Notes under the pieces: generated by a model | Told to the model about the DNA's origin: nothing | What the model saw: the letters and a program-made list of their open reading frames with translations, nothing else | The model's database searches: none | Shown: piece after piece, positions 1 to 64,000 of the stretch | Layout: each line of letters starts with the position of its first letter | Position numbering within the stretch: the stretch's first letter is position 1 | DNA from: an uncultured Pelagibacteraceae bacterium | GTDB lineage: Bacteria > Pseudomonadota > Alphaproteobacteria > Pelagibacterales > Pelagibacteraceae | Direction: 5' to 3' | Assembly: GCA_902583635.1 (NCBI GenBank) | Contig: CACHWJ010000002.1 | Coordinates: forward strand, 1 to 64,000 | DNA: 64,000 nucleotides | Made by a program: the position numbers and the translations under genes

Positions 1-2
1 CT

Positions 3-206
3 GTGAGAGCAGGTTTTTTCTGGGGATACGCGGGTTTAATTGACAATATTATTAATTTAATTAAGAAAGAAACTAGAAAATCCTTTAAAGTAATAATAAC
101 TGGAGGATTTTCAGGTTTATTTAAAAACTCAATTAAAACGAAAGTTAGTCGAAATCAAGATATTACAATTAAAGGTCTAATTAAAATTTCAAGGTTAATT
201 AAATAA
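3..206 (+). CDS. coaX: Type III pantothenate kinase, C-terminal fragment (5' end outside window)
   Basis: C-terminal motif GFFWGYAGLIDNII...VIITGGFSGLF typical of CoaX; lies just before rnj as in other alphaproteobacteria; ORF open at window edge. Confidence 0.75.
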   Translation: MRAGFFWGYAGLIDNIINLIKKETRKSFKVIITGGFSGLFKNSIKTKVSRNQDITIKGLIKISRLIK

Positions 207-207
207 T

Positions 208-1866
208 ATGAAAGATGAGTTTTTATTCTGTCCATTAGGTGGTTCTGGTGAAATTGGAATGAATATGAATTTGTTTGGTTATGGTCAACCAAGCAATCAC
301 AAATGGATAATGGTCGATATAGGAGTTACTTTTGCAGATGATACCATTCCAGGTGTTGATTTAATTTACCCTGATCCAGGATTTATAGTTGAGAGAAAAG
401 ATAATTTGCTTGGTATCGTACTTACTCATGCTCATGAAGATCATATTGGAGCAATTGCTCACTTATGGCCTAAATTAAAATGTAAAATTTTTGCAACTCC
501 ATTTACAGCAGTTTTGATTAGAGAAAAATTTAAGGAAAGGCAAATCGATATAACAAATGATTTGCAGATTGTTGAGTTAAATGGATCTGTAAACTTAGAA
601 CCATTTGAAATCGAATACATCACTTTAACGCACTCAATTTTAGAACCAAATGGTCTTAGAATTAAAACACCAGCTGGTGTTATTTTGCATACTGGCGACT
701 GGAAGGTAGATCCCAATCCACTAATTGGTGACAATATAAATGAAAAAAGATTAAAACAAATTGGAAATGAAGGTGTGCTTGCAATGATATGTGACTCAAC
801 TAATGTTTTTAGTGCTGGCAGATCAGGGTCAGAGTTAGATGTGAGAAAAAATATGTTAAACATAATGTCACGTTTAAAAAAGAGAATTATTATCACATCT
901 TTTGCCTCAAATGTAGCAAGAATGGAAACGGTTTTTTATTGTGCAGAACAAACTGGAAGACAAATTTCTCTAGTAGGTAGATCGATGCACCGTATTTATA
1001 AGGCAGCTCGTCAATGTGGATATCTAAAAAATACTATTGAACCTATTGACTCTCGTGAAGCTAAAAATTTTTCAAGAGAAAAAATAGTTTATTTATGCAC
1101 TGGAAGTCAAGGTGAACCTATGGGGGCAATGATGAGAATTTCCAGTTATGTTCATCCAGATGTTTATATTGAAAATGGAGATGCTGTAATATTTTCATCA
1201 AAAATTATACCCGGAAATGAAAAGAAACTTTATAAACTTCATAACCAACTAGTTAAAGATGGCATAGAAGTAATATCAGAGGAGACTGAATTTGTTCATG
1301 TTTCAGGACATCCCAATAGAGAAGATCTAAAAGACATGTATCAGTGGGTGAAACCTAAATGTGTTATACCAGTGCATGGTGAACACAGACACATGATTGA
1401 GCACATTAATTTTGCAAAAGAGATGCAAGTCCCACATCCTGTTCAAGTGGAAAATGGTGATATTGTTAAACTTTTTCCAGGCGATAAGCCCGAAGTATAC
1501 GATAAGGCACCAAGTGGCAGGTTATATCTTGATGGAAATGTAAGTGTTGATCCTGACTCACAGTCAATTAAGGATAGAAAAAACCTTAGTGCTAATGGCT
1601 ATTTGGAGGTTACGTTGATGATTACACCAAAGGGTAATATTCACAGTAATCCTGTTTTATCTTTTCGAGGTTTACCTGTTGATGATAGGGATGAATTTGT
1701 TTACGGATTAGAAGATGAGATTGAAAAAACTTCAAGGTCTTTCAGAGTTGGAAGTAGACAACAAGAACACAACCTTATTGATGCTCTAAAAATTACATGT
1801 AGAAAATTTTCAAAAGAAAAAACTGGAAAAAAACCATTCACGAATATTAACCTAGTTCGGATTTAA
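208..1866 (+). CDS. rnj: Ribonuclease J (MBL-fold / beta-CASP exoribonuclease)
   Basis: LTHAHEDHIGA metallo-beta-lactamase motif, beta-CASP region, VIPVHGEHRHMIEH; 552 aa. Confidence 0.95.
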   Translation: MKDEFLFCPLGGSGEIGMNMNLFGYGQPSNHKWIMVDIGVTFADDTIPGVDLIYPDPGFIVERKDNLLGIVLTHAHEDHIGAIAHLWPKLKCKIFATPFTAVLIREKFKERQIDITNDLQIVELNGSVNLEPFEIEYITLTHSILEPNGLRIKTPAGVILHTGDWKVDPNPLIGDNINEKRLKQIGNEGVLAMICDSTNVFSAGRSGSELDVRKNMLNIMSRLKKRIIITSFASNVARMETVFYCAEQTGRQISLVGRSMHRIYKAARQCGYLKNTIEPIDSREAKNFSREKIVYLCTGSQGEPMGAMMRISSYVHPDVYIENGDAVIFSSKIIPGNEKKLYKLHNQLVKDGIEVISEETEFVHVSGHPNREDLKDMYQWVKPKCVIPVHGEHRHMIEHINFAKEMQVPHPVQVENGDIVKLFPGDKPEVYDKAPSGRLYLDGNVSVDPDSQSIKDRKNLSANGYLEVTLMITPKGNIHSNPVLSFRGLPVDDRDEFVYGLEDEIEKTSRSFRVGSRQQEHNLIDALKITCRKFSKEKTGKKPFTNINLVRI

Positions 1867-2111
1867 TGAGTGCAACGGGATTAGCTATAATCTATGTAAT
1901 AATCTGGTGGATAATTTTTTTTGCAATCTTACCAATAGACGTAAATAGAACAAAAATAGTTAAAATTGATGGAGAAGATCCTGGATCTCCAGAAAATCCT
2001 AAAATGATTAAAAAATTCCTCTATTGCACGGGAATAACTAGCGTTATTTTTATAATAATTTACTTATTAATTAAATTTGAATATTTAAATTTAAGAAATA
2101 TGATCACTTAA
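1866..2111 (+). CDS. DUF1467 family small membrane protein
   Basis: Two predicted TM helices, 'VIIWWIIFFAILPI' start, between rnj and proS. Confidence 0.75.
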   Translation: MSATGLAIIYVIIWWIIFFAILPIDVNRTKIVKIDGEDPGSPENPKMIKKFLYCTGITSVIFIIIYLLIKFEYLNLRNMIT

Positions 2112-2112
2112 G

Positions 2113-3447
2113 ATGTTATTATCTAAATTATTTATCCCTATTTTAAAAAATAATCCCTCTGAAGCCAAAATTAAATCTCATCAATTAATGTTGAGGGCAG
2201 GAATGATTAAACAAGCTTCAGCAGGAATTTATTCATGGTTACCTCTAGGTTTCAAAGTAATGAAAAAAATTGAGGAGATAGTAAGACAAGAACAAAATAA
2301 AATTGGTGCACAAGAAATCCTAATGCCCACAATTCAATCAAGTGAGATTTGGAAAGAAAGTGGTCGGTACGAAGATTATGGTGAGGAAATGTTAAGAATA
2401 AAGGATCGTCAAAATCGTGAGATGCTTTATGGGCCAACTAATGAGGAACAAGTAACAGAAATTTTTAGATCGTCTTTAAAATCATATAAATCACTCCCAC
2501 AACTACTCTATCATATTCAGTGGAAATTTAGAGACGAAATTAGACCAAGATTTGGAATAATGAGAGGTAGGGAATTTTATATGAAAGATGCTTACTCTTT
2601 TGATGTTTCTGATGAAGATGCATTTTATTCTTATAATAAATTTTTTTTATCTTATCTAAGAACTTTTAAAAGATTATCTTTGACTGCCATTCCAATGGCG
2701 GCTGATACTGGACCAATTGGAGGAAATTTATCTCATGAGTTTATTATCTTAGCTGATACTGGTGAAAGTAAAATTTTTACTGATAAAAGAATTTTTGATT
2801 TAAATAGTAATGATACAAAATTAGAAAAAAATTCCTTACAACAGATGAGAAAAAAATACGAACAGTATTATTCTGTAACTGATGAAAAATTCAATAAGGA
2901 AGAATTTGAAAAAGTTGTTTCTGAAGAAAATAGATTGATCACAAAGGGTATTGAGGTAGGACACATTTTTTATTTTGGTGATAAATATTCAAAAGCTATG
3001 GATGCTTCAGTAGATTTACCGGGGGGTAAAAAAGACTTTGTTAAAATGGGCTCATATGGAATTGGTGTATCTAGGCTAGTAGGTGCCATTATTGAGGCAA
3101 AATATGATGATAAAAATGAAATCATGAAATGGCCATTGTCTGTTGCTCCTTATGATATTGCCTTGATACCAATGATAAATAAAAATGATTCATCAGCTTT
3201 AGACAAAGCAATCAATATTAATAAAGAATTAGTTAAAAATAATATAGACTCTTTAATTGATGATACTGAAGAAAACTTTTCATCAAAAATAAAAAAAATG
3301 AATTTAATTGGTGCCCCTTATCAAATAATTATTGGTAAAAAATCAGATGGTAATTTATTAGAGTTTAAAGAAATAGGAAAAGAAATCGAAAATCTAACTC
3401 TTGCCAAAATTATAGAAATTATAAAAAAACAAAAAAATTTAAATTGA
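2113..3447 (+). CDS. proS: Prolyl-tRNA synthetase (short alphaproteobacterial form without INS editing domain)
   Basis: Class II aaRS motifs (GPTNEEQVTEIFR, FRDEIRPRFGIMRGREFYMKDAYSF, GSYGIGVSR); 444 aa. Confidence 0.95.
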   Translation: MLLSKLFIPILKNNPSEAKIKSHQLMLRAGMIKQASAGIYSWLPLGFKVMKKIEEIVRQEQNKIGAQEILMPTIQSSEIWKESGRYEDYGEEMLRIKDRQNREMLYGPTNEEQVTEIFRSSLKSYKSLPQLLYHIQWKFRDEIRPRFGIMRGREFYMKDAYSFDVSDEDAFYSYNKFFLSYLRTFKRLSLTAIPMAADTGPIGGNLSHEFIILADTGESKIFTDKRIFDLNSNDTKLEKNSLQQMRKKYEQYYSVTDEKFNKEEFEKVVSEENRLITKGIEVGHIFYFGDKYSKAMDASVDLPGGKKDFVKMGSYGIGVSRLVGAIIEAKYDDKNEIMKWPLSVAPYDIALIPMINKNDSSALDKAININKELVKNNIDSLIDDTEENFSSKIKKMNLIGAPYQIIIGKKSDGNLLEFKEIGKEIENLTLAKIIEIIKKQKNLN

Positions 3448-4676
3448 TTTCTAATTTAGAAAAAGAAATTACACTAAGATTTTTAAAAGCTCGTAAAAAT
3501 GATGGGTTTTTAAATGTCATCTCTATTTTTTCTTTTATTGGTATTAGTCTTGGTGTTGCTGTTCTAATAATTGTTATGTCTGTAATGAATGGATTTAGAA
3601 CTGAGCTAATCAATAAAATTGTCGGATTTAATTCTCATTTGACTATAAAATCTTACGACCAAATAATTGATAAAAGCAAAATAGATAATAGTACATTAAA
3701 ATATATTACTGAAAGTGCACTATTTAGTAATTCTGGAGAGGCTATAATTTTAAAAAATGAAACCTCAAAAGGAATCGTATTAAGAGGCTATTTGAGCAAT
3801 GACTTTCCTAAATTAGATATTATTAAAAATATAAATTTTACAGGCAATAAATTAAATTTATATAAGAATTCTATCTCTATTGGAAATGAACTTAGTTTTT
3901 CTTTAAATCTGAAAATTGGTGATGAATTAACAATTCTATCACCTAGTGGTGTACAGACAATAATTGGAAGTTTGCCAAAACAAAAAACTTTTATAGTTAC
4001 ATCAATATTTAATAGTGGTTTAGCAGAATTTGATAACAATATCGCATTAATTAATTTGTCTACACTTGAAGATTTTTTTGGTTTTCAACAAGATCAAAGA
4101 AATCTAGAAATTTATTTAAAAAATCCAAGAAATATAGAAAAACAAAAAATTGAATTTCAAAAGATCTATGATCAAGAATTTGTTTATAGCTGGGCAGATA
4201 TGAATAGCTCTCTCTTTTCTGCATTAAAAGTTGAACGAAATGTTATGTTTATAATTTTATCCTTAATTATTATTGTTGCTGCTTTTAATATTATATCTGG
4301 ATTAACAATTTTAGTTAAAAATAAAACTAAAGATATCGCTATTTTAAAATCAATTGGAGTTTTAAATAAATCAATTGTCAAAATTTTCTTTTTAATTGGA
4401 GTAATTATAGGAACTTCGGCAACTATTTTTGGAATTTTTTTAGGGGTAACATTTTCACTATATATTGAAAACTTCAGGCAATTTTTAAGCTCGACCTTTG
4501 ACATCAGCTTATTTCCAGAAGAAATTTATTTCCTAAGTAAAATGCCATCAGAAATAAATCTAAATTCAATTTTAATAATATCGATATGTTCCATTTTAAT
4601 AACTGTAGTCGTTTCGATATTTCCTGCTTTAAAAGCTGCAAAACTTGATCCTATAAAAGCCTTAAAATATGAATAA
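3444..4676 (+). CDS. lolC: Lipoprotein-releasing ABC transporter permease (LolC/E family)
   Basis: MacB-like N-terminal domain plus FtsX C-terminal TMs; followed by lolD. Confidence 0.9.
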   Translation: MISNLEKEITLRFLKARKNDGFLNVISIFSFIGISLGVAVLIIVMSVMNGFRTELINKIVGFNSHLTIKSYDQIIDKSKIDNSTLKYITESALFSNSGEAIILKNETSKGIVLRGYLSNDFPKLDIIKNINFTGNKLNLYKNSISIGNELSFSLNLKIGDELTILSPSGVQTIIGSLPKQKTFIVTSIFNSGLAEFDNNIALINLSTLEDFFGFQQDQRNLEIYLKNPRNIEKQKIEFQKIYDQEFVYSWADMNSSLFSALKVERNVMFIILSLIIIVAAFNIISGLTILVKNKTKDIAILKSIGVLNKSIVKIFFLIGVIIGTSATIFGIFLGVTFSLYIENFRQFLSSTFDISLFPEEIYFLSKMPSEINLNSILIISICSILITVVVSIFPALKAAKLDPIKALKYE

Positions 4677-5346
4677 ATTTTTAGAATTAAGCAATATATC
4701 AAAAACTTTTGGGACAAGTAAAAATCTAAAAGTATTAAAAAATTTATCATATAATTTTAAAAAAGGTAAAATTTACTCTCTTATGGGCCCGTCTGGTTCT
4801 GGTAAGTCTACTTTATTAAATATAATCTCCTTAATAGACAAACCGTCAAATGGTTTAATTAAATTTAATAAGCATCAAATCAATTATAATGAAAAAGAGC
4901 AAAATGATCTACTTAGAGCAAAAAAAATCGGAATTGTTTATCAGCAAAATAATTTGTTGGCTGATTTTACATCATTAGAAAATATTTATTTGGCAAGTTT
5001 ATCAATCAACAATAATAAAAATTTAGCAATTTTTAAAGCGAAACAATTGTTAAAAAAAATAGGCTTATCTAATAGAGCTGATCATTATCCATCTCAATTG
5101 TCCGGTGGAGAAGCTCAAAGAATTGCAATTGCGAGAGCAATAATTAATGACCCTGAGATAATCTTGGCAGATGAGCCAACTGGAAGTTTGGATATCAAAA
5201 CTGCTAAAATAATATTTAAATTATTAAAGGATCAAAAGAGATCTGATAGATTAATAATATTTGCAACTCATAATAGATTTTTCGGAAATAAGGCAGATTG
5301 CCTATTGGAGATATTAGATGGTAAGATAAAGTCATCTAATGGCTGA
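4669..5346 (+). CDS. lolD: Lipoprotein-releasing system ATP-binding protein
   Basis: Walker [10 protein letters not shown], signature LSGGEAQRIAIARA, Walker B IILADEPTG. Confidence 0.92.
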   Translation: MNKFLELSNISKTFGTSKNLKVLKNLSYNFKKGKIYSLMGPSGSGKSTLLNIISLIDKPSNGLIKFNKHQINYNEKEQNDLLRAKKIGIVYQQNNLLADFTSLENIYLASLSINNNKNLAIFKAKQLLKKIGLSNRADHYPSQLSGGEAQRIAIARAIINDPEIILADEPTGSLDIKTAKIIFKLLKDQKRSDRLIIFATHNRFFGNKADCLLEILDGKIKSSNG

Positions 5347-8300
5347 GTCTTTAACACAAAACTTTAATCATCTTAAAATTCATACTCAATATTCTATATG
5401 TGAAGGTGCTATTAAAATTGACGATCTTCAAGAGTATTCAAAAAGTAATAGAATAAAATCGTTAGGTCTTTGCGATACATCTAATCTTTGTGGAGCATTA
5501 GAATTTGCTGAAAAAATATCAAAATCAGGAACTCAACCTATCATTGGAACACAAATTAATATAAAAATTCATGATACAATCGGATTATTGCCTTTGTTTG
5601 CACTTAATGAAATAGGTTATAAAAATATTATCGATCTATCTTCAGTTTCCTATTTGAAAAATGACGAACTATCTGATCCACATGTAAAATTTGATTATTT
5701 ATTAAATAATTCTGACGGGATTGCATTGTTTTCTGGAACTGTTTTTGGGTTATTTGGCAAATTATTTCAAAAAGGTAAATTCACTGAAATACACGATTTA
5801 TATAGGAATATCAAATCAATCTTTGGAGACCGTTTTTATATTGAAGTCCAAAGACATAGAGACTTAAACGAAAATAGTTTTGAAAAATTTAATTTAAAAA
5901 AATCATCAGATCTGGAGATACCAATAATTGCAACAAATGAAGTGTATTATTTAAATCAAGATATGCATGAAGCTCATGATGCATTGATTTGCATAGGTAG
6001 CAAAACTTATATTAATGAAAAAAATAGGCTGAAGTTTTCTGATCAACATTACTTAAAAAATAATTCTGAAATGTCTGAATTATTTACTGATTTACCTGAA
6101 GCACTAGAGAATAATTACAATTTCCCTCTTAGATGTAATTTTAGGCCTTTATTTTCTAAACCAATTTTACCAAATATAAGTCAAAACAAGGGTGGAGATG
6201 CTGACGATATTTTAAGAAAAGACTCTTTAGATGGATTAAAAACTAAATTTGAAAAAGTATTTAAAATTCAAACTAACGATATCAAATCTAACAAAAGATA
6301 TTTAGATTATAAAAAAAGATTAGACCATGAACTCTCAATAATTATTGAAATGAAGTACGCCAGTTATTTTCTAATTGTATCAGACTATATAAAGTGGGCA
6401 AAAAATAATGACATACCAGTAGGTCCTGGTAGGGGTTCAGGAGCTGGTTCTCTGGTTGCATGGTGCTTATCTATAACAGATGTCGATCCAATTAAATTTA
6501 ATCTAATTTTTGAAAGATTCTTAAATCCAGATCGAATATCCATGCCTGATTTTGACATCGATTTTTGTGAAGATAAAAGAGATCTTGTCTTTGAATATTT
6601 AACAAAAAAGTACAAAGATAGTGTTGCCCATATAATTACCTTTGGAAAATTAAAAGCTAGAATGGTTATACGTGATGTCGGTAGAGTTTTAGGATTATCC
6701 TATGGATTTGTAGATAACATTTCTAAAATGATACCTTTTGATCCGTCAAGACCTCAAAATTTAACACAATGCATTGCTGGCGAACCAAGACTACAAAAAT
6801 TAATCAATGAAGATCCAAAAGTTAAAAAATTAACAGATTTATCACTTAAACTAGAAGGTCTAAATAGAAATGTTGCAACTCATGCTGCAGGTGTAGTAAT
6901 TGCTGACAGAAAATTAACCGAAGTTGTTCCATTGTATAAAGACAGTTCTGCAGATCTGTTACTGCCCTCTACTCAATTTGATATGTACTCAGCTGAAAAT
7001 GCAGGCTTGATAAAGTTTGATTTTCTAGGTTTAAAAACTCTTACTGTGATCAACAATACTCAAAAATTAATTAAAAAGATTGATAAAGATTTTGATATAG
7101 AAAATATCAATTTTGAAGATCAAAAAGTTTTTGATTTATTATCAAGTGGGAAAACTGCAGGTTTATTTCAGATTGAAAGCTCTGGAATGAGAGAAGCTTT
7201 AATACAAATGAAACCAAATCATATAGAAGATATTATCGCTCTTGTAGCTTTATATAGACCAGGTCCAATGAGCAACATACCTACCTACAATGATTGTAAA
7301 CATGGTAAACAAAAACCAGATTATTTACATCCTCTTTTAGAGGAAATTTTAAAACCAACATATGGCGTAATTATCTATCAAGAACAAGTAATGCAAATAG
7401 CTCAAAAGTTATCAGGTTTTACTGCTGGTCAAGCAGACTTACTAAGAAGAGCGATGGGTAAAAAAAAAAGGGCTGAGCTTGAAAAACAGAAGCAAGGCTT
7501 TATTGAAGGGGCAATTAAAAACGGAATAGCAAAAGATGTTGCAGCTGGTATATTTTTAAAAATAGAGCCTTTTGCAGAATATGGATTTAATAAAAGTCAT
7601 GCTGCAGCTTACGCAATAATTTCCTATCAAACTGCATTTTTAAAGACTTATTACCCAAAAGAGTTTATTGCCGCTTCAATGACAATGGATATTTCTAACC
7701 AAAATAAACTAAGTGAGTTCTATGAAGAGCTAAACAGATTAAATGTAAAAGTTGTTCGACCAGATATAAATGAATGTTTTGCTGATTTTAAAACTATCGA
7801 TGAAAAATTTTATTACGCTTTAGGAGCAATAAAGGCAGTAGGATTTGAAGCAATTTCAAATATTATTAAGGAAAGAATTGCAAATGGAAAATTTTTGTCA
7901 ATCAATGATTTTTTGAATCGAGTTAATCCTAAAGATATTAACAAACTTCAACTAGAGGGATTAGTAAAAGCAGGTGCTTTTGATAATATAAATCCTAATA
8001 GACAAGCATTATTTGACTCAATACCTAATATTATAACCAAAAGTAAAAATATTTTTGAAAATAAATCAGCAAATCAAATTGATTTATTTTCAGAAGATGA
8101 AAATACCCAAGATAATATAATAAATATTATTGAAGACTGGAAGTTTGAAGAGAGACTGGCTAAAGAATTTGAAGCAGTAGGGTTTTTTATTTCTGATCAC
8201 CCTTTAAGTCAATTTAGGGAAATATTTAATGATTATAAAATAAATGAATATACTAAATTTATTTCAGAGCATTCAATTAAAAATTCCAATATAGCTGCTA

Positions 8301-8755
8301 CTTTACTTAAATTACAGGAGAGAAAAACTGCAAAAGGAAATTCCTATGCAGTACTGAAATTAACAGACTTATCTAGTGTATTTGAACTTTTTATATTTTC
8401 AGATGTTCTAGAATTAAATAGAGAAATTTTAAAAGAAGGTAATTCTTTAATATTAAATTTAGTTAAAAGTATAACAGATGAAGAAAATCGTTTTAAAAGA
8501 ATTAATGTTCAAAAAATATCTTCATTAAAAGATTTATTTAATAGTCCAATAAATGAAGTCTGTTTTGAGGTCGGTTCTAAAGATCAAGTCCAAGTGATAT
8601 CAAAAATCTTAAAAAAAAATGGTAAAACATCAGTGAACATTAATCTGATTACTGACGAAAATATTCTTCATTTTAAACTAAAAAATTCAAAAGATTTAGA
8701 TAGAAAATCATTAAATTTGTTGAGAAAACAGCAAATTCAGGCCACTATTTCATAA
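5339..8755 (+). CDS. dnaE: DNA polymerase III alpha subunit
   Basis: PHP domain, GPGRGSGAGSLVAWCLSITDVDP, PDFDIDFCEDKR, YGVIIYQEQVMQIAQ; 1138 aa. Confidence 0.97.
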   Translation: MAESLTQNFNHLKIHTQYSICEGAIKIDDLQEYSKSNRIKSLGLCDTSNLCGALEFAEKISKSGTQPIIGTQINIKIHDTIGLLPLFALNEIGYKNIIDLSSVSYLKNDELSDPHVKFDYLLNNSDGIALFSGTVFGLFGKLFQKGKFTEIHDLYRNIKSIFGDRFYIEVQRHRDLNENSFEKFNLKKSSDLEIPIIATNEVYYLNQDMHEAHDALICIGSKTYINEKNRLKFSDQHYLKNNSEMSELFTDLPEALENNYNFPLRCNFRPLFSKPILPNISQNKGGDADDILRKDSLDGLKTKFEKVFKIQTNDIKSNKRYLDYKKRLDHELSIIIEMKYASYFLIVSDYIKWAKNNDIPVGPGRGSGAGSLVAWCLSITDVDPIKFNLIFERFLNPDRISMPDFDIDFCEDKRDLVFEYLTKKYKDSVAHIITFGKLKARMVIRDVGRVLGLSYGFVDNISKMIPFDPSRPQNLTQCIAGEPRLQKLINEDPKVKKLTDLSLKLEGLNRNVATHAAGVVIADRKLTEVVPLYKDSSADLLLPSTQFDMYSAENAGLIKFDFLGLKTLTVINNTQKLIKKIDKDFDIENINFEDQKVFDLLSSGKTAGLFQIESSGMREALIQMKPNHIEDIIALVALYRPGPMSNIPTYNDCKHGKQKPDYLHPLLEEILKPTYGVIIYQEQVMQIAQKLSGFTAGQADLLRRAMGKKKRAELEKQKQGFIEGAIKNGIAKDVAAGIFLKIEPFAEYGFNKSHAAAYAIISYQTAFLKTYYPKEFIAASMTMDISNQNKLSEFYEELNRLNVKVVRPDINECFADFKTIDEKFYYALGAIKAVGFEAISNIIKERIANGKFLSINDFLNRVNPKDINKLQLEGLVKAGAFDNINPNRQALFDSIPNIITKSKNIFENKSANQIDLFSEDENTQDNIINIIEDWKFEERLAKEFEAVGFFISDHPLSQFREIFNDYKINEYTKFISEHSIKNSNIAATLLKLQERKTAKGNSYAVLKLTDLSSVFELFIFSDVLELNREILKEGNSLILNLVKSITDEENRFKRINVQKISSLKDLFNSPINEVCFEVGSKDQVQVISKILKKNGKTSVNINLITDENILHFKLKNSKDLDRKSLNLLRKQQIQATIS

Positions 8756-8810
8756 ATAAAACTTGTTAAATTCATAAAATATTTGTAAATAATCCATAAA
8801 TTAAATTAAC

Positions 8811-8884
8811 ACGCACACAGTTGTTGGTTTTATACCTCCGGTCCTTAATTGGAAATTACTGTGGTGGCTTAACCGGGAAAAAAT
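8811..8884 (+). promoter_or_regulatory. Candidate structured rpsB 5' leader (H-type pseudoknot possible)
   Basis: CACAG 8816-8820 pairs with CTGTG 8859-8863; CCGGT 8838-8842 in that loop pairs with ACCGG 8872-8876 just upstream of the rpsB ATG (8885); more GC-rich than surrounding spacer. Confidence 0.6.
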
Positions 8885-9706
8885 ATGAAAATACCTAACG
8901 TTACAATTCAACAATTATTAGAAGCAGGCGTACATCTTGGTCACAAAACATTAAGATGGAATCCAAAAATGAAGAAATATATTTTTGGAAAAAGAGATTC
9001 AATTCACATTATAGACTTAACTCAAACACTTGAATTAACTAAGGTGGCTTTAGAAAAAGTTTATAATACAATAGCTAATAATGGAAAAATTTTATTTGTC
9101 TCTACTAAAAAACAAGCTTCAGAGGCAATTGCAGAAGTAGCAAAAGAAACAGATCAATATTTTGTAAATTATAGATGGTTAGGTGGAATGCTTACCAACT
9201 GGGGAACTATTTCGAATTCAATTAAAAAATTGAAAAAATTAGAAATAGATCTTTCTGCTGAAAATAGAGGATTTACTAAAAAAGAATTATTAAAAATGAG
9301 TGTTAAAAAGGATAAACTTCAAAGATCTTTAGGTGGAATTGCTGAAATGAAAAAAGTTCCAGATCTTGTTTTTGTAATAGATACAAACTATGAGTCTTTA
9401 GCAATAGCTGAATCTGCTAAACTTGGAATACCAATTATTGCAATTTTAGATAGTAATTCAAATCCAGAAAATATTGATTTTCCAATCCCAGGAAATGACG
9501 ATGCTAGAAGAGCTATTGATCTTTATTGTAATCTAATAAAAGAAACAATTAATATTGCAAAAACCACTATTCCAGCTCAAGAAACTAAACAAGATCCAAT
9601 TAAAAATAATAAAAAAGATGATGACAAATCAAAAACACTCCAAGAACTTGATAGAGAAAAATTAGAGAAAAAGTTCTCTAAAGAAAATAAGAAGAATTTA
9701 AATTAA
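8885..9706 (+). CDS. rpsB: 30S ribosomal protein S2
   Basis: [37 protein letters not shown]. Confidence 0.98.
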
Positions 9707-9707
9707 T

Positions 9708-10559
9708 ATGAGTGATATAGAGAACGTAAAGAAATTAAGAGAAATAACTGGAGCAGGTTTCAAAGATTGTAATTTAGCCATAAAAGAGGCTAGCGGTGAC
9801 ATAGATAAGGCTATTGAAATACTTAGAGTAAAAGGAATTTCTAAAGCTTCCAAAAAAATGTCTCGTGACGCTAAAGAAGGGGTTGTTGTTGTTAGTGGTG
9901 ATGAAACAAAAACATCTATTATTGAAGTAAATTGTGAGACTGATTTTGTTGCAAAAAATGAGGACTTTATTAAATTTGTAAAAGAACTTAGTGAACTAAA
10001 TAATCAAAAAAGTTCTAATTCAGATGAATTAAAAAACTCAAAAATGAAAAACGATAAAACTGTGGATGAAAATTTAGTTGCCTTAATCGCAAAAATTGGG
10101 GAAAAAATAACAATAGGAAAATCTAAAACTATTGAAAATTTAAATGGAGTAAATAATCATTATCTTCATACAGTTGTTAAGGATAATGTAGCAAAGTTAG
10201 CTGTGTTAGTATCACTTGAAACTAAAGAAAAGTCAGAAGCAGTAAAGACATTTAGTAAACAATTATCTATGCATATTGCAGCCTCAAATCCTTTAGCATT
10301 AGACTCTGATAAAATTGACCAAGCAATAATAGACAAAGAACAAGAGCTTGTTTCAGAAGAATTAAAAAACTCTGGAAAGCCAGAAGAGATTGCAAATAAA
10401 ATAAGCATAGGTAAAATGAACAAATTTAAAGAGGAAAATGCACTTTTAACTCAAGCATGGGTTATGGAACCTAAAAAGAAAGTGAAAGAGATATTACAAG
10501 AACTTTCAATTGCTGATCTAAAAATTAAAGAATTTTATAGAATTAAAATTGGAGAATAA
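9708..10559 (+). CDS. tsf: Elongation factor Ts
   Basis: [36 protein letters not shown]. Confidence 0.97.
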
Positions 10560-11111
10560 ATGTTTGATGAAAAATCTTACAGCCTTAAAATGGATAAAGC
10601 TATAGAGGTATTTTCAAAAGAACTGTCTTCTTTACGAACAGGCAGAGCAAATTCAGCTATGTTAGATTTAATTAAAGTTGATGTTTATGGGCAACAAATG
10701 CCAATAAATCAGTTAGCAAGCATAACAACTCCAGAGCCGAGAATGATAAACATACAGATTTGGGATATTAACAATCTTCCACTAGTTGATGCAGCTATTA
10801 AAAAATCAGATCTAGGATTAAATCCACAAATTGATGGACAGTTAATCAGATTACCTGTTCCAGAACTTAATGAAGAGAGAAGAACTGAAATAAAAAAAAT
10901 AATTAAATCTGTTGGTGAGAAATGTAAAGTTTCTATCAGAAACATTAGGAGAGAAGCTAATGAAGATTTAAAAAAACTTTTAAAATCAAAAGATATTGGT
11001 GAGGACGAAGAAAAAACTCATGAAAAAAAAGTTCAAACAATAACTGATGACCATATTAAATCAGTTGATGAAAAAATTTTATTAAAAGAAAAAGAAATTA
11101 TGACTATATGA
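10560..11111 (+). CDS. frr: Ribosome recycling factor
   Basis: SLRTGRANSAMLDLIKVDVYG, VPELNEERRTE. Confidence 0.97.
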   Translation: MFDEKSYSLKMDKAIEVFSKELSSLRTGRANSAMLDLIKVDVYGQQMPINQLASITTPEPRMINIQIWDINNLPLVDAAIKKSDLGLNPQIDGQLIRLPVPELNEERRTEIKKIIKSVGEKCKVSIRNIRREANEDLKKLLKSKDIGEDEEKTHEKKVQTITDDHIKSVDEKILLKEKEIMTI

Positions 11112-11782
11112 ACCCGGTTAATCATGTTGCTATAATTATGGATGGCAATGGAAGATGGGGAATAAAGAGAAAAAATTCAAGAAATGCAGGTCATAAGGCT
11201 GGTTTAAGTGTTGTTGAGTTAGTCATTAATGAGTCAATCAAGCAAAAAATAAAATATTTAACTTTGTATGCTTTTTCTACAGAAAATTGGAGTAGACCTC
11301 AAAAAGAAATTAAATATTTGTTTAGTTTGCTCGAGTCATTTTTGAATAAACAATCAGATGAGCTTCATAAAAAAAATATAAAACTTAAAGTAATTGGAAG
11401 AAAAAATTTTTCATTAAAATTAAATACCTTATTAAGTAATGTTGAAAAAAAAACCTCAAGTAATAAAACTTTACAAGTAAATTTAGCATTAAATTATGGA
11501 TCTAAAACTGAATTACTAAATGCATTTAGAAAACTTAATAAAAAAAAATATAAAATAACAGAAAAAAATTTAATCAAATGTTTACAAACAAAAAATATTC
11601 CAGATCCAGATATTTTAATCAGGACAGGAAATACGAAAAGATTGAGCAATTTTCTATTGTGGCAGATTGCGTACACTGAAATTTTTTTTGAAAAAAAACT
11701 TTGGCCTGATTTTAATAAAAACGATTATATTAAAATAATTAAGATTTTTAAAAATATAAAAAGAACTTTTGGTAACGTTTGA
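11108..11782 (+). CDS. uppS: Undecaprenyl diphosphate synthase
   Basis: VAIIMDGNGRWG, LTLYAFSTENW, DILIRTGNTKRLSNFLLWQIAYTE. Confidence 0.95.
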   Translation: MNPVNHVAIIMDGNGRWGIKRKNSRNAGHKAGLSVVELVINESIKQKIKYLTLYAFSTENWSRPQKEIKYLFSLLESFLNKQSDELHKKNIKLKVIGRKNFSLKLNTLLSNVEKKTSSNKTLQVNLALNYGSKTELLNAFRKLNKKKYKITEKNLIKCLQTKNIPDPDILIRTGNTKRLSNFLLWQIAYTEIFFEKKLWPDFNKNDYIKIIKIFKNIKRTFGNV

Positions 11783-12429
11783 TGTCAGAAAATTTTATCA
11801 AAAGAATTGTGAGCTCTTTAGTCCTAATTCCGTTTGTAATTTTCGTAATTATTAATGGTTCTTATTTATTTTATTTTTTTTTAATAATCTGTTTTTTATT
11901 AGCATTGCAAGAATGGAATAAAATGAGTACTAATTTTTATATAAAGTTCTTTGGAACAATTTTTTTATTATTTTCTTTTTATTCATTTCATCAAATAAGA
12001 TTTAATATTGACAATGAATACATGACTTTATTTTTTGTTATAGTTATTTGTATTTCCACTGATGTAGGTGGATATGTATTTGGTAAAATATTTAAGGGTA
12101 TTAAATTAACAAAAATAAGTCCCAACAAAACTTATTCTGGTGTGATAGGTGGATATTTGTTGTCTTTAATATCTGTGGGGCTTTTATTTTTAATGACTAG
12201 TATATTTACGTCAAATAATTATTTTTATTTCATATTCCTAATAACAATTCTTTTATCTACAGTAAGTCAAGTAGGTGACATAATCATCTCATATTTTAAG
12301 AGGAAATCAAATCTTAAAAATTCAGGAAATATCATACCTGGCCATGGTGGTATTCTTGATAGAATTGATGGAATGATTTTTGTATTTCCAATTTTTTATT
12401 TATTAATTAAATTCGGAATTTATACCTAA
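11779..12429 (+). CDS. cdsA: Phosphatidate cytidylyltransferase
   Basis: Multi-TM; C-terminal signature SYFKRKSNLKNSGNIIPGHGGILDRIDG. Confidence 0.93.
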   Translation: MMSENFIKRIVSSLVLIPFVIFVIINGSYLFYFFLIICFLLALQEWNKMSTNFYIKFFGTIFLLFSFYSFHQIRFNIDNEYMTLFFVIVICISTDVGGYVFGKIFKGIKLTKISPNKTYSGVIGGYLLSLISVGLLFLMTSIFTSNNYFYFIFLITILLSTVSQVGDIIISYFKRKSNLKNSGNIIPGHGGILDRIDGMIFVFPIFYLLIKFGIYT

Positions 12430-13604
12430 TGATAAATAAACAAAAAATAGCAATACTTGGATCAACAGGATCTATAGGAAAATCTTTATTAAAAATTATA
12501 CACAGAGATAAAAATAATTTTGATATATTGTTACTTACAGCAAATAAAAATTATTTAGAATTATTAAAGCAAACCAAAAATTTTTCTGTTAAAAATGTTA
12601 TAATTAAAGATAGAGAATGTTACGAAAAATTTAAAAAAATTAATAAAAATAAAAATTTGAAAATTTTTAATAATTATAACCATTTAAGTTCAATATTTAA
12701 AAAAAAAGCTGATTATTCAATGAGTGCAATTATTGGTTTAGAAGGTTTAGACCCTACACTTAAGATAATCAAATATTCAAAAAAAATAGCTATAGCTAAT
12801 AAAGAGTCAATAATATGTGGATGGAATCTTTTAAAAAAAAAAATTAAAAAATATAAAACTGTTTTCATTCCGGTTGACTCAGAACACTTCTCTATATGGT
12901 ATGCATTACAAAACACAAACATTACGAATATAAATAAAATATTTATAACTGCATCAGGGGGACCTTTATTAAGATTATCCCAAAAAAAAATCAAAAAAAT
13001 TAAAATTAAGGATGTTCTTAATCATCCTAATTGGAGTATGGGAAAAAAAATAACTATTGATTCATCAACCATGATGAATAAAGTTTTTGAACTAATTGAG
13101 GCCAAGAATATTTTTAACATAGGTTTTGACAAATTAGATATAATTGTACATCCTAAATCTTATGTTCATGCTATCATTTGCTTTAAAGACGGAATGATAA
13201 ATATAATTGCTCATGAAACAACTATGGATATTCCTATTTTTAATTCTATTTATGGAAATAAAGAGTATTATAAAAAATTAAATAAATTAAATATTCCAAA
13301 ATTAAATAAATTACAACTAATCAATGTAGATAAAAAAAAATTTCCTATTATAAAAATTTTAAAAAATATTCCAAATGAAATTTCTCTCTTTGAGACTGTT
13401 TTAGTAAGTGCTAATGACGAATTGGTAAGATTATATTTAAATAAAAAAATTCAATATAGAGAAATTGTATCTAAACTTTTAAAACTTTTATCTCTTAATG
13501 AATTTACAAAATTTAAAAAAATTAAACCAAGAAATATCTCTGACATTGTTAAATTAGATAAACATGTGCGTTTAAAAGTGAACTCAAAAAGTGTATATAA
13601 TTAA
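12429..13604 (+). CDS. dxr: 1-deoxy-D-xylulose 5-phosphate reductoisomerase
   Basis: ILGSTGSIGKS, ANKESIICGW, PVDSEHFSIW, HPNWSMGKKITIDSSTMMNK. Confidence 0.95.
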   Translation: MINKQKIAILGSTGSIGKSLLKIIHRDKNNFDILLLTANKNYLELLKQTKNFSVKNVIIKDRECYEKFKKINKNKNLKIFNNYNHLSSIFKKKADYSMSAIIGLEGLDPTLKIIKYSKKIAIANKESIICGWNLLKKKIKKYKTVFIPVDSEHFSIWYALQNTNITNINKIFITASGGPLLRLSQKKIKKIKIKDVLNHPNWSMGKKITIDSSTMMNKVFELIEAKNIFNIGFDKLDIIVHPKSYVHAIICFKDGMINIIAHETTMDIPIFNSIYGNKEYYKKLNKLNIPKLNKLQLINVDKKKFPIIKILKNIPNEISLFETVLVSANDELVRLYLNKKIQYREIVSKLLKLLSLNEFTKFKKIKPRNISDIVKLDKHVRLKVNSKSVYN

Positions 13605-15854
13605 ATGATTTTAAAAAGTCTAAAACTGGGTTTTTCAATAATATTATTTGTTCTTTTTTTTGTTAATATACTTAGATCAGAAGAGATAAAAAAAATTGAA
13701 TTTATTGGAAATGATAGAGTTCCGAATGAAACGATATTAATGTTTTCAAAAATTGATATTGGAGATATTTTAGATGAAGAGACAACAAATCAGGTATTAG
13801 TTAATTTATATAATTCAAACTTTTTTAAAAATGTGAATGTTCAACTAAATAACAACATCTTGAAAATTACAGTCACTGAAAATCCCTTAATCGAGAAAAT
13901 TGAATTTGAAGGTATTAAAGCTAAAAGAATTAAAGAAGATATAACTGAAAACCTAGTTTTAAAATCAAGATCTTCTTATAATGATATTTTATCTAATAAT
14001 GATTTAAAAAAGATTAAATCCAATCTAAAAGCACTTGGGTATTTTTTTTCCCAGGTAGATTTATTTGTAGAAGATTTAAATAACAATAAAGTAAATTTAA
14101 CTTATAAAATTGACTTAGGTAAAAAATCTAAGATTAAAAAAATTAAATTTGTAGGTGAGAAGAAATTTAAAGATTCTAAATTGAAAAGTGTTATTTTAAG
14201 CGAAGAATATAAATTTTGGAAATTTGTTTCTGGTAGAAAATATTTAAACGAAAATTTAATTGAATTTGATCAAAGATTATTAAAAAATTTTTATTTAAAT
14301 AAAGGTTACTATAATGTTCAAATAAATTCTTCATTTGCTAAATTAACAAAACAAGATTCTTTTGAATTGGTATATAATATTAATGCCAATCAAAAATTTT
14401 TTTTTAACGATCTCAAGTTAAATTTGCCAGCTGATTATAATTATAAAAATTTTGATAAAATAAATAATTTATTCAAAAAATTAAATGGTGAACCATATTC
14501 ACTTAATTCTGTAAATAATATTATTGAGGAAATTGAACTTATTGTTTTAGATGAGCAGTTTGAATCTACAACTGCAACTGTAGATGAGGTAATTGAAATA
14601 AATAAAATCAATTTGACTTTTAATATTAAAGAGTCTGAAAAATTTACTGTTGAGAAAATAAATATTTTTGGAAACAATATTACACGTGAAAGTGTTATCA
14701 GAAATAATTTATATGTTGATGAAGGAGATATTTTTAATGAAATATTAACAAAAAAAACTGAAAACAATTTAAAATCTTTAAACATTTTTAAGACAGCAAA
14801 TGTTGATGTGTTGGAAGGATCCACAGATAAATCAAAAATAATCAATATTAATATTGAGGAAAAAGCAACCGGAGAAATTATGGCTGGTGCAGGTTTTGGT
14901 ACTTCTGGTGCAGCTATAGAGTTTGGAGTAAAAGAAAATAATTATTTAGGCAGAGGTGTAAAAGTTAACTCTAACCTTTCTTTAAGTGAGGACTCTATCA
15001 AAGGAGCGATAGCTATTACTAATCCAAATTTTAATAACTCTGATAAATCTATGTCATTATCACTAGAAACATCAGAGACAGATAAATTAAGTTCATTTGG
15101 ATATAAAACAAATAAAACTGGTTTTGCAGTTTCAACAAATTTTGAATATCTAAAAAATTTAAATTTAGGCCTTGGAACCTCATCCTTTTATGAAAAAATA
15201 GAAACAGATAGTACTGCTTCAGTTAGGCAAAAAAAAATGGAGGGCGATTATTGGGACACTTTTGCAAAATTCAACTTAGATTATGATAAAAGAAATCAAA
15301 AATATAGAACATCAAGAGGTTTTAGAAGTTATTATAATTTAGATTTACCCATCATTAGTGAAACAAGTACTTTAACTAACACCTATGATTATAAATATTT
15401 TACTGAATTATTTGAGGACAATATTACAACGGCAGGGTTATTTATTAAGTCAGCTAATTCCATAGTTAACGAGGATATAAAACTTTCAGAGAGATTATTT
15501 GTACCTAGTAGAAAATTAAGAGGTTTTGAATATGGAAAAATAGGGCCTAAGGATGGAGATGATTATATAGGTGGAAATTATTTAACATCATTGAATTTTA
15601 ATACTACTATTCCACAATTATTTCCAAATGCACAAAACTTTGACTTTTTATTTTTTATAGATGCCGCAAATGTATGGGGTGTTGATTATGATTCATCAAT
15701 AGATACGAGTAACAGTTTAAGGAGCTCAATTGGTCTTTCAGTGGATTGGATGACAGTTGTAGGTCCATTAAATTTTTCTTTAGCACAACCTATAACTAAA
15801 TCTAAAACAGATGTTACTGAAACTTTCAGATTTAATCTAGGAACTACTTTTTAG
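13605..15854 (+). CDS. bamA: Outer membrane protein assembly factor BamA
   Basis: POTRA repeats and Omp85 barrel with VPSRKLRGFEYG (VRGF-like) motif; 749 aa. Confidence 0.93.
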   Translation: MILKSLKLGFSIILFVLFFVNILRSEEIKKIEFIGNDRVPNETILMFSKIDIGDILDEETTNQVLVNLYNSNFFKNVNVQLNNNILKITVTENPLIEKIEFEGIKAKRIKEDITENLVLKSRSSYNDILSNNDLKKIKSNLKALGYFFSQVDLFVEDLNNNKVNLTYKIDLGKKSKIKKIKFVGEKKFKDSKLKSVILSEEYKFWKFVSGRKYLNENLIEFDQRLLKNFYLNKGYYNVQINSSFAKLTKQDSFELVYNINANQKFFFNDLKLNLPADYNYKNFDKINNLFKKLNGEPYSLNSVNNIIEEIELIVLDEQFESTTATVDEVIEINKINLTFNIKESEKFTVEKINIFGNNITRESVIRNNLYVDEGDIFNEILTKKTENNLKSLNIFKTANVDVLEGSTDKSKIININIEEKATGEIMAGAGFGTSGAAIEFGVKENNYLGRGVKVNSNLSLSEDSIKGAIAITNPNFNNSDKSMSLSLETSETDKLSSFGYKTNKTGFAVSTNFEYLKNLNLGLGTSSFYEKIETDSTASVRQKKMEGDYWDTFAKFNLDYDKRNQKYRTSRGFRSYYNLDLPIISETSTLTNTYDYKYFTELFEDNITTAGLFIKSANSIVNEDIKLSERLFVPSRKLRGFEYGKIGPKDGDDYIGGNYLTSLNFNTTIPQLFPNAQNFDFLFFIDAANVWGVDYDSSIDTSNSLRSSIGLSVDWMTVVGPLNFSLAQPITKSKTDVTETFRFNLGTTF

Positions 15855-16363
15855 TGATAAAAAAATTTAAATTAATATTATTGGTTATATTTTTTAACTC
15901 AATAGGTTCATTATCAAATGCTAACAATATTGCTTATGTAAATTTAGATAGTATTTTGCAAAATTCTAATTTAGGAAAAAAAACTTTAATAAGAATTGAC
16001 CAAAAAAAAAATATTGAACAAAAAAAAATAAATGAAAGAGAAGACAATATTAAATCACTTGAAGTAGAAATTAAAAATAAACAAAATATAATTTCACAAG
16101 ATGAATTTAATAAGGAGTTATCAAAATTAAAAAAGAGAATTAACGATTTTCAATTATATAAAAAACAGGTTTATAATAATTTTGAAAAATTAAAAAATGA
16201 TGAAATAACTATTTTTTTTGATCAAATAAATCCTTATGTTCAGGATTACTTAAGCAAAAATTCAATTGACATACTGTTCAATAACAAAAATATAGTTATT
16301 GGAAAGGATAGTTTAGACATTACTGATAAATTAATTAATATAATAAACAAAAGTATAAAATAA
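15854..16363 (+). CDS. OmpH/Skp family periplasmic chaperone
   Basis: Signal peptide, coiled-coil Lys-rich helical region; located after bamA; GTG start. Confidence 0.8.
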   Translation: MIKKFKLILLVIFFNSIGSLSNANNIAYVNLDSILQNSNLGKKTLIRIDQKKNIEQKKINEREDNIKSLEVEIKNKQNIISQDEFNKELSKLKKRINDFQLYKKQVYNNFEKLKNDEITIFFDQINPYVQDYLSKNSIDILFNNKNIVIGKDSLDITDKLINIINKSIK

Positions 16364-16367
16364 ATTT

Positions 16368-16814
16368 ATGACTAAACTTACTAAGGAGCAAATAACTAAT
16401 TTATTACCACATAGAGAGCCTATGCTTTTAATAGATGAGCTTTATGATATTAAGAAACTTTATTCTGCAACGGCAGTAGTAAATGTTAAAAAGAATAGTT
16501 TTTTTGTTCAAGGACATTTTCCTGAAAATCCAGTTATGCCAGGGGTTTTAATTGTTGAGTCTTTTGGTCAAGCAGCAGCTGCTTTAACTGCCCATGGATT
16601 AGATAAATCAACTTATGAAAATAAACTTGTTTTTTTAATGGGTGTAGAAAAAGCTAGATTCAGAAATCCTGTGATACCTGATTGTAAATTAATACTAAAA
16701 ATCGAAGCGATAAGGTCACATGGTAGAGTCTGGAAATATAAGGGTGAGGCTTTTGTTAATGATATTAAAATGGCTGATGCAATTTGGTCAGCTACAATCG
16801 TAGATAAGAAATAA
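16368..16814 (+). CDS. fabZ: 3-hydroxyacyl-[ACP] dehydratase FabZ
   Basis: LLPHREPMLLIDEL, GHFPENPVMPGVLIVES. Confidence 0.96.
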   Translation: MTKLTKEQITNLLPHREPMLLIDELYDIKKLYSATAVVNVKKNSFFVQGHFPENPVMPGVLIVESFGQAAAALTAHGLDKSTYENKLVFLMGVEKARFRNPVIPDCKLILKIEAIRSHGRVWKYKGEAFVNDIKMADAIWSATIVDKK

Positions 16815-16865
16815 ATAGCAATAAATATTGATAACTTTTATAGAATTGCTTTGTTAAAAGCATAT

Positions 16866-17843
16866 ATGGCAAATCCTTTCTTCAAAAATTATGGTCCCTT
16901 TAATGTTTTTGAAATTTTAAAATTACTCAATATAGATGACAATAATATTAAAGAAGAAAATATTAATGATGTTAAAGATTTAACTAGCTCATCTAAAGGT
17001 GACCTTACTTTTTTTCATTCCAAAAAATATAAAGATTTAGCCAATAAAACAAAAGCATCATATTGTATTACTACTAATAATCTAAAAAGTGATTTATCAG
17101 AAAGTTGTATACCACTGATTGTTGAAAATGTTTTAATTTCTACGTCAAAAGTTACAGCGAAATTTTATCCCACTTCTGTTAATGATGATTTTGATGACAC
17201 TGTAATTGATATTAATGAAATTGAAAATTTAAATACAGTCAAATTTGGAAAAAATATTTTAATAGGAAAAAATGTTTCAATAGGTTCAAATTGTTTAATT
17301 GGCCATAATACAATTATTGAAAAAAATGTATCAATTGGCAATAATTGTTCTATAGGGTCAAATACAATTATAAGGAATACATTAATTGGTAATAATGTTA
17401 CAATTCTTGATAATTGTAATATTGGTAAACATGGATTTGGATTTTTTCCCAAAAATAAAAAAAACTTAAGATATCCACATATTGGGATTGTTCGAATTGA
17501 AGACAATTGTGAAATTGGTTGTGGTGCAACCATAGATAGGGGATCTATGTCTACTACTGTAATAGGTGAAAATACTTTTTTAGACAATCAAATTCATATA
17601 GCTCACAATGTTAAAATTGGTGAAAATTCAATAATTGCAGGACAGGTGGGTATTGCTGGTAGTTCCATTTTAGGAAAAAATGTAAAAATTGGAGGACAAG
17701 CTGGGATTTCAGGTCATTTGAGAATTGGAGATAATGTTGAAATAGCTGGTGGCAGTGGAGTTATTAAAGATATTCCTGAAAACTCAACAGTAATGGGATA
17801 TCCAGCCAAAAATATAAGACAATTTTTAAAGGACAACAAATGA
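16866..17843 (+). CDS. lpxD: UDP-3-O-acylglucosamine N-acyltransferase
   Basis: Hexapeptide repeats, GFGFFP, HIAHNVKIGENSIIAGQVGIAGSS; ATG at 16866 preferred over TTG 16851. Confidence 0.93.
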   Translation: MANPFFKNYGPFNVFEILKLLNIDDNNIKEENINDVKDLTSSSKGDLTFFHSKKYKDLANKTKASYCITTNNLKSDLSESCIPLIVENVLISTSKVTAKFYPTSVNDDFDDTVIDINEIENLNTVKFGKNILIGKNVSIGSNCLIGHNTIIEKNVSIGNNCSIGSNTIIRNTLIGNNVTILDNCNIGKHGFGFFPKNKKNLRYPHIGIVRIEDNCEIGCGATIDRGSMSTTVIGENTFLDNQIHIAHNVKIGENSIIAGQVGIAGSSILGKNVKIGGQAGISGHLRIGDNVEIAGGSGVIKDIPENSTVMGYPAKNIRQFLKDNK

Positions 17844-18622
17844 TTCATCAAACAGCGATAATTGATCCAAAAGCTAAATTACATAGCAGTGTAAAAATTG
17901 GACCTTATTCTGTTGTAGGACCAAATGTAGAAATTGATGAAAATACAGAGGTACAATCACATGTTAGTATTGTTGGTAATACAAAAATAGGAAAAAATAA
18001 TAAAATATATCCCTTTGCATCTATTGGAAATGATCCTCAAGATTTAAAGTTCCAGGGTGAGGAAACAAAACTTGAAATAGGGAGTGATAATAAAATTAGA
18101 GAATATGTAACAATTAATCCAGGTACAAATGGTGGTGGAGGAGTAACAAAAGTAGGTAATAAATGTTTATTTATGGTGTCGGCTCATATAGCACATGATT
18201 GTTTTGTAGGTAACAATGTCATCCTAGCTAATAGTGTTCCTTTGGGTGGTCATGCGCATATAGAGGATAATGTAATTATTGGTGGAAATTCAGCTGTTCA
18301 GCAGTTTACCAGAGTAGGAAGATCTGCAATGATTGGAGGAATGTGTGGTGTAGTTAGAGACATAATTCCTTATAGTATAGCTCATGGTAATAGAAGTATA
18401 CTTCAAGGACTTAATTTAATCGGTTTGAGAAGAAAAAATATTCCAAACAAAGACATAAAAATCTTAAGTGACGCGTACAAAAAAATATTTGAAAATGAAA
18501 ATTTAACTGAAAATTTAAATAATTTAAGCAAAGAATTAAGACAACATGAATTGGTAAGTGAAGTTGTTGGTTTTATAGAGAAAGATAAAAAGAGACCAAT
18601 ATGCACTCCATTTTCAAAATAA
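17840..18622 (+). CDS. lpxA: UDP-N-acetylglucosamine acyltransferase
   Basis: IHQTAIIDPKAKLHSSVKIGPYSVVGP, hexapeptide repeats, HIAHDCFVGNNVILAN. Confidence 0.96.
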   Translation: MIHQTAIIDPKAKLHSSVKIGPYSVVGPNVEIDENTEVQSHVSIVGNTKIGKNNKIYPFASIGNDPQDLKFQGEETKLEIGSDNKIREYVTINPGTNGGGGVTKVGNKCLFMVSAHIAHDCFVGNNVILANSVPLGGHAHIEDNVIIGGNSAVQQFTRVGRSAMIGGMCGVVRDIIPYSIAHGNRSILQGLNLIGLRRKNIPNKDIKILSDAYKKIFENENLTENLNNLSKELRQHELVSEVVGFIEKDKKRPICTPFSK

Positions 18623-18623
18623 G

Positions 18624-19409
18624 ATGATTGGACTGTTTTTAGGAGACACGGACTTTTCAGAGAATGTATTAAACAAAATAAAAAAATTAAAAAAAAAATA
18701 TTTTATCATCGATTTTTCAAAAAATTCAAAATTTAAAAAAAATAAATACTCTCACCGAATAAGTATTGGAAAATTTGGTAAAATTCTTGATTTAATTAAA
18801 GATAAAAAATCAAAAAAAGTTTTATTTGCTGGCAAAATAGCAAAACCAAAATTTTCATCACTAAGATTAGATTTTAAAGGTATTTATTATATGCCAAGTG
18901 TAATCAAGGCTGCAAAAAAAGGAGATGCAGCTATAATAAAAGCAATAATAAAAATTTTAAACAATGAAGGAATAAAAGTTATAAGTTCAATTAGTTTTAA
19001 TCCAGAACTAGCTTTAAAATCAGGAAATTATACAAAATTTAAACCAAATAACAAAGATTTAGTGTCAATTAAAGCAGGTATTAAATATTTTAATAAATTG
19101 AATAATCTAGATCATGTGCAAGCTTTAATTGTTAATGACAGTAAAATTGTTGCAAAAGAGGGAAGAGAAGGCACAAGAAAAATGTTAGCTAAATTAAAGA
19201 AAAAAACACAGGGCATGTTAATAAAATTTCCGAAAAAAAAACAGGATTTAAGAATGGATTTGCCCACAATTGGACTTCAAACGCTTAAGGATTGTAAAAG
19301 ATATGGTCTCAAAGGAATAATTTTAAAATCTAAAAAAAATATAATTTTAGAAAAAGCTAAATGTATTCATTATGGTAACAAAAATAGGATATTTATCACA
19401 GTTATATGA
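18624..19409 (+). CDS. lpxI: UDP-2,3-diacylglucosamine diphosphatase LpxI (DUF1009)
   Basis: MIGLFLGDTDF start, GDAAIIKAI, LPTIGLQTLKDCKRYGLKGI; between lpxA and lpxB. Confidence 0.9.
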   Translation: MIGLFLGDTDFSENVLNKIKKLKKKYFIIDFSKNSKFKKNKYSHRISIGKFGKILDLIKDKKSKKVLFAGKIAKPKFSSLRLDFKGIYYMPSVIKAAKKGDAAIIKAIIKILNNEGIKVISSISFNPELALKSGNYTKFKPNNKDLVSIKAGIKYFNKLNNLDHVQALIVNDSKIVAKEGREGTRKMLAKLKKKTQGMLIKFPKKKQDLRMDLPTIGLQTLKDCKRYGLKGIILKSKKNIILEKAKCIHYGNKNRIFITVI

Positions 19410-20542
19410 AAAAAATATTTATACTTACAGGTGAACCCTCAGGTGACAAGCTAGCCTCAACAGTTATAGCAAAGCTTAAAACTAAAAATTCTGAAATCAA
19501 ATATTTATCTGTTGGCGGATCAAATTTGAAAAAGTTAGGTATTAACTCTATTTATGACCTTAAAGAAATAACATATCTTGGATTTACAAGTGTTATTTTA
19601 AATATTTTTAAAATTAGAAAGAAAATTAATGAAGCTGTTAAAGAAATAATAAAATTTAATCCAGATGTTTTATTCAGTGTAGATAGCCCTGATTTTACAT
19701 TGAGAGTAGCTGAAAAAGTAAAGAAGATTAAAAGCAATATAAAAACTGTACATTATGTAGCTCCTCAGGTTTGGATTTGGAGAAAAAATAGGGTTAAAAA
19801 AATTAAAAAGTTTATTGATCATATTCTTTTACTATTCAATTTTGAAAAAAAATATTTTGATGAAGAAAATATAAAAAATACTTTTGTAGGACACCCTTTA
19901 ATTGAAACTAAGAATAATCCAAAAACTTTAATTGAGGATTTAATACCAAATCATAAAAAAATAATATCATTATTTCCAGGAAGTAGAAAATCTGAGACAT
20001 TAGTTCTTTTACCAATTTTAATTAGTTTTATAGAGTTAATGAATAAAAAACATAAGGATTATTTTTTTTATTTTCATGCTACTGATGAAAATAAAAATTC
20101 AATTTTAGATATTATTAAGCAAAGAAATATTGAAAATATAGATGTTATATCCGAAGAAAATATTAAATCAGAGGTTTTATCTAGATCTATTTTTGCTGTA
20201 TCAAAATCAGGTACTGTTTCTCTACAAATTTGTAATGCAAATATACCATCTATAATTATTTATAAATTAAGCTTTATTAATTTTATGATATTTAAAATGT
20301 TGGTGAATGTTAAATTTGCAAATATCATTAATATTATCAATAATCGAGAAATAATCCCCGAACTTCTCCAAAACGAATGTAATGCTCAAGAAATTTATAA
20401 AACTGTAATATATTTTTTAAAGAAACCTGACCTTATTAAAAAACAATTAGCTGAATGTAATAAAACTTTAGATGGCATCAGATCAAAGACCTCTTCATCA
20501 GATGAGTCCTCAACAATTCTATTCAATTATCTCGTTCCCTAA
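19406..20542 (+). CDS. lpxB: Lipid-A-disaccharide synthase
   Basis: FILTGEPSGDKLAS, YVAPQVWIWRKNRV, LFPGSRKSE. Confidence 0.95.
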   Translation: MKKIFILTGEPSGDKLASTVIAKLKTKNSEIKYLSVGGSNLKKLGINSIYDLKEITYLGFTSVILNIFKIRKKINEAVKEIIKFNPDVLFSVDSPDFTLRVAEKVKKIKSNIKTVHYVAPQVWIWRKNRVKKIKKFIDHILLLFNFEKKYFDEENIKNTFVGHPLIETKNNPKTLIEDLIPNHKKIISLFPGSRKSETLVLLPILISFIELMNKKHKDYFFYFHATDENKNSILDIIKQRNIENIDVISEENIKSEVLSRSIFAVSKSGTVSLQICNANIPSIIIYKLSFINFMIFKMLVNVKFANIINIINNREIIPELLQNECNAQEIYKTVIYFLKKPDLIKKQLAECNKTLDGIRSKTSSSDESSTILFNYLVP

Positions 20543-21922
20543 TCTTTGATTTACTTCTTCCTTACCTAAAGAAATTAAAATATCATAGAGGCCTGGTCCA
20601 AATTTAGATCCTGTTAAAATTACTCTTAGAGGCTGCCCTACACCTTTAAAATTAGTCTCATGTTTTTTTATTAAATTATTTACTATTGGCTCCAATATTT
20701 CTCTGTTTAAATTATCTAATGAAGAAATCTCGGTTTTAAATTCTTGAATTATTTTTTTTGCTTTATTATCAATTAACTTCATATCATCTGGATTAAAATT
20801 GATTTTATCTAGGATTATATATTTTGCGTTGTTGAATATATCTTCTAATGTTTTTGCCTTATTTTTTAAAAATGAAAGTGAGTTTTTTATTTTTTCCTCT
20901 TTTTCAGGTTTAATTTTTTCTTTGTAAATCTCACAATATTCAATCAAGCTTTTGAAAAGCTGCTGTTCATCAATAGTTTTAATATAGTGCTCGTTCAGTG
21001 ACAAAATACGGCTCATATCAAGTTTTGAAGGTGACTTTCCAATTCCCTCTAAATTAAAATATTTAATACTTTCATCTAAGGTAAATATTTCTTTATCTTG
21101 ATAGGACCAACCTAGTCTTAACAAGTAGTTCCTTAAAGCATCTGGCATAATTCCAATTTTTGAATAGTCATCCAATGTAGAAGCATTATCTCTTTTAGAT
21201 AGCTTTTTACCCTCAATTGTATGGATTAAAGGTATATGTGCAAAACTTGGAACTTCCCAACCCATAGCCAGATAAATCTGAATTTGTTTAAAAGTATTTA
21301 TTTTATGATCATCACCTCTAATAATGTGTGTCATTCCCATTTGATAGTCATCCACAGTTGCTGAAAGGTTATATGTAGGAGTTCCGTCATTTCTTAATAT
21401 AATAAAATCCTCAATTGTATTATTTTCAATCTCCACATCACCTTGCACCAAGTCTTTTAATACAGAACTTCCTTCAATTTTACTTTTAAATCTAATTACT
21501 GGCTTAATATCTTTAGGAATATCTTTTTCATCTGCATCTCTCCACTTTCTATTATAGATATAAGGTAATTTTTTTTGTCTAGCTCTCTTTTTTTGTTCTT
21601 CAATCTCTTCACTGGAACAATAGCATTTATATGCGTTTCCATTATTTAATAATTCATTTGCAACTTTAATATGGTCGTTAATTTTTGTTGATTGTATATA
21701 TTCATCTCCATCATGTTCTATTCCAATCCACTTTAAAGAATTTATAATCTGATCTTTATGCTCATCTTTAGATCTTTCCTTATCAGTATCTTCAATTCTT
21801 AGGTGAAATGCACCTTTTTGATTTTTTGAATAAAGCCAATTAAACAACGCCGTTCTTACACCTCCAATATGAAGAGCTCCAGTAGGTGAGGGAGCAAAAC
21901 GAGTTGCTACTTTTGACATCAA
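20519..21922 (-). CDS. gltX: Glutamyl-tRNA synthetase
   Basis: RFAPSPTGALHIGGVRTALFNWLYSK, KLSKRDNA (KMSKS-like); class I aaRS. Confidence 0.97.
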   Translation of the reverse strand: MMSKVATRFAPSPTGALHIGGVRTALFNWLYSKNQKGAFHLRIEDTDKERSKDEHKDQIINSLKWIGIEHDGDEYIQSTKINDHIKVANELLNNGNAYKCYCSSEEIEEQKKRARQKKLPYIYNRKWRDADEKDIPKDIKPVIRFKSKIEGSSVLKDLVQGDVEIENNTIEDFIILRNDGTPTYNLSATVDDYQMGMTHIIRGDDHKINTFKQIQIYLAMGWEVPSFAHIPLIHTIEGKKLSKRDNASTLDDYSKIGIMPDALRNYLLRLGWSYQDKEIFTLDESIKYFNLEGIGKSPSKLDMSRILSLNEHYIKTIDEQQLFKSLIEYCEIYKEKIKPEKEEKIKNSLSFLKNKAKTLEDIFNNAKYIILDKINFNPDDMKLIDNKAKKIIQEFKTEISSLDNLNREILEPIVNNLIKKHETNFKGVGQPLRVILTGSKFGPGLYDILISLGKEEVNQRLGNEIIE

Positions 21923-21941
21923 TGATGTTTAGACTATTTTT

Positions 21942-22619
21942 TTAGAAGTTTCTATATAAAGATACTAAAACACCCTGGACTTTAACTCTATCAGGTCCAA
22001 AAATTTTAGTTTCGTAGTTTCTATTTGCACTTTCTAAAGCGACAACTTTACCTTTTTTACGAATTCTTTTAAGCATTGCTTCATGTTCATCAATCAAAGC
22101 AACTACAATCTTTCCATTATCTGCAGTATCTGTTCTTCTAATAATTACTGTATCGCCCTCATGAATACCAGCTTCTATCATAGAGTCACCTTGAACTTTT
22201 AAACCAAAGTAATCACCATTTTTTTCTAAATTATTTGGTAAAGGTATTCTAGCAACTTCATTCTGGATTGCTTCAACCGGTGTTCCTGCAGCAATTTTAC
22301 CAAGAACTGGTACTTCTACTTCATCAGAAGGTACTTGTTCTTCGTCTAAACCACCTTTTATAACGCTTGGTGAAAAATTATTGTAAATATCGTTTGCAGA
22401 GGCAGTTTCAGGAAGCTTTATTACCTCTAAAGCTCTTGCTTTATGAGCTAGTCTCTTTATAAAACCTCTTTCTTCTAAAGCACTTATCAATCTATGTATT
22501 CCTGATTTAGATTTTAAATTCAGTGATTGTTTCATCTCTTCATACGAAGGAGAAACACCAGAGCTTCTCAACTTCTTGTTGATAAATAAAAGCAGGTTTT
22601 TTTGTTTTTTTGTAAGCAT
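21942..22619 (-). CDS. lexA: LexA repressor
   Basis: N-terminal winged HTH, VPVLGKIAAGTP cleavage site region, GDSMIEAGIHEGD, K active-site region. Confidence 0.97.
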   Translation of the reverse strand: MLTKKQKNLLLFINKKLRSSGVSPSYEEMKQSLNLKSKSGIHRLISALEERGFIKRLAHKARALEVIKLPETASANDIYNNFSPSVIKGGLDEEQVPSDEVEVPVLGKIAAGTPVEAIQNEVARIPLPNNLEKNGDYFGLKVQGDSMIEAGIHEGDTVIIRRTDTADNGKIVVALIDEHEAMLKRIRKKGKVVALESANRNYETKIFGPDRVKVQGVLVSLYRNF

Positions 22620-22643
22620 AAGAACAAATATCGTACAAATAAT

Positions 22644-22658
22644 GTTCTATAAAAGTTC
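22644..22658 (-). promoter_or_regulatory. Alphaproteobacterial LexA (SOS) box upstream of lexA
   Basis: GTTC-TATAAAA-GTTC, i.e. exact GTTC-N7-GTTC direct repeat, 25 bp upstream of the lexA start codon. Confidence 0.85.
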
Positions 22659-22708
22659 TTTTAATTTAACAACATTAAAAAAACTAGCAAAATAGGGGGT
22701 TTTATTGA

Positions 22709-23500
22709 CTATAAAACTGAAAAAATAGAATTTTTATCCAAATTCTTCAAGAGTGATTCACCGATTAAAAAAGTATTAATCGATGTTTTGTTTTTTAAAT
22801 CTAAAAGTTCCTCTTTATTTTTAATTCCACTCTCCGAAATCAAAGGTCCATCATGATTAATTAATACATTATGGATATCATAGGTTGTATTAATATCTGT
22901 CTTAAGTGTTTTTAAATTTCTATTATTTATTCCAATTAAAGCCTCTTTAAAGTTTAAAGCTTTTTTAGCCTCTTCAATAGTATGAACCTCCACAATCACT
23001 GACATTTTGTACTTTAATGCCTCTTCATATAAATCATTTGCTAGATTATCTGATACACCAGCCAAAATAATTAAAATTGCATCTGCTCCATAACTTTTAG
23101 CTAAGGGTATTTGAAATTTATCTATAAAGAAATCTTTACATAAAATTGGTAAGTTAACTTTTTCTTTTATTTTGCTGATATGAATTAGGTTTCCTAAAAA
23201 ATAATCCTCCTCAGTAAGTACAGATAAGCAGGTAACATTATTAGTATTATATGTGTTGGCAATTTCTACTGGATTGTAATTTTGGATAATTACACCAGCG
23301 GAAGGGCTAGCCTTTTTAATTTCGGCAATAATTGATGTTTTATTATTTAGTAAATTAGATTGAATTTTTTCTTTAAAATTCAAGAAAGAATTATTTTTAT
23401 CAATAATATCTGCAAGTGAATTTAAACTTGTTGATTTTTTTAAAATATCAATCTTATCTATTTTTTTTTTAATTATTTCTTCGAGAATATTTTTAGACAT
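22709..23500 (-). CDS. trpC: Indole-3-glycerol phosphate synthase
   Basis: IIAEIKKASPSAGVI, PILCKDFFIDKFQIPLAKSYGADAILLI-type motif, IGINNRNLKT. Confidence 0.96.
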   Translation of the reverse strand: MSKNILEEIIKKKIDKIDILKKSTSLNSLADIIDKNNSFLNFKEKIQSNLLNNKTSIIAEIKKASPSAGVIIQNYNPVEIANTYNTNNVTCLSVLTEEDYFLGNLIHISKIKEKVNLPILCKDFFIDKFQIPLAKSYGADAILIILAGVSDNLANDLYEEALKYKMSVIVEVHTIEEAKKALNFKEALIGINNRNLKTLKTDINTTYDIHNVLINHDGPLISESGIKNKEELLDLKNKTSINTFLIGESLLKNLDKNSIFSVL

Positions 23501-24485
23501 TTTGTATTTTTTCTAAATGAATATGCGTTTTTCCTGATAAAATAAATTCTCTACTATAATTGTAAGCATCTAAAAATTCTGAATATTTTTCATTAACAAT
23601 TAAACCTGCTGCAGCATTTAAACAAACTGCTTTTGAGAAATCATTGTCTTTACCTTTAAAAATTTCAATCATCTTACTTGCATTATAGTTTGCGTCATCA
23701 CCAACTAAATTATCAAATTTTTCAGCGTTAATATTTAATACTGTGGGATCAATTATAATTTCAGATATTTCTCCGTTTTTTAATTGTATAACATTTGTCT
23801 TAGCATAAGGTGAAATTTCATCTAGGCCATCTTCACTATTTACAATCCATGCAAATTTAATATTTAAATTTTTAAGCCCTTCAGCAAAAATCATGAGTAA
23901 TTTTTTATCAAAAACACCAACAACTTGTCTATCTACTAAAGCAGGGTTACTTAATGGACCAATCATATTAAATATTGTCCTTCTACCTATTTTCTTTCTT
24001 ACTGGTCCAACAAATCTCATTGCACTATGATAATTAGGAGCAAACATAAAGCCAAAATTGTTATTATTGATCTCTTTTTCTATATCACTTGGTTCAAGGT
24101 CGATTTTAATTTTTAGTGCCTCCAAAACATCTCCTGAACCACACTTAGAAGAGACTGCCTTATTACCATGTTTAGCGACCTTAGTCCCCATACTTGCTAA
24201 AAGTAAAGCTGATGCCGTTGAAATATTCAAGGTATTCATGCCATCACCCCCAGTTCCACAAGTATCAACACAGTTTGTGACTTTTACTCTTTTTGACTTT
24301 TCTCGAAGCACATAAACACCACCAGCAATTTCATCTGACACTTCACCTTTGTCTGAGAGCAAAGTTAAAAAGTCATAAATTTGATCCTCATTGGCCTGTC
24401 CAGTCATAAGTAATTCAAAGGCGGATTTACTTTCCTGAAAAGTAAGATTTTTCTTATTTCTTAATTTTTCTAAAATTTGATCCAT
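23493..24485 (-). CDS. trpD: Anthranilate phosphoribosyltransferase
   Basis: DTCGTGGDGMNTLNISTASA, KHGNKAVSSKCGSGD. Confidence 0.97.
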   Translation of the reverse strand: MDQILEKLRNKKNLTFQESKSAFELLMTGQANEDQIYDFLTLLSDKGEVSDEIAGGVYVLREKSKRVKVTNCVDTCGTGGDGMNTLNISTASALLLASMGTKVAKHGNKAVSSKCGSGDVLEALKIKIDLEPSDIEKEINNNNFGFMFAPNYHSAMRFVGPVRKKIGRRTIFNMIGPLSNPALVDRQVVGVFDKKLLMIFAEGLKNLNIKFAWIVNSEDGLDEISPYAKTNVIQLKNGEISEIIIDPTVLNINAEKFDNLVGDDANYNASKMIEIFKGKDNDFSKAVCLNAAAGLIVNEKYSEFLDAYNYSREFILSGKTHIHLEKIQNV

Positions 24486-24489
24486 TTAA

Positions 24490-25056
24490 CTAATAATTTA
24501 TAAAGTTTTTTAATATTTTTATTCCTAATTTAGTTTTAATACTTTCCGGATGAAATTGTACACCGTGAATATCAAATTCTTTATGTTGCACACCCATTAT
24601 CAAGCCATCCTCTGTTTGTGCTGTAATTTCTAAATTATCAGATAAAGTTTTTTTATCAATTATAAGACTGTGATATCTAGTGGCTTCAAAAGTATTCGGC
24701 AGATTTTTTAAAATTCCAATTTTTTTTGATTTAATCTTACTTATTTTTCCATGCATAAGTTTTTTTGCTTGAATGATCTTTGACCCAAATACCTGTCCAA
24801 TAATTTGATGACCTAGACATACTCCTAAAAAGGGCAATTCTTTATGAAGAGATTTTAAAATATTTATACAATTTCCTGATTGATTTGGATTTCCTGGTCC
24901 TGGAGATATAACAATTTTATTATATTTATTTTTCTTAATATCTTTAGCTGTGATTTTGTCATTTCTAACAACATCTACTTTAACACCTAATGAAGATATA
25001 TAATGATACAAGTTAAAAGTAAAACTATCGTAATTATCTATCAGTAATACTTTCAT
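24490..25056 (-). CDS. trpG: Anthranilate synthase component II (glutamine amidotransferase)
   Basis: LIDNYDSFTFNLYHY, ISPGPGNP, GVCLGHQIIGQ, GVQFHPESI. Confidence 0.95.
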   Translation of the reverse strand: MKVLLIDNYDSFTFNLYHYISSLGVKVDVVRNDKITAKDIKKNKYNKIVISPGPGNPNQSGNCINILKSLHKELPFLGVCLGHQIIGQVFGSKIIQAKKLMHGKISKIKSKKIGILKNLPNTFEATRYHSLIIDKKTLSDNLEITAQTEDGLIMGVQHKEFDIHGVQFHPESIKTKLGIKILKNFINY

Positions 25057-26516
25057 TATCTTAAAGCATTAATTAAAGCCTTAGCTTTATTAACAGTCTC
25101 CTCATATTCGTTTATAGGTTTACTATCAGCGACAATTCCTGCACCGGCTTGTACATAGAATTTTTTATTTTTGGCAACAGCTGTTCTTAAAGCAATACAA
25201 GTATCAAATTCACCGTTTGCAGAAAAATAACCTATGCCACCTGCATAAACCTTTCTCCTCGTCGTTTCTAATTCATCAATAATTTCCATAGCTCTTATTT
25301 TTGGAGCACCAGACACTGTTCCGGCAGGAAATCCAGCTAGTAAGGATTTAAACTTGGAGAACTTTTTATTATAATCACCAATTACATTAGATACTATATG
25401 CATCACATGTGAATATCTCTCTATAATAAAGCTCTCAGTTACTTTGACAGAATTTACTTTTGATACCTTGCCGGCATCATTTCTCCCTAAATCTAAAAGC
25501 ATTAAATGTTCAGAGAGTTCTTTTTTATCTTTTAATAAATCTTTCTCGTAATAAATATCTTCTTTTAATGTTTTACCTCTTGGTCTTGTCCCTGCAATTG
25601 GCCTTACAGTAATTTTATTATTTCTTAATCTCACTAAAATTTCTGGACTAGCACCAATTATTTGGAAATCGTTAAAATTAAAGAAAAACATGAAAGGAGA
25701 GGGGTTAGTTACTCTTAATTTTTTATAAATATCTATTGGTTTTTTTGTTAATTTAGCCTCAAACCTTTGGCTTAAAACCACTTGAAAAATATCACCAATT
25801 TTGATGTATTTTTTTGCCTTATTAACCATATTTAAAAATTTACTTTTAGAAGTGTTAGATTTAACTTTAATATTATTTAATTTTTCTTTGAGTGGTTTAT
25901 TTAAATTTTTAATTGAGGATTGAATTAATAGTTTAAAAAGATCAGATTTAATCTCACTAAATTTATTTTCATAGTTAGTTATTTTTTCATCTTTAAAAAT
26001 ATTACTTATATAAAATATTTCTTTTTTTAAATTATCATGAATAACTAATGTTCTAGGACGCAGAAGTCTAACATCTGGTATATTCAAATCATTTTTGCAA
26101 CTGTTTGGTATTTTTTCAATATATCTAATAGAGTCGTAAGAAAAGTATCCAGAAATTAATGAGCATATTTTTGGCAAATTTTTTGGGGTCTCAAATTTAA
26201 ACTCCTCGATTATTTTCTCTATTAATTGATCTGGCTTATCCTTCAGTTTTATCTTTTTATTATTTTTGATTAGATAAGAGCTTTGATTATTAAACTCCCA
26301 AATTTTATCAGGGTTTTTTCCAAATATTGTGTATCTACCTTTGATTTTACCCTTTTCAACAGACTCAAATATAAAACTATTTTTTTCGTTTAAAAAATTA
26401 TCGATTAAATTTAATATTTCCTCATCATTCTTAACTTTTTTTGAGGTATATATTATTTGATTTTTTTTGCTTCTATGTCGAAACTTGAAGTCCTTGAAGC
26501 TTCGATTAATGATCAT
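25056..26516 (-). CDS. trpE: Anthranilate synthase component I
   Basis: Chorismate-binding domain: RPIAGTRPRG, LGRNDAGKV, AGFPAGTVSGAPK. Confidence 0.95.
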   Translation of the reverse strand: MIINRSFKDFKFRHRSKKNQIIYTSKKVKNDEEILNLIDNFLNEKNSFIFESVEKGKIKGRYTIFGKNPDKIWEFNNQSSYLIKNNKKIKLKDKPDQLIEKIIEEFKFETPKNLPKICSLISGYFSYDSIRYIEKIPNSCKNDLNIPDVRLLRPRTLVIHDNLKKEIFYISNIFKDEKITNYENKFSEIKSDLFKLLIQSSIKNLNKPLKEKLNNIKVKSNTSKSKFLNMVNKAKKYIKIGDIFQVVLSQRFEAKLTKKPIDIYKKLRVTNPSPFMFFFNFNDFQIIGASPEILVRLRNNKITVRPIAGTRPRGKTLKEDIYYEKDLLKDKKELSEHLMLLDLGRNDAGKVSKVNSVKVTESFIIERYSHVMHIVSNVIGDYNKKFSKFKSLLAGFPAGTVSGAPKIRAMEIIDELETTRRKVYAGGIGYFSANGEFDTCIALRTAVAKNKKFYVQAGAGIVADSKPINEYEETVNKAKALINALR

Positions 26517-27934
26517 TTGAAGTAATTTTTAACTCTATCAACAGATTTTTGATTAACTTTAACTTGGTATTTATTGTTTAATAATTGATCATATGATTGT
26601 AAAATACTTTTACGGTTTTCAGTATTTTGATTTTTTACAAATTGAACATAATTTTCATCAGATTTATTAAAAAAATTTTTCTTAGAATCTGCAATTTTAA
26701 CTAAAAAAATGTTATTATCTTTGTCATTAATTAAAGTGAAAGAGTTTACAGTTAAGGTGTACAGCATTTTAACCGAATTTATCTCAAACATTGCATCATC
26801 AGTAATATTTTTAATTTCTGCTTTTAATAAATTATCACTTCCTAAATCTTCAAATTTACTATTATTAAATTGTTTGCTTTGAATTTCTTCTAAGATTTTT
26901 CTGTTAAAATCAAATTTACCTTTTTGATAAATTAACTCTATAAGCTCACCTTTAGTTTTATCATCAGTTAAATTTGGACTTTTATTGTATTCTTTATTGA
27001 CGTTGTACAATAAGAAATTATCTCCATTTTCAATTAAGTTTAATTTTGATGACTTATTTTGATAGATTAAACTTTCACTAGTTTGAGCTTCTGATGTTGG
27101 AGCATATTCAATTATTTCTTTAACTTCGACATTTATATTCTCTAAAATGGTTTCAAAATCTGCTCCTTCTGAGATTTGGTTTTCAATTTTATCAACCTCA
27201 TCAAAAAATTCTTGATTAAATTCCTCAATTCCAATTAAATTTTTAGGATTTAAAACAACATATTTAAAATCTATGTATTCTCTTTTTAGTTGGTCTTCAT
27301 TTTCTTTAATAAATACTTCAAGATCCTGATCTGTGTATTCATCTTTTTCTTTATAAAGCCCTTCCATATTGAAGTACTCAACATTTAATGTTTTGTTGTT
27401 TTCTTCATATTTTTTCTCAATTAAAAAATTAGGTGTTATTGTTCCAGCACCTATGATGTCAAATAGGTGTTTCTGTAATTCTCTATTTTTTAATTTTAAC
27501 TCAAACATGGGTGCTGATAAATTACTTGATAGCAAAAATTTTTCATATTTTACTCTTTGAAAAACGCCATCTTCGTCTTGAAAATTTTTGTTGTCTTTAA
27601 TTGTTTTGAGTATTGTTCTTTCACTGATTGAAAGAGCAAAGTCTTTTACCTCGAGATCAATTAATGTAGTTGAAATCAAACCTGATAATAATTCTTCAAT
27701 TATATTATTATCCAAATTGGTTCTAATAGCATCAAGTGATATGCCACTTTGATTCACATAATCCATAAAATCTTGGGTGGTTACGTTTGTTTTATTTATT
27801 TTTGCTATATTGTTTTGATTATTTGTGCTGAAGCCACCACCAAATCCACCGAAACCAAATGCAATAATAATCACTATGATTAGGATCAAACCACCTAATT
27901 TTTTTCCACCAAAATTTTTTAAAGTTTCTAACAT
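26513..27934 (-). CDS. PpiD/SurA_N-type membrane-anchored periplasmic folding factor
   Basis: N-terminal MLETLKNFGGKKLGGLILIIVIIIAFGFGGFGGGF anchor then SurA_N-like domain; start chosen at 27934. Confidence 0.8.
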   Translation of the reverse strand: MLETLKNFGGKKLGGLILIIVIIIAFGFGGFGGGFSTNNQNNIAKINKTNVTTQDFMDYVNQSGISLDAIRTNLDNNIIEELLSGLISTTLIDLEVKDFALSISERTILKTIKDNKNFQDEDGVFQRVKYEKFLLSSNLSAPMFELKLKNRELQKHLFDIIGAGTITPNFLIEKKYEENNKTLNVEYFNMEGLYKEKDEYTDQDLEVFIKENEDQLKREYIDFKYVVLNPKNLIGIEEFNQEFFDEVDKIENQISEGADFETILENINVEVKEIIEYAPTSEAQTSESLIYQNKSSKLNLIENGDNFLLYNVNKEYNKSPNLTDDKTKGELIELIYQKGKFDFNRKILEEIQSKQFNNSKFEDLGSDNLLKAEIKNITDDAMFEINSVKMLYTLTVNSFTLINDKDNNIFLVKIADSKKNFFNKSDENYVQFVKNQNTENRKSILQSYDQLLNNKYQVKVNQKSVDRVKNYFK

Positions 27935-27990
27935 AAAGCCAATAATATATTGATCTGTAAAAAACAAATCTATAGATTAAAAATTCAATT

Positions 27991-28731
27991 ATGACAAATA
28001 AATATCTATATTTTGTAGCTAATTGGAAAATGTACGGTGACTTAAAAGCACTTAATTCGCTGGATAAAGTAATTAAATTTTCTAAGAGTGTAAAACAGAA
28101 AAAAATAAAGTTAATTTATTGCCCACCTAGCACATTAATTAATTCTTTATCTAATAAATTGAAAAAAACAAAAATTGAAGTGGGTGCTCAAAATTCTCAC
28201 GAGAGCGATAAATATGGTGCGTTCACTGGTCAGATAAATTCTAAAATGTTAAAAAATGTTGGAGCACGATATGTTATATTGGGTCACTCAGAGAATAGGC
28301 AGTTAGGTGAAGATAATAAAAAAATAAATTCTAAAATTAAAAGTGCATTAAAATCAGGTTTGAAAATTATTTTTTGTATTGGGGAAACATTAAAAGAGAA
28401 AAGAAATAAAAAAACAAATCAGGTTTTAAGTAATCAAATTAAGATGGGTCTAAAATTAATTCAAAAAAAATCGAGTATAATAATTGCTTATGAACCAGTC
28501 TGGTCGATTGGTACTGGTTTAATTCCAAAGTCAAAAGACTTGAAAAAATCAATTTCATTTATTAAAAAAAAATTAGGCAAAAAACCTTATAAAATTTTGT
28601 ATGGAGGCTCTGTAAATAGTGACAACATCAAACAATTGAAAAATATTAATACCATTGATGGTTTTTTAATAGGTGGAGCCTCTCAAGATCCAAAGAAATT
28701 TATTGATATAATTAAAAAAACCATTAATTAG
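27991..28731 (+). CDS. tpiA: Triosephosphate isomerase
   Basis: ANWKMYG, GHSENR, AYEPVWSIGTG, LYGGSVNSDN. Confidence 0.97.
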   Translation: MTNKYLYFVANWKMYGDLKALNSLDKVIKFSKSVKQKKIKLIYCPPSTLINSLSNKLKKTKIEVGAQNSHESDKYGAFTGQINSKMLKNVGARYVILGHSENRQLGEDNKKINSKIKSALKSGLKIIFCIGETLKEKRNKKTNQVLSNQIKMGLKLIQKKSSIIIAYEPVWSIGTGLIPKSKDLKKSISFIKKKLGKKPYKILYGGSVNSDNIKQLKNINTIDGFLIGGASQDPKKFIDIIKKTIN

Positions 28732-28737
28732 ATCGCC

Positions 28738-29037
28738 ATGGAAACTATATTATTAGTAATCAACATCATACTTGCAGTTATTTTGGTATTACTAGTTTTA
28801 ATACAGAAATCTGAAGGTGGTGCATTAGGAATAGGTGTATCACAAGAAAACTTTATGCTATCAAGATCAGCTGGAAGTTTCATGACCAAAGCCACAGCAA
28901 TTGTTGCAACTTTATTTATTATTTGTAGCTTAGCACTTACAATTATTTCAAGAGCCGAACTAACTCCCACAAGCTCTGTTTTAGATACAGTTGATGAAAA
29001 AACTGAAGATACTCCTTCAATTCCAGAAAATAATTAA
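28738..29037 (+). CDS. secG: Preprotein translocase subunit SecG
   Basis: Two TMs, VLLVLIQKSEGGALGIG signature. Confidence 0.92.
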   Translation: METILLVINIILAVILVLLVLIQKSEGGALGIGVSQENFMLSRSAGSFMTKATAIVATLFIICSLALTIISRAELTPTSSVLDTVDEKTEDTPSIPENN

Positions 29038-29081
29038 TTAATACTTTTCAATCTCTTTTTTATTCGCTATAAGATAATTCC

Positions 29082-30698
29082 ATGGCGCGATATATATTTG
29101 TAACGGGCGGCGTGGTCTCTTCATTAGGTAAAGGTTTATCTTCAGCTTCACTTGCGTATCTTTTACAATCAAGAGGTTTTAAAGTTAGGATCAGAAAACT
29201 TGATCCATATCTTAATGTAGATCCTGGAACAATGAGCCCATTTCAACACGGAGAAGTATATGTCACTGATGATGGTGCTGAAACAGATTTAGATCTTGGT
29301 CATTATGAACGATTTTCTGGAGTATCAGCAAAGAAATCAGACAATATCACTACAGGCAAAATTTATAATGATGTTTTAAAAAAAGAACGCAAGGGTGAGT
29401 ATCTTGGAAAAACTGTCCAAGTAATCCCACATATTACAGATCGCATAAAACAATTTATTAAAAACGACTCATCAAAAGAGGACTTTGTAATTTGTGAAAT
29501 TGGAGGGATAGTTGGAGATATAGAAAGTTTGCCATTTGTCGAAGCAATAAGACAATTTGCAAACGACGTTGGTAAGAAAAATGCTTTATTTATTCATTTA
29601 ACATTAGTTCCTTACTTAAGAGCATCAGATGAGATAAAAACAAAACCAACTCAACACTCTGTAAAAGAGTTAAGAAGCATTGGTATTCAGCCAGATATTA
29701 TCATTTGTAGATCTGAAAGACCAATACCATTAGAGCATAGAAAAAAGATTTCTTTATTTTGTAATGTTGATATCAAAAATGTTATAGAAACTGTTGATGT
29801 CAAAACAATTTATGAGGCCCCAATAAGTTTTTTTAGAGAAAAATTAGATGTTCAAGTCTTAAATTATTTTAAATTAAAATCTAAAAAGCCAGTAAATTTA
29901 AATCCATGGAAAAAAATAACTAAAATAATTTTGCAAAATAAAAGAGAAGTAAATATTGCAATTATTGGAAAATATGTTGAGCTTAAAGATGCTTATAAGT
30001 CATTGGATGAAGCATTAACTCATGGTGGAATAGACAATAAAATTAAAGTTAATTTAGTTAGGATTGACTCAGAAAAATTAAAAATTTCTGAAATTAAGAA
30101 AAAACTAAAAAACATCTCTGGAATATTGATACCTGGTGGATTTGGAAAAAGAGGTACTGATGGAAAAATAGCAGCGATAAAACATGCCAGAATTAACAAA
30201 ATTCCTTTCCTTGGAATATGTTATGGAATGCAAATGGCAATTATTGAATTTGCTCGAAATCAACTAAACTTAAAAAATGCCACTTCAAGTGAATTTGATA
30301 AAAAAGGTATTCCAATTATTGGATTAATAAACGAATGGTATAAAGATGGTAAAACTATTAAGGGCACAGATAAAGATCTTGGTGGCACTATGAGACTAGG
30401 GTCTTATGATGCTAAATTACAAAACAACTCAAAGATAAGAAAAATTTATAAGTCAAAATTAATTAAAGAACGACACCGACATAGGTATGAAGTGAATATT
30501 GCTTATAGAGAAAAATTTGAAAAAAAAGGTATGATTTTTTCAGGTTTATCACCTGATAAGCAATTACCAGAAATTATTGAACTAAAAAATCACCCATGGT
30601 TCATTGGGGTACAGTTTCACCCAGAATTTAAATCTAGACCTTTATCTCCTCATCCTTTATTCTCTTCATTTATCAAGGCAGCAAAAAATCATAAATGA
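29082..30698 (+). CDS. pyrG: CTP synthase
   Basis: [48 protein letters not shown]. Confidence 0.98.
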
Positions 30699-31519
30699 GT
30701 AGCAAACAAGTAAATTGTGGAAATATAGAAATCTCAAATAATAATAAAATTTGTATTATTGCTGGACCTTGTCAGCTTGAAACCGAACAGCACGCAATGG
30801 ACATGGCTGGCAAAATTCAAGAAATTACTAAAAAATTTGGTCTTGGTTTTATTTACAAAACCTCTTTTGATAAAGCTAATCGAACTAGTCTTAAAGGAGA
30901 AAGAGGAGCAGGACTTGAAGCGTCTTTACCTGTTTTTGATAAAATAAAAAAAGAATTAAATGTTCCAATTTTAACAGACATTCATAATATTAATCAGTGT
31001 TCAGAAGTAGCCGATCATGTTGATGTATTGCAAATTCCTGCTTTCCTATGCAGACAGACAGATCTTTTAATAGCTGCTGCTAAAACAAATAAAATTATTA
31101 ATGTAAAAAAAGGACAGTTCTTAGCACCATGGGATATGGTTAATGTTACTAAAAAAATTTCAGATTCTGGAAATAAAAATATTTTAGTTACTGAGAGAGG
31201 AGCAAGTTTTGGTTACAACACTTTAGTTTCCGATATGAGATCTTTGCCTATTATGGCTAAAAATGGTTATCCAGTGATTTTTGATGCTACCCACTCAGTA
31301 CAACAACCTGGAGGACAAGGTGAGTCATCTGGAGGTCAAAGAGAGTTTGTGGAGCATTTAGCAAGAGCTGCTGTTGCCGTGGGTGTTGCTGGAGTTTTTA
31401 TTGAAACTCATCAAGATCCAGATAATGCACCATCAGATGGTCCTAACATGGTACCATTGGATAAATTGGAAAATTTGTTACATCAACTATCAGATATAGA
31501 TAAATTAATAAAAAAATAG
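30695..31519 (+). CDS. kdsA: 3-deoxy-8-phosphooctulonate (KDO-8-P) synthase
   Basis: [34 protein letters not shown]. Confidence 0.96.
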
Positions 31520-32775
31520 TGAATAAAATTTTAAAAGTAAAGGCCCGTCAAGTATTTGACAGTAGAGGAAATCCAACTTTAGAAGCCGAGGTTTATACAA
31601 AAAATAATAGAGCAACTGCTATTTGTCCATCAGGAGCATCAACGGGAACGTATGAAGCGTTTGAGAAGAGAGATAAAAATAATAAACGTTATCTGGGCAA
31701 GAGTGTTTTAAATGCTGTTAACTTGGTTAACACTAAAATTTCAAATAAATTAAAGGGCCAAAGTGTTCACAATCAAGAACGGATTGATACTCTATTAATA
31801 AACTTAGATGGGACAAGACAAAAAACCAATCTAGGTGCAAATGCAATGCTTGCAGTTTCAATGGCTGTTAAAAAACTATCAGCTAAAGTAAAAAAATTAC
31901 CTTTGTACAAAACCTTTTTTTTAAGGAAAAACTTCCAATTACCTTATCCTTTAATGAATATTATTAATGGCGGAGCTCACGCTAACAATGGTCTTAGAAT
32001 TCAAGAATTTATGATCAGACCTGATCGAGCTAAGAGTTTTTCTGAGGCGATGAGAATATGCTTCATAGTAATTAAAAATTTATCAAAATTAATAAAAGCT
32101 AAAGGACTATCTACTTCTGTTGGAGATGAGGGTGGCTTCGCACCCATGATAAGTAGCAACAACCAAGCTCTTGATTTAGTTGTTAAAGCTATAAAAAAAT
32201 CAGGTTTTGTTAATGGTAAAGATATTTCAATTTGTTTAGATGTAGCTGCAAATGAATTGTTTAAAAAAAATAAATATTCGATTCATTCTAGAAATTACAT
32301 ATCTGTTGAAAAATCTATCAAAGAGTATCAAAAAATTATTAAAAAATATAAAATTAAATCCATTGAAGATCCTTTTGCTGAGAATGATTGGCTCGCATGG
32401 AATAAATTGATGAGATCAATTAATAAAGTTCAAATAGTGGGGGATGATCTTTATGTGACAAACTTAGAACGACTGAAAAAAGGTTTTTTAAATATTTCCT
32501 CAAATTCAATTTTGATTAAATTAAATCAAATTGGAACTGTTTCTGAAACACTAGATGTGATCAAATTTGCCCAAACTATTGGTTATAAAACTATAATATC
32601 TCACCGATCTGGTGATAGTGAAGATACTTTTATTGCAGATCTTGCAGTTGGAACCAACTCAAATCAAATTAAAACAGGATCATTAGCAAGATCTGAAAGA
32701 GTAGCTAAATATAATCAATTAATTCGTATTGAAGAAGAACTTGGAAAAAAAGTGAGAATGAATAAAATCAACTAA
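31519..32775 (+). CDS. eno: Enolase
   Basis: ARQVFDSRGNPTLEAEV, IKLNQIGTVSETLD, SHRSGDSEDTFIADLAVG; GTG start. Confidence 0.98.
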   Translation: MNKILKVKARQVFDSRGNPTLEAEVYTKNNRATAICPSGASTGTYEAFEKRDKNNKRYLGKSVLNAVNLVNTKISNKLKGQSVHNQERIDTLLINLDGTRQKTNLGANAMLAVSMAVKKLSAKVKKLPLYKTFFLRKNFQLPYPLMNIINGGAHANNGLRIQEFMIRPDRAKSFSEAMRICFIVIKNLSKLIKAKGLSTSVGDEGGFAPMISSNNQALDLVVKAIKKSGFVNGKDISICLDVAANELFKKNKYSIHSRNYISVEKSIKEYQKIIKKYKIKSIEDPFAENDWLAWNKLMRSINKVQIVGDDLYVTNLERLKKGFLNISSNSILIKLNQIGTVSETLDVIKFAQTIGYKTIISHRSGDSEDTFIADLAVGTNSNQIKTGSLARSERVAKYNQLIRIEEELGKKVRMNKIN

Positions 32776-33083
32776 TGTTGAGGTTAATAAAAAGAAATTA
32801 TTTTTTATTAATATCATTTTTTTTGATTCTTTATTTTGGTTTTAATCTTGTTTCTGGGGAAAGAGGTCTTTTTTCTTATATTGAGAAAAAAGAGCTTTTA
32901 TCCAACTTGAAAAATGAGGAATTAACCTTAATTAACAAAATAGAGGATATGGATCATAAAAATTCACTATTAAGTACTAATTTAGACTTAGACTATATTG
33001 AGACTTTAATTAGAGAACGATTTCTATTTGGCAAAGAAGGAGAGACGATTTATATAATTAAAAATGATGAAAACAAAAATTAG
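32775..33083 (+). CDS. ftsB: FtsB/DivIC-type septum formation initiator
   Basis: Short single-TM plus coiled-coil protein after eno; [17 protein letters not shown] motif. Confidence 0.85.
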
Positions 33084-33993
33084 ACATCCTGAAAAAGTAA
33101 ATAAGCCTGTTAATCCAATCAAAAAAAAACCTGATTGGATCAGATCCAAACTATCCAACAGTAAAGAATTTTTTTTAACAAAAACAATTGTTAACCAAAA
33201 TAATCTAGTCACTGTTTGTCAGGAGGCTAATTGTCCTAATATTACTGAATGTTGGAGTAAAAGACATGCAACATTTATGATCATGGGTGACACTTGTACA
33301 AGAGCTTGTGCATTTTGTGATGTAAAAACGGGTAAGCCAGAAAAATTGGATCCATTTGAACCCTACAAAATTTCAAAAGCTGTAAGTAAATTAGATTTAA
33401 AACATGTCGTCATCACATCAGTTGATAGAGATGATTTAGATGATGGTGGGTCAAATCATTTTTATGAAGTAATAAATGCAACTCGTAAAAAAAATCCTAA
33501 AACTTCGATAGAAGTTTTAACACCAGATTTCTTAAGAAAAGGGGACGCTTATAAAAAAATTTTGGAGGCAGATTTAGATGTGTTTAATCACAACATTGAA
33601 ACAGTACCACGTCTTTATTTAAAAGTTCGACCAGGTGCGAGATATTTTGGATCTTTAGAACTTTTAAAAAATGTTAAGAAAATTAATAAAAAAGTTTTTA
33701 CTAAATCTGGTTTAATGGTTGGACTTGGTGAAGATAAAGATGAATTAATTCAAGTTATGGATGACTTAAGATCTGCTGATGTAGATTTTATTACTATAGG
33801 TCAATATTTACAACCTTCTCCAAAACATCATCCATTAAGCAGATATTATCACCCAGATGAATTTAAAGAGTTAGAAAATATTGCAAAATCAAAAGGATTT
33901 TTACTAGTGTCATCATCACCACTTACAAGATCGTCTTATCATGCAGACGAAGATTTTGCTAAACTCCAACAAAATAGATTAAAAAATAATTAA
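33064..33993 (+). CDS. lipA: Lipoyl synthase
   Basis: [25 protein letters not shown] radical SAM motif. Confidence 0.97.
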
Positions 33994-34430
33994 TGCCTAA
34001 AGCCTCAGTAACAAGGCACATAGAAAGAGAAAAACAAAAGTTAATAGATTTTGTTTTGGATATTGAAAAATACCCAGAATTTATTCCTTTTTGTATTGAC
34101 TCTAAAGTTTATGAGCGTGAGGATAAAAAAGATGAGATAGCAATCATTGCAGATCTAACTATCGGTAGAAAACCTTTTGTAGATACTTATAAAAGTGACG
34201 TACGTTATGATAAAAAAAACGACTCAATACATGTTACTAATATCGGTGGTCCCTTGAAACATCTACAAAATAACTGGAAATTTACTCAAAAAGAAAATTA
34301 TACTGAGGTTCAATTTGATGTTGATTTTGAAATTAAAAATAAGTTTTTAAATTTAATTATGGAAAAATCTTTCCAATTTGGTCTAAATAAAATAGCAGAT
34401 GCTTTTCAAAAAAAAGCTGAAAATCTCTAG
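33993..34430 (+). CDS. RatA/COQ10-like START-domain protein
   Basis: DIEKYPEFIPFC, GPLKHLQNNWKFTQ; follows lipA as in other alphaproteobacteria. Confidence 0.85.
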   Translation: MPKASVTRHIEREKQKLIDFVLDIEKYPEFIPFCIDSKVYEREDKKDEIAIIADLTIGRKPFVDTYKSDVRYDKKNDSIHVTNIGGPLKHLQNNWKFTQKENYTEVQFDVDFEIKNKFLNLIMEKSFQFGLNKIADAFQKKAENL

Positions 34431-34894
34431 ATCAAAGAATTCACAATATCTAAAGATCTTTTGACGGTAGCTTTTTGTATACTAAATCTGTTTTTGTTTT
34501 TAAATATATTTTTAGTAATTAATATTTTATTACTTTTTTTTACTCCAATATAAACTAATCCAACTGGTTTAAGTTTTGTTCCCCCATTAGGTCCTGCAAT
34601 TCCTGTAATAGAGATGTTAATTTTACTTTTAGAAATCTTAGCTAGGTTTTTAACCATTGCCTCACAAGTTTCTGGGCTTACTGCACCATATTTATAAATA
34701 ATTTTTTTGTTAACTTTTAATATATTGATTTTTGCTTTGTTAGAATAAGTGATGAATCCAATTTGAAAGTATTTAGATGCATTGGACAATCTTGTGAAGT
34801 TACTAGCTAAAAGACCTCCTGTACAAGACTCAGCAACAGAAATAGTCAATTTCTTATGAATTAGTTTTTTATGCAGACGTTTAATGTTCATCAA
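34427..34894 (-). CDS. pncC: CinA C-terminal domain / nicotinamide-nucleotide amidase (PncC-like)
   Basis: SVAESCTGGLLASNFT, SITGIAGPNGGTKLKPVGLVYIG. Confidence 0.88.
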   Translation of the reverse strand: MMNIKRLHKKLIHKKLTISVAESCTGGLLASNFTRLSNASKYFQIGFITYSNKAKINILKVNKKIIYKYGAVSPETCEAMVKNLAKISKSKINISITGIAGPNGGTKLKPVGLVYIGVKKSNKILITKNIFKNKNRFSIQKATVKRSLDIVNSLI

Positions 34895-35409
34895 AATTTA
34901 AGACTTATGAAATAAATTACCAACATCGTATAAAATCCAGCCATTATATCATCCATAATGATTCCAAAGTAATTTTTAAAATTTTTATCAAAATAACTTA
35001 CTGGAAATGGCTTAAAGATGTCAAAAAATCTAAAAACAAAGAAAGAAATAATATAATAAATTTCTATTTGCATAGATATTTGATTAGTTTGGTTCAAATG
35101 TAGGAGTAAAATTAACGGCATAGATTGACCCAAAACTTCATCAATTACTATTTGTCTTGGATCTTTATTTACAAATTCACTCTCACTATCTTTCACCGCA
35201 TAAAATGAGTAAAAAAATATAATAATAAAGAAGATAATTGAAAATCTTAAATCAGTGTATCCAAGATATTCATAAGCAATATAAATAAAAATTGTTGTTA
35301 CCAAAGACGCCACAGTGCCAGGCATTTTGGTTAGATATCCGTACCCAAAGAAAGTAGATATTAAAATGTTAATTTTTTTCATTGAGAAATTGAGCAAATT
35401 ACCTCGCAA
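34891..35409 (-). CDS. pgpA: Phosphatidylglycerophosphatase A
   Basis: STFFGYGYLTKMPGTVAS, VIDEVLGQ, GIMDDIMAGFY. Confidence 0.88.
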   Translation of the reverse strand: MRGNLLNFSMKKINILISTFFGYGYLTKMPGTVASLVTTIFIYIAYEYLGYTDLRFSIIFFIIIFFYSFYAVKDSESEFVNKDPRQIVIDEVLGQSMPLILLLHLNQTNQISMQIEIYYIISFFVFRFFDIFKPFPVSYFDKNFKNYFGIIMDDIMAGFYTMLVIYFISLKF

Positions 35410-36479
35410 GCAATTGCTTTTTCCTTTCCTATTAATCCTAATTTTTCAACAGTTTTGCCTTTTAAATTTATTAATGAAGTATCAATGTTTAATAATTTAG
35501 ATAAGGATTTAATTATTTTATCCCTGTATTTTGAGACTTTGGGTTGTTCACATATTAAATTTATATCAAGATTATTAATGTAGAATTCATTTTTATTGAT
35601 CATTTCAATTACTGTATTTAACATTTTAGGAGATCTTATATTTTTAAATTTTTTTTTATTATCTGGAAATAATGTTCCTATATCTTTTTTTCTCATTGCC
35701 CCTAATAGAGCATCAATAATGGAATGAATTATAACATCTCCATCTGAATGACCTTTTAACCCTGAATGGAACGGGATTTTTAAACCAGCTAAATATAATT
35801 TTTTACCTTTGACTAATCGATGAATATCAAAACCTATTCCAACAAATGTTTTATTAATTTTGATGTCTTCTAAATAAGTAATTTTACTATTTAAATTTTC
35901 ACCTTTAACAAATTTAATTTTGAAATTATTCTCTATAAATAATGTTGCCTCATCCTGAATTTTAGCCTTTTGTTTTAATGCTAGACTATAAAGATTATTA
36001 AATTTGAAAGCTTGTGGGGTTTGAGTCGAAAAAGAATTTTCACGTTTTAAATTAAATAATTTTTTTTTTACTCTGTACTTAATAGAGTCATTTGTATTTA
36101 TTATCGGAATAACAGCCTTATTTTTGCTAAGGGATCTAACTAAATTTTTTAAAAGTTTTATGGAAAAATTTGGTCTTGCAGCATCATGGATCAAGACATT
36201 TGATGGTTTAAATTTTTTAATGTAATTAAGTCCTATTAGAGTGGAGTCTGATCTTTCTTTGCCTCCCTTCAAAATAATTACATTTTCTGGAAATTTTTTA
36301 TTGATTTGTTTTTTATTATTAACAACTAATATTATTTTTTTAAATAATTTAGATCCTAAGGCTTTTTCAATTGAGTGTTCAAAAAGAGGCTTATTTTTAT
36401 AGATAATATATTGCTTAAGTTTACTTGAATTAAATCTTTTGCTTTGTCCTGATGCTAGTATTATAAAATAGTTATTCAT
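35379..36479 (-). CDS. ispDF: Bifunctional IspD/IspF (MEP cytidylyltransferase / MECDP synthase)
   Basis: N-terminal IspD (ILASGQSKRF, VLIHDAARP) fused to IspF (GIGFDIHRLV, GHSDGDVIIHSIIDALLGA). Confidence 0.95.
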   Translation of the reverse strand: MNNYFIILASGQSKRFNSSKLKQYIIYKNKPLFEHSIEKALGSKLFKKIILVVNNKKQINKKFPENVIILKGGKERSDSTLIGLNYIKKFKPSNVLIHDAARPNFSIKLLKNLVRSLSKNKAVIPIINTNDSIKYRVKKKLFNLKRENSFSTQTPQAFKFNNLYSLALKQKAKIQDEATLFIENNFKIKFVKGENLNSKITYLEDIKINKTFVGIGFDIHRLVKGKKLYLAGLKIPFHSGLKGHSDGDVIIHSIIDALLGAMRKKDIGTLFPDNKKKFKNIRSPKMLNTVIEMINKNEFYINNLDINLICEQPKVSKYRDKIIKSLSKLLNIDTSLINLKGKTVEKLGLIGKEKAIACEVICSISQ

Positions 36480-36503
36480 TTATAGTGGTGATTTTTTACT
36501 CAA

Positions 36504-38285
36504 ATGTCAGAATTTATTAAAAAAAACATATATCTAATAATATTATTTATTATCACATTATCGATAGGTTTTTTAACCTTTTTAACTTTCATCGATAAAG
36601 GCTTTATTGAATTAAATGATCAGAATTTACAGTATTTATTAATACTTAATATCATTTTATTAGTTTCTCTTTTCTTATTTATTTTTTCAGAAATTCAAAA
36701 AGCAATTAAAAATGATATTGATAAAGATGGTTTGAAATCAAACAAAAAGTATATTACGTATTTTGCTTTATTCACGTTAATACCATCTGTTTTAATCTCT
36801 ATTTTTTCGTTATTTTTATTTTCATTTGCACTTGAAAAATATTTTGACAAAAAAGTCACAACTGTAGTTAATAATTCTTATGAACTAGCGAGAAGTTATG
36901 TTGAGGAAATAAGAAATAAAATTCAATCAGATATCGTCTTAATCGCGTTTGATACTAATAAGAGCAAAAATTTTTTAAATGATAATATTAACGAGTATAA
37001 GCGTTTTTTAAATACACAAAAATTAATAAGAGATGTGGACGAAATTCATATAATTGATGTAAATAAAAAGCTTTTATTTACTACAATTAATAATAGTCAG
37101 TTTTTCGTTCCTCCAGTTGATAGAGCTCTTAATCTAGTTTTAGACGATGATAGACCTTTAAAAATTATTAATGCCCCAGAAAATATTTCTGCAGCAATAA
37201 TGCGACTTCAAAATTTCGATGACAGATTTCTTTATGTTGTAAAATATTTAGATAAAGAAATCTCTAGATATTTAACCGAGTCAGAGGAAGCAATTAATTT
37301 TTATTATACTGTTGAGGAAAAAAGTAGTGGGATAAAAATATCTTTTGCAATTATTTATATTGTAGTTGTGAGTGTTTTATTGTTTGTATCTATATCAATA
37401 GCCATTAGATTTTCATCAAGATTTTTTAGATCTATTAATAATTTAATTTATGCCTCAACTTCAATTGGAGAAGGAAACTTTGATGCAAAAGTTCCAGAAG
37501 TAACAACTGACAAAGATCTTGAGAATTTAAATAAAAATTTTAATTTAATGATTGACAGACTAAAAACTCAACAGGAAAAACTTATTATTAATGAAAGACA
37601 TGAAGCATGGGGTAGCTTAGCAAGAAAATTAGCTCATGAAATAAGAAATCCTCTTACTCCAATTCAATTAACCATTGATAGATTAAGAGAAAAATATTCT
37701 GATTTGTTAAAAGAAAAAGATTCAGAAAAATTTAAAGATAATTTAAAAATAATTAATAATCAGATTAAACAAATTGGAAACCTAGTTAATAAATTTTCTG
37801 ATTTTGCAAGAATGCCAAAACCAACATTGAGAGAAAACAATATTGTTATTTTACTTAAAGAAAATATTAAATTATTAAAGGAATTAGACCATTCTATTGA
37901 GATCACCTTAAACTGTAATTCAGAAAAAATAATTTTAAATAGTGATAAAGAGCAGATAAGTAGAGTATTTTTAAATTTAATTAAAAATTCAATTGAAAGT
38001 ATTCAGCAAAAAGCTGAAAATGATAGTAATTTCAGTAAAAAAATTAGCATTGAACTTTTTGAGAATGATCTCCACATAAACCTAATTATAATCGATAATG
38101 GGATTGGATTTGGAAAATTTTTTAAAAATATTAAGGATATTTTAACCCCTTACTTTACAACCAAAAAAGATGGTACTGGTTTAGGATTGTCAATAGTAAA
38201 TAAAATTATAAATGATCACAATGGTAAAATTGAATTTATCCCAAGAGATAGTGGTGCCGAAATTAAAATTAATTTTCTAAAATAA
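36504..38285 (+). CDS. ntrY: NtrY-like sensor histidine kinase (short form)
   Basis: N-terminal TMs, HAMP, HEIRNPLTPIQL H-box, HATPase (GTGLGLSIV); 593 aa, adjacent to ntrX. Confidence 0.9.
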   Translation: MSEFIKKNIYLIILFIITLSIGFLTFLTFIDKGFIELNDQNLQYLLILNIILLVSLFLFIFSEIQKAIKNDIDKDGLKSNKKYITYFALFTLIPSVLISIFSLFLFSFALEKYFDKKVTTVVNNSYELARSYVEEIRNKIQSDIVLIAFDTNKSKNFLNDNINEYKRFLNTQKLIRDVDEIHIIDVNKKLLFTTINNSQFFVPPVDRALNLVLDDDRPLKIINAPENISAAIMRLQNFDDRFLYVVKYLDKEISRYLTESEEAINFYYTVEEKSSGIKISFAIIYIVVVSVLLFVSISIAIRFSSRFFRSINNLIYASTSIGEGNFDAKVPEVTTDKDLENLNKNFNLMIDRLKTQQEKLIINERHEAWGSLARKLAHEIRNPLTPIQLTIDRLREKYSDLLKEKDSEKFKDNLKIINNQIKQIGNLVNKFSDFARMPKPTLRENNIVILLKENIKLLKELDHSIEITLNCNSEKIILNSDKEQISRVFLNLIKNSIESIQQKAENDSNFSKKISIELFENDLHINLIIIDNGIGFGKFFKNIKDILTPYFTTKKDGTGLGLSIVNKIINDHNGKIEFIPRDSGAEIKINFLK

Positions 38286-38286
38286 C

Positions 38287-39573
38287 ATGAGTACTGAAAT
38301 ATTAATTGTTGATGATAATGCGGATATAAGAAATATCATTAATGAGCTTATATTGGACGCTGGCTATAAAACTAGACTAGCAGCTAATTTCAACCAAGCC
38401 TTATCTGAGATTGATAAAAAATTACCTGATGTTGCTATTTTAGATGTTAAGTTAGATAAAGGAGATAATGATGGTATCGAACTTCTTTCTCATATTAAGT
38501 CAAAAAATAAAAATGTTCCTGTAATAATAATATCTGGTCATGCTAACATTGAAATGGCAGTTAAGTCTTTACATAAAGGCGCTTTTGAATTTATCGAAAA
38601 ACCTTTTGATAGTGACAGGTTACTAAATTTTATCAAAAGAGCTGTCGAAAATTTTAATCTTAAAAAAGAAAATCAAGAATATGAAAACAAACTATTTTCA
38701 TCTTATGACATTATAGGAAATAGTAAAAACATAACTAATATTAAAGAGTTGATAGCTAGAAAAATTCATAAAAATTCTAAAAGAAGCAAAAATCCTTTTG
38801 TGATATTGAATGGAGCTCTATTAGACTCTAATAAATATGAGCTTGAGTTATTTGGTGAAGAAAAAGAAAATGGATCAATTTCTTATGGAGCTTTAGAAAA
38901 AGCTAATAGTGGCACACTTTTAATTGACCAAGTTTCAGAGATTCCTTTAGATATACAATCGAAAATACTTAGGGTTTTAACTGACCAAAAATTTAAACGT
39001 GTCAATGGTAGCAACGATGTAACTGTTGATGCTAGGTTAGTGTGCTCATCGAGTAAAGATCTTAAAAAAGAAATCGAAATAGGTAATTTTAGAGAAGATC
39101 TTTTTCATAGGATAAATGTTTTTGAAATAAATATTGAGCCTTTAAATCAAAGAATTTCTGATATTCCACTTTTGATAAATTATTTTTCTAAAAAAATTTC
39201 CGAAAATTATAATATCAAAGAATTAAATATTGATGAAAACAATAGTTATATTTTAAATCATAATTGGCAAGGTAATGTTAGAGAGCTGAGAAATTTAATT
39301 GAAAGAATAGCCATATTGCAACCTAATACAAAAGATAAAATTTCAAATATTATTAAAGAGTCATTAAAAAATAATAATTTTGATGATCAAATTGCGGAAA
39401 ATAGCCTATCTGTGCCATTAAAAGAGGCTAGAGAAAAGTTTGAAAAAGAGTATTTAACTATTCAACTAAAAAAATTTAATGGAAATATTTCAAAAACAGC
39501 AAGCTTTGTTGGTATGGAGCGGAGTGCCTTACATAGAAAACTTAAAGGTTTAGGAATTAAAGAGTTTAATTAA
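38287..39573 (+). CDS. ntrX: NtrX-family response regulator with degenerate AAA+ domain
   Basis: Intact receiver domain (DDNADIR, AILDVKL, EKPF), AAA+ remnant (ELFGEE, FREDLFHRINVF, WQGNVRELRNLIER), Fis-type HTH; P-loop not present. Confidence 0.92.
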   Translation: MSTEILIVDDNADIRNIINELILDAGYKTRLAANFNQALSEIDKKLPDVAILDVKLDKGDNDGIELLSHIKSKNKNVPVIIISGHANIEMAVKSLHKGAFEFIEKPFDSDRLLNFIKRAVENFNLKKENQEYENKLFSSYDIIGNSKNITNIKELIARKIHKNSKRSKNPFVILNGALLDSNKYELELFGEEKENGSISYGALEKANSGTLLIDQVSEIPLDIQSKILRVLTDQKFKRVNGSNDVTVDARLVCSSSKDLKKEIEIGNFREDLFHRINVFEINIEPLNQRISDIPLLINYFSKKISENYNIKELNIDENNSYILNHNWQGNVRELRNLIERIAILQPNTKDKISNIIKESLKNNNFDDQIAENSLSVPLKEAREKFEKEYLTIQLKKFNGNISKTASFVGMERSALHRKLKGLGIKEFN

Positions 39574-40964
39574 TGAATATAATCATCTGTGGTGCTGGAA
39601 GAGTCGGGTTTACTATCGCTAAACAATTAAGTGAACAAGGACATTCGATAACTGTAATAGATACTTCTAGCGAAGATATACAAAAAATCGATGATGCTTT
39701 AGATGTAAAAGCAATTGTTGGTAAGGCAACTTATCCTTCTATACTTGAAAAAGCTAATGCAGCAGAAACAGATATGATCATTGCTGTAACAAGAAATGAT
39801 GAAATTAACATGGTTATATGTCAAATAGCATTTTCCATTTTTAATATTCCAAAAAAAATTGCAAGAATAAGATCACAAGACTATCTAAATCCTAAATTTA
39901 CAACTGTTTATAATAAAGAAAATCTCCCAATAGATGTAATTATTTCTCCTGAACTTGAAATTGCAAAATCAATTCAAAGAAAACTAGAAGCTCCAGGAGC
40001 ATTAGATAGTGTTCCTTTTGCAGATAATAAAATACGATTGTTAGAAATTCTAATCAATGATGGTTGCAGCTTGATTAGTATAAAGCTTAAAGATTTAACA
40101 AAAAAATATCCTAATTTAGATGCAAATGTAATTGGAATTATTAGAGATGATAAGTTTTTAATTCCAAAAAAGGAAGATGATATTAGAAAAAATGACAAAA
40201 TTTATGTAATTATCAATTCTTCTCAAACAACCGAAACATTAGAAGCTTTTGGTCATACAGAAAAGGTATCTAAAAAAATTCTTATTGTTGGTGGTGGTAA
40301 TATCGGTTTTAATCTTGCAAAGAATATTGAAGAAACATTAGATACTGCGAGAGTTAAAATTGTTGAAAAAGATAAAGAGCGAGCTGAATTCCTTGCATCA
40401 GAATTAAACAATACAATAGTGATTAATGGCAATGGCCTAGATGAAGAAGTATTGTCTGAAGCAAATCTGGAAGAAGCCGAAACTGTCCTTGCTTTAACAA
40501 ATGATGATGAGGATAACTTAATGGTTAGTGTTCTTGTTGAAAAATTTGCAAAAGATGAAAAAGAAATTGAAGATAAAAGAACCATGGCATTAGTAAACAA
40601 ACCTAATTATTCATTATTGCAAGACTCTCTTAAGATTGATGATTTAATTGATCCAAGAATGAATACTGTTTCCAGTATATTGAAGCATGTCCATAAAGGA
40701 ACCATAGAAACAGCTTATACAATTATGAATGGTGAGTATGAAGTAATTGAAGCTGAAATTATTGAGACCTCAGAGTTGATTAATAAAGAGTTAAAGAATT
40801 CAAATTTACCAGAGGAAGTTAGAATTGGTGCAGTTTTAAGAGCAGATAAAATAATAATTCCTAGATCCGATTTTATTTTTCTTAAAGAAGATAAGGTTGT
40901 GTTTTTAGCTAAGAAAGACTCTATTTCAGTTGTAGAAAATATTTTTAGAATTAGTTCAATCTAA
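39573..40964 (+). CDS. trkA: Trk potassium uptake system NAD-binding protein TrkA
   Basis: Two Rossmann repeats (IICGAGRVGFTIAKQL; ILIVGGGNIGFNLA) plus TrkA-C domains. Confidence 0.95.
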   Translation: MNIIICGAGRVGFTIAKQLSEQGHSITVIDTSSEDIQKIDDALDVKAIVGKATYPSILEKANAAETDMIIAVTRNDEINMVICQIAFSIFNIPKKIARIRSQDYLNPKFTTVYNKENLPIDVIISPELEIAKSIQRKLEAPGALDSVPFADNKIRLLEILINDGCSLISIKLKDLTKKYPNLDANVIGIIRDDKFLIPKKEDDIRKNDKIYVIINSSQTTETLEAFGHTEKVSKKILIVGGGNIGFNLAKNIEETLDTARVKIVEKDKERAEFLASELNNTIVINGNGLDEEVLSEANLEEAETVLALTNDDEDNLMVSVLVEKFAKDEKEIEDKRTMALVNKPNYSLLQDSLKIDDLIDPRMNTVSSILKHVHKGTIETAYTIMNGEYEVIEAEIIETSELINKELKNSNLPEEVRIGAVLRADKIIIPRSDFIFLKEDKVVFLAKKDSISVVENIFRISSI

Positions 40965-40968
40965 TTAA

Positions 40969-42372
40969 ATGTTATTATTCAGAGTTAAATATCTAAGTTT
41001 TTTTTTTATACTTGTCTCTATACTTTCTTTTTTTAATATAATTTATTCTTATTATTTTAACTTATATCTTAATCTAAACACTTATTATGTAAGCTTAATA
41101 ATTTCAGGTTTAATAGGAATTCTTTTTTATTACTTAAAACCAAGTTTAAAAAAACCATCAATTTTTGAGAAGATTTTAACAGTACTACTTGGATATATAT
41201 TAATACCTTTAGTATTATGTATTCCATTTTATTTAAGTATTTATAATTTAACTTTTTTAAACTCTATTTTTGAGTCAGTATCAGGATTTACTTCAACTGG
41301 TTTTACTATTTTCGAAAATATCAAACATATAGACCAAGGTTTAATATTATGGAGATCTTCAATTCAATGGATTGGAGGATTATATTTTTTATTTTCAATA
41401 ATTTTTCTAATAGATATTTATGATGAAAGTTTGAAAAAATCATTAACAAATTTTTTATCATTTAGTAGCTCTGAGATTTTAAAGCAAACAATAAAAATTT
41501 TTCTTTTATATTCAAGTTTAACTATTTTAATTTTTATAATTCTCAATATTTTTGGTGTTAGAACATTTAATTCTCTTAATTTAGCAATGACAGCTATTTC
41601 CTCTGGAGGTTTTTTACCTGATAACGAGCTTTCAAGTATATTATTTACGAATACACAAATAATTGTTTTTTCTCTTTTAATGCTAATATCTTTCTTTAGT
41701 ATTTTTTTTATTTATAATCTTATTTTTCTAAGAAAAAAAAATCTTAATTTTTTTTATGAAGACATTCATTTATTTTTGTATTTTTTATTATTGCTAAGTA
41801 TTTTTTTCATCTTTTTCAGTTATGATAAAAATTTTTCAATAAATTTTTTAAATTTAGTAAGTAGTATCTCAAATATTGGTATATCTTTAGAACTAGATCA
41901 AAAAAATTTACATCTTATCTATTTAATCTTAGTAATAGTTGGAGGTTCCTTTTTCTCAACAAGTTCAGGATTAAGGTTTTTGAAAATCTATTCTCTTTCT
42001 AAATATTCAATTAATCAAATTCTTTCTTTCAGTAAACCTAATAAAGTATTTATGAATAAACTTATTTTTTCTAAAATCAATTTTGACACAAATGATATTA
42101 ATAAATATTTTTTAACAGTTTTAATATTTGTTATTTCTCTTTTCTCATTAACGCTTTTATTATCATTGAGTAATATTGAGTTTGAAAATGCATTTAAATT
42201 GGCAGTATTAACCCTAATGAATACTGTAAATTCCTCTGCTTATGGAATTAGTGATTTTACTTTTCAAAACCTAAATTTTTTTACTAAATATTTTCTTATT
42301 TTTTTTATGATTATAGGTAGGCTTGAGTTGTTATCATTGTTATTAATAGCTAAAAAATTCCTTTTTAAATAA
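40969..42372 (+). CDS. trkH: Trk potassium transporter membrane subunit TrkH
   Basis: Multi-TM; SVSGFTSTGFTIF, SSIQWIGGLYFL, selectivity-filter-like repeats. Confidence 0.93.
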   Translation: MLLFRVKYLSFFFILVSILSFFNIIYSYYFNLYLNLNTYYVSLIISGLIGILFYYLKPSLKKPSIFEKILTVLLGYILIPLVLCIPFYLSIYNLTFLNSIFESVSGFTSTGFTIFENIKHIDQGLILWRSSIQWIGGLYFLFSIIFLIDIYDESLKKSLTNFLSFSSSEILKQTIKIFLLYSSLTILIFIILNIFGVRTFNSLNLAMTAISSGGFLPDNELSSILFTNTQIIVFSLLMLISFFSIFFIYNLIFLRKKNLNFFYEDIHLFLYFLLLLSIFFIFFSYDKNFSINFLNLVSSISNIGISLELDQKNLHLIYLILVIVGGSFFSTSSGLRFLKIYSLSKYSINQILSFSKPNKVFMNKLIFSKINFDTNDINKYFLTVLIFVISLFSLTLLLSLSNIEFENAFKLAVLTLMNTVNSSAYGISDFTFQNLNFFTKYFLIFFMIIGRLELLSLLLIAKKFLFK

Positions 42373-42406
42373 TAATATAGTATTATAACAGTATCATAAT
42401 AAATTA

Positions 42407-42483
42407 GCGCCCTTAGCTCAGCTGGATAGAGCATCGGTTTTCTAAACCGAGGGTCGGAGGTTCGAATCCTCCAGGGCGCGCCA
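42407..42483 (+). tRNA. tRNA-Arg(TCT), CCA encoded
   Basis: Full cloverleaf: acceptor GCGCCCT/AGGGCGC, TTTCTAA anticodon loop, T-arm GGTTCGAATCC, CCA 42481-42483. Confidence 0.97.
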
Positions 42484-42522
42484 TCTTGTTCATTTTAGGT
42501 CATAATTATCCATAAATTTATC

Positions 42523-42551
42523 TTGATGGTAAATATTTAACGTGCTTAAAT
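42523..42551 (+). promoter_or_regulatory. Candidate aapJ promoter
   Basis: TTGATG (42523-42528) - 17 bp - TTAAAT (42546-42551); 4/6 matches to each sigma70 hexamer. Confidence 0.4.
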
Positions 42552-42612
42552 TATGGATATTCAAAAGTGATTTTGAATTATTTGTTAACAAATAAAAACA
42601 AAAGGAAGAATA

Positions 42613-43653
42613 ATGTTTAAATACTTAAAACAATTAACTTCTTTAGTAGCAATGGTTGCTGTGTTGTTTACTTTTACAACAGAAACTATGGCTGCTAAAA
42701 AATCTAAGACACTTAAAAACACTCAAAAAAAGGGTTTTGTAAGATGTGGAGTATCTCAAGGTCTTCCAGGATTTTCAAATGCTGATGCTGCAGGAAATTG
42801 GACTGGTATAGATGTTGATGTATGTAGAGCAGTAGCTGCTGCGGTACTAGGTGATGCAAGCAAAGTAAAGTTTACACCACTAAGTGCTAAAGAAAGGTTT
42901 ACAGCTTTAACTTCTGGTGAGATTGATATCTTGTCAAGAAACACAACCTGGACTCTTTCTAGAGATGCAGATATCGGACTTACGTTCGTTGGTGTGAACT
43001 TCTATGATGGTCAAGGTTTCATGGTTAGAAAAAGTTCTGGTATCACTTCGACAGACCAATTCAAAAATGGTATCTCAGCTTGTACAAACATTGGTACTAC
43101 AACTGAGTTAAACATGAGAGACTTCTTTAATTCTAGAGGAATTTCTTATGAGCCAGTAGCTTTTGAAAAAGCTGACGAGGTCGTAGCTGCATATGATGCT
43201 GGTAGATGTGATACTTACACTACTGACAAATCAGGTTTAGCTGCACAAAGAACTAAAATGTCTAATCCAGATGAGCACATTGTGTTACCTGAAACTATTT
43301 CAAAAGAGCCATTAGGCCCTGTTGTTAGGCAAGGTGATTCAGTATGGGAAGATATCGTAAGATGGTCTTTGAATACTATGATCGAAGCTGAGGAGTATGG
43401 AATTACTTCTGGCAATGCTGACATGATGAAAACTTCAGATAACCCAGCAATTAAAAGATTGGTTGGTGCTGAAGGTGAGATGGGTGCAGCATTTGGTCTT
43501 GATAATGATTGGAACTATAGAATTATCACTCAAGTAGGTAATTATGGTGAGAGTTATAAAAGAAATATAGCTGACACCGGAATCCTACCAGACAGAGGTC
43601 CAAATGAGTTATGGACTAAAGGTGGAATTTTATACGTACCACCTGCAAGATAA
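42613..43653 (+). CDS. aapJ: General L-amino acid ABC transporter substrate-binding protein
   Basis: Signal peptide; GFVRCGVSQGLPGFSNADAAGNWTGIDVDVCRAVAAAVLGD; GILYVPPAR C-terminus. Confidence 0.94.
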   Translation: MFKYLKQLTSLVAMVAVLFTFTTETMAAKKSKTLKNTQKKGFVRCGVSQGLPGFSNADAAGNWTGIDVDVCRAVAAAVLGDASKVKFTPLSAKERFTALTSGEIDILSRNTTWTLSRDADIGLTFVGVNFYDGQGFMVRKSSGITSTDQFKNGISACTNIGTTTELNMRDFFNSRGISYEPVAFEKADEVVAAYDAGRCDTYTTDKSGLAAQRTKMSNPDEHIVLPETISKEPLGPVVRQGDSVWEDIVRWSLNTMIEAEEYGITSGNADMMKTSDNPAIKRLVGAEGEMGAAFGLDNDWNYRIITQVGNYGESYKRNIADTGILPDRGPNELWTKGGILYVPPAR

Positions 43654-43673
43654 TTGTAAATTAAAACAATTTT

Positions 43674-43707
43674 AAAAAGGGCTAGATTTATCTAGCCCTT
43701 TTTTTAA
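43674..43707 (+). terminator. Rho-independent terminator/attenuator between aapJ and aapQ
   Basis: AAAAAGGGCTAGA-TTTA-TCTAGCCCTTTTT perfect 13-bp inverted repeat followed by further Ts. Confidence 0.9.
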
Positions 43708-43727
43708 TATTAAATATATTCCTCCTA

Positions 43728-44873
43728 ATGAAGCTTAAAAAAATTCTTCCTCAAGCAATAACATTACTCGTTGTTATTTTAATCTTTGGTTTTTTTACCA
43801 TGAATGCCCAATTAAACATGGAAAACAGAGGGATAGATTTTGGATATGGATTTTTATCCCAAGAATCATCATTTGATGTTCAATTTTCTTTAATTGAGTA
43901 TAGTGGCTCAGATAGTTATGCAAGAGCATACTTAGTAGGTCTTTTAAATACTTTATTAGTATCTATTTTAGGAATAATCTTATGTACATTACTTGGTGTT
44001 ATAGTTGGTATAGCAAGACTTTCTCCCAATTATTTAATTAGAACTACAGCTGCTTGGTATGTTGAATTTTTTAGAAACATTCCACTTCTTTTACAAATTT
44101 TCTTTTGGTACTATGCTGCTCTTAGAGCATTACCATTACCTCAAGATGCAGAAGCTATTTTTGGTGCCTCATACTTAACAATAAAAGGTTTTTATACACC
44201 ATCTTTAATTTGGGAAAATTTAGATATTTTTATTTATTCAGTTATTGCTGCAATAATTGCAATTATATTTGTAAGAATTCAAGCTAAAAAACTCAGAGAA
44301 AATGTTGGTAAGCATTTACCTGTATTAAATATCTCAATAGCAATTCTATTTGTATTACCACTCTTATCGTTTTTATTTGGTGGAGTTAATGTGGGTTATG
44401 AAACACCTGAGCTTAAACAATTAGCAAAAACCTCATTTAAGTTTGAAGGTGGTTTAAGTATACCCCCAGAATTATTGTCATTAGTAATAGCTTTATCACT
44501 TTATACAGCAACATTTGTCGCTGAATGTGTAAGAGCAGGTATTCAGGGTGTTGGAAAAGGACAAAGAGAAGCTGCATCATCTATTGGTTTAAATAGAAAA
44601 CAAGTTTTAAATTTAATTATTATGCCTCAAGCACTGAGAATAATAATTCCTCCAACAACAAATCAGTATTTGAATTTAACAAAAAATTCATCCTTAGCTG
44701 CCGCAATAGCATATCCTGATTTAGTTTTAGTTTTTGCAGGGACAGCTCTAATGCAAACTGGAAAAGCAATTGAAATTGTTTCAATCACAATGCTTACATA
44801 TTTAACTTTAAGTTTATCAATATCATTTTTCATGAATTGGTATAACGCTAAAATTGCAATTGTAGAAAAATAA
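43728..44873 (+). CDS. aapQ: General L-amino acid ABC transporter permease
   Basis: His/Glu/Gln/Arg/opine-type permease; EFFRNIPLLLQIFFWY, EAASSIGLNRKQ. Confidence 0.92.
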   Translation: MKLKKILPQAITLLVVILIFGFFTMNAQLNMENRGIDFGYGFLSQESSFDVQFSLIEYSGSDSYARAYLVGLLNTLLVSILGIILCTLLGVIVGIARLSPNYLIRTTAAWYVEFFRNIPLLLQIFFWYYAALRALPLPQDAEAIFGASYLTIKGFYTPSLIWENLDIFIYSVIAAIIAIIFVRIQAKKLRENVGKHLPVLNISIAILFVLPLLSFLFGGVNVGYETPELKQLAKTSFKFEGGLSIPPELLSLVIALSLYTATFVAECVRAGIQGVGKGQREAASSIGLNRKQVLNLIIMPQALRIIIPPTTNQYLNLTKNSSLAAAIAYPDLVLVFAGTALMQTGKAIEIVSITMLTYLTLSLSISFFMNWYNAKIAIVEK

Positions 44874-46144
44874 TGAGCACATTAAATTTATTAAATCCCT
44901 CAAAAGACAATTTACAAAGCAATTTGTATTTAGGATCTTTTTTAGTTGGAATTTCTATTTTGGACGTATTTCTTAATTCATTTTTAAAGTTAAACATTAC
45001 TTCTTTTTTACCATCGATTATAAGTATAGTTTTACCTTTTTTATTAGGAATGTTTGGTTTTCATTTAATGAGGATTGAATTTTCAGGAATAAAAAATCTT
45101 GATAGGTTAAACAAAAATATTAACACAAATAATTTTAATGCTGCTTTAACTTTACTAATCATTTTTTTAATTATTAAGGCAATACCTCCTGTAATGAGTT
45201 GGATGATTTTGGATGCAAATATTTCAGGTGATTCAAAAGATGCATGTACAGGGTCAGGTGCTTGTTGGACTTATATAAAAGTTTGGTTCAAAAGGTTTAT
45301 GTATGGGATGTATCCAAACGAACATATTTGGAGAGTAAACTTGGCATTTATTTTTTTAGTCGTTTTGGCTTTTGTTGGTTTTGTTACTCCACAAAAGTAT
45401 AGAAACCTTCTGACATTATATTACGTTGTAATATATCCAATCATTGCCTTTATATTAATTTATTATTTAATATCTGGGGGTGAATTTGGTTTAGAATGGG
45501 TTGAAACAGGTGCTTGGGGTGGTTTATCTTTAACTTTTATTGTTTCTTTTTTTAGTTTAATTTTTTGCTTTCCTTTGGGAATGGCTCTTGCTTTAGGAAG
45601 ACGAACTGAGTTACCAATAGTAAAATATGTATCGGTTGGTTTTATAGAATTTTGGAGAGGCGTGCCTTTAATTACAGTTTTGTTTATGTCTTCTGTGATG
45701 TTTCCAATGTTTTTGCCCGAAGATTTTTTCATGGATAAACTTGTAAGAGTGATTATTGCAATTTCTTTGTTTGAAGCAGCCTATGTTGCAGAGGTTATCA
45801 GAGGTGGTCTCCAAGCTCTTCCAAGAGGTCAATACGATGCAGCAAAGTCTTTAGGTATGGGTTATTGGAAAATGCACATCTTTGTAATATTACCACAAGC
45901 ACTGAAATTAGTTATACCAGGGATGGCAAATACATTTTTAGCATTAGTGAAAGACACTCCTTTAATCTTTGTAGTAGGTTTAGCAGAACTTGCTGGAATG
46001 TTACAAATGGCAAAAACAAATCCTAAATGGTTAGGTTATGCTATGGAAGGTTATGTTTTTGCAGCGATAATTTTCTGGATTATTTGTTATGCTATGAGTA
46101 AATATAGCTATAATTTGGAACTCAAATATAAAACTGATAGGTAG
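44873..46144 (+). CDS. aapM: General L-amino acid ABC transporter permease
   Basis: EFWRGVPLITVLFMSSVMFP, AAKSLGMGYWKMHIFVILPQALK. Confidence 0.92.
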   Translation: MSTLNLLNPSKDNLQSNLYLGSFLVGISILDVFLNSFLKLNITSFLPSIISIVLPFLLGMFGFHLMRIEFSGIKNLDRLNKNINTNNFNAALTLLIIFLIIKAIPPVMSWMILDANISGDSKDACTGSGACWTYIKVWFKRFMYGMYPNEHIWRVNLAFIFLVVLAFVGFVTPQKYRNLLTLYYVVIYPIIAFILIYYLISGGEFGLEWVETGAWGGLSLTFIVSFFSLIFCFPLGMALALGRRTELPIVKYVSVGFIEFWRGVPLITVLFMSSVMFPMFLPEDFFMDKLVRVIIAISLFEAAYVAEVIRGGLQALPRGQYDAAKSLGMGYWKMHIFVILPQALKLVIPGMANTFLALVKDTPLIFVVGLAELAGMLQMAKTNPKWLGYAMEGYVFAAIIFWIICYAMSKYSYNLELKYKTDR

Positions 46145-46147
46145 CAA

Positions 46148-46882
46148 ATGTCTGAAGCAATTATACAAATCAAAGATGTAAACAAGTGGTTTGGTGATTT
46201 TCAAGTTCTAAGTGGAATTAATCTTGAGGTCATGCCAAAAGAGAAAATTGTTGTTTGTGGACCATCTGGATCTGGAAAATCCACTTTAATTAGATGTATA
46301 AACCGACTAGAAGAGCATCAAGAAGGTAACATCATTATTGATGGTACTGAAATTTCAGAAGATACTAAAAATATTGAACAAGTTAGAGCTGAAGTTGGCA
46401 TGGTTTTTCAACAATTTAATTTATTTCCACATTTATCTATTCTAGACAATTGCACTCTTGCACCTATTTGGGTTAAAAAATTACCTAAGAAAGAAGCTGA
46501 AGAATTAGCTTTAAAACATTTAGAAAGAGTTCAAATACTAGATCAAGCTCAAAAATTTCCAGGTCAACTATCTGGAGGACAACAACAACGTGTTGCAATT
46601 GCAAGAGCTTTGTGTATGGAGCCAAAAATTATGTTATTTGATGAGCCAACATCAGCACTAGACCCTGAAATGATTAAAGAAGTTCTAGATGTAATGGTTA
46701 ACCTAGCAAATCAAGGTATGACAATGATTGTTGTTACACATGAAATGGGATTTGCTAAGGAAGTGGCAGACAGTATGATATTTATGGATGAAGGAAAGAT
46801 AGTAGAAAAGGCTGATACTAAGGAGTTTTTTGCTAATCCTAAAAACGAGAGAACTAAGCTATTTTTAAGTCAAATTTTATAA
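46148..46882 (+). CDS. aapP: General L-amino acid ABC transporter ATP-binding protein
   Basis: [51 protein letters not shown]. Confidence 0.95.
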
Positions 46883-47069
46883 ATTACATAACTACTTGAG
46901 TAATCTTTCATATAATAAATCAAGCTTAATATATGTTTTTATTATCAACTTATGCTTGACAGGTTTTAAAATTAGTTAAAAAACCTTATAAATTTAAAAA
47001 TTTTTCTATTGCAGGGGATTTAAATTTTCTATTGAATGAGGCTTTAAAATTTAATTAAGAGGGGTCTTA

Positions 47070-47441
47070 ATGGAAGATAATTTCAACAAACACTTAGGCA
47101 ACAAGCTTAAGCTAAGAAGATTAGCTTTAGGTTTAACACAGACCAAAGTAGCGAAAGCAATCAACGTAACATTTCAACAAATTCAAAAATACGAAAAAGG
47201 TACTAACGGAGTAAGTTCAATTAGGTTATTACAATTATCAAATTACTTAAAGGTTCCAATAAATTATTTTTTTGAAGATTTTTCAGAATATTTAATTAAT
47301 TTAGAAAAATCTCAAGAAGGTCATATGAATGTGAATTATAATTTTTTAACAAAATTATATTCTGAGTTAACAGCTGATCAAAAATTAAAATTTAATAAAT
47401 CTTTACAGATTTCATCAGTTGGAATTACAAAAACTGGCTAA
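47070..47441 (+). CDS. XRE-family HTH transcriptional regulator
   Basis: HTH_3: LGNKLKLRRLALGLTQTKVAKAINVTFQQIQKYEKGTNGVSSIRLLQLSNYLKV; RBS AAGAGGGG. Confidence 0.9.
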   Translation: MEDNFNKHLGNKLKLRRLALGLTQTKVAKAINVTFQQIQKYEKGTNGVSSIRLLQLSNYLKVPINYFFEDFSEYLINLEKSQEGHMNVNYNFLTKLYSELTADQKLKFNKSLQISSVGITKTG

Positions 47442-47514
47442 AATAAAATTTAGTTAAGACCCGTAAATAAATTTTATAATTTTTTAATTTAAATTTTTTA
47501 ATCTGAAACTTTTT

Positions 47515-47590
47515 TGGCTCCTCGGGCAGGACTCGAACCTGCGACCAATTGATTAACAGTCAACTGCTCTACCAACTGAGCTACCGAGGA
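47515..47590 (-). tRNA. tRNA-Asn(GTT), CCA encoded
   Basis: Reverse complement TCCTCGGTAGCTCAGTTGGTAGAGCAGTTGACTGTTAATCAATTGGTCGCAGGTTCGAACCTGCCCGAGGAGCCA folds as cloverleaf. Confidence 0.97.
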
Positions 47591-47639
47591 ATGTAAAAAA
47601 GCAACTTACTTTTTTTTATAACTAAAACAAGATCTATTT

Positions 47640-47713
47640 TGGAGGCAACGCCCGGAATCGAACCGGGATACAAGGATTTGCAATCCTCTGCGTAACCATT
47701 CCGCCACGTTGCC
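47640..47713 (-). tRNA. tRNA-Cys(GCA), CCA encoded
   Basis: Reverse complement GGCAACGTGGCGGAATGGTTACGCAGAGGATTGCAAATCCTTGTATCCCGGTTCGATTCCGGGCGTTGCCTCCA. Confidence 0.97.
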
Positions 47714-47838
47714 ATCTTATTTTTTGACTTATAGCTACAGATGCCTTTTTATATTAAATATTTTTCATTAGTCTATTAAATAACGATAGAAATTGATTAT
47801 TGTTAATTTGGATTATTAAATTATAAACTTTAAAATCC

Positions 47839-50466
47839 ATGAGTAACGATAAATATATACATTCTGATGTTGAAGATAGAATTTATTCTTATTGGGAAAA
47901 AAATGGTCTTTTTAAACCTAAAGAAAATTCTAAAAAATTTTCTATTGTAATACCTCCTCCAAATGTAACTGGCAGTCTTCATATGGGTCACGCTCTGAAT
48001 AATTCAATTCAAGATTTATTGGTCCGATATCATCGTATGAATAATTATGAAACTTTATGGCAACCAGGAACTGATCATGCAGGAATTGCTACGCAGGCCT
48101 TAGTTGAGAAAAAACTTAGTGCAGAAAAAATTGATAAAAATGAAATTGGTAGAGAAAAATTCATTGAAAAAGTTTGGGAATGGAAAGATCAATACGGTGA
48201 CATTATTATTAATCAATTAAAGAAACTTGGTTGTTCTTGTGATTGGTCCAGAAACGCCTTCACTATGGACGAAAATTTATCAAAATCAGTAATTAAAGTT
48301 TTTGTTGATCTATATAATAAAGGTTTAATTTATAAGGATAAAAAATTAGTAAATTGGGATACTGTTTTAAAAACAGCTATTTCAGATTTAGAAGTTGACC
48401 AAAGAGAAGTAAATTCAAAAATTTATTATATCAAATATCCAATTGATGGAACGGATCAATTTATAACAATTGCAACCACAAGACCTGAAACAATGTTGGG
48501 TGACACTGCTATAGCTGTTAATCCGAAAGATGATCGTTTTAAATCTTATGTTGATAAAACTGTTACAATCCCAATTGTTGGAAGAAAAATAAAAATTATA
48601 GAAGATGACTATGCCGATCCTGAACAAGGAACAGGTGCTTTAAAAATAACTCCAGCGCATGACTTTAATGATTATGATGTAGGTCAAAGAAATAATCTGG
48701 AAATTATAAATATTTTTACTGAAGCAGGAAAAATAAATGAAAACGCTCCAAAACATTACGTAGGTCTTGATCGCTCTGAAGCAAGAAAACAAATTTTAAA
48801 AGAGCTTAAAGAAAAAGAATTTTTTGTAAAAGAAGAGAATATTAAAAATAAAGTTCCTTACGGAGATAGATCCAATTCAATAATTGAACCTTTCCTAACA
48901 GAACAATGGTTTGCTGATGCAGGTAAATTATCAGTTAAAGCTAAAGAAGTTGTAAATTCAAAGAAAACAAATTTCTTTCCTGAGAATTGGTCAAAAACTT
49001 ATTTTCAATGGATGAACAACATTGAACCTTGGTGTATTTCAAGACAACTTTGGTGGGGCCATCAAATACCTGCTTGGTATGGTCCTGATGATAAAATTTT
49101 TGTTGCTTACAATGAAGATGAAGCAAAACAATTAGCTAATAAACATTATGGTAAAGATGTAGAATTAAATAGAGATCCTGATGTTCTAGATACATGGTTT
49201 TCTTCTGGCCTTTGGCCATTTGCAACACTTGGATGGCCTGATGATAAAAAATTTGTTGAGAAGTTTTATCCAACATCGGTTTTAGTAACAGGCTTTGATA
49301 TTATTTTCTTTTGGGTTGCAAGAATGATTATGTTTGGAACTGAATTTTTAAACAAAGAACCTTTTAAAGATATTTATGTTCATGCTTTAGTTAGAGATGA
49401 AAAAGGACAAAAAATGTCAAAATCAAAAGGAAATGTTATTGATCCCTTAGATCTAATTGAAAAATATAGTGCAGATGCTTTAAGATTTACGCTTCTATCA
49501 ATGGCTTCACCAGGGACTGATGTCAAACTTTCTGAAGATAGAGTTAAAGGTTATAGAAACTTTTTAAATAAATTATGGAATGCTAATAATTTTTTAATTA
49601 CCAATAAATGTGATTTTAAAAATACAGATCAAATTCCAGACTTAAAAGTTAATATTAATAAATGGATATATTCTGAGTTAGCAGAAACTACTAATAAAAT
49701 AGTTAAAAACCTAGAAGATTATAGATTTGATGAAGCTGCAAAAAATGCTTATCAATTTACATGGCATTCTTATTGTGATTGGTACTTAGAGCTTTCTAAA
49801 ACAATTCTTTTTTCAGAAGATGAAACTGCTAAAGAAGAGGTAAGAAGAGTTTCAGCTTACGTATTCAAGCAAATACTAGTATTACTTCATCCATTTATCC
49901 CGTTTGTTACTGAAGAAATATGGCTGAAAAATAAATTTGATAACAAGGGTAATGACTTTTTAATGTTTAAAAATTGGATATCTGAAAAATCTACCAAGGA
50001 CTCAAATACAGACCAGGTAGAAAATATAATTAATATAATATCTGAGCTTAGATCTTTTAAAAATGAGCTAAATGTAAGCCCTGGTTCATTTATAGACATC
50101 TCAATTAACAATATTAACAAAGATCAAAAGCAATTTATTAGTTCAAATGAAATAATTCTTAAAAAGTTAGGTCGAATAAACAATATCTTTAATGATGATT
50201 TAGATAAACCAGCTGCGACAATGGTTGTATCAGGGGATCTATTTAAGATCTATTTTGATAAAGATGTTGATTTAAAGTTAATAAAAGAAAATTTAACTAG
50301 TAAACAAGAACGATTAGAACAAGAGATGCATAAGATATCTCAAAGACTAGAAAATAAAAGTTTTGTAGATAGGGCGCCAAAAGAGATTGTTGAACAAGAA
50401 AAAACTAATTATAATAATTTAAAGAACGATGTTGATAAGATATCGATAACAATAAAGGGTATATAA
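47839..50466 (+). CDS. valS: Valyl-tRNA synthetase
   Basis: [30 protein letters not shown], class I aaRS; 875 aa. Confidence 0.97.
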
Positions 50467-52184
50467 TGGCAAAATTTAACAAGAAGAAACTTCCAAGCAG
50501 ACATACATCATTAGGAGCAGATAGAGCTCCTCATAGATCATTTTATTATGCTATGGGTGAAACTGAAAAAGATGTAGCAAAACCCTTTATTGGTGTGGTT
50601 TCTACATGGAATGAGGCTGCTCCATGTAACATTGCTTTAATGAGACAGGCTCAATCTGTTAAAAAAGGTGTCAGATCAAATGGAGGGACCCCAAGAGAAT
50701 TTTGTACCATCACTGTTACAGATGGAATTGCTATGGGCCATGAAGGAATGAAATCCTCTTTAATCTCAAGAGAAGTAATTGCAGACTCAGCAGAGCTTAC
50801 AGTCAGAGGACACTGTTATGATGCATTAGTTGGTATTGCAGGATGTGATAAATCTTTACCAGGATTAATGATGTCGATGGTTAGATTAAATGTTCCAAGT
50901 GTATTTATTTATGGAGGTTCAATTCTTCCAGGAAGATACAAAGGTAAAGACGTAACAGTTGTTGATGTATTTGAAGCGGTAGGAAAACATTCATCAGGTA
51001 AAATGACAGCTGCAGAACTAAGAAAATTAGAATTAGTTGCTTGTCCTAGTGCAGGTGCTTGTGGGGGTCAATTTACTGCAAATACAATGGCGTGTGTATC
51101 TGAGGCTATTGGATTAGCATTACCGTATTCAGCTGGAACTCCAGCTCCTTATGAAGAAAGAGATAAGTATGCAAAAGAAAGCGGTAAAATGGTAATGCAA
51201 CTTTTAAAAAAACAGATTAAGCCAAGAGATATTGTAACAAGAAAAGCTTTAGAAAATGCTGCAACAATAGTCGCTGCAACAGGTGGATCAACTAATGCAG
51301 GATTACATTTACCGGCAATTGCAAATGAAGCAGGAATAAAATTTGATTTAATGGATGTTGCTAAAATATTTAAAAGAACGCCTTATCTTGCTGATTTAAA
51401 ACCAGGTGGAAAATACGTTGCAAAAGATATGTGGTTAGCAGGTGGTGTCCCAATGTTATTAAAAACTTTATATGAAGGTGGCTACATTCATGGTGATTGT
51501 ATGACTGTTACTGGAAAAACAATGAAAGAAAATTTAAAAAATATTAAATTTAATCCTAAACAAAAAGTTATGAGATCTTACAAAGATCCATTATCACCAA
51601 CAGGAGGTGTAGTTGGATTAAAAGGAAACTTAGCACCAGATGGTGCGATAGTAAAAGTTGCAGGATTAGCAAAATTACAATTTACTGGAAAAGCAAGATG
51701 CTTTGACAATGAAGAAAGTGCAATGAAAGCAGTTCAAAGCAAAAAGTATAATGATGGTGATGTAATTATAATTAGGTACGAAGGACCAGTTGGTGGTCCT
51801 GGCATGAGAGAAATGTTATCTACAACAGGTGCAATCTACGGACAAGGTAAAGGAGAGAAAGTAGCTCTTATCACTGATGGAAGGTTCTCTGGAGCCACCA
51901 GAGGCTTCTGTGTCGGTCATGTGGGCCCTGAGGCTGCCCTAGGAGGTCCTATAGGCCTTTTACGTAATGGAGATATCATTGATATCGATGCCAAAAAAGG
52001 AACTATCAATGTCAGACTTTCCAAAAAAGAATTAGCTTCGAGAAAAAGAAAATGGAGAGCTAGAAAATCTGATTTTGGATCTGGTACTTTATGGAAATAT
52101 GCCCAAACCGTTGGTCCAGCGTTTTTAGGTGCACCAACACACCCAGGTAAGAAAAAAGAAGTTAAGGATTATTCAGAGATTTAA
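50466..52184 (+). CDS. ilvD: Dihydroxy-acid dehydratase
   Basis: [47 protein letters not shown]. Confidence 0.97.
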
Positions 52185-53389
52185 TGAAAATTCTTCCAGT
52201 CATTTTATGTGGAGGTGCTGGAACTCGACTTTGGCCAAATTCTAAAAATCATCATGCAAAACAATTTATTGATTTTGGTAATTGGACTTTACTTGGAAAA
52301 ACTTTAGAGAGAACAAAAGCATCTATTTATAATGCACCAATTATCAGCACTAATAAGAAATATTTAAAAGAGGTAAAAAAACATCTTAAAAAAAATAAGA
52401 TTAAAAAATATAAAATTGTTTTAGAACCTGCAAAAAGAAATACAGCTCCTGCTATTTTAAGCACTGCTTTAATAAAAGATATTCCTAACAATCAATCGTT
52501 AATGTTTTTTACAGCAGACCATTTGATTGAAAAAATGAGCGTTTTTAATAAAGCCATTAACAAAAATAAGACAAAATTAACTGACCAAAATATTTTCATA
52601 TTTGGAATTAAACCAACCTCACCATCAAGTGAATATGGATATTTTGTAACCAAAAAAATTAAAGGAAATATTAATAAAGTAACAAAATTCATAGAAAAAC
52701 CTAAAGAAAGTAGAGCAAAACAAGTAATTAAACAAAAAGGTTATTGGAATTCAGGAATGTTTTTTCTTCGAAAAGATTCAATAATTAATAACTTTAAAAA
52801 ATATAATCCAAGTATTTACAGAAATTGTTTAAATTCAGTTAATAAAGCAAAGTATAAAGCTAATACTTATTATTTAAATAAAGCTTCATTTGTAAAAGCC
52901 ACTGCTAAATCTTTTGATTATGCAATTTTAGAAAAAACAAAAAAAATCAATGCAATTAAATTAGATATCCCTTGGTCAGATCTTGGTAGTTGGAAAGAAA
53001 TATTAAAGATGTATGACAAAAATAAAAACAAATTAGTTAAGAAAAAAAATATTTTCCATCGTCCCTGGGGGAAATATACAAATTTATTCAATGGTAAAGA
53101 GTTCTTGATTAAAGAATTATTTGTTAAACCAAAAGGAATATTAAGTTTACAGAAACATCATCATAGAGCTGAACATTGGCTAGTTACACAAGGAAATCCC
53201 AAGATCACTTTAAATAAAGATAGTTTTATGAAAAAACCAAATGACCATCTATTTATACCACTACAATCAGTACATAGAATTCAAAACCCTGGAAAAAAAC
53301 CTGTAAAAATAATGGAAGCTCAAATAGGATCAATACTTAAAGAAACAGATATAGTTAGATACCAAGATTTTTATGGACGTGTGAAATAG
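52184..53389 (+). CDS. manC: Mannose-1-phosphate guanylyltransferase / mannose-6-phosphate isomerase (type II PMI-GMP)
   Basis: ILCGGAGTRLWP, FIEKP, C-terminal cupin RPWGKYTNLF...LQKHHHRAEHWLV. Confidence 0.88.
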   Translation: MKILPVILCGGAGTRLWPNSKNHHAKQFIDFGNWTLLGKTLERTKASIYNAPIISTNKKYLKEVKKHLKKNKIKKYKIVLEPAKRNTAPAILSTALIKDIPNNQSLMFFTADHLIEKMSVFNKAINKNKTKLTDQNIFIFGIKPTSPSSEYGYFVTKKIKGNINKVTKFIEKPKESRAKQVIKQKGYWNSGMFFLRKDSIINNFKKYNPSIYRNCLNSVNKAKYKANTYYLNKASFVKATAKSFDYAILEKTKKINAIKLDIPWSDLGSWKEILKMYDKNKNKLVKKKNIFHRPWGKYTNLFNGKEFLIKELFVKPKGILSLQKHHHRAEHWLVTQGNPKITLNKDSFMKKPNDHLFIPLQSVHRIQNPGKKPVKIMEAQIGSILKETDIVRYQDFYGRVK

Positions 53390-53390
53390 A

Positions 53391-54281
53391 TTAAGCTGCT
53401 TTTAAAATATTAAATTTTCTTTCCGAAGACGAAACAACTATTTTTTTGTGCTCACCGAAATTATCACCATCAATTTGTACAGGTATGGAATTGCCCAGAC
53501 CATCAAATTTAATTTCATTTACATGTATAGTAATCACAGATTTAGATTTATCCAAATTTCCATATACAGCTATTAAATAGATATAATAAAGTAATTTATA
53601 TCTTTTTAGATCCTTAAAAATATAGGTAGTAAATTTTTTATCAAATATATGAGTGTCTGTAATTTTATGGTGTCCAGCATAGTATTTACTATTTGAGCAT
53701 AGCACCCAATCAGCAAATATATCCTCTTTATCTATTGATACTTTAATTTTTTTATTATTCATCGATAAAAATTTTTGGAAACCTTTGATACCAAAAATAA
53801 CTTTACCTAGAATTTTCTTTAAATAAGCGTCAATAGAATTAACAATTTGAGCGTCCCATCCAATGCCTGCCATTAAAATAAAATATTTATCATTAATTTT
53901 AACCAAACACGTTTTATCATAATTATCTGAAGTAAGCGTATTTGCTATATGTTTTACATTTTTAGTCATACCTAATTCTGCTTGCAAAATATTAGCTGTA
54001 CCAGCTGGAATATATCCAATTGCAAAATTATCATGGAGTTTGAAATTATTTTTTATTAATTCATTAATTGCAAAAGAAACGGAACCATCTCCGCCAGCAA
54101 CTATCAATCTATCGTAGTTATTCATCTCAAAGTTTTTTATTATTTCAGAGGCTTCAGACTCATTGGATGTTTCAAATAAATCAACTTTGTGGTGATTTGA
54201 TATTTCATCAACTATTTTTTTGATAAATTTTGACTTTTTTCCACCTGCTGATTTCTTATTATATATAAGGCAAAATTTCAT
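53391..54281 (-). CDS. Diacylglycerol/lipid kinase family protein (DAGK_cat)
   Basis: YNKKSAGGKK, IVAGGDGSVSFAINELI, GYIPAGTANILQAELG; start MKFCLIYN at 54281 preferred over 54374. Confidence 0.88.
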   Translation of the reverse strand: MKFCLIYNKKSAGGKKSKFIKKIVDEISNHHKVDLFETSNESEASEIIKNFEMNNYDRLIVAGGDGSVSFAINELIKNNFKLHDNFAIGYIPAGTANILQAELGMTKNVKHIANTLTSDNYDKTCLVKINDKYFILMAGIGWDAQIVNSIDAYLKKILGKVIFGIKGFQKFLSMNNKKIKVSIDKEDIFADWVLCSNSKYYAGHHKITDTHIFDKKFTTYIFKDLKRYKLLYYIYLIAVYGNLDKSKSVITIHVNEIKFDGLGNSIPVQIDGDNFGEHKKIVVSSSERKFNILKAA

Positions 54282-54299
54282 ATTTAATAATTCTGTAAC
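54282..54299 (+). promoter_or_regulatory. Candidate Pho box upstream of plcP-like gene
   Basis: ATTTAAT-AATT-CTGTAAC: 7-4-7 direct repeat resembling the pstS upstream element; ends 66 bp before the ATG (63 bp at pstS). Confidence 0.4.
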
Positions 54300-54364
54300 A
54301 TAAACATGCAGTATTAAATTTATGATTCTACTTATAATAGAATCACTAATTTTAACAAGAAAAT

Positions 54365-55201
54365 ATGAAAACAAAAAAATCTTTAATAACTTACAAAAGC
54401 TTATTTATATCCGATGTTCATTTAGGCACTAAAGGATGTCAGGCTGACAAATTGCTAGAGTTTTTTAAATTTTCAAGGTCAGAAAATTTATACCTTGTAG
54501 GAGACATGATAGATGTCTGGGCTATGCAGAAAACGTTTTATTGGCCTCAACAGCACAATGACGTAATCCAAAAAATTTTAAGAAAAGCAAGGCACGGTAC
54601 TAAAGTATTTTATATAATTGGAAATCACGACGAGATTTTTAGAAAATTTATACCAATGCATTTTGGAGATATCAATATAGTTAACAGAGTTATTCATGAG
54701 ACACCACTTGGAAAAAAATATCTTGTAGTCCACGGTGATGCTTGGGATGGCGTAATGAAATATGCAAAATGGTTATCTAAGTTAGGGTCAATTGCATATG
54801 AACTCTTACTTAAATTAAATATTGTTATAAATTTTTTTAGAAAACTAAGAGGAAAAAGTTATTGGTCTCTAGCAAAATTTTTAAAATACAAAGTTAAAAA
54901 TGCAGTTAAATATATAGGTGAATATGAAAAAACAGTATCGGATTATGCAAAAAGAAAAAAATTTGATGGCATAATTTGCGGTCATATTCATCATGCAGAA
55001 GACCAAAATTTTAATGGTGTAAATTATTTGAATTGTGGTGACTGGGTAGAATCTTGTACTGCACTAGCTGAAAAATATGATGGAACTTTTGAAATTATAT
55101 ATTGGGACAAGGTAAGAAACAATTTTGTTGCAGAGGATCAAGAAAAAGAAAAAGAAATTAGTAAATCAGATAAAATAGACGAATTAAAGAAAGCTTCTTA
55201 A
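54365..55201 (+). CDS. Calcineurin-like metallophosphoesterase, probable PlcP-type phospholipase C (LpxH-like superfamily)
   Basis: FISDVHLGTKGCQADKLLEF, VGDMIDVWAM, IIGNHDE, GHIHHAE; next to GT4 and Pho regulon; LpxI already encoded at 18624. Confidence 0.8.
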   Translation: MKTKKSLITYKSLFISDVHLGTKGCQADKLLEFFKFSRSENLYLVGDMIDVWAMQKTFYWPQQHNDVIQKILRKARHGTKVFYIIGNHDEIFRKFIPMHFGDINIVNRVIHETPLGKKYLVVHGDAWDGVMKYAKWLSKLGSIAYELLLKLNIVINFFRKLRGKSYWSLAKFLKYKVKNAVKYIGEYEKTVSDYAKRKKFDGIICGHIHHAEDQNFNGVNYLNCGDWVESCTALAEKYDGTFEIIYWDKVRNNFVAEDQEKEKEISKSDKIDELKKAS

Positions 55202-55203
55202 GC

Positions 55204-56211
55204 GTGAAAATTCTAATCGTAACAGATGCATATTATCCACAAGTGAATGGTGTGGTTAGAACTTTGCATCAAACTGGAGAAATATTAAAATCCCAAGGTC
55301 ACAACATAGAGTACATCACACCCCAACAATTTCTTACTGTTCCTATGCCAAAATATAATGAAATTAGATTATCATTAAATGTTTGGCCAAGAGTAAGTAA
55401 TTTAATTAATGCGATAAAACCAGATGCAATACACATTGCAACCGAAGGTCCTTTAGGTTTTATGGCAAGAAGGCACTGTATTAAAAATGATTTAAAATTT
55501 ACTACTAGCTTTCACACTAGATTTGATAAGTATATGAAACTTTACATGCCAATCGTACCTGCAAAATGGTCAGAGAAGTTTTTATGTAATTTTCATAATA
55601 AAGCTGAAAGGATTTTAGTCACAACAGAGTCAATGAGAGAAGAACTAATAGCATTAGGGGTTGATAATAATAAAATGGTTACTTGGACAAGGGGTGGTAA
55701 TCATGGAGCTTTTAAAAACCCAGTTAAAAGAGATTTACCTTACAAAAGACCCATATGGATTTATGTCGGAAGAGTGGCTGTTGAAAAAAATATCAAGGCT
55801 TTTTTAGATTTAGATTTAGAAGGTACAAAAGTTATCATTGGTAAAGGACCAGATTTAAATAATTTAAAAAAGAAGTTCCCGAAAGATATTTTTTTAGGTG
55901 AGAAAACAAATGGAGAATTAGCATCTCATTTTGCTTCTTCTGACGTTTTTGTTTTTCCAAGCAAAACAGATACTTTTGGTATTGTTGTCCTTGAGTCATT
56001 AAATTGTGGTACACCAGTTGCCGCTTATCCTGTTCCAGGTCCCAAAGATATATTAGGAGGAAGTAACATAGATACCCTAGATAATGATCTTAAAGCCTCC
56101 GCACTTAAGGCGTTAAAGATTAATAGAGAAGATTGTTTAGAATTTGCTAAAAAATATAGCTGGGAAGAAACAGCTAAAATATTCTTCGAAAATATTTCAC
56201 CAAACAATTAG
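55204..56211 (+). CDS. GT4-family glycosyltransferase (probable diacylglycerol glycosyltransferase, Agt-like)
   Basis: DAYYPQVNGVVRTL, ATEGPLGFMARR, SFHTRFDKY, VFPSKTDTFGIVVLESLNCGTPV; GTG start. Confidence 0.8.
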   Translation: MKILIVTDAYYPQVNGVVRTLHQTGEILKSQGHNIEYITPQQFLTVPMPKYNEIRLSLNVWPRVSNLINAIKPDAIHIATEGPLGFMARRHCIKNDLKFTTSFHTRFDKYMKLYMPIVPAKWSEKFLCNFHNKAERILVTTESMREELIALGVDNNKMVTWTRGGNHGAFKNPVKRDLPYKRPIWIYVGRVAVEKNIKAFLDLDLEGTKVIIGKGPDLNNLKKKFPKDIFLGEKTNGELASHFASSDVFVFPSKTDTFGIVVLESLNCGTPVAAYPVPGPKDILGGSNIDTLDNDLKASALKALKINREDCLEFAKKYSWEETAKIFFENISPNN

Positions 56212-56232
56212 TACAGACATTCTTAATTTCAT

Positions 56233-57396
56233 TTGTTAAAACAGATAATGTTTTCTTTAGAATTGGTTTTAGTAATCATAATTTTAATATTATTATATTT
56301 TTTATTTAAAAAAAAAGTCAATCCCACCAATACAGCTACTATAGAAAACAAAATTGACAAAAAGGATTTAAGTAAAAGAGTTATTATTGAAGAATTAGAA
56401 GATCAATTTTTTGCATTGGATAAATATAATCAAATCAAATATTTAAATAAAAGTGCAAAAAGTAGATTTGGTGAAAATCTAATTGATAAAAATATATCTA
56501 GTGTAATAAGAGATACTAATCTTTTAGAGAAAATAGATGAGGCTATAAAAGATCAATCTACAAAATATGCAGATGTTGAGATTAATCTTCCTTCTTACCA
56601 ATTATATAAAATTTATATTATTCCAGGACCCACATATTTATTTCCTGAAGAAAATTCAGTTGTATTATTTTTTAAAGATTTTACAGAAATTACAAAAGCT
56701 CAAAAATTTAAGACCGACTTTGTTGCAAATGTGAGTCATGAATTAAGAACTCCTTTAGTATCAATTAAAGGTTCTTTAGAAACTATATTAGGACCTGCTG
56801 CTGATGACTTTAAAGCTCAGAAAAAATTTATGAAAATTATGAATGATCAGGTTTCAAGAATGGAAAACCTAATTAATGACTTATTGATTTTGAGTAGAAT
56901 AGAATTGGAGGAACACATCAAGCCTGATAAAATTGTGAATTTAAATGATATTTTTACTAATATTAAAAGTAACTTTCAATTAGTTTTAGATAAAAAAAAA
57001 ATTAACTTAAATATTGAACTTATGGATCCCACTTTAGTTTATGGTGATGAAGAAAAGCTTCTAACTGTATTTTCTAATTTAATTGATAATTCAATAAAGT
57101 ATTCTAGTGATGGAAAAAATATTTATATTAAAAGTCAAAATAGTGAAGGAAAGTTAATTAACAAAAATATTTTAATTAGTATTAAAGATGAAGGTATTGG
57201 AATACCTCAAGAGTTACTTCCAAGAATAACTGAAAGATTTTTTAGAGTTGATACAGAAAAAAGTAAAAAAGTTGGTGGAACAGGACTTGGTCTAGCAATT
57301 ATGAAACATATTATATCTCAACATAGAGGAGATTATGAGATTCTAAGTAAACCTAACGATGGTACCGAAATTAAAATTTATCTTCCAACAAAATAA
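56233..57396 (+). CDS. phoR: Phosphate regulon sensor histidine kinase PhoR
   Basis: N-terminal TM, PAS-like region, NVSHELRTPLVSIKGSLETILG, GTGLGLAIMKHI; TTG start in ORF track, ATG at 56248 possible. Confidence 0.88.
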   Translation: MLKQIMFSLELVLVIIILILLYFLFKKKVNPTNTATIENKIDKKDLSKRVIIEELEDQFFALDKYNQIKYLNKSAKSRFGENLIDKNISSVIRDTNLLEKIDEAIKDQSTKYADVEINLPSYQLYKIYIIPGPTYLFPEENSVVLFFKDFTEITKAQKFKTDFVANVSHELRTPLVSIKGSLETILGPAADDFKAQKKFMKIMNDQVSRMENLINDLLILSRIELEEHIKPDKIVNLNDIFTNIKSNFQLVLDKKKINLNIELMDPTLVYGDEEKLLTVFSNLIDNSIKYSSDGKNIYIKSQNSEGKLINKNILISIKDEGIGIPQELLPRITERFFRVDTEKSKKVGGTGLGLAIMKHIISQHRGDYEILSKPNDGTEIKIYLPTK

Positions 57397-57491
57397 TTTT
57401 TTTTAAAAAACTATTTAAAATTAGCTTTTATTTAGGGAAAATTTAACAAATTTTTTATTGATTCTCACTAACGTATAACTAGAATTTTATA

Positions 57492-58100
57492 ATGATTAAA
57501 ATATTTCAATATTTTTTAATTTCATTTCTTTTTATTTATTCAACAATTACAAATAGTAATTCATTAGATATCTCCACAATTTTAAGAAATCAGCAACTAA
57601 CAGTATTTGATATTGGGGTTTTTAGATTACAAGAGGATTTAAAAAAAACTTATCCAGCTATAAAACAACATGCTGAAGTTGATAATGAAGAACTTTATTT
57701 AGATGTCGTGTCATCTTGGTGGAAAAATAGCGTGGATATGCTTGTATCTATTCCAATGGAAGAAGGGCTAGTTAAATCAACTTACATGTCAGATTCTTTT
57801 AGATGTAGGAATATATTTAATTCTGTAAGGGACCATCTTTTAAAAGATCAAAATTTGAGTAATTATAGGTATACTATGGCAACGAGTTACCTCACTTCTA
57901 TATTCTCTACTCCATCTAATTGGCCAAAATGGAGATATGATCCAATGGTATTAGAGGAACTAGTAAATTTAGTTAGACTTGAAGTTACTTTATATCCAAC
58001 TCCAGAACTTGCTTTTAGGGATAATTCTAGTCCAGTTTCTTGTAAAGGTGGCTTAGAAACTGAAACTAATGAGATAATTATCTCTATGAAATACAACTAA
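57492..58100 (+). CDS. Uncharacterised secreted/periplasmic protein in the Pho cluster
   Basis: N-terminal signal peptide-like MIKIFQYFLISFLFIYSTITNSNS; 202 aa; no family recognised. Confidence 0.8.
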   Translation: MIKIFQYFLISFLFIYSTITNSNSLDISTILRNQQLTVFDIGVFRLQEDLKKTYPAIKQHAEVDNEELYLDVVSSWWKNSVDMLVSIPMEEGLVKSTYMSDSFRCRNIFNSVRDHLLKDQNLSNYRYTMATSYLTSIFSTPSNWPKWRYDPMVLEELVNLVRLEVTLYPTPELAFRDNSSPVSCKGGLETETNEIIISMKYN

Positions 58101-58110
58101 AAAGTTACCT

Positions 58111-58139
58111 TTTTAACAAAAATGTAACAAATCTGTAAT
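58111..58139 (+). promoter_or_regulatory. Candidate Pho box array upstream of pstS
   Basis: TTTTAAC-AAAA-ATGTAAC-AAAT-CTGTAAT: three heptamers at exact 11-bp period; last is 6/7 to CTGTCAT. Confidence 0.65.
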
Positions 58140-58201
58140 ACTAAAGATTCAATCCATTTGTACGAGTCGAAAATATTTAATTAATGAAAGGATTAAAGAT
58201 A

Positions 58202-59233
58202 ATGAAAAAACTAACTATAATTGTTGCATCTTTAGTTGCACTTACTATTGCAACTGTTGCACAAGCGAGAGATCAAATTAAAATAGTTGGTTCATCTACA
58301 GTATTCCCTTATGCAACTGTTGTTGCTGAAAGATTTGGTGGAACAGGATTTAAAACTCCTGTAATCGAGTCTACTGGTACTGGTGGTGGAGCTAAACTAT
58401 TTTGTGCTGGTGTAGGTGAAAACCATCCAGATATAACAAATGCATCAAGAGCAATGAAAGATAAAGAGAAAGCTCTATGTAAAAAAAATGGTGTTAATGA
58501 AATCGTTGAAATCGTAATCGGTAATGACGGTATAACTTTAGCATACAGCTTAGATGCAAAACCAGTGAACTTTACTAAAGAGCAACTTTGGAAAGCATTG
58601 GCGAAACACTCTGTTGTTGACGGTAAATTAGTTGATAACATTTATACTTCATGGGATCAAATAGATCCGAGTTTACCAAAACAAAAAATTTCAGTTATGA
58701 TTCCTCCAGGAACTTCTGGAACAAGAGATGCTTGGAATTCTTTGGTAATGAAAAAAGGTATGCCAAAAGAAGCTAAAGCGCTTTATAAAAAAGGTTTTGA
58801 AGCTGGAAACAAAAAATATAAAAAACCACAAAAACTTTACAGAGAAGATGGTGCTGCAATTGAGGTAGGTGAAAATGATAGTTTAATTATTCAAAAACTT
58901 ACTCAAGATAAAGAAATGTTTGGTTTCTTTGGTTTCAGTTACTTCTTAGCTGCTAAAGATAAACTTCAAGCTGCAAGTATTGAGGGTGGTCAACCATCTT
59001 TAGAATCTATTCAAGATTACAGCTATGCAGTTGCAAGACCATTATTTTTCTACGTTAAAAAGGCTCACGTTGGTGTGATCCCTGGTTTACATGAATTTGT
59101 AAAAGAGTTCACTACAACTAAAGCGATAGGTAAAAATGGTTATTTAGCTGACATTGGTTTAGTACCGTTAGATAAAAAGTTGTACAGAACAACTAGAGAT
59201 AACGCTAAAAACCTAATTGCAATGGCTGACTAA
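58202..59233 (+). CDS. pstS: Phosphate ABC transporter substrate-binding protein
   Basis: IKIVGSSTVFPYATVVAERF, ESTGTGGGAKLFCAG, PPGTSGTRDAW; start at 58202 after AAAGG-type RBS preferred over 58184. Confidence 0.95.
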   Translation: MKKLTIIVASLVALTIATVAQARDQIKIVGSSTVFPYATVVAERFGGTGFKTPVIESTGTGGGAKLFCAGVGENHPDITNASRAMKDKEKALCKKNGVNEIVEIVIGNDGITLAYSLDAKPVNFTKEQLWKALAKHSVVDGKLVDNIYTSWDQIDPSLPKQKISVMIPPGTSGTRDAWNSLVMKKGMPKEAKALYKKGFEAGNKKYKKPQKLYREDGAAIEVGENDSLIIQKLTQDKEMFGFFGFSYFLAAKDKLQAASIEGGQPSLESIQDYSYAVARPLFFYVKKAHVGVIPGLHEFVKEFTTTKAIGKNGYLADIGLVPLDKKLYRTTRDNAKNLIAMAD

Positions 59234-59258
59234 TAAGTTTGGTTAACAAATAAAAAAT

Positions 59259-59285
59259 AAGGGGTCTTTTTAGACCCCTTTTTTT
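59259..59285 (+). terminator. Rho-independent terminator/attenuator between pstS and pstC
   Basis: AAGGGGTCT-TTTT-AGACCCCTT followed by TTTTT. Confidence 0.9.
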
Positions 59286-59319
59286 ATAGATAAGTGTAAT
59301 GTCGTGATGAGGAGATTCT

Positions 59320-60705
59320 TTGAATTTAATATTATTTTTATTTATCGTTTTGTTAGGTTTCACAAGTTATTACTTTGGAAGAAAAAAAGCTTACACAATA
59401 CAATCTACAAATAAAAGACTAACAGCGCTCCCACAATTCTATGGATACTATCTAGCTATATGGTGCGCTATTCCAGCATTTATTATTTATTCCTTATGGG
59501 CAATTTTCGAACCAACCATCGTAAAATTACTAATTTTAAGTGATTATGCAAATCAAGGTTATCTAGATGATGAACTAAATCTAATTTATGAAAAAACGAA
59601 AGCACTTTCCCGTGGCCAATTTACAGGAGAGGTTACATCTCTTATACAAACTTCTTCAGAAAAATATTTAAATCTTCGTTCAATAGCTCAAAGCTCAAAA
59701 GTTGTTATAGTTTTATGTATTATTATTGCCTCTGTAGCTTATGCGTACAAAAGAATCTCATCGAATAATCGAACGAGAGAACCAGTAGAAAAGTTTTTTA
59801 ATGCTGTTTTATTTACTGCTTCTTTAGCTGCAATTTTAACTACTGTTGGAATTGTCTTTTCATTAATATTTCAAACAATAGATTTTTTTAAAGTAATCCC
59901 TTTGTTTGATTTTGTTTTTGGAACTCATTGGTATCCAGCAAAAGCTTTTGTAAGAGACTCATCAGAAGCATTGGATCCAACAATGTATTCAGATACTTTT
60001 GGCGCAGTTCCAATTTTTGCAGGTACTTTTTTTATAGCTTTCATTGCTATGTGTGTAGCTATACCGATTGGTCTTATGAGTGGAATATATTTGGCTGAAT
60101 ATGCATCATATAAAGTAAGACAGTATGCTAAACCGTTAATAGAAATTTTAGCTGGAATACCAACAGTGGTTTATGGTTTTTTTGCAGCTTTAACTGTTGG
60201 ACCATTTTTAAAAGATATAGGAACTGCAATGGGGCTAGAAGTATCTGCTGAGAGTGCTCTTGCTGCTGGTGGAGTGATGGGGATTATGATTATTCCATTT
60301 ATATCAAGTCTTAGTGACGATGTTATTACAAGTGTTCCTCAAAGTCTCAGAGATGGAAGTTATGCCATGGGTGCAACTAAATCAGAGACAATTAAAAAAG
60401 TTATTTTTCCTGCAGCCTTACCTGGAATTGTTGGATCAATATTATTAGGTGTTTCAAGAGCAATAGGTGAAACAATGATTGTAGTGATGGCATCTGGATT
60501 AGCTGCGAACTTAACTTTAAATCCACTAGAGTCTACTTCAACAATTACTGCACAAATTGTTGTCATTTTAATTGGTGACCAAGCATTCGGAGATCCAAAA
60601 ACACAAGCTGCATTTGCTTTAGGAATGTCATTATTTATAGTGACTTTGTGTTTAAACATTGTTGCTTTAAGAGTAGTTAAAAAATATAGAGAAAAATATG
60701 AATAA
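59320..60705 (+). CDS. pstC: Phosphate ABC transporter permease
   Basis: LIEILAGIPTVVYGFFAALTVGP, SYAMGATKSETIKKVIFPAALPGIVGSILLGVSRAIGETMIV; TTG start. Confidence 0.94.
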   Translation: MNLILFLFIVLLGFTSYYFGRKKAYTIQSTNKRLTALPQFYGYYLAIWCAIPAFIIYSLWAIFEPTIVKLLILSDYANQGYLDDELNLIYEKTKALSRGQFTGEVTSLIQTSSEKYLNLRSIAQSSKVVIVLCIIIASVAYAYKRISSNNRTREPVEKFFNAVLFTASLAAILTTVGIVFSLIFQTIDFFKVIPLFDFVFGTHWYPAKAFVRDSSEALDPTMYSDTFGAVPIFAGTFFIAFIAMCVAIPIGLMSGIYLAEYASYKVRQYAKPLIEILAGIPTVVYGFFAALTVGPFLKDIGTAMGLEVSAESALAAGGVMGIMIIPFISSLSDDVITSVPQSLRDGSYAMGATKSETIKKVIFPAALPGIVGSILLGVSRAIGETMIVVMASGLAANLTLNPLESTSTITAQIVVILIGDQAFGDPKTQAAFALGMSLFIVTLCLNIVALRVVKKYREKYE

Positions 60706-61966
60706 AAATAAAGAAAAACTGTTAGCAAAAAGATATTCCTCAGAAAAAAGATTTCAGTTTTTAGGTAAAAGTGCAATTTTTATGGCACTTTTGTTTTTGG
60801 CAATTTTTATATTTAAAATTTTTTCAACTGGTTATACCGCTTTTCAAAAAACTTGGTTGATAGTACCTGTCAATTTTGATGCTGAAACTATGTATTTAGA
60901 TGCTAATCCGTCCAAAGAAGATTTGGAAGAAGCTGATTATTTTGAAATATCACTCCAGTCAATGTTTAACTTAGATAAAAATGCAAATGAGAAACAACAA
61001 AATGAATTAAAAAAAATGGTTTCTTATTTCTTTGAAAGAGAAATTAAACAAGAGTTGATTAATGATCCAAGTTTACTGGGAAAAACAAAAGATGTTTATA
61101 TCACTGCATCAGATGATTTGGACCAGGTATTTAAAGGAAATTATCCAAGAGACCTACCTGAAAACCAAAGAAGAGTTACCGATTATCAATTAAAAATTTT
61201 TGATCAACTTGTAGAACAAGGAAAAGTAGAGAGTAAATTTAATTTAAGTTTTTTTACTTATCCAGACTCTCGTGAAGCTGAGTTAGCTGGTATTGCAAGT
61301 TCATTTATGGGTTCTATATTTTCAATTTTAGTTTGTTTAGCTATTGCTTTTCCTGTGGCTGTTTTAGCAGCAATATACTTAGAAGAATTTGCCCCCAAAA
61401 ATAGATTTACAGATTTTATCGAGGTAAATATTAATAATTTAGCAGCAGTACCATCTATTGTATTTGGTCTTTTAGGTTTGGGAATTTTATTAGCAGTGTT
61501 TCAATTACCAAGGTCAACACCTTTAGTTGGAGGAATAACTTTATCTTTGATGACTTTGCCAACGATTATTATTGCTTGTAGAGCGTCTTTAAAAGCAGTG
61601 CCACCAAGCATAAGAGAAGCAGCTTTAGCAATGGGGGCTAGCCGAATGCAAACTACAATGCATCATACTGTACCTTTGTCGATGCCAGGTACGCTGTCAG
61701 GAACTATTATTGGATTAGCTCAAGCATTGGGTGAAACAGCGCCATTGATTTTAATTGGTATGGTAGCTTTTGTAAACACTATCCCTGGCTCACCAATGGA
61801 CCCTGCTGCAAGTCTGCCTGTTCAAATTTATATTTGGGCTGAAAGTGCTGAGAGGGGATTTGTTGAAAAAGTTTCAGCTTGTATAATGGTTTTACTTGGT
61901 TTTTTAATAGTTATGAATTTGTTCGCACAAATAATAAGACATAAATTTGAGAAAAAATGGAGTTAA
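60698..61966 (+). CDS. pstA: Phosphate ABC transporter permease
   Basis: [62 protein letters not shown]. Confidence 0.94.
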
Positions 61967-61967
61967 T

Positions 61968-62723
61968 ATGATTAAGATAAGTGCAAAAAATGTTGATGTT
62001 TTTTATGGAAAAAAGCAAGCCTTGTTTAATATAAATTTAGACATTGAGGAAAATCAGGTAACAGCCTTAATTGGACCATCGGGATGTGGTAAATCTACTT
62101 TTTTAAGATGCTTGAATAGAATGAATGATGTAATTGACATATGCAAAGTTCAAGGAGAGATAGTTATAAACGATTTTAATATTAACGATAAAGGGTGTGA
62201 CGTAGTAAGATTGCGAGAAAAAATTGGAATGGTTTTTCAAAAACCAAATCCATTTCCAAAAACATTATACGAAAATATTTCTTATGGTCCTACAATCCAT
62301 GGGATGGCCCAATCAAAACAAGAAATGGATGAAATAGTTGAGACAAGTTTGAAAAAAGCTGCGCTCTGGGAAGAAGTAAAAGATAGACTTCATGAACCTG
62401 GAACAGGTTTGTCAGGTGGTCAACAACAACGGTTATGTATAGCAAGAGCTATTTCGGTACAACCGGAAGTAATCTTAATGGACGAGCCTTGTTCAGCATT
62501 AGACCCAATTGCAACAGCCCAAATTGAGGAGTTAATTGATGAATTAAAGAAAGAACATACAATAATTATAGTTACTCACTCTATGGCTCAAGCAGCAAGG
62601 GTCTCACAAAGAACAGGTTTTTTTCATTTAGGGGAATTGATAGAACATGGATCAACTGATAAAATATTTAAGAATCCAGATAATACAAAAACGCAAGATT
62701 ATATAACAGGAAGGTTTGGCTAA
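61968..62723 (+). CDS. pstB: Phosphate ABC transporter ATP-binding protein
   Basis: [54 protein letters not shown] 61968 preferred over TTG 61947. Confidence 0.96.
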
Positions 62724-63430
62724 TGTCGGAAGCACCACACACCGTTAAATCATACGAGGAAGAGCTTAAAAATTTAAATAGCAATATTATTAAGATGGGT
62801 GGCTTTTGTGAAGAAGCTTTAGGTAAAGCTATTCAAGCTATAACAACGAGAAATAGTGATCATGCTGAAAGCGTTATTAAAGACGATGAAAAAATTGATA
62901 AATTTGAAACTTTAATAGAACAGCAAGTTGTAAACCTAATTGCTTTAAGACAACCTATGGCTATAGATTTGAGAGAAACAGTTACAGCACTAAAAATATC
63001 CTCTGATTTAGAAAGAATTGGTGATTTAGCCAAAAATATTTCGAAAAGAACTCTATTATTAAATGAATATTTACCAAAAAATCTAGTTGATGCTTTAGTG
63101 AGAGTTTCCTCAAATGTTCAAAAACAATTAAAATCTATTTTAGATGCTTATTTAGATAGATCTTCATCTATGGCTATGAATGTTTGGGAAAGTGATGAGA
63201 AAATAGATGATTTAACTAATCTTTGTATGCAAGAAGTAATTAAATATCTTAAAGAAAACGAAAAAAATTTGGATGATGGTACTCACTTATTGTTTGTTAC
63301 TAAAAACATAGAGAGAATTGGCGATCATACAACAAACGTAGCAGAACAAGTATATTATTTAGTTACGGGTGAATATTTAGAAGGTGATAGACCTAAAGGA
63401 ACAGAACCAATAGTAACTGGAGAAAAATAA
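62723..63430 (+). CDS. phoU: Phosphate transport system regulator PhoU
   Basis: PhoU repeats; RQPMAIDLRETVTALKISSDLERIGDLAKNI, KNIERIGDHTTNVAEQV. Confidence 0.96.
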   Translation: MSEAPHTVKSYEEELKNLNSNIIKMGGFCEEALGKAIQAITTRNSDHAESVIKDDEKIDKFETLIEQQVVNLIALRQPMAIDLRETVTALKISSDLERIGDLAKNISKRTLLLNEYLPKNLVDALVRVSSNVQKQLKSILDAYLDRSSSMAMNVWESDEKIDDLTNLCMQEVIKYLKENEKNLDDGTHLLFVTKNIERIGDHTTNVAEQVYYLVTGEYLEGDRPKGTEPIVTGEK

Positions 63431-63432
63431 TA

Positions 63433-64000
63433 ATGTCAGCACATGTTTTTATTGCTGAAGATGAAACACCAATAGTAACTTTATTAAAATACAATTTAGA
63501 AAAAGAAGGACATAAGGTTAGTTTTTCTGAAAATGGTGAGGAAGCACTTAAATTAATTAAAGATAAGCAACCTGATTTAATACTTTTGGATTGGATGCTG
63601 CCTGATCTTTCTGGAGTGGATCTTTGTAAAAATTTAAAAAAGGATAAAAAATTTAGTGATATACCAATAATAATGCTAACTGCTAAAGGTGAGGAAGCAG
63701 ATAAAATTAAAGCATTTGACACAGGTGCAGACGATTATGTGACAAAACCGTTTAGTCAAAAAGAACTTAATGCTAGAATAAAATCTCTCCTAAGAAGGTC
63801 TAAACCTCAATCTTCAGTAGACGTTGTGGAATTTACTGATTTAAAAATAGATAGAGTAACAAAACGAGTCTATAGAAATAATATAGAAATATCCTTAGGA
63901 CCAACTGAATTTAAATTATTAGATTTTTTTATTAAAAACCCCAAAAGAGTTTATTCACGAGAACAACTTTTAAATAATGTTTGGGGTGAAAATATCTATG
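63433..64000 (+). CDS. phoB: Phosphate regulon response regulator PhoB (3' end outside window)
   Basis: Starts MSAHVFIAEDETPIVTLLKYNLEKEGHKV; receiver LDWMLPDLSG, TKPFSQKEL; OmpR-type DNA-binding start; open at window end, absent from ORF track. Confidence 0.92.
   Translation, partial: MSAHVFIAEDETPIVTLLKYNLEKEGHKVSFSENGEEALKLIKDKQPDLILLDWMLPDLSGVDLCKNLKKDKKFSDIPIIMLTAKGEEADKIKAFDTGADDYVTKPFSQKELNARIKSLLRRSKPQSSVDVVEFTDLKIDRVTKRVYRNNIEISLGPTEFKLLDFFIKNPKRVYSREQLLNNVWGENIY

Follow-up and report, generated by a model that had tools for sequence, protein, structure and literature searches.

Clade-wide replacement of the Walker B glutamate by glutamine in SAR11 NtrX, with a private P-loop deletion in one genome

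The closest described counterparts of the SAR11 NtrX proteins are an engineered bacterial enhancer-binding protein (bEBP) and several natural regulators without a GAFTGA loop. The E108Q variant of PspF (4qnm/4qnr/4qos) is left with less than 1% of the ATPase activity and a 30-fold higher affinity for ATP, forms constitutive hexamers, and still acts via ATP binding (PMC4132715). Its Walker B substitution is identical to that of the SAR11 clade described below, and in both cases the P-loop is intact; however, PspF E108Q is engineered and dependent on GAFTGA and sigma54, whereas the SAR11 change is natural, fixed, and found without GAFTGA or sigma54. Brucella abortus NtrX (5m7n/5m7o/5m7p), a member of the NtrY-NtrX family for which crystal structures with ATP and with ADP exist (PDB 5m7n and 5m7p), resembles the SAR11 proteins in combining a receiver, an AAA+ domain without GAFTGA, and a Fis-type helix-turn-helix (HTH), and its Walker A sequence GPSGAGKE is close to that of intact SAR11 NtrX. 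In contrast, its Walker B motif is D-E rather than the D-Q of the SAR11 clade, and the copy analyzed here has no P-loop at all. The NtrX of Caulobacter likewise lacks GAFTGA (PMC10274813).

The NtrC proteins of Rhodobacter capsulatus and Caulobacter are also GAFTGA-less and act at sigma70 promoters, as would be inferred for SAR11 NtrX, although NtrC is a paralogue distinct from NtrX. R. capsulatus NtrC needs ATP binding but not hydrolysis, according to the account of it given in PMC10274813. Caulobacter NtrC needs residues of both Walker A and Walker B, with D235 of Walker B being essential for function (PMC10274813), and thus hydrolysis is not dispensable in every GAFTGA-less protein. Vibrio cholerae VpsR has a bEBP fold, lacks GAFTGA, acts at sigma70 promoters, and is mentioned in PMC10274813 as not requiring ATP, but it is a c-di-GMP-binding protein and not an NtrX. 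The SAR11 bacteria possess very few two-component systems, four (PMC13198564) or five (PMC10592609), with NtrYX among them. NtrX, its missing GAFTGA loop, and its presence in SAR11 are already known.

The gene studied here lies in a 64,000-nucleotide stretch of DNA from an uncultured Pelagibacteraceae bacterium (hereafter, the window). The ntrX gene (38287..39573, + strand, as are all of its features given below) encodes 428 amino acids compared to ~451 in intact relatives. It is located immediately downstream of ntrY (36504..38285, +), which encodes an intact cognate sensor kinase with NtrY_N, HAMP, HisKA, and HATPase_c domains, and upstream of trkA and trkH. On the other side of ntrY, a long open reading frame on the opposite strand (35379-36479, -) encodes a putative fused IspD-IspF isoprenoid enzyme. 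Pfam profiles identified in the window NtrX a receiver (Response_reg, residues 5-116, 38299..38634), a sigma54-activator AAA+ domain, an AAA lid, and a Fis-type HTH (HTH_8, 39430..39546). The receiver phospho-acceptor Asp53 (38443..38445) is invariant across all relatives. The best NCBIfam model by far was NF051870 (NtrX), with a score of 487 bits against a curated cut-off of 600; intact SAR11 relatives scored 534-545 bits and were likewise below it, which indicates that the cut-off shuts out the whole lineage rather than this gene specially. The adjoining NtrY, the receiver Asp, the GAFTGA-less AAA+ domain, and the Fis HTH are all traits of the NtrX family, and we call the gene NtrX by its best family match, operon, and architecture, with the caveat that its score is under the NF051870 cut-off. 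Within the nucleotide pocket, Walker A and the Walker B Glu are missing, whereas the glutamate-switch Asn175 (N198 in intact relatives, 38809..38811), the arginine fingers R269 and R275 (R292/R298, 39091..39111), and the sensor II Arg332 (R355, 39280..39282) are conserved in the alignment with relatives and do not vary within the SAR11 clade described below.

The Walker B motif of the window NtrX is Asp214-Gln215 (GACCAA, 38926..38931), with Q215 encoded by CAA at 38929-38931 within GTLLIDQVSEIP; this position is Glu in most bEBPs. Among 180 distinct NtrX sequences of the order, 108 have DQ, 66 DE, three DH, and three EQ, so that 114 carry a residue other than Glu (111 Q and 3 H). All 114 form one clade in the FastTree phylogeny (support 0.92, and 1.0 for the next node out), and the sampled non-Glu members were also monophyletic in a subset tree (SH-aLRT 97). 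A single clade indicates that the Glu was lost once in the genus and never regained, even though a single base change converts a Gln codon into a Glu codon. The replacement of Glu by Gln extends across a large SAR11 clade of the genus to which the window belongs, with Gln found throughout, unlike the deletion described below, which is private to one genome. We found no report of this clade-wide change in SAR11 NtrX among the open-licence papers. Several individual sequences show further variation. Three SAR11 NtrX proteins at two separate tree positions (L110, L150, and L073) have also exchanged the Walker B Asp for Glu, resulting in E-Q; three others (L009, L010, and L091) have D-H. One protein from another genus of the same family (L229, genome G415) has an intact GPSGSGKE and a D-N Walker B and falls outside the Gln clade. 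Three genomes of the same genus that are 90-95% complete (G045, G055, and G072) gave no NtrX match at 1e-40, which may reflect real absence or contig gaps.

The L1 region of the window NtrX reads ELFGEEKENGSISY, and GAFTGA is absent. The genome of the window (82% complete) yielded no match to the rpoN families PF04552 and PF00309, and none of 118 genomes of the order exceeded the family cut-offs, with one sub-threshold match. Two features of sigma54-dependent bEBPs, the GAFTGA loop and an rpoN gene in the same genome, are thus missing. These results bear out a preliminary description of the locus, which had noted the missing P-loop, the D-Q Walker B with its CAA codon, the lack of GAFTGA, and an intact receiver and HTH. 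That description had further proposed that NtrX works here as a phosphorylation-controlled DNA-binding regulator, which it saw as fitting a genome without rpoN; given the absence of rpoN, a sigma70-type role is a sensible reading, but the view of the three losses as one rpoN-linked degeneration is not supported. The deletion is private, the Gln is clade-wide and preserved by selection together with an intact P-loop, and the missing GAFTGA is a trait of the NtrX family. We also examined a class sample of 70 alphaproteobacterial NtrX sequences, which were picked partly for divergence and had their reading frames chosen by HMM. GAFTGA occurred in none of the 70, 48 of which came from rpoN-bearing genomes, and the explanation of its absence by rpoN loss was rejected, since 0/48 rpoN-bearing species have the loop. 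A link between loss of the Walker B Glu and loss of rpoN was also unsupported: motifs other than D-E were found in 8/22 rpoN-lacking and 8/48 rpoN-bearing genomes (Fisher p 0.12), D-E persists in 66 sequences from rpoN-lacking SAR11 lineages, and the Glu is gone from some alphaproteobacteria that do have rpoN. The NtrX tree, with several long branches of uncertain placement, requires a minimum of 11 switches between Glu and non-Glu. Walker B erosion of a similar sort recurs elsewhere among alphaproteobacterial NtrX lineages.

The second difference from known NtrX proteins is confined to the window copy. The Pfam Sigma54_activat match starts at profile position 35 of 168, so that the domain lacks its Walker A end, and the leftover of the domain (38743..39129) corresponds to PF00158 profile positions 35-167. 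In the alignment with Brucella NtrX that had been proposed as a check, the best PDB match, 5m7n, aligned as two segments interrupted at the P-loop, whereas an intact relative aligned end to end across GPSGSGKE. The in-frame deletion of 69 bp costs the protein 23 amino acids, which in relatives form a helix, beta strand 1, and Walker A. The P-loop pattern Gx[STI]GxGK was kept in all 179 other distinct NtrX sequences of the order, leaving the window copy as the sole exception (n = 180). Within the genus, alignments of the window protein to all full-length relatives were split into two pieces at the P-loop, and the alignment to its own genome was continuous. All 80 of the named SAR11 loci spanned 451 codons (1353 bp; one match begins two codons later), full-length ntrX in 151 evenly sampled genus genomes encoded ~450-452 amino acids throughout, and a search with a degenerate form of the junction sequence IKELIARKIH hit one of 399 genus genomes, that of the window itself. 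The flanks aligned without gaps to three close relatives, on the left from 33.3 kb up to the junction and on the right from there to ~42.6 kb, so the deletion is the sole coding indel across ~9 kb. The two flank alignments share 6 bp in the window (TAAAGA, 38742..38747); such an overlap is the hallmark of a deletion, here of 69 bp, that occurred between short direct repeats, and the DNA alignment and the junction pattern mark the same position. Judged from these alignments against the 180 relatives, the P-loop gap is a clean repeat-bounded deletion rather than chance drift. Only one amino-acid change is private to the remainder of the window AAA+ domain, which gives no sign of long evolution without a P-loop and no sign of relaxation. 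A displaced P-loop was looked for by eye in the window NtrX and none was found, and with the P-loop absent, this protein should not bind ATP.

Structure prediction, also suggested by the preliminary description, gave a low-confidence model of the window copy. AlphaFold runs with shallow alignments reached a pLDDT of 24-74 per ten-residue block over most of its AAA+ domain, compared to mostly 70-88 for an intact relative. In Foldseek comparisons with solved AAA+ structures, the intact relative matched at a TMt of 0.75-0.83, whereas the window copy, through its low-confidence model, reached 0.35-0.38. Although both models are low in confidence, they agree that the AAA+ fold suffers once the P-loop is lost together with the helix and core strand, and the window copy has probably lost this fold as well as the P-loop. 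Its receiver and HTH could still act.

For the NtrX proteins of the Gln clade, we infer that they bind ATP, hydrolyze it slowly, are locked as oligomers, and act at sigma70 promoters. In the proposed mechanism, these proteins would be phosphorylation-controlled DNA-binding regulators at housekeeping-sigma promoters. Their AAA+ domain would keep ATP binding with the catalytic Walker B Glu swapped for Gln, so that ATP would be held and hydrolyzed very slowly, and it would serve as an ATP-occupied oligomerization platform instead of a sigma54-remodelling motor. On top of this, the window copy has its private in-frame 69-bp deletion, through which the P-loop and one core strand are gone. We consider this two-layer reading, an ATP-binding, slowly hydrolyzing sigma70-type regulator in the clade plus a private deletion in one copy, to be the probable one. 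The broader proposal that NtrX is naturally ATP-locked across the large SAR11 clade, with ATP occupancy rather than hydrolysis setting its oligomeric state at sigma70 promoters, is in our estimate about evenly balanced between right and wrong. An E-to-Q change may leave residual hydrolysis, and the AAA+ domain of the clade could bind some ligand besides ATP; our literature search found no biochemistry of any SAR11 NtrX. If the Walker B E-to-Q change is fixed in NtrX, a major regulator of SAR11, which are among the most abundant bacterial groups in the ocean, would read ATP through binding alone. Nature would also have supplied a counterpart to the E108Q variant with which bEBPs are dissected, and the role of hydrolysis-free ATP binding in NtrX would become directly testable.

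An alternative for the clade-wide change is neutral drift of the Walker B Glu to Gln in an ATPase left purposeless once rpoN was lost. The absence of rpoN from the whole order agrees with this explanation, as do the degenerate Walker B motifs in 16/70 other alphaproteobacterial NtrX and the commoner Walker A damage in rpoN-lacking genomes of the class sample, the only ones in which it occurred (4/22 compared to 0/48, Fisher p 0.008, kinship ignored). Synonymous and non-synonymous changes counted by codon parsimony within the non-Glu clade argue against it. The Gly, Gly, Gly, and Lys codons of the P-loop have accumulated 38, 33, 34, and 12 synonymous changes, respectively, and the codons of the glutamate-switch Asn, the two arginine fingers, and sensor II have 8, 10, 18, and 13, with no non-synonymous change at any of these positions. 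The Gln codon itself shows 16 synonymous changes and a single non-synonymous one (Gln to His). Both the Gln and these pocket residues are thus under purifying selection, which agrees with a protein that binds ATP but hydrolyzes little of it, as PspF E108Q does. Across the AAA+ domain the N/S ratio was 0.27 in the non-Glu clade and 0.37 in the Glu lineages, and thus constraint is no weaker in the former. Furthermore, outside the clade, all 66 relatives from the order have kept D-E although they lack rpoN. This pattern resembles selection to retain nucleotide binding alongside a changed catalytic residue rather than decay, and we regard drift as improbable.

With respect to the deletion, the evidence points away from an evolved variant and leaves two origins: the sequenced cell had recently mutated and lost ATP binding, or the deletion is an amplification artefact. 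An artefact would have arisen by template switching at the short direct repeat during whole-genome amplification or in assembly, the real cell having a normal 451-aa NtrX. Its restriction to a single genome, the flanking 6-bp repeat, the removal of an otherwise invariant motif, and the unrelaxed remainder of the AAA+ domain all speak for this origin; however, the sequence is otherwise clean, with zero further coding indels over the ~9 kb compared to three relatives, and assemblers do not normally collapse 6-bp repeats. An artefact is therefore a serious candidate, to which we give slightly less than an even chance. The preliminary description taken as a whole would instead imply an evolved AAA+-dead NtrX in a genome without rpoN, which had lost the P-loop and the Walker B Glu together and retained only phosphorylation and DNA binding. 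The gene is indeed in frame with receiver and HTH intact, dN/dS is low across the remaining sequence, and rpoN is absent, but the deletion is found in no other genome, the nearest relatives (~90% DNA identity) keep the P-loop, and the low-confidence AAA+ model is unlike solved AAA+ structures. This scenario appears quite unlikely to us, and a P-loop missing from a single genome is no evidence for an ATP-independent NtrX.

The damaged Walker A motifs in the class sample belong to four rpoN-lacking alphaproteobacterial sequences, L234, L240, L243, and L232, in which the motif reads AQSGLGC, GSKFSDK, GPVGSGQ, and GPVGCDR, respectively. These four sequences are better candidates for an evolved P-loop loss than the window copy.
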